A stretch of 40,201 nucleotides of DNA from Bacilli bacterium (lineage in GTDB: Bacteria; Bacillota_I; Bacilli_A; RF39; UBA660). Shown here one piece after another: positions 1 to 40,201 of the stretch. The stretch covers positions 1 through 40,201 of the forward strand of contig JAFUTX010000007.1 in assembly GCA_017484065.1 (NCBI GenBank), given 5' to 3'. The position numbers and the translations under genes are program-made. A model generated the notes under the pieces. It was not told the origin of the DNA and did no database searches. It saw only the letters and a list, made by a program, of their open reading frames with translations. Positions within the stretch are counted from its first letter, which is position 1, and every line of letters begins with the position of its first letter.

Positions 1-255
1 TAAATTAATCTCAATATTAGCAATAAAATCATTATGTTCTAATAAAATATCTGTTTCATTATTTACAACATTAATATTAGGTGCTATTTGGGGATGAGAA
101 TACTCTAAATTTTGTTCAAGTATATCTTCATCCATATTAAGACCTAATGTGCGATTAATTACTTTAGTGGCTAATCTTTTACCAACTCTTTCATTAGTAA
201 AGATTTTCTTAACTACTACATCATTTAATATGGCAAATTCTTTTTCTTCGATCAT
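1..255 (-). CDS. Rpn-family PD-(D/E)XK nuclease/transposase, 5' part
   Basis: Partial gene: the first 85 codons, running off the left edge. It begins MIEEKEFAIL and carries NDVVVKKIFTNE at residues 11-22, which resembles the D-x-VFKxIF-x-(D/E) opening of Rpn recombination-promoting nucleases. D69 (ETDI) and E82 (NIEIN) are spaced like the acidic residues of the PD-(D/E)XK core that these proteins carry. Known members promote RecA-independent recombination and transposase-like activity; that role is inferred here. The ATG at 255 is chosen because AGAAGGGAGG lies 6 bases upstream. It reads away from parC, beyond the parC terminator. Its leader shares motifs with that of the second Rpn-like gene at 14.1-14.8 kb. 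Confidence 0.72.
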   Translation of the reverse strand, partial: MIEEKEFAILNDVVVKKIFTNERVGKRLATKVINRTLGLNMDEDILEQNLEYSHPQIAPNINVVNNETDILLEHNDFIANIEINL

Positions 256-261
256 GTGTTT

Positions 262-332
262 CCTCCCTTCTAGTAGAATTTTTGCTTCTACAAGAATTTA
301 TCCTAACACCTGGCCTTCGAAGAATTTGTCGA
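262..332 (-). promoter_or_regulatory. Three-part leader element of the first Rpn-like gene
   Basis: Read on the minus strand, the block holds TCGACAAATT (332-323), TGTTAGGATA (308-299) and AGAAGGGAGG (271-262). The same three 10-mers occur in the same order before the Rpn-like gene ending at 14814. Here 27 bases separate the second and third motifs, and these include a hairpin GTAGAA-N7-TTCTAC (273-291) that the other copy lacks. TCGACA and TAGGAT are 21 bases apart, too far for a standard promoter. An RNA leader, an unusual promoter or a nuclease recognition site are all possible. Confidence 0.5.
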
Positions 333-359
333 ACTGTGTAAAAATGGCTATTTTTTTTT

Positions 360-391
360 CAAAAAAAGACTAAACTTTTTATGTTTAGTCT
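360..391 (-). terminator. Intrinsic terminator of parE-parC
   Basis: On the minus strand AGACTAAAC (391-383) pairs with GTTTAGTCT (375-367) across a 7-base loop and runs into a T-tract (367-360). The hairpin overlaps the parC stop codon at 385-387. Confidence 0.85.
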
Positions 392-2874
392 AAATCTAAT
401 GTAAGATTAACAGTTTTTTCTTCTGTTTTTATTTTTTCGTCACTTTCTTCATAGCTAGCTAAATTTACCTTTTTAAATGCTTTATCAATATTCTTTTTAC
501 CAATACTTGATCCTGTACTTTCTAAGTCCATAAGTTTTATCTCACTAGTTTTTATTTCTTTAATATCACTATCTTCCTTTAAACAAATAATATCTTTGAT
601 ATCACTTACAAAAGCATCAGTAATATTGTATGTAACAGTTTTAGTTTTCTTCATTAACTTATTACCTTTTTTAGCTCTACTTAATTTTTCTAAATCGCTA
701 ATTCTAATTCTTTTAGCAGTATAATGGTCAGTAAATACATTAATAAATTCTTCATTATCAATTGTTGAACCACTAACTACATAATCATCTTTTAAGTTAA
801 TTCCTTTAACACCACTAGCTTTAGCACCTACTACTGGAATTTCTTCAGTATTTATATATAAATAGTAGCAACCACGTGTTACAAACAATGAACTACCTTT
901 TTCAAGTTCTACACTAACTAATTCATCATCATCTTTTAACTTAATAGCAGTTAAACTCTTAGAATATCTTGTTACTTCATAATCTTTTAAAGTTGTACGT
1001 TTAACCATACCTTTTTTAGTAAATAAGACTACATTTTTATCTTTATCTTTTAATACCATTGTAGATACTACCTTTTCATCTGGATTAACTACAACAATGT
1101 TGTTCATATGTTTACCAAAGTCTTTCCATTTAGCTTCTGGAATAATATGTACTGGTAAATATAAATAGTTACCTTTATCAGTAAATACTAATATAGTGTC
1201 TAATGTAGAAACATCGAATAATCCTACTACATAATCACCAGGTTTTACCATAGTTTCTTCGCCATTTGATGATGCAAAACTTTTTGGGCTAACCCTTTTA
1301 ATATAACCTTCACGTGTTACAACAACTATAGCTTGTTCTTTAGTAATCATACTCTTCATATCAAGTTTTATTTCTGTAACCTCATCTTTAATAATAGTTC
1401 TTCTATCATTAGCATATTCTTTCTTGATAAGTTTAAGTTCAGTTTTCATTACATGTTTAAGAGCAGATTCATTTGTTAATATTTGTTCCCATATAGCCAT
1501 ATTTTTCTCTAACTTAGCCATTTCCTCTTGTAAATCAACTATATCTGTATTAGTTAAACGATATAATTGTAACTCAACTATTGCTTTAGCTTGTTCTTCA
1601 GTAAAATCATATTCCTTTACTAAGTTAGCTATTGCATCACTTTTATTTTTACTTGCTCTAATTATTCTAATTATTTCATCTAAAATACTTATAGCTTTTA
1701 TCAAACCTTCACATATATGATATCTAGCCTTTGCATGTTTTAATTCAAATTCTGTTCTTCGTCTAATTACTTGTTTTTGATGAGCAATAAATGCATCTAA
1801 GATATCTAATACTCCTACTATTTTAGGTCTTCTATTTACTATAGCTACCATATTAAAGTTATAATTAACTTGTAAATCAGTATTTTTAAGTAAATAGTTT
1901 AATACTAATTCGGCATTAGCATCCTTTTTCAAATCTATTACTAATCTTGCCATGTTTTGATGATCAGATTCATCTATTATTTCATTAATACCATCAATCT
2001 TTTTATCTATTTTTATATCAGTTATTTTCTTAACTAATTGTTCTTTAACTACTTCATATGGGATAGATTTAACAATAATTTGTTGTTTGGTACCGCTTTT
2101 TACTATTTCACAATCAGCTTTTAATACTACTTTACCTTTTCCTTTAGTATAAGCTTCTATTAAACTTTCTTTTCCTTCTAATACTCCTCCAGTTGGAAAA
2201 TCAGGTCCAGGTAATATTTCCATTATGGTTTCTAATGTACAATTAGGACTATCTATTCTTTTAACAGTAGCATCTATAACTTCACCTAAATTATGGGTTG
2301 GTATGTTAGTTGCATAACCCGCTGAAATACCTGTAGAACCATTAACTAATAGATTAGGAAAAGCAGCTGGTAAGACTGTTGGTTCTAAAATAGTATCATC
2401 AAAGTTATAAGTCATTTCAACAGTATCTTGATTAATTGACTTTAACATTTCTTCAGCTATTTTAGAAAGTCTTGCTTCAGTATAACGCATAGCAGCTGGA
2501 CCATCACCATCGATACTACCATTATTACCATGGATATCAATAAATGTTTCACGCATCTTCCATTTTTGACTCATTCTAATTAAAGCATCATAAATTGAAG
2601 AGTCTCCATGTGGATGGAAATTACCCATGATATCTCCGACTGCTTTAGCACTTTTACGATATGGCTTGTCATGAGTAAAATGAGATGAATACATTGCAAA
2701 AAGAATTCTTCTTTGAACGGGTTTTAAACCATCACGAACATCTGGCAATGCTCTTTCTTGAATTATTTCTTTTGAATATCTACCAAACCCTGTTTCCATT
2801 ATTTCTTCTAGGCTGTAATCGTATATTTTTTCAATTATTGTTTTTTCTTCTTTTTTCTTTGCCACAATACTCAC
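385..2874 (-). CDS. parC: DNA topoisomerase IV subunit A (ParC)
   Basis: This is the DNA breakage-reunion subunit of topoisomerase IV, which decatenates daughter chromosomes as an A2B2 complex with ParE. Residues 41-61 hold [20 protein letters not shown], and the catalytic tyrosine is Y131 in [11 protein letters not shown]. The quinolone region [11 protein letters not shown] (87-97) keeps Ser92 and Asp96, the unmutated state. The C-terminal half is a beta-pinwheel domain without the GyrA box, and the gene sits directly behind parE, so ParC is preferred over GyrA. At 829 residues it is of normal length. The GTG at 2874 follows the parE stop directly, but a second GTG at 2865 (protein starting MAKKKEEK) has AGGTAGGTGAG at better spacing and may be the real start. 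Confidence 0.95.
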
Positions 2875-4779
2875 CTACCTAAAATCGTCTTCCAATGTAA
2901 AGTCAACATTTTCATTAATCCATTCTTTTCTAGGTTCTACTTTATCACCCATTAATACATGAATTCTTTTCTCAGCTAAAGCTGCATCAGTTAAATTAAC
3001 TCTTAATAATCTTCTATTTTCTGGATTCATAGTTGTATCATATAACTCATCAGCATTCATTTCACCTAGACCTTTAAATCGTTGAACTTTATAATTTCCT
3101 TTAATAGTTTTCTTTCTTTCTTCTAATTCTTCATCAGTTGCAATATATTCTTTTGGTTTATTACCTACTTCAATTGAATATAAAGGTGGAGTTGCTATAT
3201 AAAGCATTCCATTTTCAATTAAAGGACGCATAAAACGATAAAAGAAAGTTATTAATAGAATTTGAATATGGCTGCCATCAACATCAGCATCGGTCATGAT
3301 AATTACTTTACCATAATTACTATCCTTTGGATCAAAGTCTGCCCCTAAACCAGCACCAATAGCATATTCTATTTGTTTTAATTCAGCATTACTTTCAATA
3401 TCATGAGTACTTGCTTTTTCACAGTTTAATACCTTACCACGTAATGGCAAAATGGCTTGTGTTTCACGATTACGATTTGATTTAGCAGAACCACCGGCAC
3501 TATCTCCTTCGACTAGAAATAGTTCATTTCGAACATAATCCTTACCTGTAGCTTTAGCTAACTTTTCACTTAAAATTCTTTCTTTACTACCTTTGGTATT
3601 CCCTTTTCTCGCGGCTTCTCTAGCTTTTCTCGCAGCTTCTCTAGCCACTTTGCTCTTTTGAGCTTTTTCTAAAATAGTTAAAGCAGTTTCTTTATTTTCT
3701 TCTAAGAAAAATCTTAAATTATCATAAGTAATACTTTCTACAACGCTTCTCGCTTCTGGTGTACCAAGTTTACCCTTAGTTTGACCTTCAAATTGTAATA
3801 AATCTTCTGGAATTTTAACAGAAATAACTGCAGTTAACCCTTCACGTACATCGCTACCATCTAAGTTACTATCTTTACCCTTTAGTATGCCATTAGCTTT
3901 TGCATAATCATTAAATGCTTTAGTAATACCAGTTTTAAAACCAACTTCGTGAGAACCTCCATCACCAGTTTTAACGTTATTAACAAAAGACATAATTTGT
4001 TCATTGTATGAGTCGGTATATTGAAGTGCAATATCTACTTCAATATTACTCTTAGTACCGGAATAATTTATAACTTTATGTAATGCAGTTTTATCTTCAT
4101 TAATATATTCAACAAAAGAATTAATACCATTTTCATAATGATATTTAGCAGATAAATTATCTTCTTCATCAATAACTTCAATAGTTACATTAGAAAGTAA
4201 AAAAGCACTTTCTTGCATTCTTTCTGAAATAGTTGTAAATGAAAAATTGCAATTTTTAAAGATACTATAATCTGGCCAGAAAGTTACTATAGTACCAGTA
4301 TTCTTGCTCTTGCCAATTTCTTTTAATGGACTTTCAACTACTCCACCATCTTTAAATTTAATTTGACTTATTTTACCTTCACGATAAATAGTTACTTCCA
4401 TCTTACTAGATAAAGCATTAACTACACTAGCACCAACACCGTGTAATCCTCCACTTACTTTATATCCTGCTTCTTCAAACTTACCACCAGCATGTAATAT
4501 TGTATATATAACTTCTGGTGTACTCTTACCCGATGCATGCATACCAATAGGAACTCCACGTCCATTATCGGCAATTGTTATTGAACCATCTTTATGCATA
4601 AGAATCTTAATATAATCACCATAACCATTAATTACTTCATCAATGGCATTATCAACAATTTCCCATACTAAATGATGCATACCTCGTTTATCAGTACTAC
4701 CTATATACATACCTGGTCTTTTTCTAACCGCTTCTAAACCTTCAAGTATTTTTATCGATGTCTCATCATATTTTGCCAT
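2875..4779 (-). CDS. parE: DNA topoisomerase IV subunit B (ParE)
   Basis: ATPase subunit of topoisomerase IV. GHKL ATP-binding motifs are visible: EIVDNAIDE near residues 40-48, DNGRGVP, and GGLHGVGASVVNALS. The TOPRIM part has LVEGDSAGGSAK, PLRGKVLN and MTDADVDGSHI, which supply the metal-binding acidic residues. The C-terminal VQRFKGLGEMN is typical of the type IIA B subunits. The length of 634 residues fits ParE. The gene abuts parC with no gap, so the two are one transcript. The ATG is preceded by AGGTGAATAAAAT. A TATAAT at about 4802-4807 with a weak upstream box, sitting just after the preceding terminator, may be the promoter. Confidence 0.96.
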   Translation of the reverse strand: MAKYDETSIKILEGLEAVRKRPGMYIGSTDKRGMHHLVWEIVDNAIDEVINGYGDYIKILMHKDGSITIADNGRGVPIGMHASGKSTPEVIYTILHAGGKFEEAGYKVSGGLHGVGASVVNALSSKMEVTIYREGKISQIKFKDGGVVESPLKEIGKSKNTGTIVTFWPDYSIFKNCNFSFTTISERMQESAFLLSNVTIEVIDEEDNLSAKYHYENGINSFVEYINEDKTALHKVINYSGTKSNIEVDIALQYTDSYNEQIMSFVNNVKTGDGGSHEVGFKTGITKAFNDYAKANGILKGKDSNLDGSDVREGLTAVISVKIPEDLLQFEGQTKGKLGTPEARSVVESITYDNLRFFLEENKETALTILEKAQKSKVAREAARKAREAARKGNTKGSKERILSEKLAKATGKDYVRNELFLVEGDSAGGSAKSNRNRETQAILPLRGKVLNCEKASTHDIESNAELKQIEYAIGAGLGADFDPKDSNYGKVIIMTDADVDGSHIQILLITFFYRFMRPLIENGMLYIATPPLYSIEVGNKPKEYIATDEELEERKKTIKGNYKVQRFKGLGEMNADELYDTTMNPENRRLLRVNLTDAALAEKRIHVLMGDKVEPRKEWINENVDFTLEDDFR

Positions 4780-4810
4780 ATTTTATTCACCTAAAACGTA
4801 TTATATCATG

Positions 4811-4841
4811 AAAAAAAAATAAAAGCTAATTTTTAGCCTTT
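4811..4841 (-). terminator. Intrinsic terminator of the anchored low-complexity gene
   Basis: On minus, AAAGGCTAA pairs with TTAGCTTTT (one G-T wobble) over a 3-base loop, followed by a long T-tract (4819-4811). Confidence 0.8.
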
Positions 4842-4865
4842 ATTTGTCAGTCATTTAACGTTTAT

Positions 4866-5987
4866 TTAAATATGATATGAATCACTTTCATCAGCTTCAA
4901 ATGCAAATTTTGGAGCGTTGGCAGGTTTAACTACATTAGTATTATCGCTAGTTCCAAGATTTGGATTAAGCATTGGCATTTCAAATCCAGCTGGTTGTGG
5001 TTTTACTATTTTTGGTTCTTCTACTGGTTCATTTTGTGTAACTGCTACTTCCATATTAGAATTAACATCGCTACTTAATGGTACTGTTGGATTTTCAGTA
5101 GGAGCCATTTGTCCTTTACCTGCTACATTAACACTACTAAATTGAGTTGTAGGTCTATATGGTGTATTACTATATGAACTAGTAGGAGCTTCATAAGTAT
5201 AACTAGGTTGTTCAACTTTTTCTTCTACTACTGGTTGTTTAATAATAGGTTCATTATATGTTGGTTCACTAACTGGTTCAAAACTTGGCATATCATAACT
5301 AGGTGTTTCGTAATTTTGGACTGGTTCATTTTGTGTTGTTTCTACATTTGGTACTTTCATATTGTTATTTGGAGTTTCTGTAACTGATGCAGGATTAATA
5401 TTTAATTCAACATCTGGCATTTGATAGAAATCTTGGCTAGCATTATCAAATGATGGCACTTCCATTCGTGGTACTTGATTAGCATTACTATTTATATTGT
5501 TATTTTTTATTTCTTTTAAATTATCAATATCATTTAATTCTTGATTAATAGATACAGCTAAATCATTAAAGTTATTATTAATATTTTGAACTAAATTATT
5601 ATCGTTTACATAATCGTTAGTTGATACAGGTTCCATAGGTACTGTTGGTTCAACATTAGTAGGTATTTCAACTTGAGGAATATCCACTTGATTATTGATT
5701 ACTGGAGTAGTATCCACTGGAGTTTGATTAACTAAATCATTATTACTTTCATTAACATTATTATTAGGAACTTCTAAAGCACTAGGTTCTTTATTAACTT
5801 CTGCCATAGCATTAATATTAGCTTGTTCTAATCTTTGAGTTTCTTCTAACTTTCTCTTTTTCTCATCTCTCTTGCCAAAGATTAAAACTAAAATAAATAG
5901 GATAACTAAAACTACTATAATACCTATTAAAACTACTCCAAAATACTCACTATTATATAAGTCTGTAAAAAAATTCATCGTCAACAT
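4866..5987 (-). CDS. Single-pass membrane protein with long disordered tail
   Basis: I do not recognise the family. The N-terminus has one hydrophobic helix (about residues 12-38, rich in V, I and L) followed by a basic charged stretch GKRDEKKRKLEE. Then come about 300 residues of N/P/V/E/T-rich low-complexity sequence with recurring short units such as QNEPV and EVPN. Positive charge after the helix suggests a cytoplasmic tail, so it may act as a scaffold, but no catalytic motif is visible. A longer reading begins with GTG at 5999. The ATG at 5987 (MLTMNFF) is preferred because GGTGGTGG precedes it by about 5 bases. It has its own promoter and terminator, so it is probably monocistronic. Confidence 0.75.
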   Translation of the reverse strand: MLTMNFFTDLYNSEYFGVVLIGIIVVLVILFILVLIFGKRDEKKRKLEETQRLEQANINAMAEVNKEPSALEVPNNNVNESNNDLVNQTPVDTTPVINNQVDIPQVEIPTNVEPTVPMEPVSTNDYVNDNNLVQNINNNFNDLAVSINQELNDIDNLKEIKNNNINSNANQVPRMEVPSFDNASQDFYQMPDVELNINPASVTETPNNNMKVPNVETTQNEPVQNYETPSYDMPSFEPVSEPTYNEPIIKQPVVEEKVEQPSYTYEAPTSSYSNTPYRPTTQFSSVNVAGKGQMAPTENPTVPLSSDVNSNMEVAVTQNEPVEEPKIVKPQPAGFEMPMLNPNLGTSDNTNVVKPANAPKFAFEADESDSYHI

Positions 5988-6032
5988 GACGTCCACCACC
6001 TTATTATTCTATTCTTGTATTATCTACAATTA

Positions 6033-6061
6033 AGTTTAGCATAAAGCAAAAACATAATCAA
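6033..6061 (-). promoter_or_regulatory. Promoter of the anchored low-complexity gene
   Basis: On minus, TTGATT (6061-6056), a 17-base spacer, and TAAACT (6038-6033). This would start transcription about 40 bases before the gene. Confidence 0.5.
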
Positions 6062-6113
6062 GCAAAATGTTCGCTTAACACAATATATGTAAATAAATAG
6101 TAAATATTCCAAT

Positions 6114-6138
6114 AAAAAAACTTTACTAAAAAGTAAAG
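6114..6138 (-). terminator. Intrinsic terminator of cdd
   Basis: CTTTACT pairs with AGTAAAG across a 4-base loop (minus 6138-6121), followed by seven T. It overlaps the cdd stop codon. Confidence 0.85.
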
Positions 6139-6542
6139 CTATGAGGTAATAATTCACCTAATGTATAACATTTATATTCATTCAATTGCTCATTATATGT
6201 ATAAATTTTAAAATCAGGTTTACAAAATTCATTCATGAATTGACGACAGTAACCACAAGGTAATGTTTCCTCTAAATACTCGGCATCACGAGGAGCAGAT
6301 ATTACAAATATTGATTTAAAATTTCTTTTACCTTCACTTAAGGCTTTAGAAAATGCTACTCTTTCACTACATATTGATTGAATACCATTATTTTCAATGT
6401 TGCATCCAATAAACAACTCATTATCATCAGTTTGAAGACAAGCTCCAACTAAATAGTTTGAGTATGGTGCATGAGCATTATTTCTTCCTTCTTTAGCCTT
6501 TTCTAACATTTTTTTTATTTCATCATTACATTCTATTTTCAT
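6126..6542 (-). CDS. cdd: Cytidine deaminase
   Basis: Hydrolytic deamination of cytidine and deoxycytidine to uridine and deoxyuridine in pyrimidine salvage, in the cytoplasm. The zinc ligands and catalytic glutamate are visible as C58-S-E60 (ICSERVAF) and P95-C96-GYC99-RQ, in the usual spacing. APYSNYLVGA at 25-34 is the family's N-terminal signature. The 138 residues fit the small tetrameric class. The first zinc motif reads CSER where most homologues have CAER, a mild change. The ATG follows AAAGGAGAATAAAA. It lies downstream of tRNA-Arg on the same strand, and no clean promoter of its own was found. Confidence 0.93.
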   Translation of the reverse strand: MKIECNDEIKKMLEKAKEGRNNAHAPYSNYLVGACLQTDDNELFIGCNIENNGIQSICSERVAFSKALSEGKRNFKSIFVISAPRDAEYLEETLPCGYCRQFMNEFCKPDFKIYTYNEQLNEYKCYTLGELLPHSFTF

Positions 6543-6586
6543 TTTTATTCTCCTTTTTATATTCTGTTACTAACTAAAATACAAGT

Positions 6587-6663
6587 TGGCGTCCCAGACG
6601 AGATTCGAACTCATGACCTAATGCGTCGGAGGCATTCGCTCTATCCAACTGAGCTACTGGGAC
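6587..6663 (-). tRNA. tRNA-Arg (anticodon CCG)
   Basis: Cloverleaf on minus: acceptor GTCCCAG/CTGGGAC, D-arm AGCTCAGTTGGATAGAGC, anticodon stem AATGC/GCATT around loop CTCCGAC (anticodon CCG, reading CGG), T-arm with GTTCGAATC, discriminator G and an encoded CCA. A TATAAT at 6677-6672 lies just upstream of the 5' end. Confidence 0.93.
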
Positions 6664-6684
6664 CTATTAAAATTATAACAAAGT

Positions 6685-6717
6685 AAAAAAAATAAAGCTA
6701 GACTATTCTGCTTCATT
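6685..6717 (-). terminator. Intrinsic terminator of the yceD-rpmF operon
   Basis: On minus, AATGAAGC (6717-6710) pairs with GCTTTATT (6698-6691) with one G-T wobble, 11-base loop, then a T-tract. It overlaps the end of rpmF. Confidence 0.75.
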
Positions 6718-6894
6718 TTCTTCTATATTTAATACATTTTCATTTTTGTAATTTCCACATTTTGTACAAGCTCTATGTGGTCTTATTGGTGCTCCACATT
6801 TACTACATGTAGTTATAGCTCCAACTTCCTTTTTTAAATGAGTACGACGCATTCTTTTTTTAGTTTTACTAGTTCTTCTAAAAGGTACTGCCAT
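6703..6894 (-). CDS. rpmF: 50S ribosomal protein L32
   Basis: Small zinc-ribbon protein of the large ribosomal subunit, 63 residues. It starts MAVPFRRTSKTKKRMRRTH, the classical L32 N-terminus, and has the ribbon CSKCGAPIRPHRACTKCG with four cysteines, so the zinc-binding C+ form. A longer in-frame reading from 6927 is rejected: the ATG at 6894 has AAGGAGTGAAATT in front and gives the conserved N-terminus. It follows yceD by a few bases, the usual yceD-rpmF arrangement in bacteria. Confidence 0.96.
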   Translation of the reverse strand: MAVPFRRTSKTKKRMRRTHLKKEVGAITTCSKCGAPIRPHRACTKCGNYKNENVLNIEENEAE

Positions 6895-6898
6895 AATT

Positions 6899-7384
6899 TC
6901 ACTCCTTCCCTTCATCAAGTAGCTCAAGCAAAGGAGCTAACCTTGGATCAATTTCTTCTTTAGTTTCTTCATTTAGTTGCCATCCATCGCCATTAAGCTT
7001 AGCATCTTTATTTTTATCGCTAATAACCCTGATGGGAACTTCCAATACAATATTTTGCCACAAAAGTTCCATAATATCAAGTGTATTTTGCATTTTTTCA
7101 TAGTAATTTTGTTCTTTTAACTCATTTATAGTCATATTTTCTTCAATTTTGAAGTCAAATGGATAAAAACAAGGTTCTAAAGTAATAGCATCTTCTAAAT
7201 TCATTACTCCATTTACTTCTAAATTAATATCTATATTTCCTACATAATCATATTTAATATATCCATTTAAATTTACATTTTCTAACTTTTTAATATCAGT
7301 ATTTTTATAATACTCCTCAGGATATGTTATACTTTCATTTATATTTAATCCTTCTAAAGGTATTCTTGATATATCAATTTGCAT
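6899..7384 (-). CDS. YceD/DUF177 family protein
   Basis: Members of this family almost always lie before rpmF and are linked to 23S rRNA accumulation and ribosome assembly; the exact activity is not settled. The protein has the family's features: a beta-rich N-terminal half with V-x-G-V-M-N-L-E-D (GVMNLEDAITLEPC), an acidic middle, and the C-terminal DPRLAPLLELLD that matches the D-P-R-x-x-x-L-x-x-L ending. The ATG at 7384 (MQIDISRIP) is preferred to the one at 7399 because AAGGTG precedes it at the right distance. Its position next to rpmF supports the call strongly. Confidence 0.88.
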   Translation of the reverse strand: MQIDISRIPLEGLNINESITYPEEYYKNTDIKKLENVNLNGYIKYDYVGNIDINLEVNGVMNLEDAITLEPCFYPFDFKIEENMTINELKEQNYYEKMQNTLDIMELLWQNIVLEVPIRVISDKNKDAKLNGDGWQLNEETKEEIDPRLAPLLELLDEGKE

Positions 7385-7398
7385 ATTATTCACCTTCA

Positions 7399-7587
7399 TT
7401 AATCACAATATGGCCCACTAGTTTTACTAATAGAACACTTATCTAATTCTTCTTTGGCATCTTGTTTTAATCTATTAAGTTGTACTCTCGTACTTGTATA
7501 ATTTGCCATTATAGAAACTAATATGGCTACAAATACTAGAAAAAAGGAATAGATTAAAGACGTTGCAATAAATCCTTTCTTCTTCAT
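7399..7587 (-). CDS. Pilin-like small membrane protein
   Basis: 62 residues. MKKKGFIATSLIYSFF is a short basic stretch, then G5-F6 and a hydrophobic helix to about residue 28, like a class III (type IV pilin) signal. The Glu at mature position 5 of true pilins is missing. A polar, probably helical segment follows (residues 30-50), then a tail with two cysteines (C51, C61). It starts one base after the exported protein gene upstream, so the two are translated together. No prepilin peptidase or pilus ATPase is in the window. A minor pseudopilin, or a simple membrane-anchored partner of the upstream protein, are both possible. Confidence 0.65.
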   Translation of the reverse strand: MKKKGFIATSLIYSFFLVFVAILVSIMANYTSTRVQLNRLKQDAKEELDKCSISKTSGPYCD

Positions 7588-7588
7588 A

Positions 7589-8962
7589 TTAACCTCTTAA
7601 TGTATAGTGGTTAGTACTACTACCACATACTCCTCTTGATGAATCACATACTAGTTCAACGCCATCTTTTAAGTATACTGCTGGTTTAATATTTTTAGCA
7701 GCTGTAGCAACATCAGTTGTAATTTGATTACCATTTAAATAATAACTACTAGTACCATTATTATTATTTAACCACATAACATTACCACTTAACCAACTAC
7801 TACATGCATTAGATGTCCCTAAATCAGTATCAAAGCAATCAGTACCAGTTGAATATCCATAATCACTTGCATATAATAATCCAACATTAGCTACCAAGGC
7901 ATTACCTTCTACTCTTTCACTATTGTATAAATCATTTGCACTTAAGGTAGTTGGAGTACTAGATCCTAAATGAATCATACTAGCCGCTATCATATTACGA
8001 TAAGTCTCATTAATTGAATTATAATAATCACCATTTAGATATGTGCTTAATGATGAATCTATATAACTATTGCCAGCCGCACTATCCCAAGCAATATTAG
8101 TTATAGCATCATCTTTAACTATCTTTAATCTTCTTTCATATAGATTATTTACATAATCAGGATTAGTACTTACATCTATTCCTGTATCAACAAAGAACAT
8201 ACCAACTATTCTCCATGTTTCATTATTAAAATCTACATAGTTAAGAGGACTAGCACCAACATAACGATAACTTTTGCTAGTTGATATTTGATCTGTACTT
8301 GCTTCATTTACACTTATTAAACCACTATCTATATTAGTTAATTCATCATCTAAAGTAATCTTACCAGATACTTTAGTAGCATTAGATTTAACAAGTATAT
8401 TTCCTTTAAAGCTTTGATTAAATATCTCATTAGTAGCTTCTTCTTTTATCCATAAATTTACATTATAAGTTTTACTATCACCAGCTTTTACATAACTATG
8501 AAATATTTTATAGCTTTCTAATACTGAAAGATTAGTATCTCCTGCATCTAAAGTGTAAGCTCTACTATCATCTTTTAAAGGTAAAGCTCCTGAATTATAA
8601 TTGGTTGTACTTTCACTTACACTATATTTAATAAAACTACTATCTAATGTAGACGCAGTTAAAACATTCATAATAGCACTAAATTCAGCATCAATTGTAC
8701 AAGTATTATTTACAGTTAATTTGTAGGGTTCTAAGCTCATTGCTCTAGCATCACTCATTGGATAAGTATTAGTTAAACTAATTGTATCACTCTCACCTAA
8801 AGTTACTTCAAAACAACCAGCTTTTACTAGATTTGTTGTTGATTGATTAAAACTAAGTCCCCATAAAGAATAAGCTGTACCTATAGTTAGAAATAAAGAA
8901 ATAGCTAACAAACTAAGAGTAAATGTAAAACTTTTTTTTGTACTGCTATCTACACCATTCAT
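7589..8962 (-). CDS. Exported TasA/camelysin-like surface protein with C-terminal domain
   Basis: A 457-residue exported protein. Residues 10-31 form a hydrophobic signal segment ending IGTAYSLWG, similar to SipW-processed TasA/camelysin leaders. The first domain has C50, YPMSDARAM at 67-75 and NNTCT at 85-89. The protein at 39.1-39.9 kb shows the same motifs, with exactly 21 residues between the YP motif and the second cysteine in both. A second domain from about residue 215 contains NYVDFNNETWRIVGMF and RLKIVKDD, a pattern I associate with surface proteins of related low-GC bacteria. Two cysteines lie in the last 25 residues. Function is inferred as extracellular matrix or surface. It heads the run to rpmF. 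Confidence 0.7.
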   Translation of the reverse strand: MNGVDSSTKKSFTFTLSLLAISLFLTIGTAYSLWGLSFNQSTTNLVKAGCFEVTLGESDTISLTNTYPMSDARAMSLEPYKLTVNNTCTIDAEFSAIMNVLTASTLDSSFIKYSVSESTTNYNSGALPLKDDSRAYTLDAGDTNLSVLESYKIFHSYVKAGDSKTYNVNLWIKEEATNEIFNQSFKGNILVKSNATKVSGKITLDDELTNIDSGLISVNEASTDQISTSKSYRYVGASPLNYVDFNNETWRIVGMFFVDTGIDVSTNPDYVNNLYERRLKIVKDDAITNIAWDSAAGNSYIDSSLSTYLNGDYYNSINETYRNMIAASMIHLGSSTPTTLSANDLYNSERVEGNALVANVGLLYASDYGYSTGTDCFDTDLGTSNACSSWLSGNVMWLNNNNGTSSYYLNGNQITTDVATAAKNIKPAVYLKDGVELVCDSSRGVCGSSTNHYTLRG

Positions 8963-8989
8963 ATTATCACCCTACACTATCATATATAA

Positions 8990-9018
8990 ATTATATATCA
9001 TTTTGTATTTAAATGCAA
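8990..9018 (-). promoter_or_regulatory. Promoter of the exported protein gene
   Basis: On minus, TTGCAT (9018-9013), 17 bases, TATAAT (8995-8990). It overlaps the tail of the preceding terminator. Confidence 0.65.
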
Positions 9019-9046
9019 AATAAAAATGTAGAAATAATCTACATTT
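9013..9046 (-). terminator. Intrinsic terminator of the rpmG-efp run
   Basis: AAATGTAGA (minus 9046-9038) pairs perfectly with TCTACATTT (9032-9024) over a 5-base loop and is followed by TTATTTT. It overlaps the upstream gene's stop codon. Confidence 0.8.
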
Positions 9047-10430
9047 TATAACTAACCTCCATTTGAGTACTTTTTATTAAATCAAATATAGGCATTTTTT
9101 GAATCTCATTTTGAAATTCAGACATTTGTTTTTCTGTCATTGTTTCAATATTAATAGCTTTTTTAACATTAGGTATTTCTAGTTTGTCTACTTTTTTAGT
9201 AGTTCCGTTTATCTTAACTGGAATTTCTATAGATACACCATCATATTTATACTTAACATTCATATTTGTAATATTTTTATACTCTTCGTCTTTTTTTACT
9301 TCTTCAATGCAATAAGTACCATTAATACTAAATTCAACACCACTAGCTTTTATAGAAGCAGTAAATTCTTTTTTATCCTCACCCTTGATAGTTAAAGACA
9401 TATTAACATCTTTATCATTTAATTTTACTTCTAATTGTTTATCATCAACAATAATTTTTGCTTCTTTTATATTTAAAATACTAGATAAATCATAAACTTT
9501 TGAAGCTCCGTAAATAGTAGTAATTTTTTCTTTTTTTGATCCAAAGTCTAATCTTTTTAATTCACTACTCTTAATATATAAATCTAAATATAAACTTTCT
9601 CCTTCATATTTATATTCTTTAATACTATTATTTATAGATTCTTTTAAATCTTTTTCCTCTAATCCACTTATATTAGTTAAAGATTCAATAGCAGTTTTAT
9701 TATCCTTTATTTTAGTCAAAAATGCTTTCATAAATCTTTCATTTAACTTCTTATTAATTTCTAAAGAATATTTAGTTGTTTTAATTTCTTCATTATCAAC
9801 TTTTATTTTTTCACTACTCTTTTTAAAATCAGAATCCATAATATTTTCTTTAATGGTTTCATTAAATAAATCAATAAATATTTGTACATTTATATTTTCA
9901 TTATTCATATTCTCTTGAAAGTTATTAAGATTATAACTATAGTATTTTTCAGAATTTTTTAATAATTTATAATATAAAGTATTATCTTTCAATATTGTTT
10001 CAAGATTAACTAAATTTTTATTATCTAATAGTGCATCTATTTTAGCTTCTAAATTATCAGAACTTTTTTTTAAATTTACGTCAACATTGAAATTTTCAAA
10101 ACCTACTTGATTTTTTAATACTGATGGCATCTTAATACTTAAATTACTTGTAGATTCTATATTTTCACTATTATTTACCATTTCCATTAATTCTTCACTA
10201 TATTTAACATTTGCAAACATATTATTAAATATACCGAAGACATTTTCTTTAGTATTATTAAGATTTAATTCGTTGCTAAAATCTTCTATCTTATTAGTTA
10301 TAATTTTTACTGGTGCTGTAAAGCTAATTAGTTTTGCAGATATTAATGCTAAAACTAACGCAAGAATTAAAGTACCTATACCAATGTATTTAGTTTTATT
10401 ACTATTTAATTCTTCTTTATTATCTTTCAT
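9039..10430 (-). CDS. Membrane-anchored extracytoplasmic protein of unknown function
   Basis: 463 residues. An N-terminal cytoplasmic stretch of about 14 residues is followed by one transmembrane helix (residues 15-37, GIGTLILALVLALISAKLI). The rest is hydrophilic, with alternating beta patterns such as LYYKLLKNSEKYYSYNL, LYLDLYIK and VSIEIPVKING. The pattern of short strands with polar turns recalls LolA/LppX-like lipid-binding folds, but I see no diagnostic motif, so this is only a structural guess. There is no lipobox cysteine. It follows efp by 11 bases with CGAGG upstream of the ATG, so it is probably co-transcribed with rpmG and efp. Confidence 0.72.
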   Translation of the reverse strand: MKDNKEELNSNKTKYIGIGTLILALVLALISAKLISFTAPVKIITNKIEDFSNELNLNNTKENVFGIFNNMFANVKYSEELMEMVNNSENIESTSNLSIKMPSVLKNQVGFENFNVDVNLKKSSDNLEAKIDALLDNKNLVNLETILKDNTLYYKLLKNSEKYYSYNLNNFQENMNNENINVQIFIDLFNETIKENIMDSDFKKSSEKIKVDNEEIKTTKYSLEINKKLNERFMKAFLTKIKDNKTAIESLTNISGLEEKDLKESINNSIKEYKYEGESLYLDLYIKSSELKRLDFGSKKEKITTIYGASKVYDLSSILNIKEAKIIVDDKQLEVKLNDKDVNMSLTIKGEDKKEFTASIKASGVEFSINGTYCIEEVKKDEEYKNITNMNVKYKYDGVSIEIPVKINGTTKKVDKLEIPNVKKAINIETMTEKQMSEFQNEIQKMPIFDLIKSTQMEVSYKM

Positions 10431-10441
10431 AAAATGCCTCG

Positions 10442-11002
10442 TTATGCTCTACCAGCGTATTTACCATCACTAGTTGAAATAATAATTTTTTCTCCTTGAG
10501 CAATAAATAAAGGAACTTTTACTACATAACCAGTTTCAATAGTAGCATCTTTTTGGGCATTGTTGGTAGTATTACCTTTAACTGCATCAGTAGTTTCTAC
10601 TACTTCATATTCAATTTTTTCTGGTAAGGTTACACCAATAATTTCACCTTCATACATAGTAATAGTGATTTCTAATCCTTCTTTTAAGAATTTGATTTGA
10701 TCTTGTAACTTTTCAGCTGGTATTTCTAATTGATCATAAGTTTCATTATTCATAAATACATATGAATCACCCATTGAATATAAATATTGCATTGGTAATC
10801 TATCTACTCTAGCTCTTTCAATTTTAATATTTGTATTATAAGTTTCTTCAACTAATGAACCAGTTCTTAAATTACGTAGTTTCATTTTCATAAATGCTGC
10901 ACCTTTACCAGGTTTAACATGTTGAAATTCTTCAATTAAACATAACTTACCATCAATAATGATAGTCATTCCATTTTTAATATCATTAATATTAATGTTC
11001 AT
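10442..11002 (-). CDS. efp: Elongation factor P
   Basis: EF-P binds between the P and E sites and rescues ribosomes stalled at polyproline. The 186 residues cover the three beta-barrel domains. Domain I has the loop KPGKGAAF with the tip lysine at K33, the residue modified in many bacteria. NLRTGSLVEETYN and the domain III ending VPLFIAQGEKIIISTSDGKY are diagnostic. No modification enzyme is in the window. The ATG is preceded by AGTAGGATAATCAA. It lies directly after rpmG. Confidence 0.96.
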   Translation of the reverse strand: MNININDIKNGMTIIIDGKLCLIEEFQHVKPGKGAAFMKMKLRNLRTGSLVEETYNTNIKIERARVDRLPMQYLYSMGDSYVFMNNETYDQLEIPAEKLQDQIKFLKEGLEITITMYEGEIIGVTLPEKIEYEVVETTDAVKGNTTNNAQKDATIETGYVVKVPLFIAQGEKIIISTSDGKYAGRA

Positions 11003-11022
11003 TTGATTATCCTACTTTCTTA

Positions 11023-11187
11023 TTATTTCTTTTCTTTTGCTACTACTGCTTTTTTACAATTAGGGCAATACTTTTTGATTTCTAAACGTTCAGTAGTATT
11101 TTTCTTATTTTTACTTGTAGGTCTTAATTCACGACCACATACTGTACACTTCATTGTTACAAAGTTTCTATTTTCGTTTTTTGCCAT
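11023..11187 (-). CDS. rpmG: 50S ribosomal protein L33
   Basis: 54-residue large-subunit protein. MAKNENRNFVTMKCTVCGREL and the closing KKYCPNCKKAV give two CxxC pairs, so this is the zinc-binding form. The start at 11187 follows AAAAAGGAGGGATTTGCT; a longer reading from 11214 would put the ribosome site inside the gene and is rejected. It is the first gene of a run with efp and the anchored protein. Confidence 0.94.
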   Translation of the reverse strand: MAKNENRNFVTMKCTVCGRELRPTSKNKKNTTERLEIKKYCPNCKKAVVAKEKK

Positions 11188-11218
11188 AGCAAATCCCTCC
11201 TTTTTCCTAAACATTAGT

Positions 11219-11246
11219 ATTATAACAAATAATTAGACAAAATCAA
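11219..11246 (-). promoter_or_regulatory. Promoter of rpmG-efp
   Basis: On minus, TTGATT (11246-11241), 16 bases, TATAAT (11224-11219), about 30 bases upstream of the rpmG start. Confidence 0.65.
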
Positions 11247-11265
11247 AGAAAAACTCTATTAAACA

Positions 11266-11292
11266 AATAAAAAAGAAGTATTTCTACTTCTT
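11266..11292 (-). terminator. Intrinsic terminator of the aquaporin gene
   Basis: AAGAAGTA pairs with TACTTCTT over a GAAA tetraloop on minus (11292-11273), followed by TTTTTATT. It overlaps the aquaporin stop codon. Confidence 0.82.
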
Positions 11293-11958
11293 TAGTTTTT
11301 TAGTATTATTTAAGAATTTAAATATTGCTACTGCAATAATTGCTCCAACTAATGGTGCAACAATGAATACCCATACTTGTTTTAGAGCATCTCCACCAGT
11401 AAGTACTGCAGGTGCTAAACTTCTAGCTGGGTTAACACTTGTACCAGTAAATGGAATACCTAAAATATGTACAAACATTAAAGTTAAACCAATTACGATA
11501 CCAGCTATATTACCTTTACTTTCATCACTTGTTACATTTAAAATTGTTAAAATGAATACACAAGTTAAAATAATTTCAACTAATATAGCTCCCCATAAAG
11601 TAATTTCTGTTGCTGATAAACTAGCATATCCATTTGCTCCTAAAGCTTCTGTTCCTATTTTAGTAGCTTTAAATATAGCGTAAAGAACTCCACTACCAGC
11701 AAATGCCCCTAAGATTTGTGCAATTACATATCCAAAGAAATCTTTTACACTTAATTTCTTATTAATAAGCATTGCAAGTGATACAGCTGGATTAACATGG
11801 CAACCACTAATATTACCAATTGCATAAGCACTAGCAACAATTGCAAGTCCAAATGCGATTGGAGTAACTATAATGTTACCACCAGTTAAAGCAGCTACAC
11901 CTGTACCAAATAATACTAAAATAAATGTTCCAATAAATTCTGCAATATATTTTTTCAT
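11284..11958 (-). CDS. aqpZ: Aquaporin (AqpZ-like, MIP family)
   Basis: Six-helix water channel of 224 residues in the cytoplasmic membrane. Both NPA boxes are present, HVNPAVS (N56-P57-A58) and SVNPARS (N176-P177-A178). The positions matching the AqpZ selectivity filter read F36, H164, T173 and R179, spaced as in AqpZ, which predicts a water-selective pore and not a glycerol facilitator. The ATG at 11958 has GGAGGAAGAATT before it; a longer reading from 12006 crosses the promoter and is rejected. The gene stands alone, with its own promoter, terminator and an inverted repeat around the promoter that looks like an operator. Confidence 0.92.
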   Translation of the reverse strand: MKKYIAEFIGTFILVLFGTGVAALTGGNIIVTPIAFGLAIVASAYAIGNISGCHVNPAVSLAMLINKKLSVKDFFGYVIAQILGAFAGSGVLYAIFKATKIGTEALGANGYASLSATEITLWGAILVEIILTCVFILTILNVTSDESKGNIAGIVIGLTLMFVHILGIPFTGTSVNPARSLAPAVLTGGDALKQVWVFIVAPLVGAIIAVAIFKFLNNTKKLKK

Positions 11959-11977
11959 AATTCTTCCTCCTAACTTA

Positions 11978-12006
11978 ATTTTAAAATCACCAAGAAACAA
12001 AGTCAA
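11978..12006 (-). promoter_or_regulatory. Promoter of the aquaporin gene
   Basis: On minus, TTGACT (12006-12001), 17 bases, TAAAAT (11983-11978). An inverted repeat flanks the -35 box. Confidence 0.68.
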
Positions 12007-12027
12007 TAGAAACCTTAATTTCTTGGT
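11989..12027 (-). promoter_or_regulatory. Inverted repeat over the aquaporin promoter (putative operator)
   Basis: On minus, ACCAAGAAA (12027-12019) and its exact complement TTTCTTGGT (11997-11989), with 21 bases between. One arm is upstream of the -35 box and the other lies between -35 and -10. No T-tract follows, so it is not a terminator. Confidence 0.55.
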
Positions 12028-12055
12028 AATTTATATGCAATAATCTAAAAAATAA

Positions 12056-12955
12056 TTAAAAACTTCTGCCGCCACCGCCATGACTAATACCACTACTACC
12101 AGTATGGATAGAACTACCTCCACCACTGCTATGACCGCCAGAGCTAGTATCAATTCTAACGCGTGATGTATGACTAGTTATAAAATTAGAATGAACTTTG
12201 ATATTACTATTATTAGGATCAATATATTTAACAGTATCTATCACTTTAATTTTTAGTCTTGATTTAAAATATAATATTAAAGATATAATAATACTTATGA
12301 CCATTGATACTAAGGCAATGTTCAAATAAGGTACTTTCTTAATATAATGAACATTCCCATTATTATCTATTTCCATATTGGCATTACCACTAGGATAACC
12401 ACTTGTAGAAAAGCTACTCATTCTACTTACCATATTAACTAAGCAATTATAATATTTAGCGTTCTTTAAATTACTATAACCAGCATCAATAATACTTTCT
12501 ATTCTACTATCGCTATACATCTTTATCGCTAATCCAGTTGTTGAGATATAGATTTCACGATTATCCATATCAATTACAATAACACTTCCATCATGACTAC
12601 TATTTTTCCCAAAATCATTATAATCATAGAAATCATCAGCATATTCCATTGTAGAAGATTTAACATTATTATCTATAGTTACAATAGCTAAATCATAATC
12701 AGTATCACTTATATATTCACTAACTTTATCAAATAATTCTTCTTCCTCTTCATCACTCAAAAGATCAGCAAAATCATATATTTTTTCACTTGCATCAACT
12801 GCAGGTGTACTCATTACATTACTTTTATTACTTGAGTTAACAGTAATTCGATCTGGAACTAAATAATCTTCACTAGTTCTTTCAAAAGTATTAGTAGATG
12901 CATTAACTACTGGTATAAATAAAAATAATAAAATACTTAAAAATAATTTTTTCAT
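12056..12955 (-). CDS. TPM-domain exported membrane protein
   Basis: A signal peptide (MKKLFLSILLFLFIPVVNAS) is followed by a TPM domain (about residues 55-180): KIYDFADLLSDEEEEEL, YDLAIVTID, DGSVIVIDMDNREIYIST. A transmembrane helix lies around 210-230, and the tail ends in a Gly/Ser/His-rich segment GGGGRSF, all as in YgcG-type proteins. TPM domains occur in thylakoid repair phosphatases and in poorly understood bacterial membrane proteins; the role here is unknown. The ATG at 12955 overlaps the upstream stop (TAATG), so translation is coupled. An alternative TTG start at 12961 would have GGAGG at better spacing. Confidence 0.82.
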   Translation of the reverse strand: MKKLFLSILLFLFIPVVNASTNTFERTSEDYLVPDRITVNSSNKSNVMSTPAVDASEKIYDFADLLSDEEEEELFDKVSEYISDTDYDLAIVTIDNNVKSSTMEYADDFYDYNDFGKNSSHDGSVIVIDMDNREIYISTTGLAIKMYSDSRIESIIDAGYSNLKNAKYYNCLVNMVSRMSSFSTSGYPSGNANMEIDNNGNVHYIKKVPYLNIALVSMVISIIISLILYFKSRLKIKVIDTVKYIDPNNSNIKVHSNFITSHTSRVRIDTSSGGHSSGGGSSIHTGSSGISHGGGGRSF

Positions 12956-14004
12956 TACCAAACACATCCTCCTAATTTACTAAATAATAGACCTACTAAA
13001 AATGGTATAATAAAGCTAATAATAATAGCGATAATTAGTTTTTTCTTATCTACTGGTATTTCTCCGACCATTTTACCTGTTTGGCCATTATATGCAAAAT
13101 GATATATCTTATCTTTAAACTTAATATTTAGAACGTATACTGGTAACAAAACATAATCTGTTTTTTCTAAACTTACATTATCTTCATAATTTTGAATTAC
13201 CTTAGTTGAATAGCCAGTTATCTTATCAGATAAATAATCTTTACTATCTTTTTTTACTCTATTAGTTGCTACTACTAAACTATCATCTTTACCAACATCA
13301 TATTTTTCAGAAATATATCCTGATAAGTAAGACATATTAAAATCTTTAAACTCTTTATAATCAAATGGTTCTATAGCATTCATTATTGTATCATCGAACC
13401 TACTAGCCCCATCAGCAGGAACTCTATCGAATTCTAATTTACCACCACTAGTAACTTCATAATGATCTGTTTTGGTATAATGATATTTACTATCTGACCA
13501 AGAAGTAACTTTAGTACATTTTGCTAACATGTTAGCATCATTTTTAAAATCAAATAGCCAAAATGGTACATATAGTCCTTCCATGTCTTGAATATTTTTA
13601 ACATTATTAAAATCCTTAGGAATTAATGGACGTTTCTTACATATATTTTTAAATGCTTCAATAGCATCATCTTTTTCATAATTAAAAGTAATTATTTTAC
13701 TTGGCGCATAAATATCTGTTAATCTATCCCAAATAAGCGCTGTATTTTTACAATAGACACATGAAGTTGAAGATGTATTTTCACCTGTTATAATTTCTGC
13801 ACCACAATTACTACATCTATATCCTTTCATTGGATCTAATTTTTCATAGTTTTCTTTAACATGATATTTTTCTTTAGCATTTTCTAATTCTTTTAAAGTA
13901 TATTTATTACCACAATACTCACATTCAAATATATTTTTCTTTGCATTAAACTTTAATGGTGCTCTACAAGTAGGACACTTTTCGCTTGCTACATTTTTAG
14001 CCAT
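12955..14004 (-). CDS. Zinc-ribbon membrane-anchored protein
   Basis: 349 residues. The N-terminus has two treble-cysteine ribbons: C10PTC13 with C28EYC31, and C63SNC66 with C82VYC85, each CxxC-x15-CxxC-like as in TFIIB-type ribbons. A long soluble region follows, containing LYVPFWLFDF and a later VLLPVYVLNIKF. A single C-terminal transmembrane helix comes at about 320-342. Proteins of this layout are often next to TPM or SPFH genes; here the TPM gene follows with a stop/start overlap. The function is unknown, possibly membrane quality control. The ATG lies well downstream of its own promoter. Confidence 0.8.
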   Translation of the reverse strand: MAKNVASEKCPTCRAPLKFNAKKNIFECEYCGNKYTLKELENAKEKYHVKENYEKLDPMKGYRCSNCGAEIITGENTSSTSCVYCKNTALIWDRLTDIYAPSKIITFNYEKDDAIEAFKNICKKRPLIPKDFNNVKNIQDMEGLYVPFWLFDFKNDANMLAKCTKVTSWSDSKYHYTKTDHYEVTSGGKLEFDRVPADGASRFDDTIMNAIEPFDYKEFKDFNMSYLSGYISEKYDVGKDDSLVVATNRVKKDSKDYLSDKITGYSTKVIQNYEDNVSLEKTDYVLLPVYVLNIKFKDKIYHFAYNGQTGKMVGEIPVDKKKLIIAIIISFIIPFLVGLLFSKLGGCVW

Positions 14005-14029
14005 AACTTCACCTTATTCCATCTATTTC

Positions 14030-14058
14030 ATTATATCTAAAATATATCACGATTACAA
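14030..14058 (-). promoter_or_regulatory. Promoter of the zinc-ribbon/TPM operon
   Basis: On minus, TTGTAA (14058-14053), 17 bases, TATAAT (14035-14030). Confidence 0.65.
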
Positions 14059-14070
14059 CTAATTTAATTG

Positions 14071-14099
14071 AAAAAAATTAGCCTTATTAAGACTAATTT
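14071..14099 (-). terminator. Intrinsic terminator of the second Rpn-like gene
   Basis: AAATTAGTCTT pairs with AAGGCTAATTT (one wobble) over a 3-base loop on minus, then seven T. Confidence 0.82.
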
Positions 14100-14139
14100 A
14101 TATATATAAATAGAAAAGAGAAAGGATGTAATAATTGTA

Positions 14140-14814
14140 TTATAATTCATTGTAGGAATTCATTTGTTCTAAAAAGTCATTAACATTTGTATCAAGACTT
14201 GCAAATTTTATTAATTCTTCTTTAGGTAAATCTAACATAACTAAATTTTTATTTTTCAATGCTTCAGTCTCATTGTTTTCATACCATAAATTTTGAAAAT
14301 ATCGCATATTAGCAACATGAATTCTAAAATTATCAATATACGGAATTCCGTCTTCATCTTTTAACATATAACACATAATTGCTTTATCTTCACAAATATT
14401 ATCTGAAATATTTCCATTATCATCTTTCATGTCATAGATTAAAATAACTATACTATATTGTGTTTCATATATTAAATCAGGGTCTATCCCAAATGATTCA
14501 GGATTGTCAATTACTTTTGAGAATCCAGCCATCGATATGCCACGATCACGCTGTGAATCATTACTAATAACTTGGACATCAATAATACCTAAATTAGTAT
14601 TAAGAACAATATCATTTAAACCATATTCTATATATTCAGTTGCTAAATCACCATCATATACAGTCATATCTGTTATTTTATCTTTCATAACTTGTTCAAC
14701 AATAGATTTAAGTAATTCTTTATTTTCTTCTTGTAACATAATACTTTTGAAGACTTCAGATTCTCTTGTTGTATGCCACTTACCAGTATTAGCTTTAATA
14801 TTTTCTTTGACCAT
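14140..14814 (-). CDS. Rpn-like PD-(D/E)XK nuclease/transposase family protein
   Basis: 224 residues. The N-terminal half looks like the PD-(D/E)XK fold of Rpn-type proteins: L66-N-D68-I-V, then G76-I-I-D79-V-Q81 at the D-x-Q position of the core strand, with RGISMAGFSKVIDN after it. The C-terminal half has strands YSIVILIYDM and CYMLKD, as in the family. It is diverged from the copy at the left edge, and I cannot say whether it is active. The ATG at 14814 follows AGAAGGGAGGTGTTATAT; a GTG reading from 14823 is rejected. The shared leader motifs support the family link. It lies just downstream of rhuM. Confidence 0.68.
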   Translation of the reverse strand: MVKENIKANTGKWHTTRESEVFKSIMLQEENKELLKSIVEQVMKDKITDMTVYDGDLATEYIEYGLNDIVLNTNLGIIDVQVISNDSQRDRGISMAGFSKVIDNPESFGIDPDLIYETQYSIVILIYDMKDDNGNISDNICEDKAIMCYMLKDEDGIPYIDNFRIHVANMRYFQNLWYENNETEALKNKNLVMLDLPKEELIKFASLDTNVNDFLEQMNSYNEL

Positions 14815-14822
14815 ATATAACA

Positions 14823-14873
14823 CCTCCCTTCTGGGACGTATCCTAACATGAGGGGTGTGTAGAAATTTGTCGA
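14823..14873 (-). promoter_or_regulatory. Three-part leader element of the second Rpn-like gene
   Basis: On minus, TCGACAAATT (14873-14864), 15 bases, TGTTAGGATA (14848-14839), 6 bases, AGAAGGGAGG (14832-14823). The same three blocks occur at 332-262 with 14 and 27 bases between them. The last block is the ribosome site; the first two are unexplained. Confidence 0.5.
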
Positions 14874-14929
14874 TTTATGTTTTACAGCTTACTTTTTTAC
14901 ATTTTGTTTACAACAAATTTAATTAATAT

Positions 14930-15919
14930 TTAATTTTCTTTCTTACTCGGTAGTGAACTGAGTAGCAAATCAAAATCACTTTTTAACGCTTTCATTTCTC
15001 TATCACGATAAATCTCAAATTCTTTTTCTGCTTTTTCTATAGCTTCTTCATGACTTATTTTTCCATTACCTTCTAATATTTTTTTTCTGTTTAAAAGTAT
15101 TTGATTATCTAGCTCTTGTACCCAGTCGACCATTCTCATGGTTCTTTGTTCCAATGCTTGCAATTCTGCAAAGTCAAGAAATTGAGATACTAATAGATTT
15201 AATCTTTGTAATTCAAGTTCTGTTAAATAATTCTTTGCTATTTTGACATCATCAATTGTTATATAATTACCTTTAAAATTAGTCATTCCAACATAAGGCT
15301 TTTCATTATCAACTCTTTCATATATAAGCTCTGCTGCAGTATGTTCATGTACAGCAAAATGTAATTTATTTTGTACTGTAGCAAAAAATTGTTTTGTTAT
15401 CTTACTTCTAGGATCATAGTCAATCGAGGTTGCATATATATCTGTTACTTGTTGGTAAAAATTCCTTTCACTAGAACGTATATCTCTAATTCTTTGTAAT
15501 AATTCTCTAAAATATCTATTGCCACCTTGCCTCAATCTATCATCATCTAAAGTAAAACCTTTTTGGATATACTCATGTAATCTATTTGTCGCCCATCTTC
15601 TAAAGCGAACAGCCACTTCTGACTGAACTCTATAACCTAAAGCAATAATCATATCTAAATTATAATGGTCAATATTTCTTTTAACATTTCTGTTACCTTC
15701 TTTTTGAACTAACAAGAATTTCTTGTTAGTTGAAATTTCTTGCAACTCTTTATCTTTATAAATACTATTTATATGCTGACTAACATTTTGTTGCGTTGTC
15801 TTATAAATATCTGCTAATTGATTTTGAGTTAACCAAACATCTTCATCAATAAATTTAACTACTACTTTTGTAACTCCATCTTTATCTTCATAAATCATCA
15901 TTTCATTATTATTTTTCAT
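14930..15919 (-). CDS. rhuM: RhuM family protein
   Basis: 329 residues. WLTQNQLADIYKTTQQNVSQHI at about 31-52 is a helix-turn-helix typical of the RhuM N-terminus. NIDHYNLDMIIALGYRV and RFRRWATNRLHEYIQKGF are conserved RhuM sequences, and the C-terminal half is helical and charged. RhuM was named from a Salmonella pathogenicity island; homologues are common in mobile and defence-rich regions, and their biochemistry is unknown. The start at 15919 has TTTGGAGGGCTT in front; a longer reading from 15967 crosses the promoter. It neighbours an Rpn-like gene, which suggests a small accessory islet. Confidence 0.87.
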   Translation of the reverse strand: MKNNNEMMIYEDKDGVTKVVVKFIDEDVWLTQNQLADIYKTTQQNVSQHINSIYKDKELQEISTNKKFLLVQKEGNRNVKRNIDHYNLDMIIALGYRVQSEVAVRFRRWATNRLHEYIQKGFTLDDDRLRQGGNRYFRELLQRIRDIRSSERNFYQQVTDIYATSIDYDPRSKITKQFFATVQNKLHFAVHEHTAAELIYERVDNEKPYVGMTNFKGNYITIDDVKIAKNYLTELELQRLNLLVSQFLDFAELQALEQRTMRMVDWVQELDNQILLNRKKILEGNGKISHEEAIEKAEKEFEIYRDREMKALKSDFDLLLSSLPSKKEN

Positions 15920-15952
15920 AAGCCCTCCAAAATTATACTTGCTTGTAATATA

Positions 15953-15981
15953 AGCATAGCATAACAAACAAATGTATGCAA
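15953..15981 (-). promoter_or_regulatory. Promoter of rhuM with embedded inverted repeat
   Basis: On minus, TTGCAT (15981-15976), 17 bases, TATGCT (15958-15953). The arms GCATA and TATGC at the two ends of the spacer region form an inverted repeat that could bind a regulator. Confidence 0.6.
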
Positions 15982-16006
15982 TGTTTAATTCTAATTTTTT
16001 GCATAG

Positions 16007-16032
16007 AAAAATAGCTTACTAATCAGTAAGCT
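16007..16032 (-). terminator. Intrinsic terminator of yqeG-yqeH-mutL
   Basis: AGCTTACT pairs with AGTAAGCT over GATT on minus (16032-16013), followed by ATTTTTC. Confidence 0.8.
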
Positions 16033-16045
16033 TATTATTAAACAA

Positions 16046-17815
16046 TTAATTCATTACTCTTTTAAACATTCTTTCAAGTTCATAATTACTAAACTTAATA
16101 ATAGAAGGTCGTCCATGACAACAATTATATGGATTATCACATAAACACAAGTTTTTTAATAGTTCAACTTGGGCTTCGTGGCTCATTGGGGTATTAGCTC
16201 TGATACTCATTTTACAGGCCATACTTTTTATTAAATTATCATTAAATACAATTGGATCAAATTTCTTTTTATCAATAATAATCATATCAATCATATTTCT
16301 AATAGCACTTTCTTCATAACCTTCAACTAACCAAGTAGGATGAGCTTTAATAGCAATAGTATTTACACCATATTCTTCTACATCGAAACCTAAATCTTTT
16401 AGATAATCAAAATTATCTTTCACTATTATAAATTCACTAGATGTTAATTCAATAGTAATTGGTATTAACATAGTTTTTTTATAAATTTCTTTACTAGCCA
16501 TGATTTTTTGCATTCGTTCATAATTAACTCTTTCTTGGGCTGCGTGCTGATCAATTAAATAAACCCCATCTTCATTTTCTGCAATTATATATGTCCCGTG
16601 AGCTTGTCCAACTGGATATAGATTCAAACTCTTCATTTCTTCATTTACAATTAATGGAATATCTTCTTGTGTTTCTTCTGTTTCTTGATGGGCTTTCGGA
16701 CTAAAATCGAATGCCGTTTGAATTCTTTCTTTTTCTTCTTCCAACTTAACTTCATTAACTATACTAGAAAATATTTCAGTCTTTACTTCATTATAGCTTT
16801 CAGGTAATCTTGATACTCCATCAGGAATTAATAAATTATCGTATAAACATTTCTTTATTGTATCTTCTAATAAACTAGTTAATTCACCTAGTTTACTCAT
16901 CTTTATGTCTTGTTTAGTCGGATGAATATTAACATCAATTAAAGTAGGATCAGTATATATCTTTATTACTACAATTGGATATTTAATATCTGGTTTATAA
17001 GTATAATAAGCATCATTAATAGCTCTATTTAAATCCATATTTTTAACAATACGATCATTAACTATAGTTATCATATGATTACGATTAGACTTTAATATTT
17101 CAGGTTTACAGATATAGCCAAAAATATCAAAATCATTATTACTAGCACTAATTTCTAACATATTCTTAGATATTTCTAATCCATATATTTCATGAATAGT
17201 TTTATGTAAGTTATTACTTCCACTAGTCTTAACTACTATTCTTTCATTATTAGTTAAAGTAAAAGATATATCAGCATGGGATAAAGATAGCTTTTCAATA
17301 AAAGATACACAGTTACCTAACTCTGTTTGTTCACTTTTTAAATATTTGAGTCTTGCTGGCGTATTATAAAAAAGATTAGTTACTTTTATCCTCGTTCCTC
17401 TATTTAAAGTAGTAGGTTCACTTTCAATTAACTTACCACCTTTAAAATGTACTAAAGTACCTACATCATTATTACAAGCTTTAAGTTCTACTTCACTAAC
17501 ACTTGCGATAGATGGTAAAGCTTCACCTCTAAAACCTAAAGTATCAATAAAAAACAAATCATCTTCTTTATATAATTTACTAGTAGCATGACGAGAAAAG
17601 CACTTGATAGCATCATCACTATCCATACCTATTCCATCATCAATAACTTCTATTTCTTTTAAGCCACCATCTTTTAAATTAACAATAATATTTTTACTAC
17701 TAGCATCAATACTATTTTCAACTAGTTCTTTAACTATTGAAGCACACTTTTCAATTACTTCTCCTGCTGCTATTTTGTTAGCAAGTACTTCACTCATTAC
17801 TTTTATTTTACTCAT
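16046..17815 (-). CDS. mutL: DNA mismatch repair protein MutL
   Basis: Mismatch repair ATPase and endonuclease acting with MutS. The GHKL ATPase motifs are ELVENSIDA (30-38), DDGIGMDS (59-66) and GFRGEALPSIAS (94-105). The C-terminal dimer domain carries DQHAAQERVNYE from D412, the metal-binding endonuclease motif found in bacteria lacking MutH. ACKMSIRANT and CCHGRPSIIKF are conserved ends. The 589 residues are normal length. The ATG is preceded by AGAAGGTAGTAGTAA. It follows yqeH by 14 bases, so it is in that operon. mutS is not in the window. Confidence 0.95.
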   Translation of the reverse strand: MSKIKVMSEVLANKIAAGEVIEKCASIVKELVENSIDASSKNIIVNLKDGGLKEIEVIDDGIGMDSDDAIKCFSRHATSKLYKEDDLFFIDTLGFRGEALPSIASVSEVELKACNNDVGTLVHFKGGKLIESEPTTLNRGTRIKVTNLFYNTPARLKYLKSEQTELGNCVSFIEKLSLSHADISFTLTNNERIVVKTSGSNNLHKTIHEIYGLEISKNMLEISASNNDFDIFGYICKPEILKSNRNHMITIVNDRIVKNMDLNRAINDAYYTYKPDIKYPIVVIKIYTDPTLIDVNIHPTKQDIKMSKLGELTSLLEDTIKKCLYDNLLIPDGVSRLPESYNEVKTEIFSSIVNEVKLEEEKERIQTAFDFSPKAHQETEETQEDIPLIVNEEMKSLNLYPVGQAHGTYIIAENEDGVYLIDQHAAQERVNYERMQKIMASKEIYKKTMLIPITIELTSSEFIIVKDNFDYLKDLGFDVEEYGVNTIAIKAHPTWLVEGYEESAIRNMIDMIIIDKKKFDPIVFNDNLIKSMACKMSIRANTPMSHEAQVELLKNLCLCDNPYNCCHGRPSIIKFSNYELERMFKRVMN

Positions 17816-17829
17816 TTACTACTACCTTC

Positions 17830-18822
17830 TTAAAATAAAGAATTCCTCTTTTCAAATACTTTTAAATTATCAGAGTATATTTTTAAATTACACTCATTTT
17901 TGATATTAACAAAGCCAATATTTTTAATAACTAAATCATTATTTTCTTCTATCTTAATTTCATTACTATCTAAGTTGTATAAATTATTATTATTACTAAA
18001 TAATACTTTAACATTTAAATCATTACTTATGTATAATGTAAAACTTAATTTTAAATCACTAACATTTTCTATTCTAAATTTATTTTCTACAACTACACTT
18101 GCCATTGGTTTTAATTGATAAGTAATAGGTTTTAGAAAACTCTTAGGATTTATCTTTTTTATAAAATCTAATTCATCATTTTGATATAATTTATCTTGAT
18201 AAGTAAAACCTGGAGTATCGATAATACTACAATTATCACTTATTTTAATGTTAATAAAATCTAATGTAGTATTTGGAATTGGACTAGTAGTTATCATTTT
18301 ATTAACCACTTCATACTTACTACATATTTTATTTAATAATGTTGATTTACCAGAGTTAGTAAAACCTAAAAAATAAGTATGTTTTACTCCTTCTATTTTG
18401 TTAATTAAGTTATTAATATTGCTACCTTTTTTAGCACTTAAAAAAAGTACTTCTTCTTTTATTTTGTATTCTGTTCTTAACCAATCTAGTATTTTACTTT
18501 CTTTAATACTTTTAGGAATTATATCTAGTTTATTAACTACTAGTATCTTATTACTTTTTATTTTATTAAATTTATTTATTACTTCACTATTAATATTTAA
18601 AAAATCAATAATAAATACTGCTAAATTAGCTTTTTTATTAACTTCATCTATTACTTTTTCTTCGTGTTTTACAACATCTATAATGCTAGCTTCATTATAA
18701 TTTATAAGACGAAAACATCTCATACAATACTTAGCTTTATTATTTAAAATAGGTGTATAACCTAATTTAGTTTCATCAGTATTTTGTAAAACAACACCAC
18801 ACCCAATACACTTCTTAATCAT
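17830..18822 (-). CDS. yqeH: Circularly permuted ribosome-assembly GTPase YqeH
   Basis: 330 residues. An N-terminal zinc finger (C5-xx-C8, C33-xx-C36) is followed by a GTPase with permuted motifs: G4 NKLD (97-100), G5 SAKKG (129-133), G1 GFTNSGKST (153-161), switch I TTSPIPNTT, G3 DTPG (202-205). That order defines the YqeH/YlqF/RsgA group, and the zinc finger picks YqeH, which helps 30S assembly. The C-terminal part is beta-rich. The start overlaps the end of yqeG by eight bases, indicating coupled translation. Confidence 0.93.
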   Translation of the reverse strand: MIKKCIGCGVVLQNTDETKLGYTPILNNKAKYCMRCFRLINYNEASIIDVVKHEEKVIDEVNKKANLAVFIIDFLNINSEVINKFNKIKSNKILVVNKLDIIPKSIKESKILDWLRTEYKIKEEVLFLSAKKGSNINNLINKIEGVKHTYFLGFTNSGKSTLLNKICSKYEVVNKMITTSPIPNTTLDFINIKISDNCSIIDTPGFTYQDKLYQNDELDFIKKINPKSFLKPITYQLKPMASVVVENKFRIENVSDLKLSFTLYISNDLNVKVLFSNNNNLYNLDSNEIKIEENNDLVIKNIGFVNIKNECNLKIYSDNLKVFEKRNSLF

Positions 18823-19336
18823 AATAATTTCCTTTAATTAATATTTCTTTCTTGCCTAATCTTTTTAATATTTTTCTTTCAAAAAAACGATTTATTTTAG
18901 TTGGTAAAAAATCTACCGGACTAATCGAATTAACTAATATTGATGTAAATCCCATACGATTAGCTCCATAAATATCAGTAAGTAATTGATCTCCAATAGC
19001 AGCTATTTCAGTATCTTTAAAATTATATATTTTTTGAATACGTTTATACTTTCTTTTTAATGGTTTCATACTAGAACATGATACATCCACATTTAAGATA
19101 TTTTTAAATGGTGTAAGTCTTTTTTTACCACTGTTAGATATAATAATAATTTTAAAACCTTTATTAGTTAAATTTTCAAACAAACCTTCAATTTGTTTAT
19201 TAGGAACATCAACATTTACCGGAACTAAAGTGTTATCTAAATCAAATAATAAACACTTAATACCAACTTTCTTTAACTTATCATAATCTATATCATATAT
19301 ACTTTGTGAATATATATCAGGAATAAATTTATCCAT
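18815..19336 (-). CDS. yqeG: YqeG family HAD phosphatase
   Basis: 173-residue HAD-superfamily protein, class IIIA. The motifs are: I, D32-L-D34-NTLVP; II, SNSG (67-70); III, K91 in SSMKPLKRKY; IV, GDQLLTDI with D116 and D121. A phosphatase acting on a phosphorylated substrate in the cytoplasm is likely; the physiological substrate is not known. In Bacillus the gene also precedes yqeH, which supports the name. The ATG has TAGGTAGGTGTAAGAA upstream. Confidence 0.92.
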   Translation of the reverse strand: MDKFIPDIYSQSIYDIDYDKLKKVGIKCLLFDLDNTLVPVNVDVPNKQIEGLFENLTNKGFKIIIISNSGKKRLTPFKNILNVDVSCSSMKPLKRKYKRIQKIYNFKDTEIAAIGDQLLTDIYGANRMGFTSILVNSISPVDFLPTKINRFFERKILKRLGKKEILIKGNYYD

Positions 19337-19373
19337 TTCTTACACCTACCTACTTCAATTATACATTATATTT

Positions 19374-19411
19374 TAAAAAAAATGTAGAATAATATATAAA
19401 TAATTATTCTA
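19374..19411 (-). terminator. Intrinsic terminator of the transglutaminase-like gene
   Basis: TAGAATAAT (minus 19411-19403) pairs perfectly with ATTATTCTA (19393-19385), 9-base loop, then a T-tract. It overlaps the stop codon. Confidence 0.82.
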
Positions 19412-20878
19412 TCTTTTCTTATTTTCTTCTATTTCATTTCTTAAATTATTGTTAGTTTCTTTAATAATTCTTCTTCTAATATCATTTAATAATTCCATAT
19501 CTTCTATAGATTTCTTAGCTGCTTCATTACTATATCCTTCAGCTAATCTAACATTATATATTGCTTCTACTAATACTTCATCATTTATCGGTTCTGAATA
19601 ATCAAAATCGTAATCATTATCATAAAAATCACTATTTTTAAATGAAATATTACTATTATGAATATCAGGAATACGTTCTTTTGGAAAATAATAACTATAA
19701 TCTTGTGGTGTAATACCAAAATATGTATAACTAGATAAAGTTTCAAACTCTCTAAGTATTGTTTCTTCTTCCTTAGGATTATTAGTAGCTAACTCATTAC
19801 CGTCTTTATCTTTTACCATATACCTATTTTTATTACTATCCCAGGTTGTATCAAAAGCATATAAACCATTTATGTTATATTTATCATCATTTATAGCAAT
19901 AATACTCCTCCTATGATCAACACTACCATTATCAGTTGGCACACTTGTACTAATGGTATAAGATTCTATTCCTACTTCCTTTAATAATTCATTTAAAAAT
20001 TCAGCATAACCAACACAAACAATTTTACCATCCCTAACTATTGAATGAATGTTTCTTGAATCATTTTTGTTAGTAGATTCTTGATACTTATAAGACTTTA
20101 TTAAATCATAAGCATAGATAACTCTTTCTAAAGATGATAAATCATTTTGTAATATTAATTCTTTATAATAATTTAAAGTATCTCTCATTGCTAAAAATTC
20201 ATCTAATGTAGCTACAGAAGTTCTACCATAGTAAATATCTAATCTATAATTATTAGCTATACTTCTAAATTCTTCTAAATTATCATAATCTTTATTATCA
20301 ATTCTTATTTTGACAATATCAATATTATTAACTAATTTACTTATAGTATTAATATACTTTATAGCTTTAGTTGGATTATCCATTTTAGGAACTATTATTT
20401 TATCAGCATCATCAAATATACTATGATTATATATTACACTGTTATCATGATTACCAAAGTCAAATGAAATATAATCTATCGTATTATATTTTTTTATATA
20501 ATCACTAGCTTTATTTAAGTCATTAATCTTACCACTTTTATCATAAATAGTTAATGGTATATCTTCTCCTCTATTTAAATTAGTTGACGTAACAGTAATA
20601 TTTTTATCAATAATAATTGGTGTAGTGTTACAAGAATAATATAACATACCATCCGGCAATTTATTATATATAATTAATTTGGGAAAATAGTCCATATAAA
20701 TATTCTTAATATTAGTATTACTAGCTAAATAATCTATTTGTTCTAGTGTAAGCCCATCACTAATATAAAGGGTATTTATATTTGGATATTTATTTAATTG
20801 TTCTTTATATTTTTCTATAAAATCTCTATCAACTCTTAATTCTTTAGAATTAAGAGTAATACTATCTACATTTGCCAT
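19409..20878 (-). CDS. Transglutaminase-like domain protein
   Basis: 489 residues from MANVDSITL. A region around 284-345 resembles the transglutaminase/papain-like fold: KIVCVGYAEFLNELL with C288, VDHRR with H322, LYAFDTTWD with D343, a Cys-His-Asp order in the normal spacing. The N-terminal 230 residues carry strand/turn units such as NINTLYISDGL and NIKNIYMDYFP, possibly a degenerate leucine-rich-repeat-like fold. No signal peptide or membrane helix is seen, so it appears cytoplasmic, unlike most wall-associated relatives. Substrate unknown. The ATG at 20878 is chosen over the upstream in-frame start because that extension is hydrophobic, carries no ribosome site, and GAGATGATAGT precedes this ATG. 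Confidence 0.7.
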   Translation of the reverse strand: MANVDSITLNSKELRVDRDFIEKYKEQLNKYPNINTLYISDGLTLEQIDYLASNTNIKNIYMDYFPKLIIYNKLPDGMLYYSCNTTPIIIDKNITVTSTNLNRGEDIPLTIYDKSGKINDLNKASDYIKKYNTIDYISFDFGNHDNSVIYNHSIFDDADKIIVPKMDNPTKAIKYINTISKLVNNIDIVKIRIDNKDYDNLEEFRSIANNYRLDIYYGRTSVATLDEFLAMRDTLNYYKELILQNDLSSLERVIYAYDLIKSYKYQESTNKNDSRNIHSIVRDGKIVCVGYAEFLNELLKEVGIESYTISTSVPTDNGSVDHRRSIIAINDDKYNINGLYAFDTTWDSNKNRYMVKDKDGNELATNNPKEEETILREFETLSSYTYFGITPQDYSYYFPKERIPDIHNSNISFKNSDFYDNDYDFDYSEPINDEVLVEAIYNVRLAEGYSNEAAKKSIEDMELLNDIRRRIIKETNNNLRNEIEENKKR

Positions 20879-20955
20879 ACTATCATCTCTATAATAAGAA
20901 TACCAAATAATCAAGTACAATTAAAGAAAAAATAAATAAATAAGTAAAAAAATTA

Positions 20956-20984
20956 TTGCAAGCCCTAAAATATTGTGATAAAAT
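20956..20984 (+). promoter_or_regulatory. Promoter of the tRNA-Ile2/tRNA-Leu pair
   Basis: TTGCAA (20956-20961), 17 bases, TAAAAT (20979-20984), 12 bases before the first tRNA. Confidence 0.7.
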
Positions 20985-20996
20985 TGTCATTGTGAT

Positions 20997-21073
20997 GGAC
21001 CTCTAGCTCAGTTGGTTAGAGCATCCGGCTCATAACCGGGCGGTCGTAGGTTCGAGTCCTACGAGGTCCACCA
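20997..21073 (+). tRNA. tRNA-Ile2 (anticodon CAT, lysidine type)
   Basis: Complete cloverleaf with acceptor GGACCTC/GAGGTCC, anticodon loop CTCATAA and encoded CCA. The anticodon is CAT, but the body (GGACCT, AGCTCAGTTGGTTAGAGCA, CGGCTCATAACCG) resembles Bacillus and Mycoplasma tRNA-Ile read as lysidine-AU far more than elongator tRNA-Met, whose acceptor begins GGCGG in Bacillus. TilS would modify C34 so that it reads AUA. A plain anticodon-based call would say Met. Confidence 0.85.
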
Positions 21074-21081
21074 TTTTAATT

Positions 21082-21166
21082 GCAGGTATGGCGAAATTGG
21101 TAGACGCGCTAGACTTAGGATCTAGTGGAGCAGTCCGTGGGGGTTCAAGTCCCTTTACCTGCACCA
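21082..21166 (+). tRNA. tRNA-Leu (anticodon TAG)
   Basis: 85 bases with encoded CCA: acceptor GCAGGTA/TACCTGC, long variable arm (class II tRNA), anticodon loop CTTAGGA giving TAG, reading CUA/CUN. It lies 8 bases after tRNA-Ile2 in the same transcript. Confidence 0.93.
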
Positions 21167-21177
21167 AATAGTAAGTT

Positions 21178-21203
21178 AAACGTATCATTTTGATACGTTT
21201 TTT
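21178..21203 (+). terminator. Intrinsic terminator of the tRNA pair
   Basis: AAACGTATCA (21178-21187) pairs with TGATACGTTT (21191-21200) over TTT, then more T. Confidence 0.85.
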
Positions 21204-21257
21204 ATTGTTTTTTTGTTTAATTTATTAAAAAATATCCATACTAAATATGTGATGATT

Positions 21258-22535
21258 ATGAAAAATGATAAATTTAATAGAGAACTTATAAGATTTATAA
21301 AGAATTCTTCTTGTTCCTTTACTTGTATTGATACAATAAAAAATATATTAGATAAAAAAGGATATAAAGAATTAAAGGAAGAAGATAGTTGGAATTTAGA
21401 TAGTAATAAATACTATATTATTCGTAATGATTCTAGTGTTATAGTTATTGAAATACCTCAAGCTAAATCAGATATATTTTCAATTATAACAACCCATTGT
21501 GATACTCCTTCTCTACTTTTAAAACCGGATGGAGCATATACAAAAGAAAATTATTTAAAATATAATATAATGCCTTATGGTGGTTTACTTAACTTAGGTT
21601 GGTTAGATCATCCATTATCTTTAGCTGGCAGAATAATAACCAAGAAAAATAATAAATTAATTACTAAAATTGTAGATTTTAAAAGGCCTCTACTATTAGT
21701 ACCTAGTGTAGCTATTCACCAAAATGATAAAGCTAATACTAATTTAGATTTAAACATGCAAATAGATTTACAACCTATTATGAGTTTATCTAAAGATACC
21801 AAAGACTGGCCTAAATTATTAAAAGAAATAACTAAGGATGAGATAATTGATTATGACTTATTTGCTTATAATGTAGAAGAACCAAGGATAGTTGGTATTA
21901 ATAATGAATTATTAGTTTCACCCAGAATAGATAATCTTACAAGTGTTTATGCTGGATTAGCAAGCTTTTTAGAATCAAAAGCAAAGAATATAAAAATATT
22001 CTGTAGTTTTAATAATGAAGAAACTGGTAGTTTAACAATTGACGGTGCTGATAGTAATTTTTTAATAGATACTTTGAAAAGAATTGCTGCTCAATTAGAT
22101 ATAGATATTGCTTCTTCTTTAGCTAAATCATTTATTATTAGTAGTGATAATACTCATGCAATACATCCCAATCATACAGAATATGCTGATGATACAGGAG
22201 TTTTATTTTTAAATGATGGTTTAGCCATAGTTAAAGAACCATCATCAACTACTAATGCCCTATCTTCTGCAATAATAAAAACTATTTGTAATAAACATAA
22301 TATTAAATATCAAGATAGTACTAGTAAAAATGATATAGCAGGAGGTTCTACTTTAAGTGGTATTAGTTTAAGACACGTTAGTGTCCTATCTATTGATGTA
22401 GGAATACCTGAACTTTCTATGCATTCTGCTATTGAAACTTGTTCACTAAGTGATATTTATGAACTATATAAAATGATGAAAGCTTATTATGAAACGAATA
22501 TAAATAGAAAAAAAGAAAATATTCTAATAGATTAA
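21258..22535 (+). CDS. M18 family aminopeptidase
   Basis: Zinc aminopeptidase of the aspartyl aminopeptidase type, 425 residues from MKNDKFNRE, the family's usual size. The metal ligands and catalytic residues line up: H80 (TTHCDTPS), D225 (PRIDNLTS), E254-E255 (NNEETGS), D297 (SSDNTH) and H389 (LSMHSAIE). It forms large tetrahedral dodecamers in known members and trims N-terminal acidic or neutral residues in the cytoplasm. The ATG at 21258 has only weak GTGATG upstream; the longer reading from 21213 starts too close to the tRNA terminator. Apart from the edge gene it is the only plus-strand protein gene. Confidence 0.9.
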   Translation: MKNDKFNRELIRFIKNSSCSFTCIDTIKNILDKKGYKELKEEDSWNLDSNKYYIIRNDSSVIVIEIPQAKSDIFSIITTHCDTPSLLLKPDGAYTKENYLKYNIMPYGGLLNLGWLDHPLSLAGRIITKKNNKLITKIVDFKRPLLLVPSVAIHQNDKANTNLDLNMQIDLQPIMSLSKDTKDWPKLLKEITKDEIIDYDLFAYNVEEPRIVGINNELLVSPRIDNLTSVYAGLASFLESKAKNIKIFCSFNNEETGSLTIDGADSNFLIDTLKRIAAQLDIDIASSLAKSFIISSDNTHAIHPNHTEYADDTGVLFLNDGLAIVKEPSSTTNALSSAIIKTICNKHNIKYQDSTSKNDIAGGSTLSGISLRHVSVLSIDVGIPELSMHSAIETCSLSDIYELYKMMKAYYETNINRKKENILID

Positions 22536-22549
22536 TATTTTCTTTTTTT
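22508..22549. terminator. Bidirectional terminator between convergent genes
   Basis: A perfect 16-base inverted repeat (22508-22523 and 22534-22549) with a 10-base loop, A-tract on the left and T-tract on the right, works on both strands. The stop codons of the two convergent genes overlap within it. Confidence 0.88.
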
Positions 22550-23053
22550 TGCACTTGGTTCATCATAGATTTCATCATTAATATCAATATTATTTAATTC
22601 ATAATATATTTTTTGTAATACATATATTGGTACTTCATTATTAACATAAGCTAATAATTCTGGTGCTACTTCTAATATTGGACTAAATTGTACATGCATA
22701 TCAACATCAATATTATAATCATTTTCTTCTCTTAAATGATAATTTATATCGCCTTTTATAATTTGATCATATATAGGATACTCGATATCAAGAAATAATC
22801 TTCCGATATACTTACCAGTAAAGACATTTTTAACTAGAGCTTTATACCCAACTATTTTTTCAAATACTTTTTTTTCTTTTATTGGTATAATCTCTATTTT
22901 AACAATACTTAATATGTTATTATTATTTGATTTCATAACATATACATTAGAAATATCTGTTTTCGGATAATTATTTTCTAAAAAATTATATAGTTTTCTT
23001 AATTCTTCTTTTTCTTCTTGGATTTTTTTTAATAACAATTCATTTACAAACAT
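22532..23053 (-). CDS. Unknown protein, related to the next upstream gene
   Basis: 173 residues from MFVNELLLKK. I do not recognise the family. The N-terminus is a charged helix (KKIQEEKEELRKLYNFL). Then ISNVYVMKSNNNNILSIVKIE resembles ISDIYVFYNNDTLYLVRLE in the neighbouring gene's product, so the two seem to be diverged duplicates. The central part is alternating strands, the C-terminal part helical, ending in a basic tail AKKRKY. No signal peptide or membrane segment. The ATG at 23053 is chosen since GGGGGA precedes it by seven bases; the ATG at 23059 is too close to that site. It lies 23 bases after the sister gene. Confidence 0.65.
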   Translation of the reverse strand: MFVNELLLKKIQEEKEELRKLYNFLENNYPKTDISNVYVMKSNNNNILSIVKIEIIPIKEKKVFEKIVGYKALVKNVFTGKYIGRLFLDIEYPIYDQIIKGDINYHLREENDYNIDVDMHVQFSPILEVAPELLAYVNNEVPIYVLQKIYYELNNIDINDEIYDEPSAKKRKY

Positions 23054-23076
23054 AACCATTCCCCCGTTTTCTAGTG

Positions 23077-23580
23077 TTATTTTTTATAATACTTTAATCT
23101 CTGTGTTTTATATTTAGATGCATTTTCATAGTTGTAGTTTGAATCAGACAAATCCTTAAGATTAAATCTTTTATATATAGTTTCTAATGAATCCATAGAC
23201 ATTTCTTTTTTTTGAAATAACTTAAATATATTATTACAAATATAGCTTAATTTATACATATTTATATATTCTTTTTTTTCTAAACAATAATATTTATCCT
23301 TTATTTTATTAGTGGAATATGTTTCATATATAACCGAATTATCAAATATATTAATAAATTTAGTATTATAAACTTCCATTGTATAATCCGGATACCACTC
23401 ATCAATCGTCTTTACTTTTTCTTCTTCTAATCTAACTAAATAAAGTGTATCATTATTATAAAAAACATATATATCAGATATGTCAATCAATTCTTCTTGA
23501 TTTTTTAAATCTAATAATTTTTCTTCAACTATTATCAATTTATTCTTTAAATAATTTATTTCATATTTTCTTTTATTCAT
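23077..23580 (-). CDS. Unknown protein, diverged duplicate of its downstream neighbour
   Basis: 167 residues from MNKRKYEINY. The first 30 residues form a charged helix (LKNKLIIVEEKLLDLKNQEE); ISDIYVFYNNDTLYLVRLEEE follows and matches the sister gene. It is rich in Y, K and N, with no recognisable catalytic motif, signal or membrane helix. The C-terminus is basic (KTQRLKYYKK). The ATG at 23580 is used because GGGTGGTGG lies upstream. It is separated from serS by a terminator at 23.7 kb. Confidence 0.65.
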   Translation of the reverse strand: MNKRKYEINYLKNKLIIVEEKLLDLKNQEELIDISDIYVFYNNDTLYLVRLEEEKVKTIDEWYPDYTMEVYNTKFINIFDNSVIYETYSTNKIKDKYYCLEKKEYINMYKLSYICNNIFKLFQKKEMSMDSLETIYKRFNLKDLSDSNYNYENASKYKTQRLKYYKK

Positions 23581-23691
23581 AATCCACCACCCAACCATAT
23601 AAGTTTATCACAATTTTAAAAAAAATAAAGTTTTTTTACTTATTATATATATTATGTTTATAAAAGTAAATTAATTATTACATAAGTCTAA

Positions 23692-23728
23692 TAAAAAAAA
23701 CTCAATTTCTTTTATTGTAGAAATGAGT
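23692..23728 (-). terminator. Intrinsic terminator of the serS operon
   Basis: ACTCATTTCT pairs with AGAAATTGAGT (one bulged base) on minus, 8-base loop, then eight T. Confidence 0.83.
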
Positions 23729-23742
23729 CTTTAATTATTCTA

Positions 23743-25020
23743 TTATTTTATAACGTCTTTACCACCCATGTAAGGTCTTAAAACTTCTGGTATTTTTATA
23801 CTACCATCTTCTTGATAGTTATTTTCTAGTACTGCAATTAAACCACGAGGTGATGCAATTACTGTATTATTAAGAGTAGCTACATATTTATTACCATCTT
23901 CTGTTTTCATCTTTATTCCTAAACGTCTTGCTTGAGCTTCGCCTAAAGTAGAACAAGAACCTACTTCATAGTATTTTTGTTGACGAGGAGACCAAGCTTC
24001 TACATCACAAGATTTAACTTTTAAATCAGCTAAATCACCACTACAACATTCAAGTGTTCTAACTGGAACATCTAAGCTTCTAAAGAATTCAACTGTATAA
24101 CTCCACATTTTGTTGTACCAATCCATACTTTCTTCTGGTTTACATAAAACAATCATTTCTTGTTTTTCAAATTGATGAACACGATATAATCCACGTTCTT
24201 CAATACCATGTGCTCCTACTTCTTTTCTAAAGCATGGTGAATAACCGGTATAAGCAATTGGTAATTCTTCTTCCTTAATTAATTGATTTTTAAATTTACC
24301 TATCATACTATGTTCACTAGTACCAATTAAATATAAATCTTCATTTTCAATTTTGTACATCATAGCATCCATTTCTTCAAAAGACATAACACCATTAACA
24401 ACATCACTTCTAATCATAAATGGTGGAATACAATAAGTAAATCCTTTATTAATCATGAAATCTCTAGCATAAGCTATCATAGCTTCATGAAGTCTAGCTA
24501 TATCACCAAGTAAATAATAAAAACCATTACCACTTGTTCTACCAGCACTTTCTTTATCAAGGCCATTAAACTTTTCACAAATATCTGCATGATATGGTAT
24601 TTCATAATCAGGTACGACTGGTTCACCAAATCTCTCTATTTCCACATTTTTAGTGTCATCTTCACCTATTGGTACACTATCATCAATTATTTGAGGTATT
24701 ACATACATTTTTTCTTTTAAACTATTTTGTAACTCTTCTTCTTCTGTTTCAATTTCTGTAATACGTTCATTAATCTTAGTAACTTCTTCTTTCTTTTTAT
24801 TAGCTTCATCTACCTTTTTTTCTCTAAATAAAGCTCCTATTTCATCACTAACTGTATTACGTTCTTTACGTAAATTATCTCCTTCAACTTTTAAATCTCT
24901 TATTCTTTTATCAAGTTCAATTACTTCATCTACTAAAGGTAATTTTTTATCTTGAAACTTTTTCTTTATGTTTTCTTTTACCATTTCTGGATTTTCTCTA
25001 ATTAATTTAATATCTAACAT
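23743..25020 (-). CDS. serS: Seryl-tRNA synthetase
   Basis: Class II synthetase charging tRNA-Ser (and tRNA-Sec where present), 425 residues. The N-terminal arm is a long coiled coil (about residues 28-105) that grips the variable arm of tRNA-Ser. The catalytic part shows motif 2 (FRKEVGAHGIEERGLYRVHQ), the TSEHSM serine-binding loop and motif 3 near the end (GLIAVLENNYQEDGSI). It starts MLDIKLIRENPEMV, the typical N-terminus. It is preceded two bases upstream by the DUF1653 gene, and both are under the serine T-box at 25.3-25.5 kb. Confidence 0.96.
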   Translation of the reverse strand: MLDIKLIRENPEMVKENIKKKFQDKKLPLVDEVIELDKRIRDLKVEGDNLRKERNTVSDEIGALFREKKVDEANKKKEEVTKINERITEIETEEEELQNSLKEKMYVIPQIIDDSVPIGEDDTKNVEIERFGEPVVPDYEIPYHADICEKFNGLDKESAGRTSGNGFYYLLGDIARLHEAMIAYARDFMINKGFTYCIPPFMIRSDVVNGVMSFEEMDAMMYKIENEDLYLIGTSEHSMIGKFKNQLIKEEELPIAYTGYSPCFRKEVGAHGIEERGLYRVHQFEKQEMIVLCKPEESMDWYNKMWSYTVEFFRSLDVPVRTLECCSGDLADLKVKSCDVEAWSPRQQKYYEVGSCSTLGEAQARRLGIKMKTEDGNKYVATLNNTVIASPRGLIAVLENNYQEDGSIKIPEVLRPYMGGKDVIK

Positions 25021-25021
25021 A

Positions 25022-25261
25022 TTATTCCTCTCCTTCTTCTACTTCTTCAAATCGATATTTTTGCTCGACATCTGGATATTTCTCATGATCTACTTCTGAT
25101 AAAAACATATCAAGTGGTCTTATCCATAAACTACCATCTCCATATAATCTTCTATAAACTACATATTCTTCTTTAGTTTCCGAGTGATTTGCAATATCAA
25201 CAACTAAATAGTATTTTCCTTTAAAATGCTTATAAACTTTATTAATTTGTATTTTTCTCAT
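25022..25261 (-). CDS. DUF1653 family protein
   Basis: 79 residues. [21 protein letters not shown], then [23 protein letters not shown], match the DUF1653 pattern of Y-x-H-x-KG, H-S-E-T and the closing W-x-R-P-x-x-M-F. The fold is probably a small beta barrel; the function is not known. The acidic tail EEVEEGEE is a local addition. The ATG has AAAAAGGAGGATAT just before it. It sits between the serine T-box and serS, so it is expressed with serS when charged tRNA-Ser is short. Confidence 0.85.
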
Positions 25262-25278
25262 ATATCCTCCTTTTTAAC

Positions 25279-25470
25279 AAAAAAAGGACAACACCAAAGG
25301 AGTGCTATAATGCACGGTGCCATCCTTAATTTAACTCTTAATTATAACGGTATTTAACCGGTAGCTGTTAACTACACTCCTAGGTAGATTAAATAAACTC
25401 ACCTTTTCGTTTTCACCAACCACGAACTCTCTATAAGGCTACATTTATTATTATCCTAATCTTCGCTTTA
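25279..25470 (-). ncRNA. T-box leader, serine specific
   Basis: T-box riboswitch reading on minus. Stem I holds the AG-bulge/loop sequence AGAGAGTTCGTGGTTGGTG. Stem pairs AATAAA/TTTATT and TAGG/CCTA frame a specifier loop whose 3' strand is TAATCTA, giving the Ser codon TCT at 25388-25386. The T-box core TGGCACC is at 25322-25316. The competing terminator pairs AAGGATGGCACC with GGTGTTGTCCTT (12 pairs, three wobbles) and ends in a seven-T tract (25285-25279). Uncharged tRNA-Ser should favour the antiterminator and expression of the DUF1653 gene and serS. Confidence 0.93.
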
Positions 25471-25478
25471 CAAGATAA

Positions 25479-25507
25479 ATTATATAATTAGATTAGATTG
25501 TTGTCAA
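25479..25507 (-). promoter_or_regulatory. Consensus promoter of the serine T-box operon
   Basis: On minus, exact TTGACA (25507-25502), 17 bases, exact TATAAT (25484-25479). It begins right after the stop codon of the preceding gene. Confidence 0.88.
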
Positions 25508-25509
25508 TT

Positions 25510-26067
25510 CTATTTCACAAATTTTAGTTTTAATATTTTTGTAAATTGTTGTTTTAAAATAGGCTTAGCATATTGTTCTTCCAACGCAATTACACTATTT
25601 TTGTATCTATCATACGCAAATTTGTAATCTCCTTTTTTTATAGCGTTTACACAAGCAATAATCACATTTTCATATATATAATTATAAATTACTTCATTTT
25701 TTTCAAAAGTATTTATTGCATTAACTATAATTGGAGCTATTTCATAATAGTGATTAATATCTTCTTTAGATACATAATTGTCTCTAAACCATCTTAAAGT
25801 TGTTAATTCTTCACAATTATCATTAAATTCTTGCATTTTATATTTCATACAAGCAGTAGTTAAATAACAACCAATATCAGTAGTTTCTTTTTCACCACTT
25901 GTAGTATCAACTATTGTTCCTTTTCCTGTTTCACTATCCCAATTAATATGAATAGAACTATGACTACCACTTGGATCTCCATCATAGAAGCTAACGTGAT
26001 CTTTACCTCTAGTATCTGTATGTACATCTATATACATACCTTTTTCATTTTCATATTTATCTGACAT
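25510..26067 (-). CDS. Unknown protein with CFI-box-like GCYLTTAC motif
   Basis: 185 residues. The N-terminal half has GMYIDVHTDTRGKDHVSFYDG and a SIHINWDSETGKGTIVD beta-hairpin. From residue 66, GCYLTTACMKYK is followed by ELTTLRWFRDNYVS and YYEIAPIIVNAI. This resembles the C-F-I-x-T-A ... L-R-x-F-R-D ... P pattern of CFI-box tails found on many otherwise unrelated bacterial proteins; their purpose is unknown. C66 and C72 may bind metal or form a disulfide. It is the last of three tightly packed genes; the ATG has AGGAGTGTGTAAAA before it. Confidence 0.65.
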   Translation of the reverse strand: MSDKYENEKGMYIDVHTDTRGKDHVSFYDGDPSGSHSSIHINWDSETGKGTIVDTTSGEKETTDIGCYLTTACMKYKMQEFNDNCEELTTLRWFRDNYVSKEDINHYYEIAPIIVNAINTFEKNEVIYNYIYENVIIACVNAIKKGDYKFAYDRYKNSVIALEEQYAKPILKQQFTKILKLKFVK

Positions 26068-26069
26068 TT

Positions 26070-26393
26070 TTACACACTCCTAACATTTTCAGATTTCCAA
26101 TACTTTTTAATATGACCAAAATCATATGATAATCTTTCAATATAATTTTCATTTATCGGTTCTGAAATAATATACTTATCAAACAAGTCATTTATCTCTT
26201 TATCAATAAATTCCAAATCCTTTACATTTATTTTTTTTAATGTTTTATTCTTTTTGTAACAAACATACCATTCTTGAATTTTATTTTTTATAACTAATAT
26301 ATTTTTTTTCTCAATATAAAAATCGTTTTCTATTATTTTATCAATATCTTCTAAAATTTTTGAGAAAAATGTATCGATATCTTTATTATTCAT
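26070..26393 (-). CDS. Unknown small helical protein
   Basis: 107 residues, mainly charged helix (KILEDIDKIIENDFYIEKK, then KDLEFIDKEINDLFDKYI). No motif, signal or membrane segment is recognised. Its ATG follows the stop codon of the upstream gene with no gap, and its stop is two bases from the start of the next, so it is translated within a three-gene unit. Confidence 0.62.
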   Translation of the reverse strand: MNNKDIDTFFSKILEDIDKIIENDFYIEKKNILVIKNKIQEWYVCYKKNKTLKKINVKDLEFIDKEINDLFDKYIISEPINENYIERLSYDFGHIKKYWKSENVRSV

Positions 26394-26801
26394 TTATCTT
26401 TCATCCTTTGCATTAGAAAGGGCTATTCTTTTTAATTGTTTTACTTTAATAGTTTCATTTTGAGTTTTTTCTTCATTAAAATATGGTATTAAAGAATACT
26501 TATCTACAAAATGCTCTCCGTCTCTGGTAGGATTACTTTTAAGTGGATATACTTCATATCCTAAATCAGTTAATATTCTTTCTTTTAAAGTTTCAATATT
26601 ATTTAATAAAACATAATTATTCTTTTTTGTTTTAATTAATACTGCATTTTCTATTGCTATTTCAGCCCAGTAATTTATATGTCCTAAAGTAACAGACCCA
26701 ACTTGACAATCCCCTTCAAATTGTCTCTCACCATATCTATTATAGTTTTCTACGTTAATACATTTTTTTATTGTTCCAACATAAATATCTTTTTGTTTCA
26801 T
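26394..26801 (-). CDS. Unknown protein, first gene of a three-gene unit
   Basis: 135 residues. It has a beta-rich N-terminus (DIYVGTIKKC, GSVTLGHINYWAEIAIENAVLIKT), then NNYVLLNNIETLKERIL and a basic C-terminus. The family is not recognised; the strands recall small DUF proteins near immunity or phage genes, but nothing specific supports that. AAAGAAGGTTCATT precedes the ATG, and a promoter lies just upstream. Confidence 0.62.
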   Translation of the reverse strand: MKQKDIYVGTIKKCINVENYNRYGERQFEGDCQVGSVTLGHINYWAEIAIENAVLIKTKKNNYVLLNNIETLKERILTDLGYEVYPLKSNPTRDGEHFVDKYSLIPYFNEEKTQNETIKVKQLKRIALSNAKDER

Positions 26802-26828
26802 AATGAACCTTCTTTCAAAAGTAAATTT

Positions 26829-26856
26829 ATTATATCAAATTATTAACTAAAAGCAA
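26829..26856 (-). promoter_or_regulatory. Promoter of the three-gene unknown unit
   Basis: On minus, TTGCTT (26856-26851), 16 bases, TATAAT (26834-26829). It begins at the T-tract of the sufU terminator. Confidence 0.65.
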
Positions 26857-26895
26857 TAAAAAAAGAATACATTATTTTTTATCAATGTATTCTTT
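26857..26895 (-). terminator. Intrinsic terminator of the suf operon
   Basis: AAAGAATACATT and AATGTATTCTTT form a 12-base stem (minus) with a 10-base loop, then a T-tract. It overlaps the sufU stop codon at 26872-26874. Confidence 0.87.
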
Positions 26896-27303
26896 TAAAG
26901 CTTTCTTAATTCCTACATAAGGAAGTAGTGCACAATGTTTACGATTATTTTGTTTATATATTTCATTATAAACTATACCCTCATTAAGTAAATCACTATC
27001 ATATTCTTTTTCTTCAACCATATTTTCAAAATTATCAATATATTCATAGGCTTCTTCAACTGTTTTACCAATTAAATTATGAATCATAATCGATGTTGAA
27101 GATGTTGAGATAGCGCAAGCTTCACCCATAAATTTTAAATCAACTATTTTATTTTCTTCTACTTTTAAATAAAGATCAATATTATCAATACATGATTCAT
27201 TATTAGTATTAACTTTTATATAACTATCATCATTAACTTGTTCTTTATTAAATGGGTGCATATAGTTTTCTAACATTATTTCTCTTTTTAAATTTTCGTC
27301 CAT
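26872..27303 (-). CDS. sufU: SufU, sulfur-transfer partner of SufS
   Basis: IscU-like zinc protein of 143 residues that accepts sulfur from SufS in Gram-positive SUF systems. The cysteines are C38 (ESCID), C63 (EACAISTSSTSIM) and C124 (RKHCALLPYVG), with D40 as the fourth zinc ligand. The first motif reads CID where SufU proteins normally have CGD. The insertion between the second and third cysteines that marks SufU over IscU is present. The start overlaps the sufS stop (TAATG), so translation is coupled; it is the last gene of the operon. Confidence 0.92.
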   Translation of the reverse strand: MDENLKREIMLENYMHPFNKEQVNDDSYIKVNTNNESCIDNIDLYLKVEENKIVDLKFMGEACAISTSSTSIMIHNLIGKTVEEAYEYIDNFENMVEEKEYDSDLLNEGIVYNEIYKQNNRKHCALLPYVGIKKALKEYIDKK

Positions 27304-28499
27304 TATAACATCTCTTTCAATATTTTATCTTTATCTTTTAATAATTCTACTAAATTATCTATTTCTTCTTCAGTATTATAGATATATAAACTTACCCGAC
27401 AAGTGTTGGTAACTCCTACTCCTTTTTTTAAGTTTTTAGCACAATGTGATCCTGCTCTTACACAAATATTATATTTATTTAAGTAATAAGCAACATCTTG
27501 ACTAAATATACCATCTACATTAAATGCAACTATTCCACTATCACTTTCTAAATTAATAATATCTATATGAGGTATTTTAATTAATTTATCTATTAAATAC
27601 TTTCTTAAATGTTGTTCATGATGTAAAACATTATCCATCCCGATATTATTTAAATATTTTATTGCTTCACCAAAAGCGATAACTCCTGCTATATTAGGTG
27701 TTCCTGCTTCTAGCCTAGCTGGTAGTTCTTTTAAATAGACTTCAGTTGGTGAATCAAATGATTCATTCATACCTCCGCCATATACTGTAGGTTTTAATTC
27801 ATCAAGCAATTCTTTTTTCCCATAAAGAACTCCTACTCCGGTAGGTCCTAACATTTTATGAGCAGAAAAAGCTAAGAAATCACAATCTAAATCTTGAACA
27901 TCGATTTTCATATGAGGTACACTTTGAGCACCATCAACTACAACAAATATATCTAATTCGTGCGCATACTTACATATTTCTTTAATTGGCCTTACATCTC
28001 CAACTACATTGGTAATATGGGCTAAAGATATAACTTTTGTTTTATCAGTTACTACTTTTTTTAAATTATCTAAAGTAACATATAAGTTATCATCTAATGG
28101 AATATATTTAACTACTATTCCTAAATCACTTACAAGTTTAAACCATGGTATAACATTAGAAGCATGCTCACTAATAGTTAATATTACTTCATCGCCACTC
28201 TCTAAATATTCACCAAAGAAACCAAAAATAATTTTATTTAATGAATCAGTAGCACCACTAGTAAATATTACTTCTTCTTTCTCTTTAGCATTAATAAACT
28301 TTTTAACTAAATCCCTAGTATTTTCATATTCCATATCTACTTTATATGATATATCATAGTCTCCTCTATGAGCATTAGCACTATAGTTTTCATAATAATC
28401 AGTAGTTTTTTCTATTACACAATATGGCTTTAATGTTGTAGCGCCATTATCAAAATAAATTATATCTTGTTTAAGCATTGGAAAATCTTCTCTATTCAT
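27303..28499 (-). CDS. sufS: Cysteine desulfurase SufS
   Basis: PLP enzyme (398 residues) that removes sulfur from cysteine, giving alanine and a persulfide for Fe-S cluster assembly. IYFDNGATTLKP starts the fold, and SANAHRGDY follows. The PLP lysine is K215 (FSAHKMLGPTG), the PLP aspartate lies in VVVDGAQS, and the persulfide cysteine is C353 (VRAGSHCAK). The RAGSHCA sequence is that of group II SufS/CsdA types. Gene order places it after sufD and before sufU. Confidence 0.95.
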   Translation of the reverse strand: MNREDFPMLKQDIIYFDNGATTLKPYCVIEKTTDYYENYSANAHRGDYDISYKVDMEYENTRDLVKKFINAKEKEEVIFTSGATDSLNKIIFGFFGEYLESGDEVILTISEHASNVIPWFKLVSDLGIVVKYIPLDDNLYVTLDNLKKVVTDKTKVISLAHITNVVGDVRPIKEICKYAHELDIFVVVDGAQSVPHMKIDVQDLDCDFLAFSAHKMLGPTGVGVLYGKKELLDELKPTVYGGGMNESFDSPTEVYLKELPARLEAGTPNIAGVIAFGEAIKYLNNIGMDNVLHHEQHLRKYLIDKLIKIPHIDIINLESDSGIVAFNVDGIFSQDVAYYLNKYNICVRAGSHCAKNLKKGVGVTNTCRVSLYIYNTEEEIDNLVELLKDKDKILKEML

Positions 28500-28520
28500 T
28501 ATACACCTCCTCTTATTTTT

Positions 28521-29171
28521 TTATTTAAAACTATCAGGTAAATTTTTATAAATAAAACCATTCTCTATTAGTTTACTAGCAACATCTTTACTTAATCCTT
28601 TACATTGTAAATTAAATAAATCTGTCTTGTTTATATTACTAACTATCATCTTATGATTAGCAACTACTTCTTCAGTATCAATAAGTAATTCTGGTTTCAT
28701 TTCAATATATTTATCCGTAATACTTAGACCTTTTAAATCTTCTAATATTTCATTGTTTTTAGTATCTTTATCTACAATACCAGTACTTTTTAAATAAACA
28801 TTGCCATCTTTATTTATAGTTCTAAATATAAATTCACCTAAGGAATCATTACCCATTAAATGATTAGTAACTATTATATCTATGTTACGATTAGCTATTA
28901 AACTATAATTAAACCTACATTTACTATTATTACTTTGATTAATAGTTATATTCATTTTATCTATAGCATTATTATTTAATTTATTAAAAGTTAAATTACT
29001 ATTATCTTCTAAATTAATAATTAAATTAAGATTACTGCTATTAATATCATTAATTACTACATTACCAACTATATTTAAAGTAATATTATCTTTTTTAAAT
29101 TCTATATTATATTCATTATTTTCTAATGATGTTAAATCATTATCTATTATTATTTTATTCATCATTTTCAT
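28521..29171 (-). CDS. sufD: Short SufB/SufD-type scaffold protein
   Basis: About 216 residues, half the length of usual SufB or SufD (about 430-470). The family signature is in the C-terminal third: MKPELLIDTEEVVANHKMIV, then DLFNLQCKGLSKDVASKLIENGFI, the P-x-L-x-I ... V-x-A-x-H ... L-F-x-L-x-x-[RK]-G-x-x pattern with the conserved His. The N-terminal domain of full-length proteins is absent and the beta-helix is shortened. It overlaps sufC by about 17 bases and precedes sufS. Several in-frame starts exist (29177 GTG; ATGs at 29171, 29165 and 29162), none with a strong ribosome site. It may be an intact minimal scaffold, since the gene has no frameshift and lies in an orderly operon. Confidence 0.8.
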   Translation of the reverse strand: MKMMNKIIIDNDLTSLENNEYNIEFKKDNITLNIVGNVVINDINSSNLNLIINLEDNSNLTFNKLNNNAIDKMNITINQSNNSKCRFNYSLIANRNIDIIVTNHLMGNDSLGEFIFRTINKDGNVYLKSTGIVDKDTKNNEILEDLKGLSITDKYIEMKPELLIDTEEVVANHKMIVSNINKTDLFNLQCKGLSKDVASKLIENGFIYKNLPDSFK

Positions 29172-29916
29172 TATCACTCACAATATTAGCTGATGTATAT
29201 TTACTAAATCCATATTTATCTATATCTTTAGCAAGCTTTACATCACCATTAGAAACAATTTCGCCGTTTTTTAGTACATGAACATAATCTGGTTTAATAT
29301 AATCAAGAAGTTTAACATGATGAGTAATAATTAATATACTTGGTTTATATTCTTCATAATATTCATTGATAGATTCAGTAACAATTTTTAAAGCATCGAC
29401 ATCTAAACCACTATCTATTTCATCTAAGATTATAAATGATGGCTCTAGCATCCACATATGTAATAGTTCATTCTTTTTCTTTTCTCCACCACTCATGCCT
29501 AAATTAACATCACGATGAATAAAACTTTTAGGAATATCTAGTTTATTACAAATAGTTTCCATTCTTTTATTAAATTCAAATATATTTACTTGTTTATTAC
29601 TTCTTAATGATAGAGATGTTCTTAAAAGCTCAGCATTAGTAATACCTTCTATTTCAACTGGGTTTTGATTTAATAAAAATAAACCCTTATTACTAATTAA
29701 ATTAGGTTCTAAACCTATTAGCTGCTCATTATTATATTTAATACTTCCACTTATTTGATATTGAGGATTATTAAATATTGCTTGGCTAATTGTACTTTTA
29801 CCAGCTCCATTAGGACCCATAAGTACATGTATTTCTCCATCGTTAATTATTAAATTTAAATTATTAATAATAGTTTTATCTAAAACACTAACGTTTAAAT
29901 TCTTAATTTCTAACAT
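29155..29916 (-). CDS. sufC: Fe-S assembly ATPase SufC
   Basis: ABC-type ATPase of the SUF scaffold complex, 253 residues, soluble. Walker A GPNGAGKS (34-41), signature MSGGEKKK (141-148), Walker B FIILDEIDSGLD (161-172) and the switch histidine in ITHH. The SufC-specific DEIDSGLDVDALK is intact. It heads the sufC-sufD-sufS-sufU run. A TATAAT at 29939-29934, at the 3' end of the preceding gene, may be its promoter, though the -35 box is poor. Confidence 0.95.
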   Translation of the reverse strand: MLEIKNLNVSVLDKTIINNLNLIINDGEIHVLMGPNGAGKSTISQAIFNNPQYQISGSIKYNNEQLIGLEPNLISNKGLFLLNQNPVEIEGITNAELLRTSLSLRSNKQVNIFEFNKRMETICNKLDIPKSFIHRDVNLGMSGGEKKKNELLHMWMLEPSFIILDEIDSGLDVDALKIVTESINEYYEEYKPSILIITHHVKLLDYIKPDYVHVLKNGEIVSNGDVKLAKDIDKYGFSKYTSANIVSDNENDE

Positions 29917-29939
29917 AAAAAACCACCGAGGTTATTATA

Positions 29940-30521
29940 CTACATATTTTTTAGAAATAAAATACTTCGCTTTCTTTTAATTAAATATTCTTCTAAGCAA
30001 TAATTGTTTTCATATATTTCTTTGGCAACATCACCAACAAAACGATAGTGCCATGGTTCATAATTAACATTAGTTATATCTACTTTATCCTTCGGGTATC
30101 TTAAAATAAAACCATATTTATATGAGTTATTCATTAACCATTTTTGAGTCGCAGTATTTTCTTGTTCTATTTCTAATTCTTGATATGATTTATCAACTAT
30201 ATCTAAAGCCAACCCAGTTTGGTGTTCACTAGTATTAGGTATTGCAACCCATTTACTTGCTAGTTCATAAGCATCTTCATAATTATAATTATTATCGATA
30301 TAGTACCTTACTTTACGATTAAATAAATACTCTTGTCTTTCTTTAGTTCGATATGCTGATACTATTAAAGGATTTAAACCTATAATAATCATATCATTTA
30401 TCATTTTATCTAAATAAACATATATTCTTTTATCAATTTCATTATCTTGATACTTTGTTAAGTCAACATAGTAATTATCGCTTAAATAATTATCTTTATT
30501 TACTAATATCAAATTCCACAT
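29940..30521 (-). CDS. VanY-type D-Ala-D-Ala carboxypeptidase (M15)
   Basis: 193 residues from MWNLILVNKD. The M15B zinc motifs are intact: SAYRTKERQEYLF, S98-E-H100-QTGLALD107 and E155-PWH158. Such enzymes trim D-Ala-D-Ala stem peptides; VanY-type members influence glycopeptide susceptibility. No signal peptide or anchor is present at the N-terminus, so either it acts inside the cell or export is unconventional. The ATG at 30521 has AGGTGATAATT before it. Its only credible promoter lies about 230 bases upstream, carries the response-regulator-like repeats and must read through a terminator-like hairpin. Confidence 0.88.
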   Translation of the reverse strand: MWNLILVNKDNYLSDNYYVDLTKYQDNEIDKRIYVYLDKMINDMIIIGLNPLIVSAYRTKERQEYLFNRKVRYYIDNNYNYEDAYELASKWVAIPNTSEHQTGLALDIVDKSYQELEIEQENTATQKWLMNNSYKYGFILRYPKDKVDITNVNYEPWHYRFVGDVAKEIYENNYCLEEYLIKRKRSILFLKNM

Positions 30522-30547
30522 AATTATCACCTACAAAATTATATATG

Positions 30548-30584
30548 AAAAAAGATTGATTATACAACTAAATAATCAATCTTT
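30548..30584 (-). terminator. Terminator or attenuator before the vanY-like gene
   Basis: A perfect 13-base stem, AAAGATTGATTAT (30551-30563 on plus) with its complement at 30572-30584, loop of eight, then TTTTTTC on minus. It ends only about 15 bases before the vanY ribosome site, and no usable promoter lies after it. It could end the two-component transcript, or attenuate vanY. Confidence 0.8.
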
Positions 30585-30754
30585 ATCATGAGTGTACTTG
30601 TGCGAATTATTATTTATATTTAAAAATTATTATATTTGTTTGTTATTATTTCTTATCTTTATCTAATCATTTACCACCACCTTTAGTGTTAAGCTTTTCA
30701 AAGTATTAGAGTGGAACACTAAGTTTAAGCTTATCTTTTTTTCTTTCTATATGC
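30585..30754 (-). other. Leader region between promoter and hairpin
   Basis: No protein gene is seen. On minus it has an inverted repeat TTAGTGTT/AACACTAA (30722-30715 and 30690-30683), two copies of AAGCTT around it that allow alternative pairing, then AAAGGTGGTGGTAAATG, a ribosome-like site before a three-codon frame. It could be a folded leader or a small RNA. Confidence 0.4.
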
Positions 30755-30787
30755 ATTATAAATAATGAAGATTGAATAAAGATTGAA
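30755..30787 (-). promoter_or_regulatory. Promoter with direct-repeat operator upstream of the vanY leader
   Basis: On minus, TTCAAT at 30787-30782 and again at 30776-30771 (11-base period), then 10 bases, then TATAAT (30760-30755). No -35 box is present; the repeats take its place, as with PhoB/OmpR-type activators. The same arrangement stands before the two-component operon. Confidence 0.6.
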
Positions 30788-30793
30788 AAATAA

Positions 30794-31948
30794 TTATAAT
30801 TCTACAATAAATTTAGTTATATTATCTTCTGATTCTACATGAATCTTACCACTATGTTTATTAACAATACTTTTAGCTATTGATAAACCTATACCATAAC
30901 TATTACTATTTCTATTTCTTGATTTATCTATACGATAAAACCTTTCAAATATTTTTTCTTGTTCTTCCTTAGGAATAGTTTTACCACTATTAACTACTTC
31001 TATATTAATTTTATTTTTGTGCTTACTCATATTTATTAATACATCACTATTATCATCAGCATGTTTAATAGCATTGTCAACTAGGATATATATTAATTGT
31101 TTAATTTGATCTTCATTACCTATATACTTAATATCTTCTAATATATTTTCTTTTAGGTTAATCTTCTTTTCAAATGCTACACTTTCAAATGCTAATACTG
31201 AAGACGCTATTGCTTTAGATAGATTAAATTCATTAAATACTACTTCACTCTCTTCTACTTTAGTTAAAGATAATAAACTATTTACTAGACCATTCATTCT
31301 TACAGATTCTTTACTTATATTATCTAACCATTTATTATTTTTAATATCTTCTTCTAATAATTCACAGTTAGCATTAATGATAGTCAACGGTGTTTTAAGT
31401 TCATGTGAAGCATCTGATATAAATTGTTTTTGTTTTTTAAATGCTTCATCTACTGGTTCAACAATCCATTTAACTATTTTTAAAGAAATATAATAACCAC
31501 TTATTACTCCTAAAATAAATATACATAAAGATACGATAAATATATTTTTTATATAATTATCTGCTATTGTATTATCCATTAAAACAATTTTAATTTCATT
31601 ATTTTTCTTATTTATCTTATAAACATATTTATCTATATGTCCATTTACATTATCACTATTAATTATCTTATTAACTATTTTATTAATATTCTCTTCTTCT
31701 ACATTGCTATCATTAGTTAAATATGTTAAATTATTACCATTAACATCAATATAATAAATAGTTTCAAAATTATGTATTTTATCATTGTTAATATTTTCAA
31801 ATCCTATAGCTCGATCTAATCTTTTATATGATTCTTCTCTAGAATTACTAAAATTTATTATATTAATTACCATTAATACTATTCCTAAAGATAAAGTTAA
31901 ACTAGTAAAAACAGTTATAAAGACTTTATTTCTTAATTTTTTTATCAT
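30794..31948 (-). CDS. Sensor histidine kinase
   Basis: 384 residues. TM1 is at about 10-32, an extracytoplasmic sensor region follows to about 133, then TM2 at 134-156. The H-box FISDASHELKTPLTI has H182. The ATP domain has the N-box LVDNAIKHADDN, the F-box FERFYRIDKSRNRN and the G-box YGIGLSIAKSIV. Class I kinase that phosphorylates the adjacent regulator. The start overlaps the regulator's stop (ATGA). Position between vanY and a beta-lactamase-like gene suggests a cell-wall signal; the ligand is unknown. Confidence 0.93.
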   Translation of the reverse strand: MIKKLRNKVFITVFTSLTLSLGIVLMVINIINFSNSREESYKRLDRAIGFENINNDKIHNFETIYYIDVNGNNLTYLTNDSNVEEENINKIVNKIINSDNVNGHIDKYVYKINKKNNEIKIVLMDNTIADNYIKNIFIVSLCIFILGVISGYYISLKIVKWIVEPVDEAFKKQKQFISDASHELKTPLTIINANCELLEEDIKNNKWLDNISKESVRMNGLVNSLLSLTKVEESEVVFNEFNLSKAIASSVLAFESVAFEKKINLKENILEDIKYIGNEDQIKQLIYILVDNAIKHADDNSDVLINMSKHKNKINIEVVNSGKTIPKEEQEKIFERFYRIDKSRNRNSNSYGIGLSIAKSIVNKHSGKIHVESEDNITKFIVEL

Positions 31949-32619
31949 TTTGACTCCTCTAATTTATAACCAACATTACGCATTGCTTTAATATTTACTT
32001 TCGAATTAATAAACTTAAATTTTTTTCTTAAAAAAGATACATATACTTCAACATTATTATATTCCGTATCACTTTCAAGTCCCCAAAGTTTTTCTGCAAT
32101 CTGTTCTCTCGTAATAATTTGGTCTTTATTCTTAATGAAATATTCTAATAATTGATATTCTTTAGCACTTAGTCTAACATTCATTTTATCAGTTTTTATT
32201 TCATTATTCTTACTATCTAAAGTAATATCTCCATAAGTTAAATCATCTACTACTACAGTGCCACTACGTCTTGATATAGCATTTACTCTTGCTATTAATT
32301 CTTTAATTTGGAACGGCTTAGTTAAATAATCATCTGCTCCTAAATTTAAGCCACTTATTTTATCATCTAATTCACTTTTAGCAGTCAACATAATAGTCGG
32401 AGTGGTAATACCATCACTTCTTAAAGTTTTAATTATTTCAAATCCATCCATACTTGGTAACATAACATCTAATATAATAGCGTCATAAATACCAGTTGAG
32501 GCTTCTAAATAACCATCATAACCATCGTAGATAGTATCAACTATAAAGTTTTCTCTAACAAATACTTCTTTAATAGTTTCTGCTAATACTTCTTCATCTT
32601 CAATTATTAATAAACGCAT
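31945..32619 (-). CDS. OmpR/PhoB-family response regulator
   Basis: 224 residues. The receiver domain has the acidic pair E7-D8, the phospho-acceptor D51 (ILDVMLPSMDG), T79 and K101 (LTKPF). The winged-helix domain carries EYQLLEYFIKNKDQIITREQI and the recognition helix NNVEVYVSFLRKKF. It ends in TGA, which here must be a stop codon. The ATG has GGGAGATGATTTT upstream. It is probably autoregulated through the TTCAAT direct repeats in its own promoter. Confidence 0.95.
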   Translation of the reverse strand: MRLLIIEDEEVLAETIKEVFVRENFIVDTIYDGYDGYLEASTGIYDAIILDVMLPSMDGFEIIKTLRSDGITTPTIMLTAKSELDDKISGLNLGADDYLTKPFQIKELIARVNAISRRSGTVVVDDLTYGDITLDSKNNEIKTDKMNVRLSAKEYQLLEYFIKNKDQIITREQIAEKLWGLESDTEYNNVEVYVSFLRKKFKFINSKVNIKAMRNVGYKLEESK

Positions 32620-32641
32620 AAAATCATCTCCCTAACTCAAT

Positions 32642-32673
32642 ATTTTAATGCTAAACATTGAATTAAAATTGAA
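32642..32673 (-). promoter_or_regulatory. Promoter with direct-repeat operator of the two-component operon
   Basis: On minus, TTCAAT at 32673-32668 and 32662-32657 (11-base period), 9 bases, then TAAAAT (32647-32642). It matches the layout at 30755-30787. Confidence 0.58.
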
Positions 32674-32715
32674 TTATTCTTATAAATTAAGTATATCTCA
32701 TAATTAAATTAATTA

Positions 32716-32761
32716 AAAGAAAAAAGAATAACTTTATAATTAATCGTATCATACAAGTTAT
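32716..32761 (-). terminator. Probable terminator of the beta-lactamase-like gene
   Basis: ATAACTT and AAGTTAT pair over a 20-base loop on minus, then CTTTTTTCTTTT. The long loop makes this weaker than the others. Confidence 0.5.
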
Positions 32762-32767
32762 AGTTGT

Positions 32768-33562
32768 TTAACTCATTAATTTATTAATTTTAATTAATCT
32801 TTTAGCAGTTTCATTCATAAAAGAACTTTTATATTCTTCTTTATTTAGCTGAGTTAAAACAATCAAATAAAATGGATTATTACTCAGTACATACCCACAT
32901 TCATGAATAGCTATATCCCATGAACCATATTTTCTTAAAAAAGAGCTATTATTTAATGTATTAATATCAATTAATTTAACACTAGGTTTTAAAAGATATT
33001 CTTTAAAATAATTACTATATTTATTATTTCCTTCAATGTAATTGATAATATTTTTCCAATATATTAACATATCATTACAATTAATTAACCCAAACTCATC
33101 TTTACCAACCATTGTATATTTGGCACCTAATGATTTACCAAATTGTTTTAAATTGTTCTTCCCTACTAAATCAACAAGTTTTATATAAGCAGTGTTATCA
33201 CTTTCCACAAGAGTTAATTTTATTAAGTCTAAAATTGTATAATAAGTATCATTTCTTTGATATTTAATAATGCCAGTATCTTGTTTTAAATCATTCATTG
33301 TAATTAGTATTTTCTTATTTAAATCAATATTACTATTCTCTTCTTCTAAAAATAAATATAAACAAACTAATATTTTAATTGAACTTGCAGCATAAAAACA
33401 TATATTTTTATTATAAGATATTATGTTTTCTTTGTCTTGATATAAGTATGCTACTTTATTGCCTTTATAAGTTTCTTGTAAATACATATCATTAAGTTCT
33501 TTTATTATATTTAAAATATTATTATTATTTATTTCATAATCAATATCTATATGATAATTCAT
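32768..33562 (-). CDS. Class A beta-lactamase-like serine hydrolase
   Basis: 264 residues. The active-site motif AASSIKILV gives S60-xx-K63; S121-D-N123 is the second motif; KYGSW at 211-215 stands where class A enzymes have K-T/S-G. The order and spacing fit the beta-lactamase/penicillin-recognising fold. A clear ExxLN omega-loop is not seen, so beta-lactamase activity is doubtful; an esterase or transpeptidase-like role is possible. There is no signal peptide. It lies alone upstream of the two-component operon on the same strand. Confidence 0.75.
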   Translation of the reverse strand: MNYHIDIDYEINNNNILNIIKELNDMYLQETYKGNKVAYLYQDKENIISYNKNICFYAASSIKILVCLYLFLEEENSNIDLNKKILITMNDLKQDTGIIKYQRNDTYYTILDLIKLTLVESDNTAYIKLVDLVGKNNLKQFGKSLGAKYTMVGKDEFGLINCNDMLIYWKNIINYIEGNNKYSNYFKEYLLKPSVKLIDINTLNNSSFLRKYGSWDIAIHECGYVLSNNPFYLIVLTQLNKEEYKSSFMNETAKRLIKINKLMS

Positions 33563-33608
33563 TTAAATCATTCCCTAAGATAAATTATGAAATTAAAAAG
33601 AATTAGTT

Positions 33609-33632
33609 AAAAAAAATAGACTTAATGTCTAT
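33609..33632 (-). terminator. Intrinsic terminator of the PFOR gene
   Basis: ATAGAC and GTCTAT pair over a 5-base loop on minus (33632-33616), then eight T. Confidence 0.8.
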
Positions 33633-33637
33633 ATTTT

Positions 33638-36600
33638 TTATTTATTATCACTTAAATCTTTATAATAATTATATCTATTAATTGCATTTTCTTTTTGTAT
33701 TTTTATTAATTCATTAGCTAAATTAATATCTTTAAGCATTAATGAATTATATCTAACTTCATTATTCAAGAACTTCTCATAATCATCAAATTTTGGTTCT
33801 TTACTATCTATATTTAATTTATTATCACTAGGATTATATCTCATAAGAAGTGAATAACCAACTTCTACTGCTAATTTACTTTCTTCTAAACTACAACTCA
33901 TACCATTCTTTATACCATGTTCAATACAAGGGGCATAAGCAATTATCATTGCCGGTCCATCATGTAAACTAGCCTCTTTCATTGCCTTTATTGCTTGGAA
34001 TGGATTAGCTTCCAAGTTGATGCTGGCTACATAACAATTAGGAATAGTCATTGCATATTTGAATAAATCCTTTTTAATTGTTTTCTTACCCATATTAGCA
34101 AATTCACATACTTGAGCAATATTACTAGATTTAGAAGATTGACCACCAGTATTAGAATATACTTCGGTATCTAGAACTAACACTTTAATATTTTCATTAC
34201 TATATAATACATGATCAAGTCCACCAAACCCGATATCATAAGCCCAACCATCTCCACCGATAGCCCATACATTAGATAATTTAATATAATCTATATCGTC
34301 TTTAATTTCACTTGGTAATTTACAAGTTAATAACTCTTCATATATTGCATTAGTAATTTTTATATCATTATAGTTATCTAACCAAGTATTTAATAATTTC
34401 TTTATATTATCATCATAATTATTAATATTATTCTTAATTATATTTTTTAAATGATTTCTTTTTTCCTTAATAGATAAATACATACCATAGCCAAATTCAG
34501 CATTATCTTCAAATAATGAGTTAGCCCATGAAACACTGTATGGAGTAGATGGTGCACTACCACCATAAATACTGCTACATCCAGTAGCATTAGCAATAAT
34601 TAAATTATCACCAAATAATTGGGTTAATAATTTTATATAAGATGTTTCACCACAACCACTACATGCTCCACTAAATTCAAACTTAGGTTTTCTTAATTGA
34701 CTTCCTTTAATCGTAAACTTATCCATTAATTCTGGATTATTATATTCATTAAAATACTTATAACTATAATTATCATTTTCTTTATTATATTCGCCAAACT
34801 CTAAAGCTTTTGTTCCACCTTTACCAGGACAAGCACTTATACATAAGCCGCAACCAGTACAATCTACTTCACTAACTACTATATTATATTTATAATCTTT
34901 ATTACCTAATAATGGAATGCCATCATCAGTTGTAGCAAACGGTCTAATAACTGCATGAGGACAAACTATACTACACATACCACATTGAATACAATTTTGT
35001 GGTAACCACTTAGGAACCTTATTAGATATTTGTCTCTTTTCATTTTTAGTATTACCACCTTTAAAAGTTCCATTTTTATATTCCATTAATTCACTAACTG
35101 ATAACTTATAACCTTCTCTATGTAAAATTTTTTCAACTATATTTTCATTATTAATCATTTTTAGATTTACTTTTTTAACATCGACTTTTTCTAAACTATT
35201 AATAGTCTCATTAACTGCATTAATATTATTATTAACAACATCTGCACCTTTATTTTTAAAAGTATTAGTTATATTGTTAGTTAAAATACTTAAATAATTT
35301 GGAACATTTAATAAATGTAATATACTAGCTTCCATAATTTTACTAATCTTACCGTGTAAATTATTTTTTTCTGCTATCGATTCAGCATCTATCTTATATA
35401 CAGATATATTTCTATTATTAATAACTTCTATTACTTCATCTGGAAGTACTACTTCTTTAGCATTAATTAGAAGTATACCATTAGAAATCATATCATCCAC
35501 TATTTTAAATTTAGAAAAATAATTTTGTTTAGTAACTACTACCATATGAGGATTTTCTACATAGTAAGGAGCATTAATACTATTATCGCCATATCTTAAA
35601 TGAGAAATGGTAACTCCACCACTTTTTTTACTATCATATTCAAAATAACCATTAACATATTTATTTTGTTGTTCACCTACTATTTTTAATAAGTCTTTAC
35701 TAGCACTTACCATTCCATCAGAACCATAGCCATATACTTTTAAGGTTTCACAATCTAAATGGATTTTATAATCACCAACTGGTAGGCTTAAATTAGTTAC
35801 ATCATCATTAATACCAATAGTAAAGTTATTTTTCATTTTAGTTTCTAACATGTTAAATACTGCTAATATATCTGCTGGAGTAGTATTTTTACTAGCAAGT
35901 CCAAAACGTCCGCCTACTACATTAATAGATTTATCTATACTAGCAAGGGCATCTAAATATAGAGGTTCTCCACAACTACCAGCTTCTTTGCTTCTATCTA
36001 ATACAGCAATGTTTTTTACACTATCTGGTATTACTTTATTTAAATATTCTTTACTAAATGGACGGTATAAATGGACTTCTACTACACCATACTTTTTGCC
36101 TTTTTTATTCTCTTCATCTACAACTAATTTAATAGTATCTACTACACTGCCCATAGCAACAATTATATTAGTAGCATCTTTATCCCCATAATAATTAAAT
36201 GGCTGATAATTAGTATTAGCTAAACAATTTACTTTTTGCATGTAATAATTAACTGTATCAGCTACTTTTAAATAATCTTTATTTCTCGCTTCAACAGATT
36301 GAAAGTAAATGTCTTCATTTTCAGCCATACCTCTACTTTTAGCTTCACAAGTACCTAAAGCTTGTTGCCTAAATCTATTTAAAGATTCATAATTAATTAG
36401 TTTAATTAAATCCTTCTTATCTAATTCATTAATAGTATTAATTTCATGACTAGTTCTAAAACCATCAAAAAAATGTAAGAATGGTAAACTTAAATCAATA
36501 CTTGCTAAATGAGATATTGCTGATAATAGCGCTGCATCTTGGACATTAGTGCTAGATAGCATACAAAATCCGGTTGTTCTTGCTTGATAAATATCAGAAT

Positions 36601-36970
36601 GATCACCAAAAATACTTAATGCATGTGTTGCTACCGTTCTAGCTGCTACATGAATAACTCCTGGTAACATTTCACCGGCTATTTTAAACATATTTGGTAG
36701 CATTAAAAGTAAGCCTTGACTAGATGTGAATGTGGTAGCAAGAGTTCCTGTTATTAAAGCTCCATGCATTGCACCAGCAGCACCAGCTTCACTTTGCATT
36801 TCAACTATTTTTACTTTTTCATTATTAAAATTTTTTTCATCTTTGTTTGCCAATTTGTCTATATTTGAAGCCATTGGACTAGATGGAGTTATTGGATAAA
36901 TACTACATAATTCACTAAATAGATATGCTGTATTACTACAAGCTATATTACCATCAACTATTTTTTTCAA
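33638..36970 (-). CDS. nifJ: Pyruvate:ferredoxin (flavodoxin) oxidoreductase
   Basis: About 1110 residues, single-chain enzyme: pyruvate + CoA to acetyl-CoA + CO2, passing electrons to ferredoxin or flavodoxin. Domains in order: the pyruvate-binding start (AYLFSELCSIYPITPSSPM), the CoA region, two 4Fe-4S sites in the ferredoxin domain (CIQCGMCSIVCP and CTGCGLCISACP), then the thiamine diphosphate part with GACSGCGETSY, ATGCSSIYGGSAPSTPY and GGDGWAYDIGFGG. This marks an oxygen-sensitive fermentative metabolism. TTG at 36970 is preferred (MKKIVDGN, AGGGTGA upstream) over GTG at 36979. A TGGTACAAT extended -10 lies at 36997-36989. Confidence 0.95.
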   Translation of the reverse strand: MKKIVDGNIACSNTAYLFSELCSIYPITPSSPMASNIDKLANKDEKNFNNEKVKIVEMQSEAGAAGAMHGALITGTLATTFTSSQGLLLMLPNMFKIAGEMLPGVIHVAARTVATHALSIFGDHSDIYQARTTGFCMLSSTNVQDAALLSAISHLASIDLSLPFLHFFDGFRTSHEINTINELDKKDLIKLINYESLNRFRQQALGTCEAKSRGMAENEDIYFQSVEARNKDYLKVADTVNYYMQKVNCLANTNYQPFNYYGDKDATNIIVAMGSVVDTIKLVVDEENKKGKKYGVVEVHLYRPFSKEYLNKVIPDSVKNIAVLDRSKEAGSCGEPLYLDALASIDKSINVVGGRFGLASKNTTPADILAVFNMLETKMKNNFTIGINDDVTNLSLPVGDYKIHLDCETLKVYGYGSDGMVSASKDLLKIVGEQQNKYVNGYFEYDSKKSGGVTISHLRYGDNSINAPYYVENPHMVVVTKQNYFSKFKIVDDMISNGILLINAKEVVLPDEVIEVINNRNISVYKIDAESIAEKNNLHGKISKIMEASILHLLNVPNYLSILTNNITNTFKNKGADVVNNNINAVNETINSLEKVDVKKVNLKMINNENIVEKILHREGYKLSVSELMEYKNGTFKGGNTKNEKRQISNKVPKWLPQNCIQCGMCSIVCPHAVIRPFATTDDGIPLLGNKDYKYNIVVSEVDCTGCGLCISACPGKGGTKALEFGEYNKENDNYSYKYFNEYNNPELMDKFTIKGSQLRKPKFEFSGACSGCGETSYIKLLTQLFGDNLIIANATGCSSIYGGSAPSTPYSVSWANSLFEDNAEFGYGMYLSIKEKRNHLKNIIKNNINNYDDNIKKLLNTWLDNYNDIKITNAIYEELLTCKLPSEIKDDIDYIKLSNVWAIGGDGWAYDIGFGGLDHVLYSNENIKVLVLDTEVYSNTGGQSSKSSNIAQVCEFANMGKKTIKKDLFKYAMTIPNCYVASINLEANPFQAIKAMKEASLHDGPAMIIAYAPCIEHGIKNGMSCSLEESKLAVEVGYSLLMRYNPSDNKLNIDSKEPKFDDYEKFLNNEVRYNSLMLKDINLANELIKIQKENAINRYNYYKDLSDNK

Positions 36971-37005
36971 TGTTATCACCCTAATTACATTGTACCATTA
37001 TTTAA

Positions 37006-37045
37006 ATAAAAAAAATAGGATAACAATTATTTATTTTATCCTATT
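37006..37045 (-). terminator. Intrinsic terminator of the DUF6020-like gene
   Basis: AATAGGATAA (minus 37045-37036) pairs perfectly with TTATCCTATT (37023-37014), 12-base loop, then a T-tract. Confidence 0.85.
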
Positions 37046-37134
37046 AAATTATTAAATATAAAAATCTTATTTATCTTCTATTCTATAAATTATTGTTATA
37101 TTATAGTTTATCTATTTTTTGTCATCTAAACTAT

Positions 37135-38934
37135 TTAATAATTGCTACACTTATTATTAGATTTTAAACTTAATAACATCAATGCAGTTACAGGTAAACT
37201 AAATACACTAGGTAATGCATATCTAAAATATGTATTAACTGGTGATGCGAAACATACAAGTATCAAACTTAAACTAACAGTTAACACTATTATATATCTA
37301 TATTTTTTCTCTTTAATTAATAGATATAACATATATAAATAAACCCATGTGGTAAAACCAATATTAACAAATAAACCAACTAATGGTATGTATGGGAAAC
37401 TAACCCCGTAATCAGTTAATAATTCTCTAGAGTGTTCTAAATTATTAAAGTGATAATCAATATCATCTTCTTTTAATCTAGTATCATAAGTATTGTATAT
37501 ATACCAGTATGTTGTATTTGGATAAAAATAGCCATAAGTATTATCAATCGTAGCTTCTAAATATGTAACAGGATGCTTTTTTAATTGTTTAAACCAAACT
37601 TTAAAATACGCTTTTAAATCATCGCTAGTAGTATATTTATTAAATTTATTTTTAACTGGATCACTTATTCTAGCATCATATCTTTTAGCAAGAGTCTTAT
37701 ATTTCAATACTTTATCTATAGCTTTCCTTTCACTACTTGTTACTTCATCAGGATAAGTTTTAACATAGCGTGCAGTTTGTTGAAATGGTATTGATAATAC
37801 TTCTCTAATACTGCCATCCGTTATTTTTAAATGTGGTAAAAGTATTTTTGAATAAGAATAGAATAGCCCAACTACTAACACAAGAGTGAGTAATAGTACT
37901 TTTTTATTTTTTAATTTGATAAAGAATAGAAAAGGAAAACTTAAATATAAAGAATAAATTCCATTTTGTCTTTGTAATACAATTAATAACATTGTTATAA
38001 ATAGTATCAAATAGTTGTACCATTTGTAATTATTAAATCTTATTAAATCAAATAATTCAATTACATACATTGTAATAAAACAAGAAAATAATACATCTTT
38101 AACTGGGCTCATAGCATAAAATGGAAATACAGGAACAAATGCATACATTAATAATACTATAAAAATATACTTATATTTAGTGTTAGTCTTCTTTAAATAT
38201 TTAATAGTAAACGCTAAGGTACTAGCTAAAATAACTGTTTGCAATAAACTATAAATAAATAATCCTAAATTAACATTACCTAAAGAATCCCCTATTTTAG
38301 CACATCCTCCTAAAAGCACTGTATGAAATACTGGATGATGATTAGTAATAGTAACATTTTCGTCTAACATAACTGCAAAATCACTATACTTAGTTCTAAT
38401 ACCAAAGAATTGTTTTACTTGATTAGATGGATCTGGTGAAAGAATAGCTGGATAAAAACTAATAATATATGGTAACCAACAAATAAGAATTAAAATAAGG
38501 CTAAAAAGAAATGGATGTTTATTAAATAGCTTAACTATTTTATTGTTTTTTTTTAAATCCTTATGTTCTTTATTAAAAATATAATTATTAATAATATTAA
38601 TGAATGTATAGAATAAATATGTAAATGATATTAATTTAATTAATGTAATAATAATAAAATAGATATTACCAAACATTAACTTAAAACTGTGCCCTACCTC
38701 AAAGCTATAACCCACTATCATAAATATACTAAATAAAATACTTAAGATTAAAGTTAATATATTAATTTTTTTAAAATCATTCTTATTATATAATTTATAT
38801 AATAAAATTGTTAGTAAACCCATTGTTAAAATATTAACATTAGTACTTTTTAAAACAACTTCCGTTAAATCTAGATTAATTAACAAACTAAAACTAGCAA
38901 AAATTGCTAATATGAAATTGGCTATTTTTTTCAT
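37135..38934 (-). CDS. Large multi-pass membrane protein, DUF6020/GT-C like
   Basis: 599 residues with about 12 hydrophobic helices. Between helices lie ILSPDPSNQVKQFFG, TITNHHPVFHTVLLGG and FPFYAMSPVKDVLFSC, then an outside domain of about 130 residues. The acidic-His pairs in the first loop and the fold resemble GT-C type, lipid-linked sugar transferases; I recall similar proteins under the name DUF6020. Substrate unknown. The start at 38934 follows GGGTGAAGTT; an earlier in-frame ATG at 38952 has no good site. TG-A-TACAAT at 38959-38951 may be an extended -10 promoter. Confidence 0.75.
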   Translation of the reverse strand: MKKIANFILAIFASFSLLINLDLTEVVLKSTNVNILTMGLLTILLYKLYNKNDFKKINILTLILSILFSIFMIVGYSFEVGHSFKLMFGNIYFIIITLIKLISFTYLFYTFINIINNYIFNKEHKDLKKNNKIVKLFNKHPFLFSLILILICWLPYIISFYPAILSPDPSNQVKQFFGIRTKYSDFAVMLDENVTITNHHPVFHTVLLGGCAKIGDSLGNVNLGLFIYSLLQTVILASTLAFTIKYLKKTNTKYKYIFIVLLMYAFVPVFPFYAMSPVKDVLFSCFITMYVIELFDLIRFNNYKWYNYLILFITMLLIVLQRQNGIYSLYLSFPFLFFIKLKNKKVLLLTLVLVVGLFYSYSKILLPHLKITDGSIREVLSIPFQQTARYVKTYPDEVTSSERKAIDKVLKYKTLAKRYDARISDPVKNKFNKYTTSDDLKAYFKVWFKQLKKHPVTYLEATIDNTYGYFYPNTTYWYIYNTYDTRLKEDDIDYHFNNLEHSRELLTDYGVSFPYIPLVGLFVNIGFTTWVYLYMLYLLIKEKKYRYIIVLTVSLSLILVCFASPVNTYFRYALPSVFSLPVTALMLLSLKSNNKCSNY

Positions 38935-38995
38935 AACTTCACCCATATACATTGTATCACCATATATTAAGAAAAGGAAGATTTTTATTATTTAT

Positions 38996-39019
38996 AAAAA
39001 AACATCCATTAAGGATGTT
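38996..39019 (-). terminator. Intrinsic terminator of the second surface protein gene
   Basis: AACATCC and GGATGTT pair over five bases, then seven T on minus. Confidence 0.83.
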
Positions 39020-39056
39020 TTTCACGTTATTATTATTAATTGTTTCTAAAGTATTA

Positions 39057-39869
39057 TTAGCTAGCTTGAACTAAACCTTTAGAATCGCCTAACCAACCGT
39101 AAACTACAACTTTAGCTTTATAAGATTTAGCAGTTTGAGCAGTTCCTTCACTGTTGTAATTAGACATTTGAGTTTCTGGAGCATATTTATCTAACCATAA
39201 TTTTAGGTTATAAGTATTTGAGCCACTTGCAGCTATAACATCAGTTAACATAAATTTTTCTTCATAAGAACTTAATCCACTATTTACATCATAAGCTCCG
39301 TTTTGAGTTGTAGCACCTGTAGCACCAGCATTCCATACTTGTGCACTAGTATTTGTTAAACTAGCAACTTTAGTTTGTGCTAAAACTTTTTCACTTCCTG
39401 ATGCAGTATTAGCTAAATAAACATTGATATATTCACTGTTAATGTATTCACTGCTAGCTTCAGCTGCAGCTTTAGCTTCAGCAGTAGCTCCTGATGCTAA
39501 TTGTCCTAATGGATCAGCACTATAAGCTTTAGCAGTTCCACCAGTATGATTTAAACTAGCTAAATCAATATCAATTTTAACTGGTATTGTACATCTATTA
39601 GTTACTGTAAATGTATAACCAGCATTAGACATACCTTCTTCATCACTTACTGGATAAGTTTGTAATAAACTGATTCCTCCTGTAGCACTTCTATTAGCTG
39701 CTGCAGTAGTATCATTTGTCATATAAATACTTAAGCAATCTGTTGTGATATCATTTGTATCAGTTTGAACTTCAGTAGTTGTCCAATATGCATATGTAGC
39801 TCCAATCACTAATAATAATACTAAGCATAAGCTTGCTCCAATTGCAACATTTCTTTTTTTGTTTTCCAC
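39057..39869 (-). CDS. Exported TasA/camelysin-like protein
   Basis: 270 residues. A signal segment (residues 8-23) ends IGATYAYWTTT, like SipW-type leaders. The mature part has C45, YPVSDEEGM at 72-80 and NRCT with C93, probably one disulfide. The rest is beta-rich with Ala/Thr/Ser-rich stretches and ends near VVVYGWLGD, as in camelysin/TasA-like fibre proteins. The same motif set occurs in the 457-residue protein at 7.6-9.0 kb, so they are likely paralogous in the first domain. The GTG start is preceded by GAGGAGAATTAGA. It has its own promoter and terminator, consistent with an abundant single product. Confidence 0.75.
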   Translation of the reverse strand: MENKKRNVAIGASLCLVLLLVIGATYAYWTTTEVQTDTNDITTDCLSIYMTNDTTAAANRSATGGISLLQTYPVSDEEGMSNAGYTFTVTNRCTIPVKIDIDLASLNHTGGTAKAYSADPLGQLASGATAEAKAAAEASSEYINSEYINVYLANTASGSEKVLAQTKVASLTNTSAQVWNAGATGATTQNGAYDVNSGLSSYEEKFMLTDVIAASGSNTYNLKLWLDKYAPETQMSNYNSEGTAQTAKSYKAKVVVYGWLGDSKGLVQAS

Positions 39870-39899
39870 TCTAATTCTCCTCTCCTATGTTACAATTGC

Positions 39900-39929
39900 A
39901 TTATACAATATCTTCACTACAAAATGCAA
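39900..39929 (-). promoter_or_regulatory. Promoter of the second surface protein gene
   Basis: On minus, TTGCAT (39929-39924), 18 bases, TATAAT (39905-39900). The -35 box matches the TTGCAT of the first surface protein's promoter. Confidence 0.62.
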
Positions 39930-39983
39930 CTACAATTTTTAAAATTTTACAATTTTTTTTTTTTTGTATTTTAAAAAATGAAG

Positions 39984-40000
39984 TGCACAAGAGTTGTGCA
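39984..40000. promoter_or_regulatory. Perfect inverted repeat TGCACAA-GAG-TTGTGCA
   Basis: A seven-base perfect inverted repeat with a 3-base gap lies between divergent genes. A TATAAT at 40019-40024 follows, so the repeat would cover a -35 position of a plus-strand promoter. Operator-like; no T-tract. Confidence 0.45.
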
Positions 40001-40128
40001 ATAATATTTAGAAACTGATATAATACCTTCCAAGCAATTTATTTGTCATATATCCCAAGTTTGTCACTTGTTAACCAAAAACATTCAATCAAGTACTATA
40101 ATTACTTATTTTTTTATTAATTTTAGTC
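40001..40128. other. Gene-free stretch upstream of the edge gene
   Basis: With its flanks, part of about 310 bases without a gene (39870-40179). It holds two TTTGTCA copies 18 bases apart (40042, 40060), the second inside a short inverted repeat CAAGT-N5-ACTTG (40056-40070). I see no RNA gene here. Confidence 0.4.
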
Positions 40129-40157
40129 TTGCGTACTTGTCGTACATTTGATATAAT
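40129..40157 (+). promoter_or_regulatory. Promoter of the right-edge gene with repeat in the spacer
   Basis: TTGCGT (40129-40134), 17 bases, TATAAT (40152-40157). The spacer holds GTAC-N5-GTAC (40133-40145), also a CGTAC direct repeat, in operator position. Confidence 0.6.
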
Positions 40158-40179
40158 CAGATTATAAGGAGGTTATGGT

Positions 40180-40201
40180 ATGGCTAGAATAAAAACAAAT
40201 A
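40180..40201 (+). CDS. 5' end of an unknown gene
   Basis: Only MARIKTN is visible before the window ends. AAGGAGG (40166-40172) lies seven bases before this ATG; the ATG at 40175 is too close to it. The short basic start is common in regulators and recombinases, but there is too little to name it. Confidence 0.55.

Follow-up and report, generated by a model that had tools for sequence, protein, structure and literature searches.

The two paired TTCAAT repeats that flank a two-component operon in the 40,201-nucleotide stretch of Bacilli bacterium DNA analysed here (the window) are, with a probability of roughly 85%, operators of the response regulator (RR) encoded between them, which would make this RR an autoregulated, CiaR-like activator of the OmpR/PhoB type with a second operator behind its sensor histidine kinase (HK). 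The first-pass annotation had described, at two promoters, a TTCAAT pair with an 11-base period followed 9-10 bases later by a −10 element, and both sites were recovered exactly, one before the RR gene (P1) and one behind the HK gene (P2):

32657..32673, minus strand: P1 operator TTCAAT-TTTAA-TTCAAT, a direct repeat with an 11-nt period; exact match at the RR promoter, also found there in relatives
32642..32647, minus strand: P1 −10 element TAAAAT, 9 nt after the second repeat
31945..32619, minus strand: RR of the OmpR/PhoB type, with a receiver (Pfam PF00072) and a winged-helix DNA-binding domain (PF00486)
30794..31948, minus strand: sensor HK, with HisKA (Pfam PF00512) and HATPase_c (PF02518) domains
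30771..30787, minus strand: P2 operator TTCAAT-CTTTA-TTCAAT; exact match directly 3' of the HK stop codon
30755..30760, minus strand: P2 −10 element TATAAT, 10 nt after the second repeat

An RR with receiver and Trans_reg_C domains lies beside a HisKA plus HATPase_c HK whose start overlaps the RR stop codon, which identifies a two-component system of the OmpR/PhoB class, and at both window sites a head-to-tail direct repeat of about 11 nt takes the place of the −35 box, as is typical of promoters of this class. The recognition helix of the window RR reads NNVEVYVSFLRKKF and is of the Glu-Val type. A promoter and terminator consensus scan missed P1, P2 and a terminator-like hairpin beyond P2, because the promoters have no −35 box and the hairpin stem is not GC-rich. 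Assignment to the VanRS type, and with it a van operon, was rejected: the RR, the HK and a nearby VanY-type protein all scored far below the van family cut-offs, and inspection of the ORFs of 26-38 kb revealed no apparent vanH, van ligase or vanX. Upstream of the operon, the product of 32768-33562 on the minus strand resembles class A beta-lactamases (Pfam Beta-lactamase2) and has SxxK and SDN motifs; by eye it shows neither a KTG-type motif nor a signal peptide, and it scores far below beta-lactamase cut-offs.

That the repeats are chance occurrences in AT-rich DNA (the window has 26% G+C) is extremely improbable. The exact TTCAAT-N5-TTCAAT motif occurs twice in the window against 0.15 expected, a count reached by none of 100 shuffles, and the positions of the repeats are deeply conserved in relatives, as described below. 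In favour of chance, looser versions stay at background level: two-mismatch repeats in the window show no excess (28 versus 28.2 expected), and across the whole 1.19-Mb genome neither repeats with at most one mismatch (43 including the 4 exact ones, versus 72 in the control) nor the degenerate TTYAAT repeat (27 sites versus 23 in the control) are enriched. The lack of excess among two-mismatch repeats indicates that the signal is carried by the exact motif alone, and the one-mismatch repeats inspected were nearly all within coding sequence and without a −10 element. By contrast, the genome-wide search for the exact motif that had been proposed as a check returned 4 matches against 1 in the reversed control. 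All four lie between genes, read toward the gene that follows and have a −10 element 9-10 nt on, rather than being spread over coding sequence at a similar rate, although coding sequence makes up 93% of the window. Beyond P1 and P2, the third exact site (contig C10) precedes a gene for a 628-amino-acid surface-type protein with weak beta-helix similarity, and the fourth (contig C11) precedes a VTC-domain gene followed by genes for a DUF4956 protein and a Cthe_2159 carbohydrate-binding protein. The region before this VTC operon (L230, G000 C11, 6712-6806) holds tandem operators: TTCAAT-N5-TTCAAT lies nearest to the operon, and about 70 nt upstream of it a TTCAAT-N5-TTTAAT repeat overlaps a TTTAAT-N5-TTTAAT repeat. 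At another intergenic locus (L274, G000 C8, 3753-3769), the one-mismatch repeat TTCAATGTTATTTAAAT with a −10-like TATATT may be a further weak site.

Conservation was examined in 27 loci from the window's own family, with RRs of about 46-56% identity, and in a second set of mostly clostridial loci, 79 of which were scored for P1 and 69 for P2; expected counts came from dinucleotide shuffles. Family loci were counted with TTYAAT-N5-TTYAAT, the repeats there being TTTAAT, and clostridial loci with TTCAAT. A site before the RR gene was found in 14 of 27 family loci (0.06 expected) and in 24 of 79 clostridial loci (0.00 expected), and a site after the HK gene in 19 of 27 (0.16 expected) and 29 of 69 (0.04 expected), respectively. 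The repeat is thus present at orthologous promoters far above chance, where its absence would have counted against the proposal. Sites on the RR strand outnumbered those on the opposite strand by 41:2 in the family and 63:6 in the clostridial set, and the best −10 element lay 9-10 nt past the second repeat at 32 of 41 family sites and 56 of 60 clostridial sites. Because these counts, the strand bias and the −10 spacing all recur in relatives, the layout of P1 before the RR and P2 after the HK is, on comparative grounds, a conserved feature and no coincidence of the window. About half of the RR promoters in the family, and two thirds of those in the clostridial set, have no exact P1 within 120 nt, indicating that autoregulation through the TTCAAT/TTTAAT motif would not be universal.

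The recurrence of sites at the RR promoter and after the HK lends comparative support to the earlier proposal of an OmpR/PhoB-type site that replaces the −35 box and includes autoregulation, with binding itself a prediction. It is improbable that the repeats instead serve one or more other OmpR/PhoB-type regulators of the cell, even though the related RRs CiaR and RR_1586 bind similar TTAAG-type repeats. The sites flank both ends of the RR-HK operon, they differ with the RR's own recognition helix, and no other RR in the genome matches the window RR at E<=1e-30. They also track the presence of a window-type RR: the TTTAAT operator pattern was found in 32 of 36 RR-positive versus 47 of 156 RR-negative family genomes (p=7e-11), a count that includes sites beside the RR and so is not independent of the positional counts for P1 and P2.

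The third base of the repeat varies with the recognition helix. For RRs with a Glu-Val helix, which include the window RR and those of all clostridial loci, the third bases of the two repeats were C-C in 78 cases, T-T in 1 and other in 11, while for the Glu-Ala RRs of the main family clade they were T-T in 40 of 40 and C-C in none, so that Glu-Val goes with TTCAAT and Glu-Ala with TTTAAT. On the RR tree the Glu-Ala/TTTAAT state arose only once, and the covariation therefore represents one evolutionary event; we regard it as a strong lead, short of proof. That the window genome is AT-rich like the rest of the family and yet keeps the C argues against mere AT drift. The window RR clusters with Lachnospiraceae RRs (99/90 and 99/84) and not with the main clade of the family. 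The circuit may have arrived by horizontal transfer, which we do not claim because a tree constraint holding the family together was not rejected (AU p=0.118).

The gene 3' of P2 varies among relatives. In the family it is an HtrA-like protease (Trypsin_2 plus PDZ) in L224, L228 and L236, and also in L217 after a small thioredoxin-like ORF; an FtsX-type permease in L210, with an adjoining ABC ATPase, and in L227; and a GH5 protein in L237, 400 nt away. One-mismatch sites precede an HtrA-like protease in L209 and a VTC-DUF4956-Cthe_2159 set in L223. Clostridial P2 genes are mostly VTC-DUF4956, others being a Cthe_2159 protein (L049), HlyD-like proteins (L043, L056, L057) and an HtrA-like protease (L085). 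About 20 clostridial loci have VTC-DUF4956 genes near the RR-HK pair. The spacer AAAAC of this genome's VTC operator is also common before clostridial VTC genes. Where a family genome has a VTC gene, the gene was preceded by an exact operator in 4 of 6 RR-positive versus 0 of 14 RR-negative genomes (p=0.003), and in 3 of 5 versus 0 of 14 when the window's genome was left out (p=0.01). In four family members (L007, L008, L009, L011) a beta-helix surface protein gene lies directly upstream of the RR gene. Relatives have VTC and beta-helix gene types linked to the corresponding RR-HK pair, which supports the two additional targets predicted here. Of the 'wall-stress circuit' in the first-pass annotation, the broader sense of an envelope-related circuit is a fair description of the predicted targets (VTC/DUF4956/Cthe_2159, beta-helix, HtrA-like and FtsX-type proteins), but wall stress as such is a guess.

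Which transcript P2 makes in the window is a separate matter, for which the following features are relevant:

30551..30748, minus strand: predicted P2 transcript of about 190 nt, with an inferred start and no convincing ORF
30551..30584, minus strand: terminator-like hairpin between P2 and vanY, with a 13-bp stem and T-run (−15 kcal/mol, z −5.7)
29940..30530, minus strand: VanY-type D-Ala-D-Ala carboxypeptidase (Pfam PF02557, E=1.2e-36), starting at GTG 30530 or ATG 30521; a questionable P2 target

VanY trims the stem peptides of the cell wall, an activity that would suit an envelope regulon. P2 is directed at vanY with no gene in between, and in many relatives P2 precedes a gene for an envelope or secreted protein, so that vanY could be a direct target reached through a 240-nt leader, with leaky or conditional termination at the hairpin, as at an attenuator. 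We consider this doubtful, since the strong terminator-like hairpin stands just before vanY, the 240 nt from P2 to vanY exceed the distance of within about 150 nt found in most relatives, and the 29 further vanY homologues examined in the family all lack a zero-mismatch operator within about 450 nt upstream. The homologues without an operator include a 62%-identical one (same-genus genome without a window-type RR). The claim that vanY is a target is therefore not supported as a conserved feature. Two family vanY homologues with a one-mismatch, AT-rich match in an unfitting context were judged noise, and in L047 vanY merely adjoins the RR gene and has no operator itself.

A tentative alternative, still short of an even chance, is that the product of P2 is a small RNA, about 190 nt long and ending at the hairpin, or that P2 is the leftover promoter of a decayed gene. 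A transcript-sized stretch without a convincing ORF followed by a terminator-like hairpin is consistent with this, as is the example of CiaR, which drives csRNAs in streptococci from the same promoter layout (PMC3091779). Against an RNA gene, the leader had only low-complexity AT matches in 193 family genomes, an Rfam search of the region gave no match, and the leader body folds no better than shuffled sequences (z about 0). The ORFs of the leader comprise at most 18 codons from a GTG, or ATG-ATT-AGA-TAA after the strong ribosome-binding-site-like AAAGGTGGTGG, and this three-codon ORF with its RBS-like sequence is no less suggestive of decay than of an RNA gene. Taken by itself, the stretch 30551-30748 might represent a decayed gene, a small RNA or an attenuator. 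We rate a short terminated transcript, or a P2 gene slot that has decayed, as no less likely than direct control of vanY, and because the slot seems to hold only a leader and a terminator, vanY would be a read-through target at most.

In PhoB-type activation, a phosphorylated RR dimer on the repeat replaces recognition of the −35 box. We propose that the phosphorylated window RR would likewise bind each 11-nt-period pair as a head-to-tail dimer which, sitting 9-10 nt upstream of the −10 element, would take over the role of the −35 box and recruit RNA polymerase. P1 would then provide positive autoregulation of RR-HK, and P2 a second RR-dependent promoter for whichever gene settled behind the HK, in this genome apparently just a leader that runs for about 190 nt to a terminator ahead of vanY. 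The two further operators would control the VTC-DUF4956-Cthe_2159 operon and the beta-helix surface protein. Computation showed directly where the sites lie, how rare and how conserved they are, and how they vary with the RR helix; RR binding, activation rather than repression, dependence on phosphorylation and the signal are inferred. The mechanism is built on analogy with PhoB and on the layout of the CiaR box (PMC3091779).

The regulon thus outlined appears to be new while of a known regulatory kind, with binding predicted; paired TTCAAT or TTTAAT strings had no match in the open-access literature searched. More broadly, we tentatively suggest a widespread and apparently undescribed regulon of Clostridia and this AT-rich family, in which one helix residue and one operator base switched in concert, the arrangement of P1 and P2 was preserved, and different envelope genes came to occupy the place behind P2. 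If true, a Val-C contact exchanged for an Ala-thymine methyl group contact would constitute a one-residue, one-base specificity switch, and the covariation would offer a small, clean test case for change of DNA specificity in OmpR/PhoB regulators. A hunch from sequence has become a defined, testable regulon, shared by many gut bacteria that are uncultured and by some clostridia in culture, such as Faecalicatena orotica, and one that would link poorly characterised genes (DUF4956, VTC, Cthe_2159 and beta-helix proteins) to a single sensor associated with the envelope.

Among described systems, CiaRH, BAS0540-BAS0541 and the Clostridioides difficile RR_1586 come closest. CiaR of streptococci recognizes an 11-nt direct repeat whose last copy lies about 10 nt before the −10 element, and feeds back on its own operon (PMC3091779, PMC8317062). 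The window system resembles CiaRH in its RR-HK pair, predicted own-operon feedback, repeat period and distance of about 10 nt to the −10 element. The recognition helices of the two regulators (VVEVYVSKVRKKL against NVEVYVSFLRKKF) agree at 9 of 13 positions. An HtrA-like protease stands behind RR-HK and P2 in several relatives, and htrA is a classic CiaR target (PMC8317062). However, the CiaR box is NTTAAG-N5-TTTAAG with an invariant final G (PMC3091779), whereas the TTCAAT/TTTAAT repeats end in T, and the window repeats were therefore not filed as a CiaR box. The window system further differs by its second operator after the HK, and by exact sites in this genome that serve VTC-DUF4956-Cthe_2159 and the beta-helix protein, htrA not being among the four. 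BAS0540-BAS0541 of Bacillus anthracis, a CiaRH homologue, binds TTTAAG-N5-TTTAAG, including at its own promoter (PMC4938410), and its box and predicted regulon are unlike those found here. RR_1586, also of the OmpR family, binds DRTTAAGNWWW twice as an 11-nt direct repeat with putative autoregulation (PMC6222199); it shares these general properties, seen or predicted, with the window RR but differs in its TTAAG core, in repression in reporter assays and in its predicted targets in sporulation and germination (PMC6222199). Finally, Gram-positive pel loci carry a polyphosphate-polymerase gene beside DUF4956 as accessory genes with cotH (PMC7112168). The same adjacency is seen in our loci; the parts of that report concerned with these genes tie them to pel and cotH and describe no RR link, whereas here they are joined by Cthe_2159 and an RR operator.
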